From contig JAHFPO010000001.1 of NCBI GenBank assembly GCA_023266695.1, forward strand, positions 15,825 to 49,870: DNA of 34,046 bases, given 5' to 3'. This document shows positions 1 through 34,046 of this stretch, in pieces; position 1 is the stretch's first letter; every line of letters starts with the position of its first letter. The stretch comes from Hyphomicrobiales bacterium (GTDB lineage: Bacteria > Pseudomonadota > Alphaproteobacteria > Rhizobiales > Xanthobacteraceae). The translations under genes and the position numbers were made by a program. The notes beneath the pieces are model-generated. The model searched no databases, was not told the origin of the DNA, and worked only from the letters and a program-made list of their open reading frames with translations.

Positions 1-1211
1 GCAAGCTCGGTGAAGGCGGAATCGATCAGGATCGAGATCTTGATCTCCGAGGTGGAGATGGCGCGGATATTGATGCCGCGTTCGGCCAGCGCCTTGAAGG
101 CGGTGGCGGCGACGCCGGCGTGGCTGCGCATGCCCACCCCGATGATCGAGACCTTGACCACGTCGGCCGCGCCCTCGACGGCGGAGAAGCCCACCTTGTC
201 CTTGACCTTCGTGAGCGCCTTCTTGGCGCGCTCGTAATCGGCGGTCGGTACCGTGAAGGTGATGTCGGTGAGCCCATCCGCCGAGATGTTCTGGACGATC
301 ATGTCCACGTTGATATGGGCGTCGGCGAGCGGCCCGAACAAGGCGGCGGCGACGCCGGGCTTGTCCGCCACCCGCCGGATCGAGATTTGCGCCTCGTCCT
401 TGGAGAAGGCGATGCCGGTGACAACTTGGCTTTCCACGATTTCCTCCTCGTCGCAGATGAGTGTCCCGGGCGGAACGCCATGGGGATCGATGTCTTCGGG
501 CCGATCGAAGCTCGAGCGCACGAAGATGCGCACCCGGCGCTGCATGGCAAGCTCGACCGAGCGCACCTGCAGGACATTGGCGCCGAGCGAGGCCATCTCC
601 AGCATTTCCTCGTAGGCGATCCTTTCCAGGCGCCGGGCTTTCTCCTCCACGTCCGGATCGGTCGTATAGACCCCGTCGACGTCGGTATAGATATCGCAGC
701 GTTCGGCATGGATCGCCGCCGCAACGGCGACGGCGCTGGTATCGGAGCCGCCGCGGCCGAGCGTGGTGATGCGGCCGGTCTCCTTGTGGATGCCCTGGAA
801 GCCGGCAATGACCGCGACCTCGCGATTGCGCTCCTTGAAGCGCTTGATGATTTCGGCGCCATTGACCTCGAGGATGCGCGCGGCGCCGTGGGCATTGTCA
901 GTATAGATCGGCAATTGCCAGCCCTGCCAGGAACGCGCGCTCACCCCCATGTCCTCCAGCACGATCGCTAGGAGACCCGAGGTCACCTGCTCGCCCGAGG
1001 CAACGACCGTGTCGTATTCGCGCGCGTCGTGGAGAGGGGCCGCCTGCCGGCACCATTCGACCAGCCGGTTGGTGGCGCCCGCCATGGCCGAGACCACCAC
1101 CGCCACCTCATGGCCGGCCTTGACCTCGCGCTCGACATGGCGCGCGACGTTGCGGATGCGGTCGAGATCGGCGACCGAACTGCCGCCGAACTTCATGACG
1201 AGCCGGGCCAT
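1..1211 (-). CDS. lysC: Aspartate kinase, C-terminus truncated by window edge
   Basis: Reverse-strand translation from ATG at 1211 gives MARLVMKFGGSSVADLDRIRNVARHVE...; continuous frame with ACT-domain sequence (VSIIGVGMRSHAGVAATAFKALAERGINIRAISTSEIKISILID) running off the left edge. Confidence 0.96.
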   Translation of the reverse strand, partial: MARLVMKFGGSSVADLDRIRNVARHVEREVKAGHEVAVVVSAMAGATNRLVEWCRQAAPLHDAREYDTVVASGEQVTSGLLAIVLEDMGVSARSWQGWQLPIYTDNAHGAARILEVNGAEIIKRFKERNREVAVIAGFQGIHKETGRITTLGRGGSDTSAVAVAAAIHAERCDIYTDVDGVYTTDPDVEEKARRLERIAYEEMLEMASLGANVLQVRSVELAMQRRVRIFVRSSFDRPEDIDPHGVPPGTLICDEEEIVESQVVTGIAFSKDEAQISIRRVADKPGVAAALFGPLADAHINVDMIVQNISADGLTDITFTVPTADYERAKKALTKVKDKVGFSAVEGAADVVKVSIIGVGMRSHAGVAATAFKALAERGINIRAISTSEIKISILIDSAFTEL

Positions 1212-1331
1212 GGTGGCGGCGTTTCCTAGTGGTCGGGACGCGGCGGGTTTCTTCTCCCCCGCTTGAAAAGGCGCGTATAGATACAAGCCGTGGCCGTACC
1301 CCGCAACGGCGCGGACGGAAGGAAGCTATTC

Positions 1332-2087
1332 ATGGCCAATACTCGCAGCAGGGCCCAGACCACGGTCGATCCCGACGAGGTCGCCCGCTTCGCGGCCATG
1401 GCCGCGGACTGGTGGAATCCGCGCGGCCAGATGCGGCCGCTGCACAGGCTCAATCCGGTGCGGCTCGGCTATATCCGCGATATGGCCTGCACGCAGTTCG
1501 GCCGCGACGGCAAGGCGCTCGACTGCCTCACGGGCCTTCGCATCCTCGATGTCGGCTGCGGCGGGGGAATTTTATCCGAGCCGCTTGCCCGGCTCGGCGC
1601 GTCGGTCATGGGCATCGACCCCGCCGAGGAGAATGTGGCGGCGGCGCGCCTCCATGCCGAAAAGAGCGGGATCGTGGTCGACTACCGGGCCACCACCGCC
1701 GAGGCGCTGGCGAACGCGGGCGAGCGGTTCGAGATCGTGCTCGCCATGGAAGTGGTCGAGCACGTCACCGATGTGGGCGAGTTCGTGCGCCGCTGCGGCG
1801 AAATGGTGAAGCCCGGCGGATTGATCTGTGCCGCGACGCTCAACCGCACGCTCAAGAGTTTTGCATTGGCGATCGTCGGCGCCGAATACATCCTGCGTTG
1901 GCTGCCGGTCGGCACCCACCGCTGGGACAAGTTCGTCACCCCCGACGAGCTCGAAGCGGAGCTCAAAGCGACCGGGCTCAAGGTGATCGACGAGACCGGC
2001 GTAGTCTATCATCCGCTCGCCGACGAATGGCGACGCGACGACGATATGGACGTGAACTACATGATGGTCGCCGAGCGGCCGCGCTGA
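1332..2087 (+). CDS. ubiG: Ubiquinone biosynthesis O-methyltransferase UbiG
   Basis: [53 protein letters not shown] motif [30 protein letters not shown] at 1332 preferred over upstream in-frame start at 1290. Confidence 0.95.
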
Positions 2088-2117
2088 AATTCTCTTCCGC
2101 ACGAACGGGATTTGCCA

Positions 2118-3014
2118 ATGTTGCAGGAAGGCTGGCTGTGGGTACTGTTCACGATCATCGCCGCCCTCTGCCAGACCTTCCGCAACGCCATGCAACGCGA
2201 GCTGACGGCGAAGCTCGGCACCGTGGGCGCGACCCATGTGCGCTTCCTGTTCGGCTTTCCGTTCGCGCTCGTTTTCCTTGCAAGCGTGCTGATTTCGACC
2301 GGGGCTTCGCCGCCGCGGCCCGGCCTCGTCTATGGGGCGTGGATCGTGGGCGGCGCCCTCGCCCAGATCGCCGCCACCGCCTTGATGCTCTCGGCGATGA
2401 ACGACCGCTCCTTCGTCGTCACCATCGCCTATATCAAGACCGAGCCGGTGCAGGTCGCGCTCTTTGGTCTCGTATTGCTCGGCGATGCAGTGACCTTACC
2501 GATGGCGATCGCCATTCTGATCGCCACCGGCGGCGTGGTCGTGATGTCATTGAGGTCGGGAGCGCCGGCGGGCGGCCTGAAACCGACGCTCCTCGGCCTC
2601 GGCGCCGGCGCGATGTTCGGGCTGTCGGCGATCGGCTATCGCGGCGCCATCCTGAGTCTCGATCTGCCGAGTTACCTCATGGCCGCGACCTTCACGCTCA
2701 CGGTCGGCCTCGTGATGCAGGCGGTCCTGCTCTCGCTCTATCTCCGGCTGCGCTCCCCTGGCGTGCTCGGGGCGATCTTTCGCGCCTGGCGGCCGTCGCT
2801 GTTCGCGGGCTTCATGGGCGCGCTCGCGTCCGAGTTCTGGTTTCTCGCCTTCGCGCTCGCGACCGCGGCGAGCGTGCGCACGCTCGCCCTCGTCGAGGTT
2901 CTGTTCGCGCAGGCAATCTCGAGCTTTCTATTCCGTCAACCGATCTCCGCGCGGGAAGCGATCGGGATCGTGCTGGTGGTGGCGGGGGTGGCATTGCTGC
3001 TCGCGGTGCATTGA
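2118..3014 (+). CDS. EamA/DMT-superfamily transporter-like membrane protein
   Basis: About 10 hydrophobic segments in two similar halves; ends ISAREAIGIVLVVAGVALLLAVH, typical of the DMT/EamA superfamily. Confidence 0.85.
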   Translation: MLQEGWLWVLFTIIAALCQTFRNAMQRELTAKLGTVGATHVRFLFGFPFALVFLASVLISTGASPPRPGLVYGAWIVGGALAQIAATALMLSAMNDRSFVVTIAYIKTEPVQVALFGLVLLGDAVTLPMAIAILIATGGVVVMSLRSGAPAGGLKPTLLGLGAGAMFGLSAIGYRGAILSLDLPSYLMAATFTLTVGLVMQAVLLSLYLRLRSPGVLGAIFRAWRPSLFAGFMGALASEFWFLAFALATAASVRTLALVEVLFAQAISSFLFRQPISAREAIGIVLVVAGVALLLAVH

Positions 3015-3030
3015 CCGCGGCGAGGACGGG

Positions 3031-3486
3031 TCAATTCCGCTCCTCGGGCAGAATGGGTAAGGGCTGCACCTCTACTCCCTCCTCGAGGAGCGAGCGCACC
3101 TCGTCGGGCTTCGCCTCGCCATAGATCGAGCGCTTGTCGACCTCCTCGTGGTGCATCTGGCGGGCGAGTTCGGGAAATTGATCGCCGACATAATCCGCGT
3201 TCTTGGTCACGTGCTCGCGCAATTCGCGGAGCTTCTTCCGGAATTCCTTCTCCTGCGGCGACATCATCGCGACCGGCGCCAAATCTTCACGTGAGCGGTC
3301 CTTGCGCGCCGATCCCTTGTCGGTGCGCGCGAGCGCAGGCGCCATGATCCGTTTCTCGATCGCAGTCGAGCCGCAGACCGGACAGGCCACGAATGCCTTC
3401 GCACGCTGCCCGTCGTAGTCCGCGGACGAGCGGAACCAGCTGTCGAAATCATGCCCGGCTTCGCAGGCGAGCGAGTAGCGGATCAC
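3031..3486 (-). CDS. DUF1178 family protein
   Basis: [56 protein letters not shown] start overlaps TGA of the upstream hydrolase. Confidence 0.92.
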   Translation of the reverse strand: MIRYSLACEAGHDFDSWFRSSADYDGQRAKAFVACPVCGSTAIEKRIMAPALARTDKGSARKDRSREDLAPVAMMSPQEKEFRKKLRELREHVTKNADYVGDQFPELARQMHHEEVDKRSIYGEAKPDEVRSLLEEGVEVQPLPILPEERN

Positions 3487-4361
3487 GATACTTTACCCAC
3501 GAGATGGAGGCGGCCGGAGTCCGCGGGCGGCGCCGCCACCTCGAACCTCCGCCCGTGTTCGAGCGCGGGAATGCGGCCGCGCGCCTCGTTGACGAGGCTG
3601 AGGTCGATTTCGGCCATGATCAGGCCGGGATCGATGCCGCCCTCGGCGAGGATGCGGCCCCACGGATCGACGATGAGGCTGTGGCCGAAGGTCTCGCGGC
3701 CGTTCTCATGCCGGCCGCCCTGGGCGGCGGCGAGGACGAAACAGCCCGTTTCGATCGCGCGCGCGCGCAACAACAGATGCCAGTGCGCCTCGCCGGTCTG
3801 TTTGGTGAAGGCCGAGGGCACGGTGAGAACCTGAGCGCCGGCTTCCGCCAACGCCCGATAGAGCGCCGGAAAGCGCAGGTCGTAGCAGATCGAGAGCCCG
3901 AGCCGCCCCCACGGCATCCCGGCCACGATCGCCATCTCGCCCGAACGATAGGTATTCGACTCGCGATAGCTCTCCCCGCTCGCAAGATTGACGTCGAAGA
4001 GATGAATCTTGTCGTAGCGGGCGATGATCTCGCCCGCGGGATCGATCAGGAACGAGCGGTTCGCCGCCTTCTCAGACGAAACCTTCACCGCCAGCGAGCC
4101 GATGTGGAGATGGAGCTTGAGTTCTCGCGCAAGCTCCTGAAAGGCGACGAGCGCCGGGTCGTGCTCCTCCTCGACGATGGCGGCGAACAGCGTCTTGCGG
4201 TCGAGTTCCATGATCGAGGTCTGTTCGGGCGTCTGCACATAGTCGGCGCCCTTCGCCTTTGCCTCGCGCACGAGTTTCGCCGCCGCGTCGATATTGGCGA
4301 CGACATTGCGGCTCGCGCGCAGCTGTACCAAAGCGGCACGAAAGGATTTGGATTCGGGCAA
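3483..4361 (-). CDS. Carbon-nitrogen hydrolase (nitrilase superfamily, Nit1-like)
   Basis: [53 protein letters not shown]...; [20 protein letters not shown] catalytic Cys motif. TTG at 4361 follows AAGGAGGAATCG, a strong SD. Confidence 0.93.
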
Positions 4362-4399
4362 CGATTCCTCCTTGCCGGCTCGATCCATCATATGGTGTT

Positions 4400-5173
4400 T
4401 CAGGCGTGGTCCACAACCCGCGCCAGCACCAGCACATCGATCCTTGCCGCCCCGGCACGGCGCAACGCCCGCGCGCAGGCATCGACCGTCGCGCCCGAGG
4501 TCAGCACGTCGTCGACGATGACGAGCTTCCTGCCCTTGATGTCGATGCGCGCCTCCCTGGGCGCGGCGAAGGCGCCTTCCACGTTGCGCGCCCGCTCGGC
4601 CCGCGCGAGCCCCACCTGGGGCGGCGTCGCCCGGGTGCGGATGAGCACATGATCGGCAACGGAAACCCCGGCAATCGCCGCAATGGCGTGGGCGAGCGCG
4701 GCCGATTGATTGAATCGCCGCTGCCACAGACGGGTCCAATGCAGTGGGACCGGAACGAGACCGTCGGCGTCGGCGAGAAGTTCGACGCCTGCCCGCGCCA
4801 TCCAGCGCCCAAGCGGCCTCACGAGGTCGAGCCGATCGCCGTATTTGAGTAGATGCACCAGATCGCGCGCCACGTCGCTGTAGCGTGCGACGGCACGGGC
4901 GCGTTCATAGGCTGGAGGATCGGCGAAGGCGGCGGGGGAGATGAGCGGTCCGCCCGGATCGTGCGGAAAGGGTGTGCCGAGACGCTCGCAAAACGGTCGC
5001 TCGATGAAGCCCATTTGCATCCAGCAAGCGGGACAGAGCCCCCCTGCCGCACCCACCGGCTTGCGGCAGGCAAGGCAGGTCGGGGGCAGGACGAGATCGA
5101 CGATGACGCGCCTCGTGCCGGCGAGGAACCGGGCGACGCGGGAAGGCTCACGGGCTGCCGCGGCGGGGATCAT
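4400..5173 (-). CDS. comF: ComF family phosphoribosyltransferase-like protein
   Basis: LPPTCLACRKPVGAAGGLCPACW zinc-finger; PRTase motif KLVIVDDVLTSGATVDACARAL. Confidence 0.94.
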   Translation of the reverse strand: MIPAAAAREPSRVARFLAGTRRVIVDLVLPPTCLACRKPVGAAGGLCPACWMQMGFIERPFCERLGTPFPHDPGGPLISPAAFADPPAYERARAVARYSDVARDLVHLLKYGDRLDLVRPLGRWMARAGVELLADADGLVPVPLHWTRLWQRRFNQSAALAHAIAAIAGVSVADHVLIRTRATPPQVGLARAERARNVEGAFAAPREARIDIKGRKLVIVDDVLTSGATVDACARALRRAGAARIDVLVLARVVDHA

Positions 5174-5239
5174 GGGGCAAGGCTAGCGCCAGAGCGGCGG
5201 CAATGCCACGTTCTTCAGTCGAGAGGAGCAGAACCAGCC

Positions 5240-6154
5240 ATGACCGCCCCTCCCCGCCTGTTCGATCGCGCGCTCCTGCGGGCGCGCCGGCGGCGTGCCA
5301 TGGCCATGGGGGCGGAAACTTTCCTGCTCGACCGGGTGGCGCAGGAACTCGCGGATCGTCTGCAGACGGTGACTCGGCGCTTTCAACTCGCGCTCGATCT
5401 CGCGACACCGGGCGAGAGCTTGCGGCGAGCGCTCGCCGGCGGCGGGCAAGTGCGATCGATCATCGCCTGCGAGCCATTCGCGGATTTGCGCTCTTCCATG
5501 GCCGGCCTTCGCGTCGTCGCTGATGAGGAAGCGCTGCCGTTCGCCAACGAGACCTTCGATCTCGTCGCATCGGCGCTCGCCTTGCAATGGGTGAACGACC
5601 TTCCGGGGACGCTCGCGCAGATCCGCCGGACGCTGAAGCCCGATGGCCTCCTGCTCGCGGCCCTTCCCGGCGGCGATACGCTCAACGAGCTTCGGCAATG
5701 CCTCGCCGTAGCCGAGGACGAGATCGAGGGCGGAGCCTCTCCGCGCGTCGCTCCCTTCGTCGAGGTGCGCGCGCTCGGCTCGCTCTTGCAGCGCGCGGGC
5801 TTCGCCCTGCCGGTGACCGATGTCGACCGGCTGACCGTCCGCTATGCGGGTCTCGCCGATCTCATCCGCGATCTGCGCCGCATGGGCGCGACCAACGCGC
5901 TCATCGAACGACGGCGCACGCCATTGAAACGCACGACGCTTGCCCGCGCCGAGGCGCTCTATGCCGAGCGCTTCGCCGACCCGGATGGACGCTTGCGCGC
6001 GACCTTCGACGTGCTGTGGATTTCGGGCTGGGCGCCGCATGGTAGCCAGCAGAAGCCGCTCCGGCCCGGCTCGGCGAAGATGCGGCTCGCCGAAGCACTC
6101 GGTACGCGCGAGCGCTCCGCCGGCGAGAAGGCCGGCCCGCGCCGGGATTCTTGA
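5240..6154 (+). CDS. Class I SAM-dependent methyltransferase (BioC/NDUFAF5-like)
   Basis: MTAPPRLFDRALLRARRRRAMAMGAETFLLDRVAQELADRL...LPFANETFDLVASALALQWVNDLPGTLAQIRRTLKPDGLLLAALPGGDTL. Confidence 0.93.
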   Translation: MTAPPRLFDRALLRARRRRAMAMGAETFLLDRVAQELADRLQTVTRRFQLALDLATPGESLRRALAGGGQVRSIIACEPFADLRSSMAGLRVVADEEALPFANETFDLVASALALQWVNDLPGTLAQIRRTLKPDGLLLAALPGGDTLNELRQCLAVAEDEIEGGASPRVAPFVEVRALGSLLQRAGFALPVTDVDRLTVRYAGLADLIRDLRRMGATNALIERRRTPLKRTTLARAEALYAERFADPDGRLRATFDVLWISGWAPHGSQQKPLRPGSAKMRLAEALGTRERSAGEKAGPRRDS

Positions 6155-6159
6155 CCGGA

Positions 6160-6348
6160 CTATTTGAGCGCCGCGTCCACCCTGCCGAAGTAATCGTCGC
6201 GTAAGGTGGATCCGAGCGAGAGCGCCACCGTCGCAATCGCGATGGATATCCCCGAAGCGATCAAAGCATATTCGATCGCGGTGGTTCCACCCTCCTCGGC
6301 GAGGAAGCGTTTGATACTGACAGGGAAACGCGAGTATTTCAGCTGCAT
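6160..6348 (-). CDS. Flp/Fap-type IVb pilin component
   Basis: MQLKYSRFPVSIKRFLAEEGGTTAIEYALIASGISIAIATVALSLGSTLRDDYFGRVDAALK; classic GTTAIEYALIA Flp prepilin motif. Confidence 0.93.
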   Translation of the reverse strand: MQLKYSRFPVSIKRFLAEEGGTTAIEYALIASGISIAIATVALSLGSTLRDDYFGRVDAALK

Positions 6349-6364
6349 CGTTTGCTCACTTCAC

Positions 6365-6799
6365 CTATCGAGTGCCGGGCGCGGTAAGAAGTTCCACCAA
6401 ATGCGGGATCAAGGGTTCGTCGGCGGGCGGCATCGGATAATCCTTGAGCCGCTGCGGCCGCACCCAGGCGAGCTCTTGGCCCTCCTTCGCCGTCACAATC
6501 CCCTCCCAGCGCCGGCAAATCCACAGCAGCATCAGGAGGTGGAAATCGGCGTAGGCATGGCTCGCGAAGGTGAGCGGCGCGAGACACGCTTCGGTCACTT
6601 CGATCCCGAGCTCCTCCTGCAGTTCCCGGATTAACGTGTGTTCCGGCAGTTCACCCGGTTCGACCTTGCCGCCGGGGAATTCCCACAAGCCTGCCATTGT
6701 CTTGCCCTTGGGCCGGCGGGTGATGAGCACCCGGCCGTCGACATCGACAAGCGCGCAGGCGGCAACGAGGACGACCGTCACGCGTGAACTCGTACCCAA
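6365..6799 (-). CDS. mutT: Nudix (deoxy)nucleoside triphosphate pyrophosphohydrolase, MutT-like
   Basis: GLWEFPGGKVEPGELPEHTLIRELQEELGIEV is a Nudix box; TTG start at 6799, with GTG a few codons in as an alternative. Confidence 0.92.
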   Translation of the reverse strand: MGTSSRVTVVLVAACALVDVDGRVLITRRPKGKTMAGLWEFPGGKVEPGELPEHTLIRELQEELGIEVTEACLAPLTFASHAYADFHLLMLLWICRRWEGIVTAKEGQELAWVRPQRLKDYPMPPADEPLIPHLVELLTAPGTR

Positions 6800-6867
6800 T
6801 GGTAAAGGTCGGCCGTTAACGGCTTACTAGCGCGATCCATCGCATTCGTGAGAATTTCCATCGGCGC

Positions 6868-8106
6868 TCAGCTCCGATAGTCGCCATTAATCGCTACATA
6901 GTCCTTGGTGAGATCGCAGGTGAGCACGCGGTCCAGCCCGCGGCCGAGCTTGAGATCGACCGTGAGATCGATCACGTCGCGCTTCATATAAGCGGAAACC
7001 TTTTTTTCATCATACGAGGGATCGCGCGCACCCGCGGCGGCGACGCGAGTTTCGCCGAAATAAATGGAAAGCCGGTCGCGCTTGGCGGGTTCGCCGGCCT
7101 TGCCGACCGCCATGACCACTCGGCCCCAGTTCGCATCCTCGCCGGCGATGGCGGTCTTGACCAGTGGCGAATTCGCGATCGAAAGCGCGATACGGCGGGC
7201 CGAGTGTTTCGACACCGCACCCTTGACCGTGATGCGGACGAGCTTGCGCGCGCCTTCCCCGTCGCGGGCGATCTGCTCGGCAAGATCGGCAAGCACGGCA
7301 TGGAGCGCGTGGACGAACTCCGCCAAACGCCGATCGCTCGCATTGCGGATCATCGGTGCGCCGCGATGGGCAGCGGCGCCGGTCGCAAACAGCAGCGCCG
7401 TGTCCGAAGTCGAGGTGTCACCGTCGACGGTAACCGCGTTGAAGGTATCGACGACCTCGCGTTTCAAGAGCGTCCGCAGCGCTGGGGCCGCGATCGGCGC
7501 GTCGGTAAAAACAAAGGAGAGCATCGTCGCCATGTCGGGCGCGATCATGCCGGCGCCCTTGGCGATGCCGTTGATGCGCACCTGCGCCGATCCGAGACGG
7601 GCAGTTGCGGTCGCAAGCTTGGGAAAGGTATCGGTGGTCATGATCGCGCGCGCCGCCGCTTTCCAATTCTCCGGCCGCGCCGCCAATGCGGCAGGACGGA
7701 GCACGCGGGCGAATTTCTCGGCATCGAGCGGCTCGCCGATCACCCCAGTCGAGGCGATGAAAACTTCAGTGGCCTTGCAGCCGACCGCCTCGGCGGCGAG
7801 CGCGGCTGTACGCTTCACCGCCACCTGGCCCTTGGTGCCGGTGAAGGCATTGGCGATGCCGGAATTGACGACGAGCGCGCGCGCCCGACCTTGGGCGAGC
7901 CGAGCCCGGCACCAATCGACCGGCGCGGACGGGCATTTCGAGCGCGTGAGAACGCCGGCGACCGTGGTGCCCTTGTCGAATACGGCCAGCAAGACGTCAG
8001 TGCGGCCTTCGTAACGAATCGCGGCCGAAGCGGTGGCAAGACGAACACCGGCGACGGTAGGAAGCTCCGGGACCGTGGCTGGCGCCAGCGGCGAAACGTT
8101 CGCCAT
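6868..8106 (-). CDS. argJ: Bifunctional glutamate N-acetyltransferase/amino-acid acetyltransferase ArgJ
   Basis: Autoproteolysis region [22 protein letters not shown]-terminus [18 protein letters not shown]. Confidence 0.97.
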
Positions 8107-8120
8107 ATCCGAATTCAGTT

Positions 8121-8984
8121 CTACTTCTGCTTGCCTGTCGGCGGAGCAGGCTGAGCGGGCGCCGCGGCTTGCGGCGTCAGTCGCTCGATCTTGGCGCCAT
8201 CGCGCAGCTTGATGACCAGCTCGGCCTGGGCTTTGCGCACGATGAAGACCTCGATCTGATCCTTGACCTGATCATAAGTCGGCACCGCCCGTGTACGCTT
8301 GTCCTCGACCTTGATGATGTGCCAACCAAATTGGGTTTTCACCGGATCGGAGATCTTGCCCTTGTCGAGCTTGAATGCGACTTCGGCGAACTCCGGAACC
8401 ATCTGGTCCTTGCTGAAATAACCGAGATCGCCGCCGTCGGAGGCGCCCGGGTCCTTTGATATTTCCTTCGCGATGGCGACGAAATCGCCTCCCGCCTTGA
8501 GCTTGCCGAGCACTTCCTTGGCCTTGGCCTCGCTCTCGACCAGGATATGGCGGGCGCGCACCTCTTGCTCGGGCGTGAGCTTCTTGACCGACTCGTCATA
8601 GAGTTTGTGCTTCGCGGCCTCGGTGACGGCGCTCTTTGATTCCTCATTGAGCAGCGCCTCCATCAATACCTTCTTGCGTGCATGGGCGAGCTGGTCGGCA
8701 AAGCCGGGAGCGTTGGCGAGCTTCTTCGCCTCGGCGGCTTTGGAGAGAATGGCGACGTCGATGAGATAGGAAATGAGGGCGTCGCGCCTCGCTTCGGGAG
8801 TGCTCGGCGGGAGGCTCTGACCGATATCGGCTTCCGCAAGCGCGAGCGCGCTCTGACGGATCTCGATGCCATCCACGCGGGCGAGCACGGCGTCCGCTTG
8901 GTTCTGGGCCATGGCGGAGAAAAAGCTCAAAGCTGTAATCGCAGTAGCGAGCAAAAAGGCGTACGACGACGAGCGGATAGTCAT
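8121..8984 (-). CDS. Parvulin-type peptidylprolyl isomerase with signal peptide
   Basis: [64 protein letters not shown]-terminal signal sequence. Confidence 0.95.
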
Positions 8985-9064
8985 GGGAGGATCCTCGGCC
9001 CATCAAGCATCAGAATGGCGCGCGCGAAAGGTGGCGCAACTGCGCCCGCGAAGCAAGACCGCTT

Positions 9065-9220
9065 TTACTCTGCATTCCCGCGCTGCCCCAAGCTCCCATG
9101 GCAGTGCTTGTATTTCTTACCTGACCCGCAGGGACAAGGATCGTTGCAGCCGATTGACAAGGCCGGGGACGGTTCATATCTCTGCAGCGTCGACTGGAAT
9201 CCGCTCAAGACAACGATCAC
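9065..9220 (-). CDS. Small SEC-C zinc-binding motif protein (51 aa, GTG start); absent from the supplied ORF track
   Basis: Reverse-strand frame [51 protein letters not shown]; the frame stays open upstream to 9310 but with no ATG/GTG/TTG before 9220. The motif matches the SecA C-terminus [19 protein letters not shown] at 16/19 residues. Confidence 0.6.
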
Positions 9221-9357
9221 ATGACCATGCGGCGTATCGAAAGCATACCGGAATTGTGCCGCATTTTCCTGTGTCGATCGGTCACGATCCCGAGGCCACG
9301 GCGGCCCGTTTCAACATCCCGCTCACCTCGTGACGGGCGCGAAGGGAAGAACCTGTA

Positions 9358-12147
9358 ATGATCGCCTCGATCGCCCGCAAACTGTTCGGCTCGGCCAATG
9401 ATAGGCGACTGCGCGGCTATTACCCCAAAGTCGACGCGATCAACGCGCTCGAGCCCGAACTCGAGGCGCTATCCGACGAAGCGCTCAAGGCGCGCACCGA
9501 TGAATTCCGCCGCGCCATCGCGAAAGGCGCCTCGCTCGATGACCTGCTCGTGCCCGCCTTCGCGACCGTGCGCGAGGCGTCCAAGCGCACCCTCGGTCAG
9601 CGGCACTTCGACGTGCAGCTGATCGGCGGCATGGTTCTGCATGAAGGCATGATCGCCGAAATGAAGACCGGCGAAGGCAAGACGCTGGTCGCCACCCTCC
9701 CCGTCTATCTCAATGCACTCGCCGGCAAGGGCGTCCACGTCGTAACCGTCAACGACTATCTTGCCCGCCGCGATGCCGAGTGGATGGGCCAGATCTACAA
9801 TTTCCTTGGCCTCAAGGTCGGCGTCATCGTGCATGGCCTCGACGATCAGGAGCGGCAAGCGGCTTATGCCTGCGACGTCACCTACGGCACCAACAACGAG
9901 CTCGGTTTCGATTATCTGCGCGACAACATGAAATACGAACTGCCGCAGATGGTGCAGCGCGGACATAGCTACGCCATCGTCGACGAAGTGGACAGCATCC
10001 TGATCGACGAGGCGAGGACCCCGCTCATCATTTCAGGTCCGCTCGACGACCGTTCCGATTTCTACAACACCATCGACGCATTCATACCGAAGCTCGACAA
10101 GACCGACTACGAGATCGACGAGAAATTGCGCGCCGTGACCCTGACCGAAGTCGGCATGGAGCGTCTTGAGGAAAGGCTGCGCGAGGCCGGACTGCTCAAG
10201 GGAGATTCGCTCTACGACATCGAGAACGTCTCGGTCGTACATCACGTCAATCAGGCGCTGCGCGCTCACAAGCTGTTCCAGCGCGATCGCGACTACATCG
10301 TGAAGAACGACGAGGTCATCATCATCGACGAGTTTACCGGACGCATGATGCCGGGCCGGCGTTATTCGGAAGGTCTCCACCAGGCGCTCGAGGCCAAAGA
10401 GAAGGCCACCATCCAGCCCGAGAATCAGACGCTCGCCTCGATTACCTTCCAGAACTACTTCCGTCTCTATGACAAGCTCGCCGGCATGACCGGCACGGCC
10501 GCAACCGAGGCCGACGAGTTCGCGGACATCTACAGCCTCGAAGTGCTCGAGATCCCGACCAATCTACCGGTCGACCGCACCGATGAAGACGACGAGGTTT
10601 ACCGCACGGCGGAAGAAAAATACCGGGCCATCATCAACCTGATCGAAGATTGCCAGGCGCGCGGACAGCCGATGCTCGTCGGCACCACCTCGATCGAGAA
10701 ATCCGAGCAGCTCGCCGAGAGGCTCAAGAAAAAGGGCTTCGAGCAGCACGATTTCTCCGATCTCAACGCTTTTGCCCCGCTCTATGACAGCGACCGGCAC
10801 ACGGCGAACAAGAAGATTCTCGCCGTCCTCAATGCCCGCTACCACGAGCAGGAGGCCCACATCATCGCCCAAGCCGGCGTGCCGGGAGCGATCACGATCG
10901 CGACCAATATGGCCGGCCGCGGCACTGACATTCAGCTCGGCGGCAATCCCGACATGCGCATCCGGCAGGAGATCAAGGACGTCGAGCCGGGGCCGGATCG
11001 TACGGCGCGTGAGAACAAGATCCGCGAGGAAGTCGCGCGCCTCAAGCAGAAGGCCATCGCCGCCGGCGGGCTCTATGTGGTCGGCACCGAGCGTCACGAG
11101 GCCCGGCGCATCGACAATCAGCTGCGCGGCCGCTCCGGCCGGCAGGGTGATCCGGGCCGTTCCAAGTTCTTCCTCTCGCTCGAGGACGACTTGATGCGCA
11201 TCTTCGGCTCCGATCAGCTCGGCGGGATGCTCACCAAGCTCGGCCTCAAGGAAGGCGAGGCCATCGTCCATCCCTGGATCAACAAGGCACTCGAGAAAGC
11301 GCAGCAAAAAGTCGAGGCGCGCAATTTCGACATCCGCAAGAATCTCCTCAAGTACGACGACGTGATGAACGACCAGCGCAAGGTCGTGTTCGAGCAGCGT
11401 ATCGAGTTGATGCGGGAGCAGGACGTGTCGGAGACGATCACCGACATGCGACATTCCGTCATCGCGGACCTCGTCGCCAGGCACATCCCCGAGAACGCCT
11501 ATCCCGAGCAGTGGGATGCGGACGGACTCAAGACGGAGGTCGAGAACGTGCTCGGCCTCAAGCTACCGGTGGACCAATGGGCGAAGGAGGAAGGTATCGC
11601 CGATCAGGAGGTGCGCGAGCGCATCATGCGCGCCTCCGACGAGGTCATGGCTGGCAAGGTCGCAAAATACAGCACCGAGATCATGCGCTATGTCGAGAAG
11701 TCGATCCTGTTGCAGACCCTCGACCATCTCTGGCGCGAGCACCTCGTCATGCTCGAACATCTGCGTCAAGTCGTCGGCTACCGGGGCTATGCCCAGCGCG
11801 ATCCGCTAAACGAATACAAATCGGAAGCGTTCCAGCTGTTCGACGCCCTGCTGACGCGCCTGCGCGAGGCCGTCTCGGCGCAGTTGTTGAGAGTCGAGGT
11901 CGTCGCCTCGCCGCCGACCATGGACGAACTGCCGCCCATGGAGGCGCACCACATCAATCCGCTCACCGGCGAGGACGAAATGGCGCTCGCGTCTTCCGCC
12001 ATCGCCGCCCCCGCCGAGGGCGGGCGCACCCCGGCAATCGAGCGCAAGCCGGACGATCCCGCGAGCTGGGGCAAGGTCGGCCGCAACGAGGCCTGCCCCT
12101 GCGGCTCCGGCAAAAAATACAAGCACTGCCACGGCCGCCTGGCGTAA
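9358..12147 (+). CDS. secA: Preprotein translocase ATPase SecA
   Basis: [34 protein letters not shown]...[32 protein letters not shown]...; ends [22 protein letters not shown]. Confidence 0.99.
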
Positions 12148-12255
12148 GCCCGGGATAATCGAAGTTCGACCGCCGGCTTCGATGGAAGCCGTGACGAACG
12201 CCGGCACTTCTGAAAATCGGATGGGTAATGCCGCGCTTCGCGCACGGCAGATCGG

Positions 12256-13746
12256 TTAATTGTACGAAAAGCCGCCCGAGGAGAGGATCGGGGTCGCTCC
12301 CGGCAGGGGCGCCGGAGCGGCCGGTTTCTCCTGTTCGAGCCTCGTCGCCGCAGCGGGCTTGGATGACACGGACGCCGCAGCCGCGACCGGCTGGGGTGTC
12401 GGCTTCGACGCCTGTACGGATTGGGTCTTCGGTTTTGCTGTCTTCGTGGATGCCGCCCGGGCAGGTGTCGCTGGTGCGGGCGGCGCAGGGGTCGTCGCTG
12501 TCGGCATCACCACGGTCCCCTGGGGTTTCGGCTCGGGTTTCTCCTCGCCGCCGAACCCGAACAAGCGGCCGAGCGAGAAGCCGCCGGACGCTGCGGAAGC
12601 GCTGCGGGTCGAACTCTCCCCCGAACCGCCCGCGAGCGACAGGAGCGAGGAACTCTCTGCGGACTGTCGCCTCGGATCCGCGGGCGGCAGCGGCACTCTG
12701 GCGAACGCCGCCGAACCGCTCGAGCCGGTCACGGCGGGCGTCGCCGCCGTCACAAACCTGTCGTTGGACTTCGAGCCGAGTTCCGCGGCGAAGATCGGGT
12801 TCATGCCGCCGTCGCGGCCGGTGATCACGGGCACGGTCGGGACGCCCAGGCGGGCGAGAACGGTGAATTCGCGATTGTCGGTTTCTTTCTTGGCGGCGAC
12901 CGCCGTCGCAATCTCTTCAGGCACCTCATAGGCCGGACATGGACGCAACGGATCGAAAGGCTTCGACGGATCGGCGAGAAGCGCATCGAATACATAGCGC
13001 TTCTCGCAGACGTCGACCTTCGGCTGACGCCGGGAGAGCTCGAAATGATCGTTGCCCTCTTTCAGCATCCGCCAGAACGCGAGATGCGGACTGTTGCGGT
13101 GGCGCGCCATGTTCGCCGCCGTCAAGCGGAAAGGATAGGCCTGCACCTGGAAGGCGAGCTGGCCGCCGTCGAAGGCCTCGCGTCCGAGCGCGAAGATCTC
13201 CTGGATCTGCTCGTCGGTCATGGCGTAGCAGCCGCGCGATGAGCAATCTCCATGGATCATCAGGAAAGCGCCGGTACGGCCGAGGGCGCGGTCGAACTCG
13301 TTCGGAAAGCCCATGTTGAAGGCGAGGTGGTAGCTCGACCTCGGATTCATCAGCTCGGGCGTGATGGAGTAGAAGCCTTCAGGGGCTTGACGGTCACCTT
13401 CGCGAATTTTCGGCCCAAGCTCGCCCGACCAGCGGCAGATCGGATAGGTCTTCAAGAGTTCGAAGCGGCCTTCCCGGGTCTGTTTCCAGACCTCGAGTTC
13501 CGATTCCTCCTTGAACAGGCGCAGCAGGATCGGGGAATCCTTGGCCATCCCCTTTTGCTCGATCAGGGCGACCATGTGCGACGACAGCGGCTGGAGGTGC
13601 TTGGGCCCGAAGCCGGAATATTCGTCGGTGACGCAGCCGGAGAGCGCAAAGGCGCACCCCGCGGCGAGCACCGTGCCACGGGCCCGAGCGAACAACGAAC
13701 GGCTCAACGCGAAACTCCTGAGACCGTAAGAAGTGGCCACTGTCAT
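12256..13746 (-). CDS. YafK-like L,D-transpeptidase family lipoprotein with Ala/Pro-rich C-terminal tail
   Basis: Lipobox FALSGC; catalytic-type motif FLMIHGDCSSRGCYAMTDEQIQEIFAL; long Pro/Ala/Thr/Lys low-complexity C-terminus. Confidence 0.88.
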   Translation of the reverse strand: MTVATSYGLRSFALSRSLFARARGTVLAAGCAFALSGCVTDEYSGFGPKHLQPLSSHMVALIEQKGMAKDSPILLRLFKEESELEVWKQTREGRFELLKTYPICRWSGELGPKIREGDRQAPEGFYSITPELMNPRSSYHLAFNMGFPNEFDRALGRTGAFLMIHGDCSSRGCYAMTDEQIQEIFALGREAFDGGQLAFQVQAYPFRLTAANMARHRNSPHLAFWRMLKEGNDHFELSRRQPKVDVCEKRYVFDALLADPSKPFDPLRPCPAYEVPEEIATAVAAKKETDNREFTVLARLGVPTVPVITGRDGGMNPIFAAELGSKSNDRFVTAATPAVTGSSGSAAFARVPLPPADPRRQSAESSSLLSLAGGSGESSTRSASAASGGFSLGRLFGFGGEEKPEPKPQGTVVMPTATTPAPPAPATPARAASTKTAKPKTQSVQASKPTPQPVAAAASVSSKPAAATRLEQEKPAAPAPLPGATPILSSGGFSYN

Positions 13747-13854
13747 TGGCTAAAGCGTTACCCTTGACGACCCGTTACCGCAAGCGCTTGAGCCGGGAAG
13801 CGTCCGACCCCGGTCCCTGGCCCCCGGGTTGGTACCCCGGTATCCCCTTGAATC

Positions 13855-14808
13855 TCAAAGATTCCGCCCAATTGAGAGGAATTTTTGTTGCCGGCGGGCC
13901 CGGATCTCGTCGCGGGAAAGCCCCTTCAGGCCCCCGATCGCTATCGCGATCACATCCCCGGTTGCGGCAATTGTGGCCTCGGGATGGCGGTGGGCACCCC
14001 CCGGCGGTTCCGCCACCACTTGATCGACGACGCCGAAGCGTTCGAGATCCCTGACCGTGATCTTCATGCTGGTCGCGGCTTCCTGCGCCTTGGAAGTGTC
14101 GCGCCAGAGGATCGAGGCCGCTCCCTCGGGCGAAATCACGCTGTAGATCGCATGTTCCAGCATGATCACCGTATTGGCCGTCGCGATCGCGATGGCCCCG
14201 CCCGAGCCGCCTTCGCCGATGATGACGGCTACGTTGGGCACGCCGAGCGCGAGACAAGCGTCGGTCGAGCGCGCGATCGCCTCGGCCTGACCGCGCGCCT
14301 CGGCATCGATGCCGGGATAGGCGCCCGCCGTATCGACGAGCGAGATCACCGGCACGTCGAACCGGTCGGCGAGTTCCATCAGGCGCACCGCCTTGCGGTA
14401 TCCCTCGGGCCGCGCCATGCCGAAATTGTGCTTGATGCGCGCCTCCGTGGTCGATCCCTTCTCGTGGCCGATCAGACAGACGCTATCGCCACGGAAGCGG
14501 GCGAAGCCGCCGAGGATCGCTTCGTCCTCGCCGAACTTGCGGTCGCCGGCGAGCGGCGTGAACTCCGTGAACAGCTGTTCGACATAGTCGGAGAAATGCG
14601 GCCGCATCGGGTGGCGCGCGACTTGCGTCTTCTGCCAGGGCGTGAGATTGGCGTAGAGATCCTTGAGCGCCTGGGCGGCTTTGGCTTCGAGGCGGGTGAT
14701 TTCGTCGCCGATTGCGACCGCCTCTCCGCTCGCTGCGAGCGTGCGCAGCTCGTCGAGCTTGGCCTCGAGCTCCGCGACCGGTTTTTCGAAATCGAGATAG
14801 CTGCGCAT
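13855..14808 (-). CDS. accA: Acetyl-CoA carboxylase carboxyltransferase subunit alpha
   Basis: MRSYLDFEKPVAELEAKLDELRTLA...; GEGGSGGAIAIATANTVIMLEHAIYSVISPEGAASILW. Frame extends to a TTG at 14880 overlapping the xerD stop; ATG 14808 matches the usual AccA start. Confidence 0.96.
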   Translation of the reverse strand: MRSYLDFEKPVAELEAKLDELRTLAASGEAVAIGDEITRLEAKAAQALKDLYANLTPWQKTQVARHPMRPHFSDYVEQLFTEFTPLAGDRKFGEDEAILGGFARFRGDSVCLIGHEKGSTTEARIKHNFGMARPEGYRKAVRLMELADRFDVPVISLVDTAGAYPGIDAEARGQAEAIARSTDACLALGVPNVAVIIGEGGSGGAIAIATANTVIMLEHAIYSVISPEGAASILWRDTSKAQEAATSMKITVRDLERFGVVDQVVAEPPGGAHRHPEATIAATGDVIAIAIGGLKGLSRDEIRARRQQKFLSIGRNL

Positions 14809-14876
14809 CGGATCGGTTGCGTCGTGCCCGCCGGGTTCTCCCGAGTCAAGGGAAGACGGGCTCGGAACGGATTGGT

Positions 14877-15824
14877 TCAATCGTCCGTCAGTGGATGCAA
14901 ATCGCGCACCAGGCTTTTCAGGCGCTCGTCGAGCACATGGGTATAGATCTGCGTGGTCGAGACATCGGCATGGCCCAAGAGCGCCTGCACGATGCGGAGG
15001 TCCGCGCCGTTCGCAAGCAAGTGGCTGGCGAAGGCGTGACGCAACACGTGCGGGCTGAGTTTACGGGGTTCGATTCCGGCGGCGGCGGCGAGTGCCTTCA
15101 GTTCCCGCGCCACGTGCTGGCGCGTCACGTGCCCGCTTTCGCCGAAGGACGGAAACAGCCAGCGCGTGTCCGCCGCCCCCGCCTCCTCGCGGAGCGAGAG
15201 ATAGCGCTGCATCGCGCGCTGCGCCGCTTGCCCGAGCGGCACCAGCCGCTCCTTGCCGCCCTTGCCGCGCACATGGATGGTCGCGCTTTCGGCGCGCGCC
15301 GCGGCAACGGGCAAAGCGATGAGTTCGGAGACGCGCAATCCCGTCGCATAGAGCACTTCGAGCACGGCGGCGAGACGTGCCGCGCGCAGGCGCTCAGCCA
15401 TGGTGGCACCGCGGAGATCGATCGCCGCGTGGGCGGCGACGAGCAGCCGCGTGACCTCGTCCAGCGAAAGTACCTTGGGCAGCGGCCGGCCGCGCCGCGG
15501 CCCTTCCAGCACGGCGGCGGGATCGTCCTTGCGCATGCCCTCGGCATAGAGAAAACGGTGGAGCTGACGGATCGCCGACAGCCGTCTCGCGACCGAGGCG
15601 GCAGCGAGATGGCGGCGGGCGAGCCGCGCGAGATAGGCACGGATTGTTTCGGTCGTCGCGGGGTTGATGTCGCTGCCCGCAGCGGAGAGGAAGGCGGCAT
15701 AGTCCTCAAGGTCGCGCCGGTAGGCCTCGAGCGTATTGCGGCTCGCGCCCCTCTCGGTCGCGATCATATCGAGGAAGAGATCGATGAAGCTGTTGGGTTC
15801 CGTTCGCGCCATGCGCGTGGCCAT
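14877..15824 (-). CDS. xerD: Tyrosine recombinase XerD
   Basis: LSPHVLRHAFASHLLANGADLRIVQALLGHADVSTTQIYTHV; start overlaps the upstream small ORF as TAATG. Confidence 0.94.
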   Translation of the reverse strand: MATRMARTEPNSFIDLFLDMIATERGASRNTLEAYRRDLEDYAAFLSAAGSDINPATTETIRAYLARLARRHLAAASVARRLSAIRQLHRFLYAEGMRKDDPAAVLEGPRRGRPLPKVLSLDEVTRLLVAAHAAIDLRGATMAERLRAARLAAVLEVLYATGLRVSELIALPVAAARAESATIHVRGKGGKERLVPLGQAAQRAMQRYLSLREEAGAADTRWLFPSFGESGHVTRQHVARELKALAAAAGIEPRKLSPHVLRHAFASHLLANGADLRIVQALLGHADVSTTQIYTHVLDERLKSLVRDLHPLTDD

Positions 15825-15967
15825 TACCGCCCGAGCTTGTCCTGGGGAATGGTGACCGTGATCTCGCGCGGCTGCGGTTCGACCAGATTGGCGAGCGACC
15901 ACAGACCGGCAAGCACTGCTCCCGCGAGCAAGACCACCACGACAAGGAACTTGATCAGGCTCGGCAT
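15824..15967 (-). CDS. 47-aa small single-pass membrane protein; absent from the supplied ORF track
   Basis: MPSLIKFLVVVVLLAGAVLAGLWSLANLVEPQPREITVTIPQDKLGR*; N-terminal TM helix, TAATG overlap with xerD start. Confidence 0.85.
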   Translation of the reverse strand: MPSLIKFLVVVVLLAGAVLAGLWSLANLVEPQPREITVTIPQDKLGR

Positions 15968-16167
15968 TTCGATTCCGCCCCGATTCGGCTCCGCGGCTGG
16001 CGTCGGAGTAGGCGAGATTGCCCGCCGAAGGCAAGCATTTGTCAGGAATCGACGGGGAGCCTTTCTTTCAGCGGGATTCCAACGTTCATGGCCTCCTTTG
16101 CCGGCGTTGCCCCTTCACGCGTATCGTGTAGGGTCCGCCGCAATCCGAAACCACCGGCCAAGACCCG

Positions 16168-16788
16168 ATGAACAGCGCGACGACGGAGAAACAGCGGGAG
16201 AAAACTGCCGAAGCGCTGCGCACGCGCCTCGGCCCGAGTTCGATCGTGCTCGTCGGCATGCCCGGTTCGGGCAAGAGCTCGATCGGCCGCCGGCTCGCCC
16301 AACGGCTCAGGCTCGCCTTCATCGACGCCGATGCCGAGATCGAGACTGCCGCCGGCATGTCGATCGCGGACATCTTCGCCCAGCACGGCGAGCCCTATTT
16401 CCGCGACGGCGAAGCACGGGTAATCGCCCGGCTGCTCGAGAGCGGACCGGCGGTGATCGCGACCGGCGGCGGCGCCTTCATGAATTCGGATACGCGCGCG
16501 CTCGTGCGTGATCGCGGCATCTCGGTCTGGCTCAAGGCCGACATTACCGTGCTGTTGCGCCGGGTAAAGCGCAAGGGCGACCGCCCGCTCATGAAGGGCA
16601 AGGACCCGGAAGCGACGCTCAAACGCCTGCTCGCCGAGCGCGAAAAGACCTATGCCGAAGCGGACATCATCGTCACCTCGCGCGATGGCCCGCACGACGG
16701 TGTGATCGAGGCGATCATCGACGCCCTCGAGCGTCGGCTGCAGATTCCCTCTTCGCTCCCGAATAAACCCGCGGAGGCGCGAACATGA
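16168..16788 (+). CDS. aroK: Shikimate kinase
   Basis: SSIVLVGMPGSGKSSIGRRLAQRLRLAFIDADAEIETAAGMSIADIFAQHGEPYFRDGEARVIARLL...ATGGGAF. Confidence 0.97.
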   Translation: MNSATTEKQREKTAEALRTRLGPSSIVLVGMPGSGKSSIGRRLAQRLRLAFIDADAEIETAAGMSIADIFAQHGEPYFRDGEARVIARLLESGPAVIATGGGAFMNSDTRALVRDRGISVWLKADITVLLRRVKRKGDRPLMKGKDPEATLKRLLAEREKTYAEADIIVTSRDGPHDGVIEAIIDALERRLQIPSSLPNKPAEART

Positions 16789-17930
16789 CGGCGGCAAAGG
16801 GTCGGGTCGCTGTTGAAGCTCGGCCGGTGATGATCCGCGTCGAGCTGGGCGAGCGCGGCTATGACATCATCATCGGAGCAGGCCTGTTCGATGAGGCAGG
16901 CCATCGCATCGCAAAACTCCGACCTGGCGCCGCGGCCGTCATCGTCACCGATGAGACGGTCGCCAGGCTCCATCTCCCCCGGCTGGAACAGGTGCTGGCT
17001 AGCGCGGGTGTTCATGCCAGCAAGGTGATCTTCCCAACGGGAGAGGGCTCGAAAAATTATGCCACGCTCGAGCAAGTGATCGAAGCAATCCTCGCCGCCA
17101 AGATCGAGCGCGGCGATCTTGTCGTTGCGCTCGGCGGAGGCGTCGTCGGGGATCTCGCGGGCTTTGCCGCTGCGGTCACGCTCCGCGGCATCGGTTTCGT
17201 CCAGATCCCGACCACGCTCCTTGCCCAGGTCGATTCCGCCGTCGGCGGCAAGACCGGCATCAACAGCCGCCATGGCAAGAACCTCGTCGGCAGCTTCCAC
17301 CAGCCGGTGCTGGTCATCGCCGACACGGCGCTGCTCGACACTTTGCCGCCGCGGCAGTTCCGCGCCGGCTATGCCGAAGTCGCCAAATACGGCCTCATCG
17401 CCGACGCGGCTTTCTTCGCCTGGCTCGAGGCGAATTGGCGCGACGTGTTCGCGGGCGGTGAGGCGCGCACCCATGCGGTGGCGACGAGCTGCCGGGCAAA
17501 GGCGGCAATTGTCGGCCGCGACGAACGCGAGAGCGGCGAACGGGCGCTGTTGAATCTCGGCCATACCTTTGGCCATGCCCTGGAGGCCGCGACCGGCTTC
17601 TCCGACCGGCTCCTGCACGGCGAGGCGATCGCGCTCGGGCTCACGCTCGCCTTCCGCCTGTCGGCACGCCTTGGCCTCACCGATTCGGCGGAGGAAAAGC
17701 GCGTCGCCGCTCATCTCGCCGCCGTCGGACTGCCCACGCGCCTCTCCCAGGTGCCGGGACCGCTCCCTGACGCCGCGGGGCTCCTCGCCTTGATGGCCCA
17801 GGACAAGAAAGTGCGCCGGGGCGCGCTCGTCTTCGTGCTCGCCCGCGGCATCGGCAAGACTTTCGTCGAGCCGAGGGTGGAGCCTGGGGTCGTACGGCAG
17901 GTCCTCGACGAGGCGCTTCGCGATACCTAA
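16785..17930 (+). CDS. aroB: 3-dehydroquinate synthase
   Basis: VALGGGVVGDLAGFAAAVTLRGIGFVQIPTTLLAQVDSAVGGKTGINSRHGKNLVGSFHQP; ATGA overlap with aroK. Confidence 0.98.
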   Translation: MTAAKGRVAVEARPVMIRVELGERGYDIIIGAGLFDEAGHRIAKLRPGAAAVIVTDETVARLHLPRLEQVLASAGVHASKVIFPTGEGSKNYATLEQVIEAILAAKIERGDLVVALGGGVVGDLAGFAAAVTLRGIGFVQIPTTLLAQVDSAVGGKTGINSRHGKNLVGSFHQPVLVIADTALLDTLPPRQFRAGYAEVAKYGLIADAAFFAWLEANWRDVFAGGEARTHAVATSCRAKAAIVGRDERESGERALLNLGHTFGHALEAATGFSDRLLHGEAIALGLTLAFRLSARLGLTDSAEEKRVAAHLAAVGLPTRLSQVPGPLPDAAGLLALMAQDKKVRRGALVFVLARGIGKTFVEPRVEPGVVRQVLDEALRDT

Positions 17931-17942
17931 ATCATCCCTGCC

Positions 17943-19241
17943 ATGACCACCGGCGAAATCGTCTCCCTCGTTGCGATCATCCTCTGCCTGCTCGCCTCGT
18001 TCTTCTTCTCGGGCAGCGAGACCGCGCTCACCGCCTCCTCGCGCGCGCGCATGTCCGCGCTCGAGAGCGGCGGCGACAAGCGCGCCACCATCGTCAATCG
18101 CCTGAGGGAGACGCGCGAGCGGTTCATCGGCGCGATCCTGCTCGGCAACAATCTCGCCAATATCGCCGCTTCCTCGCTCGCGACCGGTTTGCTTCTCACC
18201 TGGTTCGGGGAAGTCGGCATCGCCTACGCGACCGTCGCCATGACCGCGATCATCGTCATCTTCTCCGAAGTGATGCCGAAGACGATCGCGATCAACCATC
18301 CCGACCGCACCGCGCTTCTGGTTGCGCGTCCGATCCGGGCGTTCGTCGCGCTGCTGGGCCCGATCACGCTCGCGATCGAGGCGATCGTACGCTGGGTGCT
18401 TCGCTTGGTCGGCTTTCGCCTCGTGGCAACGGAGAACGTGCTCACCGGCCACGAGGAGCTGCGCGGCGCGGTCGACGTGCTCCACCGCGAGGGCAGCGTG
18501 GTCAAATACGACCGCGACATGTTCGGCGGTCTCCTCGACCTCAAGGATCTCGAAGTATCGGACGTGATGATTCACCGCACCAACATGGTGGCGGTCAATG
18601 CCGACGACTCGCCGGAACAGATCATCAACGAGGTGCTCGCTGCGTCCTACACCCGTGTTCCGCTGTGGCGCGGGAGTCCCGAAAACATCGTCGGCGTGCT
18701 TCACGTCAAGGATCTGCTGCGCGCCCTCGAAGCCGTCGGCGGCGACGTCAGCAAGATCGACATCGGCTCGCTCGCGCTCGCGCCCTGGTTCGTGCCCGAC
18801 ACGACGCCGCTCCTCGACCAGCTCAAGGCGTTTCTCCGGCGCAAGACCCATTTCGCGCTGGTGGTCGACGAATACGGCGAGGTGATGGGCCTCGTCACCC
18901 TCGAGGATATTCTCGAGGAAATCGTCGGCGATATTTCCGACGAGCACGATGTGTCGGTGACGGGGGTGAGGCCCCATGTCGACGGCTCGGTCACGGTCGA
19001 CGGCGCGGTTCCGATTCGCGACCTGAACCGCGCCATGGACTGGAACCTGCCCGACGACGAAGCGACCACGGTCGCGGGCCTCGTCATCCACGAGGCCCGT
19101 CTCATCCCCGAGGCCGGGCAGACCTTCATCTTTCACGGCTACCGGTTCCAGGTCCTGCGCAAGACCCGCAACCGGATCAACTCGATCAGGGTGACGCCAC
19201 TCGGCCGCAAGGACGCGGCCCCGCCCGGGCGCACGGCTTGA
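17943..19241 (+). CDS. HlyC/CorC family CNNM/CBS-domain transporter
   Basis: FFFSGSETALTASSRARMSALESGG; FALVVDEYGEVMGLVTLEDILEEIVGDISDEHD. Confidence 0.95.
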   Translation: MTTGEIVSLVAIILCLLASFFFSGSETALTASSRARMSALESGGDKRATIVNRLRETRERFIGAILLGNNLANIAASSLATGLLLTWFGEVGIAYATVAMTAIIVIFSEVMPKTIAINHPDRTALLVARPIRAFVALLGPITLAIEAIVRWVLRLVGFRLVATENVLTGHEELRGAVDVLHREGSVVKYDRDMFGGLLDLKDLEVSDVMIHRTNMVAVNADDSPEQIINEVLAASYTRVPLWRGSPENIVGVLHVKDLLRALEAVGGDVSKIDIGSLALAPWFVPDTTPLLDQLKAFLRRKTHFALVVDEYGEVMGLVTLEDILEEIVGDISDEHDVSVTGVRPHVDGSVTVDGAVPIRDLNRAMDWNLPDDEATTVAGLVIHEARLIPEAGQTFIFHGYRFQVLRKTRNRINSIRVTPLGRKDAAPPGRTA

Positions 19242-19508
19242 TCATTCCCCCGGTGCCTTGGCCTCGATCGCGAGTGCATGCAGACCCGCCGCGACCTCGC
19301 GCTTCAGAAGATCGTTCACGGCCCGGTGCCGTTCCAGCCGGTTCATGCCCCGGAATGCTTCCGCCACCACCACGACACGCACATGGGTGGTCATGCCCGG
19401 TACCGCCCCGGCATGGCCGACATGGAGGCCGCTCTCGTCGATCACTTCGAGACGAGACGGCGAGAGCCCGCCGGCAAGGCTATTTCGGATGCGGTCGAGA
19501 GTTCCCAT
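19242..19508 (-). CDS. bolA: BolA family protein
   Basis: MGTLDRIRNSLAGGLSPSRLEVIDESGLHVGHAGAVPGMTTHVRVVVVAEAFRGMNRLERHRAVNDLLKREVAAGLHALAIEAKAPGE; ATG at 19508 preferred. Confidence 0.92.
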   Translation of the reverse strand: MGTLDRIRNSLAGGLSPSRLEVIDESGLHVGHAGAVPGMTTHVRVVVVAEAFRGMNRLERHRAVNDLLKREVAAGLHALAIEAKAPGE

Positions 19509-19622
19509 ATGAGGCGCATAAGGCGTCCTCGCCGGGAGCGTCAACCCATCGGAAAGGCCTTGGCTATATTGCTTCCCAGGGTTCCTTGTACGAGCCCGCA
19601 GCCACCCTCATAATCCGAATCC

Positions 19623-20252
19623 ATGAAATTCGACTCCCCCCTGTTCGACCGCATTCGCGTCAAGCCGGACCAGGAACGGCGGGCGCGGCGTGCCTGCCCG
19701 GCCTGCGAATGGTCGGGTTGCCGGCGGCCGGGAACCCATCGCGCCCCCAAGGGTCGCGGCCGGGAGGGGGAATATTGGCGCTACTGCCTCGATCACGTGC
19801 GTGCCTACAACCATTCCTACAATTACTTCGCCGGCCTGCCCGACGCCGAGGTCGCCGCCTTCCAGAAGGACGCCGTGACCGGCCATCGACCGACCTGGCG
19901 CATGGGGATGAACGCCTCCCGCCGCGCCGGAGGAGGCTTAGGCGCAGACCCCGGTCACGGCTTCGCCGGCTCTGGCTGGCATGACCCCTTCCAGTTCTTC
20001 GATGGGCCCGGCGCTTCCCCGCGTCCCGAGTCCAAAGCCCCCGAAGGACGCATCATCCGCAATGCTGAACGCAAGTCCCTCGATGTGCTCGGCCTCGACA
20101 TCAGCGCCACGGCGAGCGAGATCAAGTCCCGGTTCAAATTGCTGGTGAAACGGCACCACCCCGACGCCCATGGCGGCGACCGCTCCTATGAGGACCGGCT
20201 GCGTGAAGTGATCCAGGCCTATAACTATCTAAAGACCGTCGGTTTCTGCTAG
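19623..20252 (+). CDS. J-domain (DnaJ-like) protein with N-terminal Cys-rich region
   Basis: C-terminal J domain with [54 protein letters not shown]-terminal [18 protein letters not shown]...[19 protein letters not shown]. Confidence 0.93.
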
Positions 20253-20310
20253 ATTCGCTCGAATTCGGCCTGAAAGCCCCCTCGGACCCGTGGAACACGG
20301 GATAGGAATC

Positions 20311-21294
20311 ATGACTGCTACCGCGACGATTGTCCCTGTCCCCGACATGAAGGTGTCGGTCAGGCAAGTTTTCGGCCTCGATGTCGACATGGACGTGCCG
20401 GCCTATTCGACGAGCGAGGAGCACGTTCCCGACATCGACCCGGACTATGTGTTCGACCGCGACACCACGCTCGCGATTCTAGCCGGCTTCGCCCATAACC
20501 GCCGGGTCTTGATCGCGGGCTATCATGGCACCGGCAAGTCGACCCATATCGAGCAGGTGGCGGCCCGTCTCAACTGGCCGTGCGTGCGCGTCAATCTCGA
20601 CAGTCACATCAGCCGCATCGATCTCGTCGGCAAGGACGCGATCGTGCTGAAGGATGGCCTGCAGGTCACCGAGTTCCGCGACGGCATCCTGCCCTGGGCG
20701 CTCCAGCGCAACATCGCGCTCTGCTTCGACGAATACGACGCCGGACGCCCCGACGTGATGTTCGTGATCCAGCGCGTGCTCGAGGTCCAGGGCAAGTTCA
20801 CGCTCCTCGACCAGAACAAGGTGATCCGGCCGCATCCCGCCTTCCGGCTGTTCGCGACCGCCAATACCATCGGATTGGGCGACACCACCGGTCTCTATCA
20901 CGGCACCCAGCAGATCAATCAGGGCCAGATGGACCGCTGGTCGATCGTCACCACGCTTAATTACCTCCCGCACGATAGAGAGGTCGAAATCGTACTCGCC
21001 AAGGCGCCCAAGTACCGGACGACCGAAGGGCGCGACACCGTCGCCAAGATGGTGCGCGTCGCCGATCTCACCCGCAGCGCTTTCGTCAACGGTGATCTGT
21101 CGACCGTCATGAGCCCGCGCACGGTGATCGTCTGGGCGGAGAACACCGAGATTTTCGGCGACCTTGCCTTCGCCTTCCGCGTCACCTTCCTCAACCGGTG
21201 CGACGAGCTCGAGCGGCCCCTGGTCGCCGAGTTCTATCAACGCAGCTTCGGGCGCGAGTTGCCGGAATCGACGGTGAACGTCGCGTTGTCCTGA
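20311..21294 (+). CDS. cobS: Cobaltochelatase subunit CobS
   Basis: [33 protein letters not shown]...; AAA+ Walker [41 protein letters not shown]. Confidence 0.97.
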
Positions 21295-21297
21295 GCG

Positions 21298-23190
21298 ATG
21301 ACGATTCCAAATACTGGCAAGAGCAAACCCGGCGAACCGCCGGCGGAGCCGTTCAAGCGCGCGGTCGCGGGCTGCCTGCGCGCCATCGCCGGCCGGCCCG
21401 ATCTCGAGGTCGCCTTCGCCGCCGAAAAGCCGGCGCTCACGCGGGAGCGGGCGCGTCTGCCCGAGCCGCCGCGGCGCATGACCCGCACCGACGCGGCGAT
21501 CCTGCGCGGTCATGCCGATTCCATGGCGCTCAGGACCGCTTGCCACAATCCGGGGATTCACCGCCGTCTGCTGCCCGAAGGCGGCGCGGCGCGAGCGGTG
21601 TTCGAGGCGGTCGAGCAGGCCCGCGTCGAGGCGATCGGTTCGCGCCGCATGATGGGCGTCGCCTCGAATCTCACCGCCATGCTCGAGGACCGCTACCATC
21701 GGGGCAGTTACGATGAGATCACCGACCGCGCCGATGCGCCGCTCGAGGACGCAGTCGCCATGATCGTGCGCGAGCGGCTCACCGGCCTAGAACCGCCGCC
21801 CGCCGCGAAAAAGATCGTCGAGCTCTGGCGCGAGTTCGTCGAGACTCGCGCCGATCGCGAACTCGATCAGTTGACACAGGAACTCGACGACCAGCGCGGC
21901 TTCGCCGAAACCGTGCACGACCTGCTCGCCTCCCTCGACATGGGTGAGGAGCGCCTTGCCGACCGTGATGAGGAGGGAGCAGATAATTCTGATGAGCAGA
22001 ACCGGGACGAGTCCGGCGAGCAAGGCAGATCCGAGCGCGAAGACGCAACAGATGGTTTGACACCCGAGGACGCGAAGCTCGCCGCCGACGATGCCTCGGA
22101 CGTTTCGTCTGAAGCCGACCAGGCGCCGACTGCGGAGCGTCCGGACGACCTCAATGTCGGCGATGCGCGCGACGCCGCCGAACCCTGGCGGCCGCGCCAT
22201 GCCGGTGCCAACGAGCCGCGCGGACCCAATTACCGGGCTTTCACTTCCCGATTCGACGAAGTGGTAGGCGCCGAGGAGTTGTGCGACCCGGAAGAGCTTG
22301 CCCGCTTGCGCAGCTATCTCGACAAGCAGCTCCAGCACCTGCAGGGCGTGGTCGCGCGCCTCGCCAACCGCCTGCAGCGTCGGCTGCTCGCCAAGCAGAA
22401 CCGCGCCTGGGAGTTCGACCTCGAGGAAGGCATGCTCGATCCGGCCCGGCTGTCGCGTGTCATCGTCGATCCGTTCCAGCCGCTCTCCTTCAAGCGTGAG
22501 CGCGACACCGACTTCCGCGACACGGTGGTCACGCTGCTCCTTGACAATTCGGGCTCGATGCGCGGCCGCCCGATCACGGTCGCGGCGACCTGTGCCGACA
22601 TCCTTGCACGCACGCTCGAGCGCTGCGGCGTCAAGGTCGAGATTCTCGGCTTCACCACCCGCGCCTGGAAGGGCGGCCAGTCGCGCGAAGCCTGGCTCGC
22701 CGCGAACAAGCCTGCCAATCCCGGCCGGCTCAACGACCTCCGGCACATCATCTACAAATCTGCCGATGCGCCATGGCGGCGAGCGCGAAAAAATCTCGGC
22801 CTGATGATGCGCGAGGGATTGCTGAAGGAAAACATCGACGGCGAGGCGCTCGATTGGGCGCACCGGCGTCTGCTCGGCCGGCCGGAGGCGCGGAAAATTA
22901 TGATGATGATCTCCGACGGCGCGCCGGTCGACGATTCGACGCTCTCGGTCAATCCCGGCAACTATCTCGAGCGCCACCTGCGCTATGTCATCGAGGAGAT
23001 CGAGACCCGCTCACCCGTGGAACTCATCGCCGTCGGCATTGGACACGACGTCACGCGCTACTACCGGCGCGCCGTCACCATCGTCGATGCCGAGGAACTC
23101 GGCGGCGCCATGACCGAGAAGCTGGCGGAGCTCTTTGACGAGCAGGCCGTATCCGAACCGCGTCGCGAGCGCGCACGGACCGGTAAATGA
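21298..23190 (+). CDS. cobT: Cobaltochelatase subunit CobT
   Basis: Acidic linker followed by a vWA/MIDAS domain: [50 protein letters not shown]. Confidence 0.97.
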
Positions 23191-24206
23191 CGCCAAGCCA
23201 GCGATTTTTCGCCGTCGCGCTCGCAGTTGTAGTCGCGTTATCGGTAGGACCCGCCGTCCTTCAGGCGGAGCGACCCGGCCCGGTGCGCATCGAGTTGCGC
23301 GCGGCGCCGATTCAGCATTTCGAGCACCGCAATCCCGAACGCAGCCGCTTTGGCGCGCTCGAATTCCGCGGCGGACTTGTTCTGACCTCGAGCTATGCGC
23401 ATTTCGGCGGTCTGTCCGCGCTCCTCATGGCTTCCGACGGCCAGCATTTTCTCTCGGTCAGCGACAAAGGACACTGGCTGCGCGGGCGGATTACACAAGA
23501 TGGCGACCGGCCGACCGCCATCGTCGACGCCGAGATGGCCCGCATCCTCGGCCCCGACGGCCGCCCGCTATGGGAGCGCGGATGGTACGACACCGAGTCG
23601 CTCGCCGAGGACGGCAGAACGGTCTATGTCGGAATCGAAAAAGTGAACCGGATCGTTCGCTTCGACTACGGCAAGGATGGACTATTGGCTCGCGGCCAGC
23701 CGATCCCGGTGCCGCCCGGTGTGCGCACGCTGCCCAGGAGCAAAGGGCTTGAAGCGCTTGCCTTCGTGCCGAAAGGCATGCCGCTCGCGGGCACGCTCGT
23801 TGCCATCTCGGAGCGCGGACTTGATGCCGATGGAAATATTCTTGGCTTTCTCATCGGCGGTCCCACTCCCGGAATTTTCACGCTTCGTCGCAGCGATGAT
23901 TACGACGTGACCGATGCCGCGATCACGCCTGCGGCCGATCTTCTCGTGCTGGAACGGCGCTTCACCATCCTGCAGGGAGCCGGCATGCGCATACGCCGGT
24001 TTCCGCTTGCAGCCCTGAAACCTGGCGTGTTGCTCGATGGTGAAATCCTGATCGACGCGGACTTCGCTCAGGAGATCGATAATATGGAGGGGCTCGGCGT
24101 GCACCAGAACGCCGCCGGTGAGACTATCCTCACCCTCATCTCCGACGACAATTTCAATCCATTGCAGCGGACGATCCTGCTGCGGTTCGCGCTAGTCGGA
24201 CGCTGA
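23187..24206 (+). CDS. Esterase-like activity of phytase family protein (secreted)
   Basis: Signal peptide, then [24 protein letters not shown]...[27 protein letters not shown] overlap with cobT. Confidence 0.9.
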
Positions 24207-24215
24207 CCGTCCGGC

Positions 24216-24503
24216 TCAGCCGGCGGCGGCCGCTTTGACGATCTTGCGCTTTAGATCGAGCGCCTTGGGCGAAAGCACGTCGTCCCTGGACTTCAGCAGG
24301 AAAGCGTCGAGGCCACCGCGATGATCGACGGACTTGAGCGCATTCGCGCTCACCTTGAGACGCACCGTGCGTTTGAGCGCATCGCTCTGCAGCGTGACCC
24401 TGCAAAGATTGGGCAGGAACCGGCGCTTGGTTTTCCGGTTCGAGTGGCTCACCCTGTGGCCGGAGAGCACCCCCTTGCCGGTGAGCTCGCAACGCCGCGA
24501 CAT
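24216..24503 (-). CDS. rpmB: 50S ribosomal protein L28
   Basis: [69 protein letters not shown]. Confidence 0.98.
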
Positions 24504-24783
24504 GGCTCGTCATCCTTTACGCAATAGTTCGGGAGCTACGAGGCTCGCGGCCTTGTCGTTCTCCCGACATGTCTGGGAACGCGGCCCCTCATAGTAAGGC
24601 AGCAGGCAAGCGTCAAGCGCGAGGGTACGGCCACCGGGTCACAGTTCCGACGTATTCCCCCGTCACCCACGATTTTTAGGGACGGCGGCGAACTTTTCGA
24701 TCCGATTTGAAGGACGATTTTCCGCGGCGCCCCGCGCCAGCATAATGCTAGCCTTAGGGTTCGCGAGAAGGTATGCCGATCCC

Positions 24784-25620
24784 ATGTATCGACAAACCGC
24801 ATCCCTTGCTGCCGCGCTCGCCTTCTTCACCGCCGCTTCCACCCCCGCTGTCGCCGAAGGCCGGCTCGAAGCGCAGTATTCGATTACGCTTACCGGCATC
24901 CCGATTGGTCGGGGTGCGCTCGTGCTCGAACTCAGCAATGATAATTATACCACCGCCGGCAGCGCCACCGTCACCGGTCTCCTGAAGCTGGTTTCGCCCG
25001 GCAAGGGTTCGGCCGCTTCACGCGGTACCATCACCAACGGCAAGATCTCGCCGATCTCCTATTCATTGACCTCGGAGAGCGGCGAACGCTGGGAAGACAT
25101 CCGTATGGCGATCGCCGCCAGCGTCGTACGCGATTTCACCATCATGCCGCCGCCCTCTCATTCCGACGACCGGATTCCGATCGCCGATGAGCACCGCAAG
25201 GGGGTGGTCGATCCGATGAGCGCGGCGATCATGCCGGTCCCGGGCTCCGGCGATCTTCTCAGCGCCGAGGCCTGCAACCGTACAGTTTCAATCTTCGACG
25301 GCCGCCAACGTTACGATCTGGTGATGAGCTACGAGCGGTCCGATTCCGCCAAGGACGTAAAGGGCTATTCCGGCCCGCTCGTCGTCTGCCGCATCGCCTA
25401 TCGTCCGCTCGCGGGCCACCGGCCCAATCGCGCCCAGGTCAAGTACATGGTCGAGAACCAGAACATCTTCGTCTGGCTGGCGCCGGTCGCGGGTACCCGC
25501 GTGCTGGTGCCGGTACGGGTCACGGTCGCGACCCTGCTCGGCACGCTGGCCGTGCAAGCCACGCATTTTTCGAGCGAGCCGCGGGCGCAGACGGTCGGGA
25601 ATCCGGCTGCGAAGAAATAG
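24784..25620 (+). CDS. DUF3108 domain-containing secreted protein
   Basis: Signal peptide MYRQTASLAAALAFFTAASTPAVAEGRLEAQYSITLTGIPIGRGALVLELSNDNYTTAGSATVTGLL... Confidence 0.88.
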   Translation: MYRQTASLAAALAFFTAASTPAVAEGRLEAQYSITLTGIPIGRGALVLELSNDNYTTAGSATVTGLLKLVSPGKGSAASRGTITNGKISPISYSLTSESGERWEDIRMAIAASVVRDFTIMPPPSHSDDRIPIADEHRKGVVDPMSAAIMPVPGSGDLLSAEACNRTVSIFDGRQRYDLVMSYERSDSAKDVKGYSGPLVVCRIAYRPLAGHRPNRAQVKYMVENQNIFVWLAPVAGTRVLVPVRVTVATLLGTLAVQATHFSSEPRAQTVGNPAAKK

Positions 25621-25698
25621 CCTTCCGACCTGAGTGCGCGGTCGGGGAACTCCTCCGCGGGCAGCGAATGAAATGGTTAATCCGCACACGGAATCCGC

Positions 25699-25748
25699 GT
25701 TAGGTCCGTCACAACGGGCATAGTGCTCGTGGGTCGACGAGACCTAAC
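25699..25748. promoter_or_regulatory. Long intergenic hairpin/inverted repeat of unknown function
   Basis: GTTAGGTCCGTC-aca-ACGGGC-atagt-GCTCGT-gggtc-GACG-a-GACCTAAC: 18 pairs with one G-U, one 1-nt bulge and one internal loop. Confidence 0.7.
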
Positions 25749-25915
25749 CTCAAGATTTAGCAGTGAACGAACCTCGAAAGCCATGGAGTCAGCGATTCGG
25801 GCGCGGTTCGTTCCGAGCGCGTTCCAAACCTTATCGAATTCACAGCAATCGTCGCGATTCTGTCGCGATATGATACAGAAATCGGACCAGACGACGCCCG
25901 GTGCCAGCGTTTTCG

Positions 25916-28900
25916 ATGACCCCATCCAAGTTTTCGGCCACGCCCTTGCGGCGCGGGCGCGGCGTCACCGCCGTGCTGGGGCCGACCAACACCGGCAAGA
26001 CCCATCTCGCCATCGAACGCATGCTCGGCCATTCGAGCGGGCTCATCGGCCTCCCGCTCAGGCTGCTCGCGCGCGAGGTCTATAACCGCGCAGTCGAACG
26101 CGTGGGGCCGAATGCGGTCGCCCTCATCACCGGCGAAGAGAAGATCAAACCGGCCAATCCACGCTACTGGATCTCGACGGTCGAGGCCATGCCGCGCGAT
26201 CTCGATGTCGCCTTCGTCGCGATCGACGAGGTCCAGCTCGCCGGCGACTTCGAGCGCGGCCATGTCTTCACCGACCGCATGCTTCATCGCCGCGGCCGCG
26301 AGGAGACATTGGTATTGGGCGCTGCCACCATGCGCCCCCTGGTCGAGCGGTTGCTGCCCGGCGTCGACGTCATCCAGCGTCCGCGGCTGTCACAGCTCAC
26401 CTTCGCCGGCGAGAAGAAGATCACCCGCCTGCCGCGTCGGAGCGCGATCGTCGCCTTCTCGGCCGAGGAGGTCTACGCGATCGCGGAACTCATTCGCCGC
26501 CAGCGCGGGGGTGCGGCGGTCGTGCTCGGCGCGCTCTCCCCGCGTACGCGCAATGCCCAGGTCGATCTTTATCAATCCGGAGACGTCGATTATCTCGTCG
26601 CCACCGACGCCATCGGCATGGGGCTCAATCTCGACGTCGACCACATCGCCTTCGCCTCGGACCGCAAGTTCGATGGCCACCAGCATCGCCGGCTCTCGCC
26701 CGCGGAGCTCGCGCAGATCGCGGGCCGGGCCGGGCGTGCGATGCGCGACGGTACCTTCGGCACCACCGGCCGTTGTTCCGTCTTCGAGCCGGAACTGGTC
26801 GAACGGCTGGAAGGGCACAATTTCGAGGCGGTGCGCGTGCTGCAATGGCGCAACGACAAGCTCGATTTCCGTTCGCTCGGTGCGCTCTTGGAAAGCCTCG
26901 CTGCGCCGCCACACGAGGAGGGCCTCACCCGTGCGCCCGCTGCCGACGACGTGCGGGTGCTGGAACGGGCGGCCAAGGACGAAGACATCGTGCGGCTCGC
27001 GAACTCGCCCGCCGCCGTCGAGCGGTTGTGGGGGGTCTGCCAGGTCCCCGATTACCGCAAGATCGCTCCCGCCGCGCATGCCGACCTCGTCCTGACCCTC
27101 TATGGATTCCTGATGCGGGAGGGTAGGATTCCGATCGACTGGTTTCAGCGCCAGGCCGCACTTGCCGATCGGGCCGACGGCGATATCGACACGCTCTCGA
27201 GCCGCATCGCGCAAATACGTACCTGGACTTTCGTTGCCAACCGGTTGGACTGGCTCGACGACCCGGAGTACTGGCAAGGCGTCACCCGGGGAGTGGAGGA
27301 CAGGCTCTCGGACGCGCTGCACGAGCGGCTCGCCCAACGCTTCGTGGACCGCCGCACCAGCATGCTGATGCGGCGCCTCAGAGAGAACGCGATGTTGGAA
27401 ACGGAGATCACCAAGACGGGCGACGTCATCGTCGAGGGCCACGTCATCGGTCATCTCTCGGGCTTCGAATTCGCACCCGATGCCTCGGGTGGCGGGCAGG
27501 ATGCCAAGGCCTTGCGCGCCGCGGCACAGAAGGCGCTCACGGGCGAGCTGGAAGCCCGCGCCAAACGTCTCCATGAGGCGCCCGACGATGCCTTCGCGCT
27601 CGCCAGCGACGGCGCGATCCGCTGGATCGGAGAGCCGGTCGCACGTCTCTCCCCCGGCGAGAATGTGCTGGAGCCGCGCTTGCGCGTGCTCGCCGACGAG
27701 CAGCTCACCGATGCCGCGAGAGAAAGCGTCGAGGTGCGTCTCACACTCTGGCTCAAGACGCACATCGAGAAGCTGCTCGGACCCCTCATTGCGCTCAGCA
27801 AGGCCGAGGACGTCACCGGCATCGCCCGCGGCGTCGCCTTTCAACTCATCGAGGCGCTCGGCGTGCTCGATCGCCCGAAAGTCGCGGATGAGGTGAAAAG
27901 CCTCGACCAGACCACGCGCGCGATCTTGCGCAAGTACGGCGTGCGCTTCGGCGCCTATCACATCTATCTGCCGGCCTTGCTCAAGCCTGCCCCGCGCACG
28001 CTCAGCCTCACGCTGTGGTCGCTCAAACACGGCGACCTCGACCACAAAGGGCTCGCCGACCTGCCGGGGCTGGCCGCGAGCGGACGAACCTCGATCCCGG
28101 TCGCTCCCGATACCGGCAAGGCGTTCTACCGGGTCATCGGCTACCGGGTTTGCGGCGCGCGCGCGATCCGGGTCGATATCCTCGAGCGTCTCGCTGATCT
28201 CATCCGCCCCGCCCTCTCCTGGCGGACGGGCGCGCCCGGCGAGAAACCCGCGGGCGCCTTCGACGGCAGGGGTTTCGTCGTGACGGTTGCCATGACCTCG
28301 CTCGCGGGCTGCTCCGGCGAGGATTTTGCCTCGATCCTGCGCGCCCTCGGGTATCGCATGGATCGCCGCCCGGCATTACCGCCCGAATCCGCGACCAGTG
28401 AAGTGAAGCCGGTAGACGAGACTGCTCCCGCCGACGCGCCGGCGATCGCGCCCGCGGCGGACGAGCCGGAGACGAGCCCGGCCGCAGGCGAGGCGCCGGC
28501 GCTTTCGGTGGCGATGGCCGCGGAAGCTCCATCACCGGCGGCTGCGCTGGAATTGCCGGCGGCAGCGCCGGTCGAACCAACCCCGATTGGCGCGGAGACT
28601 GCGGCGGTACCGTCCGCCTCTTCCACGGCGGACCCGGCCGAGCCCGCTATGATCGAGGTCTGGCGTCCGGGCCGGCCCGAGGGAGCGCGGCGGCCGAAGC
28701 AGAGGCGCAAGGAAAGCAAGCCAGAACGCCAGAGCCCGCCCGCCGTAGAGAGGGCCAAAACCGAAGTTCCCGCAGCTGCCGAAGCGGGACGGCCCGCCCG
28801 TCGCGATCGTCCGCGGCGTGAGCCGCGGCGCGGCGATAGGCCCCGTCCGGAACACGACGATCGGCCGCAAGCAAAGCCGCGCCAGGAAAACCGGCGGGAT

Positions 28901-29002
28901 AAACCGCGCCCGCGGGATAAACCGATTGATCCGAACTCGCCCTTCGCCGCGCTCTTGGAGCTCAAGGCCCGGCTCGAAGCCGGCGGCAAAGACAAGAGCT
29001 GA
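25916..29002 (+). CDS. Suv3-like DExH helicase with long disordered Ala/Pro- then Arg-rich C-terminal tail
   Basis: VTAVLGPTNTGKTHLAIERMLGHSSGLIGLPLRLLAREVYNRAV; IDEVQLAGD; LSPAELAQIAGRAGRAMRDGTFGTTG; tail RPRREPRRGDRPRPEHDDRPQAKPRQENRRDKPRPRDKPIDPNSPFAALLELKARLEAGG. Confidence 0.93.
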   Translation: MTPSKFSATPLRRGRGVTAVLGPTNTGKTHLAIERMLGHSSGLIGLPLRLLAREVYNRAVERVGPNAVALITGEEKIKPANPRYWISTVEAMPRDLDVAFVAIDEVQLAGDFERGHVFTDRMLHRRGREETLVLGAATMRPLVERLLPGVDVIQRPRLSQLTFAGEKKITRLPRRSAIVAFSAEEVYAIAELIRRQRGGAAVVLGALSPRTRNAQVDLYQSGDVDYLVATDAIGMGLNLDVDHIAFASDRKFDGHQHRRLSPAELAQIAGRAGRAMRDGTFGTTGRCSVFEPELVERLEGHNFEAVRVLQWRNDKLDFRSLGALLESLAAPPHEEGLTRAPAADDVRVLERAAKDEDIVRLANSPAAVERLWGVCQVPDYRKIAPAAHADLVLTLYGFLMREGRIPIDWFQRQAALADRADGDIDTLSSRIAQIRTWTFVANRLDWLDDPEYWQGVTRGVEDRLSDALHERLAQRFVDRRTSMLMRRLRENAMLETEITKTGDVIVEGHVIGHLSGFEFAPDASGGGQDAKALRAAAQKALTGELEARAKRLHEAPDDAFALASDGAIRWIGEPVARLSPGENVLEPRLRVLADEQLTDAARESVEVRLTLWLKTHIEKLLGPLIALSKAEDVTGIARGVAFQLIEALGVLDRPKVADEVKSLDQTTRAILRKYGVRFGAYHIYLPALLKPAPRTLSLTLWSLKHGDLDHKGLADLPGLAASGRTSIPVAPDTGKAFYRVIGYRVCGARAIRVDILERLADLIRPALSWRTGAPGEKPAGAFDGRGFVVTVAMTSLAGCSGEDFASILRALGYRMDRRPALPPESATSEVKPVDETAPADAPAIAPAADEPETSPAAGEAPALSVAMAAEAPSPAAALELPAAAPVEPTPIGAETAAVPSASSTADPAEPAMIEVWRPGRPEGARRPKQRRKESKPERQSPPAVERAKTEVPAAAEAGRPARRDRPRREPRRGDRPRPEHDDRPQAKPRQENRRDKPRPRDKPIDPNSPFAALLELKARLEAGGKDKS

Positions 29003-29007
29003 GCGTC

Positions 29008-29451
29008 TTGCCCGCCGAGCGCCAACGCATCGACCGGTGGCTCTGGCACGCACGCCTCGTCAAGACGCGCGTGCTCGCGGTCACGCTCGCGATTTCCGGC
29101 CACGTCCGCGTCAATGGCCGGCGCATCGGAGCGCCCGGGCGGGCGGTGCGGATTGGCGACGTGCTGACCGTCGCCTTGCCAAGCGCGGTCAGGGTGTTGC
29201 GGGTGGTAGCTTTCGCCGAGCGCCGCGGCGGGGCCGAGGACGCAAGGGGCCTCTATGACGAGATTGCCCCGGCTGCTTCGAATGCTACGTCGCTATCATC
29301 CGCATCATCCGCATCATCCGCCCCAATGCGCGGGCGCAGGGAGAAGGACGGCCGACCCGGCGCGAGCGTCACGCGCGCGATCCGCTGCGACAACGCGGTT
29401 CGACGCTCGATGCTTGAGCACTGGCAATGCCGCACGCGGCGGCTTAGATAA
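29008..29451 (+). CDS. S4-domain RNA-binding protein (Hsp15-like); C-terminus apparently frame-displaced
   Basis: TTG start; MPAERQRIDRWLWHARLVKTRVLAVTLAISGHVRVNGRRIGAPGRAVRIGDVLTV is a canonical S4 domain. Confidence 0.88.
   Translation: MPAERQRIDRWLWHARLVKTRVLAVTLAISGHVRVNGRRIGAPGRAVRIGDVLTVALPSAVRVLRVVAFAERRGGAEDARGLYDEIAPAASNATSLSSASSASSAPMRGRREKDGRPGASVTRAIRCDNAVRRSMLEHWQCRTRRLR
29295..29321 (+). repeat. 3 perfect tandem copies of ATCATCCGC (9 bp) inside the S4 gene
   Basis: atcatccgc|atcatccgc|atcatccgc read directly from sequence. Confidence 0.97.
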
Positions 29452-29500
29452 ACGCCATGAACCTGCAGTCTTGACCGATGACCTCTGATGGAAATTCGCA

Positions 29501-29836
29501 ATGACTTATATCGTCAACGATAGCTGCATTCGTTGCAAATACATGGATTGCGTCGAGGTGTGCCCCGTGGATTGCTTCTACGAGGGCGAGAACATGCTCG
29601 TCATCCACCCCGACGAATGTATCGATTGCGGCGTGTGCGAGCCCGAATGCCCGGTCGATGCGATCAAGCCCGATACCGTTCCGGGGTTGGAGAAATGGCT
29701 CGCGCTCAATGCCGAATACGCCAAGATCTGGCCCAATATCACGGTGAAGCGCGACCCCCCGCCGGACGCCAAGGAATGGGAGGGAAAGCCGGGCAAGGAA
29801 GTCCAGTTCTCGCCCAATCCTGGACAGGGAGACTGA
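29501..29836 (+). CDS. fdxA: FdxA-type ferredoxin (3Fe-4S/4Fe-4S)
   Basis: [59 protein letters not shown]. Confidence 0.97.
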
Positions 29837-29879
29837 GCGAATTTCCCGTGAATTCGTTGTGATAACGCCGGGGCGCTAA

Positions 29880-29915
29880 CCTTGCCGTCATCGCGCTGCG
29901 GTAAGGCTTTGATTT
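29880..29915 (+). terminator. Probable intrinsic terminator of fdxA
   Basis: CCTTGCCG-tcatcgcgctg-CGGTAAGG (8 bp, one G-U) followed by CTTTGATTTTT. Confidence 0.5.
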
Positions 29916-29936
29916 TTGGCCAAATTGTGCTATATT
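29909..29936 (+). promoter_or_regulatory. Candidate sigma-70-type promoter for carD leader/sRNA
   Basis: TTGATT - 16 nt - TATATT. Confidence 0.5.
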
Positions 29937-29968
29937 ACAAAGACATCGAGCGTTTCCGCCTGGCCGCG

Positions 29969-29990
29969 AGCTCCTTCGGGAGCTGTTTTT
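29969..29990 (+). terminator. UUCG-tetraloop terminator/attenuator-like hairpin in carD leader
   Basis: AGCTCC-TTCG-GGAGCT followed by GTTTTT. Confidence 0.65.
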
Positions 29991-30166
29991 GTCGCAATCC
30001 GAGCCGTCGCGATCGCCTTTGGACGCCCTTGCCACTTGTGGGGGCGGGGGAAATGCGTCGCCCCGGAGACCGGCGGAACCGGTCGGGGTGGTGTTCAGGT
30101 GCGTCGCTAGAGCGCATCGAAAGTTGAGTAGCCCGGCGTGAGTCCGGGCAAAGGAGCAGGGTGCCA

Positions 30167-30748
30167 ATGCCGACCAAGAAGACCGCGCCGACCCGTCAGA
30201 GCCACAGCCGCCAGGGCTTCCGGACCCACGAACGTATCGTCTATCCGGCCCACGGCGTTGGCCAGATCGTGCGCATCGAAGAACAGGAAGTCGCGGGGTT
30301 CAAGCTCGAACTCTTCGTCATCAACTTCGCCAAGGACAAGATGACGCTCCGCGTGCCGACCTCGAAGGCGGCCTCCGTGGGCATGCGCAAGCTCGCCCCG
30401 CCGGAGGTGTTGAAGAAGGCGCTCGACACCCTCAAGGGCCGCGCGCGCATCAAGCGCACCATGTGGAGCCGGCGTGCGCAGGAATACGAAGCCAAGATCA
30501 ATTCCGGCGATCTCATCGCCATCGCCGAGGTGGTGCGCGATCTGTTTCGCTCGGAGAGTCAGCCGGAGCAGTCCTACAGCGAGCGCCAGCTCTACGAGGC
30601 GGCGCTCGACCGGATGGTGCGCGAACTCTCCGCCGTCCAGGACATCACCGAGACCGAGGCGGCGAAGCTGATCGAGACCAATCTCCTGAAGGGGCCGCGC
30701 CGGACTTCGAAGTCCGCCGATGACGACGTCCGCGAAGAGGCGGCCTGA
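30167..30748 (+). CDS. carD: CarD family transcriptional regulator
   Basis: RTHERIVYPAHGVGQIVRIEEQEVAGFKLELFVINFAKDKMTLRVPTSKAASVGMRKLA; SD AAGGAG at 30151-30156. Confidence 0.96.
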   Translation: MPTKKTAPTRQSHSRQGFRTHERIVYPAHGVGQIVRIEEQEVAGFKLELFVINFAKDKMTLRVPTSKAASVGMRKLAPPEVLKKALDTLKGRARIKRTMWSRRAQEYEAKINSGDLIAIAEVVRDLFRSESQPEQSYSERQLYEAALDRMVRELSAVQDITETEAAKLIETNLLKGPRRTSKSADDDVREEAA

Positions 30749-30780
30749 AATCGATCCACGGACATTCCCGCGACGAATGA

Positions 30781-30806
30781 GGCCCGGCTGAACGCCGGGC
30801 CTTTTT
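30781..30806 (+). terminator. Intrinsic terminator after carD, overlapping the 3' end of the convergent M48 gene
   Basis: GGCCCGGC-tgaac-GCCGGGCC-TTTTT. Confidence 0.9.
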
Positions 30807-32295
30807 ATTCCACCACGATCTTGACGAGGTCGCCGAGCTTCAGCTTCGCTCCGCGCTCCAGGCCGTTGAGCACGAGGAAACGGTCGAGCTTGCGGTCCGG
30901 GACCGTCATGCGCCTGGCGAAGCGCTCGACCGTGTCGGTGAGACCGACGCGCACCATCGAGATGCGCTGCGGACTGGCACCCCTGGCTTCCTCGACCGGC
31001 ACCCGCCGGAAGGTATCGGCGGCGGTGCGGAACGCTCCGTCGAGAGCGGGGGTGAGATCGCGCGCGGCGAAGGCGATGCGATAGACATCGCTCCCGAACC
31101 GGATGGCGTACAGCCTGAACGACCATTGCTCGCCGCGGGCGACCGCGGTCGCGGCGGGAAAGCCGTTGATCGTCAGCGTCTCGATCGAGCTCGCCTCGAC
31201 CCCGTCGATCCAGCCCGAGGAGAGATAAGTCGCGAGCGTTTGCATCGCCGGCACGCGTACGGCATCGAGCCGCAATGCTTCCTTGCCCGAGGAGGTTGCT
31301 CCCAATACCGCCTGCGGCGTGTTCTCGAGCGCAAAGCCGTCGGGCGCCGTGAAGGTAAAGCCCAGATTCGGGTGCAGGAAGCGCTGGCCGCGGACAAAGC
31401 CCTCCTTCGGATCGTCGCCATAGACGAGACCATCGATCGCCTCGAGAAACGCCTTGCGGTCGCGTTCGTTCACGCCCGGCGTGACATTTTGCTGGGCATT
31501 GGCGGCGGCGATCGAGATCCGCTCCGGCGTCGAGGGATGGCTGGAGAGAAAATCGAGGCGATCGTTCGAGCGCGGCTGGCCGACCGTGGCCGCGCGCAGC
31601 TCCGCGAAGCGGCCCATGGAAGTGAGGAAGCGCGAGGCCCCGTAGGAATCGTAGCCGGCGCGACCGGAAATGCCGACGCCGACCGCGTCGGCCTCCAGTT
31701 CCTGACCGCGCGAGAAGGTGGCGAGCGAGAGCTTGCTGCGGGCGAGCGCGAGCGCCCCGAGGTCGGGATCGCTGAGCACGTCGGAAATGACGCGGCTCAC
31801 GATCACCGCCTGGCGAATCTGGTCCTCGCGGATAGCGGCGTGGCGGGCGATGACATGCGCCATTTCGTGCGAGAGCACGGACGAGAGTTCGGATGTGTCG
31901 TTGGCGAGCGCAATGAGCCCGCGGGTGATATAGAGCGAGCCGCTGGGCAGCGCGAAGGCGTTGATGGCGGGCGAGTTGAGGATGACCACGCGATAGTTGA
32001 GATCGGGGCGCTCGGAAGCGGCGACCAGACGCTCGACCGTTTGAATGATCAGCGCCTCGAGCTTGGGCGCGCGATAGACCCCGCCATAGGCGGCAACAAG
32101 CCGCTCGTGCTCGCGCCGCTGCGCCGGCGGCAGGTCCGCCGCGATATCGTCGCGCTGCGCCGAGACATCGGAAAGACCGAAGCGTTCGAGAACGACGTTC
32201 GAACAGCCGACGGTGAGCATCGCCGCCGCGAGCACGGCGAAGAGGCCGCGGCGCGCGCCGTAGCGAAACGTTTGCTCGATCCCCAGGGAGCTCAT
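30805..32295 (-). CDS. M48 family metalloprotease, lipoprotein
   Basis: LSSVLSHEMAHVIARHAA (HExxH); lipobox MLTVGC; C-terminal TVERFARRMTVPDRKLDRFLVLNGLERGAKLKLGDLVKIV. Confidence 0.94.
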   Translation of the reverse strand: MSSLGIEQTFRYGARRGLFAVLAAAMLTVGCSNVVLERFGLSDVSAQRDDIAADLPPAQRREHERLVAAYGGVYRAPKLEALIIQTVERLVAASERPDLNYRVVILNSPAINAFALPSGSLYITRGLIALANDTSELSSVLSHEMAHVIARHAAIREDQIRQAVIVSRVISDVLSDPDLGALALARSKLSLATFSRGQELEADAVGVGISGRAGYDSYGASRFLTSMGRFAELRAATVGQPRSNDRLDFLSSHPSTPERISIAAANAQQNVTPGVNERDRKAFLEAIDGLVYGDDPKEGFVRGQRFLHPNLGFTFTAPDGFALENTPQAVLGATSSGKEALRLDAVRVPAMQTLATYLSSGWIDGVEASSIETLTINGFPAATAVARGEQWSFRLYAIRFGSDVYRIAFAARDLTPALDGAFRTAADTFRRVPVEEARGASPQRISMVRVGLTDTVERFARRMTVPDRKLDRFLVLNGLERGAKLKLGDLVKIVVE

Positions 32296-33122
32296 GCCCC
32301 GTCCTTATCCAGAAGCTCGAGTGCCGCCGGAAATTTAATCTCGACGGCGGGCCCGCCCCAGGAGACGAGAACGCCGCGGGCGCGCACGCGTTTCCCCGTG
32401 AGCGCCTTGAGATCGACGCCGGCGGCGGCGAAGGTCGCGCGTGCGTCGCGCGGAATCACCACCGTGAAATCCTCGCTATAGCGCCGTCCGAAATCGAGGA
32501 AAAGCCGGCCGCCGGCTTCTCCGATCCGGCGCACCGTGCCTTCGACGATTGCGTAACGGCCCGCGCTAGCGGCAAGGGTCGCGATCGAACCCGCCTCTTG
32601 CACCGCGAACCGGCTCGAGGTCCAGAGTCCCGCGCGCGCGGAACGCGCCGCGCGCTCGTAAACGAGCAGCGCCTTGGCGCAGGTGGGCTCGCCCGCCGCG
32701 GGCGCGACCCGAAGCATGCCGGCCGCCACCAATGCGGCCTGCACCCAACCCGTCTCATCGCCCTCGATCACGACCTGGGCGACGAGACGGCCATAGCGGT
32801 CCTTGCCTTCGCCGCGGCCATGGAGCGTAATCCGCCGCCCGGCGATCATCTGATCGAGCGCCAGGGTCGTCCGCTGCACGGTTTCCGCATCTCCGTCGAG
32901 ATCGTTGGCGGCAATCACCCCGGCGAGGCGGACCTCACGGCCGTCGGCAAGACGGATGGTCATGCCGTCGCGCGCGCCGACCGCCTCGACCGTCGCCCAT
33001 AAAGCCGAAGCCTCGGCGCAGACGGCGATTCCGTCCGCTGCCCAATTAGGCGATGCGGCAAGAACGACAGCCGCGACCCCCGCCGACGCGGATGCGAGAG
33101 CCTTCCCGGAACTCCACCCCAT
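32292..33122 (-). CDS. Secreted staphylococcal-nuclease-like (thermonuclease family) protein
   Basis: DGMTIRLADGREVRLAGVIAAND...ITLHGRGEGKDRYGRLVAQVVIEGDETGWVQAALVAAGMLRV; ATGA overlap with M48 gene. Confidence 0.87.
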   Translation of the reverse strand: MGWSSGKALASASAGVAAVVLAASPNWAADGIAVCAEASALWATVEAVGARDGMTIRLADGREVRLAGVIAANDLDGDAETVQRTTLALDQMIAGRRITLHGRGEGKDRYGRLVAQVVIEGDETGWVQAALVAAGMLRVAPAAGEPTCAKALLVYERAARSARAGLWTSSRFAVQEAGSIATLAASAGRYAIVEGTVRRIGEAGGRLFLDFGRRYSEDFTVVIPRDARATFAAAGVDLKALTGKRVRARGVLVSWGGPAVEIKFPAALELLDKDGA

Positions 33123-33318
33123 CCTGTCCCCACTCTACGGCACCGCGCCGTACTAACGGCGTCAAGGCGGCGATTCTGCGGCAATTGGATACACAGCCGG
33201 TTAGGAGCAACCCGATCACCCTAGCGCAATGCTTTAGGTGAGAGACTGATCGGATCTATCCGCCCTGAGTGTCTGGATTATAGATTCAGACAGATCGCGG
33301 CCGGGCGTTTGCCGTGAC

Positions 33319-33918
33319 TTAGATCACCGAGAGCGCGCTCGGCTCAATGCGGAACTGTTTATCGCAATGGCTGCATTTCACCTCACCATTCCTGGGTTTT
33401 TTGTAGTCCAGATTCAGCCGCATTCCGCACTCGCAAACATATCCTACGACATTCGCGGGGTTCCCAACCACCAACGCGTATTCTGGCACGTCTGTCGTCA
33501 CCACCGCGCCAGCACCGACCATACAATAGCTGCCGAGTATCACGCCGCATATGATGGTGGCATTGGCGCCGACCGAGGCGCCCTTTTTCACGAGCGTGGG
33601 GATGATCTCGTATCGGTCGTTGAAGGCGCGTGGGTAAAGATCGTTAGTGAACGCCATGTGCGGCCCCAGCAACACGTCGTCCTCCACCGTGACCCCCTTG
33701 TAAAGCGAGATGCCGTTCTGGATCTTGACTCGATCGCCGATCTGCACGCCGAAGTCGACGTATACTCCCTTGCCGAGTTTGCAATTTGCGCCGATGCGGG
33801 CCCCTGACATGACCTGGCATTGGTGCCAGATGTATGTACCGGCACCGATGACGGCATCGGCCGCCACCTCTGCGGTCGGATGGACGAAGTAAGGCTTCTC
33901 AGCACGCTCATCGGACAT
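33319..33918 (-). CDS. Left-handed beta-helix acyltransferase (WbpD/WlbB-like N-acetyltransferase) with C-terminal zinc-ribbon-like tail
   Basis: Hexapeptide repeats HPTAEVAADAVIGAGTYIWHQCQVMSGARIGANCKLGKGVYVDFGVQIGDRVKIQNGISLYKGVTVEDDVLLGPHMAFTNDLYPRAF; tail VCECGMRLNLDYKKPRNGEVKCSHCDKQF. Confidence 0.9.
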   Translation of the reverse strand: MSDERAEKPYFVHPTAEVAADAVIGAGTYIWHQCQVMSGARIGANCKLGKGVYVDFGVQIGDRVKIQNGISLYKGVTVEDDVLLGPHMAFTNDLYPRAFNDRYEIIPTLVKKGASVGANATIICGVILGSYCMVGAGAVVTTDVPEYALVVGNPANVVGYVCECGMRLNLDYKKPRNGEVKCSHCDKQFRIEPSALSVI

Positions 33919-34046
33919 GGGCTGGATGCTCCAAGAGTTCAGTATAGATGGCCTGGATCGCGTTCGACATGGCGTGCGTGGAATAGCGGCTCGCCGCGCG
34001 CTCATATGCACGCCGGCCCATGGCTTCCCAGCGGGACGGATTGGCG
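33908..34046 (-). CDS. Glycosyltransferase C-terminal fragment (partial, runs off right edge)
   Basis: Reverse-strand frame ANPSRWEAMGRRAYERAASRYSTHAMSNAIQAIYTELLEHPAHVR*; resembles GT1/GT4 C-termini. Confidence 0.6.
   Translation of the reverse strand, partial: ANPSRWEAMGRRAYERAASRYSTHAMSNAIQAIYTELLEHPAHVR

Follow-up and report, generated by a model that had tools for sequence, protein, structure and literature searches.

The carD leader analysed here is predicted to carry, in its 5′ part, a promoter-proximal intrinsic terminator that acts mainly as a constitutive set-point attenuator, a reading to which a probability of about 0.6 is given. The leader lies in a stretch of 34,046 nucleotides from a Hyphomicrobiales bacterium (the window). 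We infer its start site, an actual and partial termination, and an effect on the level of CarD: RNA polymerase would initiate at ~29943, and a fraction of the polymerases would stop at a U-run near 29990, releasing an RNA of ~48 nt, while the remaining ones would read through to give an mRNA with a leader of ~224 nt, from which CarD would be translated. Early termination would limit carD expression at a fixed level, mainly constitutively, and many carD transcripts may end early.

The promoter, the hairpins and the Shine-Dalgarno (SD) sequence were all found exactly where an earlier note on this DNA had placed them, so that its observation is confirmed. Its interpretation, either a short independent RNA or premature termination combined with occlusion of the ribosome-binding site, is partly supported: a promoter followed by a terminator-type hairpin whose position is kept across the order stood, and the occlusion did not.

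Gene context and promoter

The carD (cdnL) gene occupies positions 30167..30748 of the + strand, with an ATG start at 30167, and encodes 193 aa with matches to the Pfam domains CarD_C (E=1.2e-26) and CarD_TRCF_RID (E=2.5e-12). Its 5′ neighbour is fdxA (29501-29836), which encodes a 4Fe-4S ferredoxin; the gap between both genes is 330 nt, and the gene order is retained in nearly all the relatives examined. The CarD of the window ends in Ala-Ala (30740-30748), resembling the C-terminus of Caulobacter CdnL that PMC5324124 ties to proteolysis. In many family genomes the carD open frames span 250-450 codons, compared to 206 in the window, and four loci (L006, L009, L023, L036) appear to extend the CarD core at its N-terminus by a Lys/Ala-rich segment with a GTG start, in front of which stands a hairpin GGCGTG...CACGC. 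Downstream of carD, at 30779-30803, there is a strong terminator with a stem of 10 bp and a T-run.

A sigma-70 (RpoD-type) promoter, TGTGCTATATT, of the form TTGATT-16-TATATT with an extended -10, was located by motif scan and conservation at 29909..29936 (+ strand), with TGTGC immediately 5′ of TATATT. As the earlier note had proposed, it is near consensus; a scan of 2.5 kb turned up no other sigma-70-like site (1 vs 0.3 expected), and 84% of the promoter columns are identical among the five genomes of the window's genus. The promoter is conserved across Hyphomicrobiales and could be recognised in leaders taken one per family. In type it matches the motifs described for RpoD in B. japonicum, which have TTG-N16-18-TATA and the extended -10 GCTATA (PMC4842269). 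The putative transcription start at ~29943 follows from the promoter spacing, and with the U-run it delimits the predicted short RNA (29943..29990, + strand, ~48 nt).

The suggestion that TTGT-N8-ACAA forms an operator around the -10 found no support in the window, its own arms pairing over 4 bp vs 4.07 with swapped arms. Long inverted repeats over the carD -10 were seen in Bradyrhizobium-type loci (L036, L052, L060 and others) and in Methylobacterium (L013, L018), such as AATGTGC-N8-GCACATT and GATTGTG-ATA-CACAATC, with spacing and arms that differ among clades.

A word, CAGUCGAU, recurs at the start site in several clades, and words resembling it stand there in L020, L069, L041, L255, L259, L272 and L274. 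The complement of such words (AUCGACUG/AUCGGCUG) was observed further along the leader, in some loci near the carD start. A pairing between the 5′ end (AGUCGA) and a word close to where carD begins was rejected as a general feature, its mean z being ~0 overall; it was suggestive in single loci (L041, L255, L259, L272, L274) and, by eye, in the Bosea-type loci L020 and L069.

A hairpin with a U-run behind the promoter

The hairpin P2, AGCTCC-TTCG-GGAGCT-G-TTTTT, was assigned by sequence and comparison to positions 29969..29990 of the + strand. It consists of a 6-bp stem with 4 GC pairs and is separated by one base from a run of five U, as in a promoter-proximal intrinsic terminator, with an energy of ~-8.2 kcal/mol vs -21.0 kcal/mol for the terminator 3′ of carD. 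Four terminator-like sites were found in 2.5 kb vs 1.7 expected, and fold energies gave no signal for the whole leader (z = +0.17) or for the 57-nt 5′ element (z = +0.28). Judged from the single sequence, the hairpins of the window are no better than chance.

Comparison makes the hairpin and U-run at 29969-29990 the sole leader hairpin that is significant. Among the five genomes of the genus, 68% of the columns of P2 and its U-run are identical, compared to 33% between the promoter and start site and the P2 stem and 14% directly downstream, so that the conserved block stops at the U-run. In L004 the stem reads AGCCCT-TTCG-GGGGCT, with a U-A to C-G change and also a C-G to U-G change. The UUCG hairpin that the earlier note had read as a terminator signature is thus present, conserved in the genus and, as described below, kept in position across the order.

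By inspection of the window, no mutually exclusive or strong antiterminator was seen: the only alternative pairing of the P2 stem joins GAGC (29948-29951) to GCTC (29970-29973), has 4 bp and is missing in L003. Nor does the window have an ATG, GTG or TTG in the interval from the putative start at 29943 to the U-run. Because the window showed neither a competing antiterminator nor an ORF of the leader that crosses the hairpin, a set-point attenuator is preferred to a switch. A leader-peptide attenuator was likewise discarded for the relatives, some of which have AUGs upstream of the hairpin, as inspection showed the frame changing from one close species to the next. In agreement with the earlier note, which had recognised no known riboswitch or other RNA, no Rfam family matched at its gathering score in the window and 15 relatives, the lone signal being a chance CRISPR-DR match on the minus strand (E=1.9).

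Conservation of the element in the family and the order

The family set comprised 174 carD leaders, 113 of them non-redundant and 79 under a stricter redundancy. These leaders are related and the counts are not independent, and the expected numbers depend on the hairpin rule used and on composition-only shuffles. Among the 113 leaders, GCUCC...GGAGC was present within the first 100 nt in 72 (2.7 expected) and a terminator-like site in 47 (2.0 expected from mononucleotide shuffles). Under the stricter redundancy, a hairpin with a U-run ≤110 nt past the -10 was found in 40/79 leaders vs 4.0 expected from dinucleotide shuffles, compared to control counts of 5/79 upstream of the -35 (4.5 expected) and 4/79 in the region 110-220 nt downstream (2.0 expected).

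When 120 family genomes were scanned for the pattern GCTCC-N-GGAGC-N-ATTTTT, 41 matches were obtained in 40 genomes, and only 4 with the reversed pattern used as a control. At carD lay 35 of the 41 matches, 23 placed there by coordinates and 12 of the remaining 18 by tblastn of their flanks, including one (L202) in which fdxA and the promoter are present and carD is cut off by the contig end; the other 6 resemble ordinary terminators elsewhere. In the family, the scan showed the element to be almost single-copy in each genome and linked to carD. The window's own hairpin falls outside this strict pattern because the spacer before its U-run has no A. The U-run has been lost in several clades (Bradyrhizobium, Ancylobacter and genus g24), and Ancylobacter and g24 keep the GCUCC/GGAGC hairpin without it. 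Among the cultured relatives, Pseudolabrys sp. Root1462 (L012) has the hairpin.

The order sample (L248-L287) held mostly one genome per family and gave 29 leaders with a confident promoter. A hairpin with a U-run ≤110 nt past the -10 was detected in 12 of these vs 1.6 expected, and in the controls in 3/29 upstream of the -35 (0.9 expected) and 3/29 at 110-220 nt downstream (1.0 expected). With a slightly looser rule the count was 13/29, the hairpin beginning 28-66 nt past the -10 (median 39), and two of the 13 have poor U-runs (L264, AAACTTTGT; L283, CGAAGTTTC). The stems are unrelated across the order, as illustrated by CCTCCCAACGGAGG-T7, CGTGCCGCAAGGCACG-AT7, CCGCTTCCTCCCGAAGCGG-AT7 and GCCGCTCCCGCTGGAGCGGT-T5; in these 12 of 29 families, position was held while the stem sequence changed. 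In other orders, the element was found in 2 leaders vs 0.4 expected, in a small sample (n=11). Mainly because the position is conserved order-wide and the stems are unrelated, a terminator is preferred to a sequence-specific binding site, and this pattern favours a real intrinsic terminator as the probable function.

A possible outer helix around the U-run

Covariation in the family points to a possible outer helix, P1, around the U-run, which in the window would pair GCGA (29966-29969) with TCGC (29992-29995; helix 29966..29995, + strand). Many different partner pairs were found in the family, among them CCCGA/UCGGG, GCCGC/GCGGC, GCUUCGA/UCGAAGU (L129), GCCACCGG/UCGGUGGC (L193) and CGCUCCGA/UCGGAGCG (L109), with up to 8-10 bp and often taking the last U of the run. 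As the MAFFT alignment had misplaced the outer helix, P1 was tested by swapping partners: the duplexes of own partners had -9.5 kcal/mol compared to -7.6 kcal/mol for swapped ones, and 0/5000 permutations were as good, in a set of related sequences that are not independent. P1 was present in the lowest-energy fold of 5/8 relatives folded alone (L024, L193, L007, L129, L146), with z from -0.8 to -2.8. In the window, P1 appears in the lowest-energy short fold, yet it is only ~0.01 probable in the full-length fold, and in the window's own genus it is neither conserved nor supported.

P1 can form only once the polymerase is past the U-run, and for this reason it is taken to report selection on the read-through RNA. 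Its covariation shows that in the window's family this RNA is probably also under selection. Where P1 covaries, the U-run might instead be a structural bulge.

The leader downstream of the element

The middle hairpin, GACCGG-N5-CCGGTC flanked by CCCC/GGGG (30061..30088, + strand), is paired in the lowest-energy leader fold of the window, and its stem is kept in L002, where G-C replaces an A-U pair. By sequence it is unconserved past the closest sister genome, only 4% of its columns being identical among the five genomes of the genus, and a role for it is not supported by these comparisons.

A further hairpin, GCCCGG-CGTGAGT-CCGGGC (30131..30149, + strand), precedes the SD sequence AAAGGAG of carD (30150..30156, + strand), of which AAGGAG takes up 30151-30156. 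A hairpin is there in 5/5 genus genomes, 38% of the columns of hairpin plus SD are identical in them, and its base pairs are 97-99% probable by partition function. Occlusion of the ribosome-binding site by this hairpin, as had been proposed, found no support in the fold: the stem ends before the SD, which lies outside it and whose AAAGG is 79-99% unpaired in the same calculation.

Discussion

The 6-bp stem is short for a terminator, several clades have lost the U-run, and P1 covaries in the family; these points speak against termination. In a rival reading, which is unlikely, the carD mRNA would begin with a structured element (P2, a U-rich bulge and P1) that sets mRNA stability or binds a protein such as Hfq or RNase E, with termination weak or absent. 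In its favour are a helix that encloses the U-run and covaries as described, and a hairpin kept in some clades without the U-run; P1 is, however, unsupported in the window's own genus, and the 5-8 U behind unrelated stems across the order fit a terminator better. It is very improbable that the hairpin serves mainly to end fdxA transcripts as their 3′ terminator, sited behind the carD promoter. In the family set, the stretch from fdxA to this promoter holds about as many terminators as chance would give (5/79 vs 4.5 expected), so that in many cases the leader hairpin is the first one met after fdxA, but a hairpin in this place would halt carD transcripts as well, and its presence shows no anticorrelation with that of a terminator in the stretch from fdxA to the promoter (Fisher p = 0.62).

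The promoter and terminator could also form the gene of an independent trans-acting small RNA, with read-through into carD being secondary. Leader-derived small RNAs are known in Alphaproteobacteria (UpsM, S. meliloti rnTrpL), the conserved block of the genus spans promoter to U-run, and CAGUCGAU recurs at the start site in several clades. Nevertheless, the 33% of identical columns between the start site and the stem is little for a seed, the element always adjoins carD, and transcription starts >200 nt upstream of cdnL are reported in C. crescentus and S. meliloti (PMC5324124), so that long mRNA leaders exist; we regard such a gene as very doubtful. A broader version, with attenuation of carD across the order tuned by the state of the polymerase (CarD, ppGpp or NTP) and a released short RNA acting in trans, is quite unlikely; if true, early termination would determine how much there is of a polymerase factor that acts globally. 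The preferred reading remains a mainly constitutive terminator in the leader. With a conserved terminator-type element beside the carD promoter, the long alphaproteobacterial 5′-UTR of cdnL (PMC5324124) becomes testable as a control by early termination and as the source of a short RNA, for a protein, CarD/CdnL, that supports normal growth as well as rRNA transcription.

Relation to known systems

In the open-licence papers searched, no description of a terminator in a carD leader was found. The nearest known architecture is UpsM of R. sphaeroides, the 268-nt 5′-UTR of the dcw gene cluster, in which a Rho-independent terminator yields a leader RNA and the dcw mRNA is made by read-through (PMC5089854). 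Both are long alphaproteobacterial leaders with a terminator, predicted from sequence in the case of carD, and they differ in gene, order and sequence. In S. meliloti, the trp leader terminator releases the short trans-acting RNA rnTrpL (Melior 2019, as cited in PMC7143759). It is a leader terminator in the same order as the one predicted here, whereas trp attenuation uses a leader peptide and the window has no start codon between the putative transcription start and the U-run. For Methylosinus sporium 5, of the same order, a Term-seq study lists 62 cis-regulatory 3′ ends located in 5′-UTRs (PMC12403871).

For cdnL itself, 5′-UTRs of 233 nt in C. crescentus and 266 nt in S. meliloti were determined by 5′-RACE, with a role stated to be unknown (PMC5324124, available part). 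The predicted leader of the window (~224 nt) is similarly long and belongs to the same gene; a terminator-type element is predicted here, and no terminator or structured element is named for the cdnL 5′-UTR in that part of the paper. Finally, CarD of R. sphaeroides represses its own promoter (Henry 2021, as cited in PMC11034885). Both cases place the control of carD at its own promoter region, but that repression acts at the promoter, whereas the control proposed for the carD leader would act at termination.
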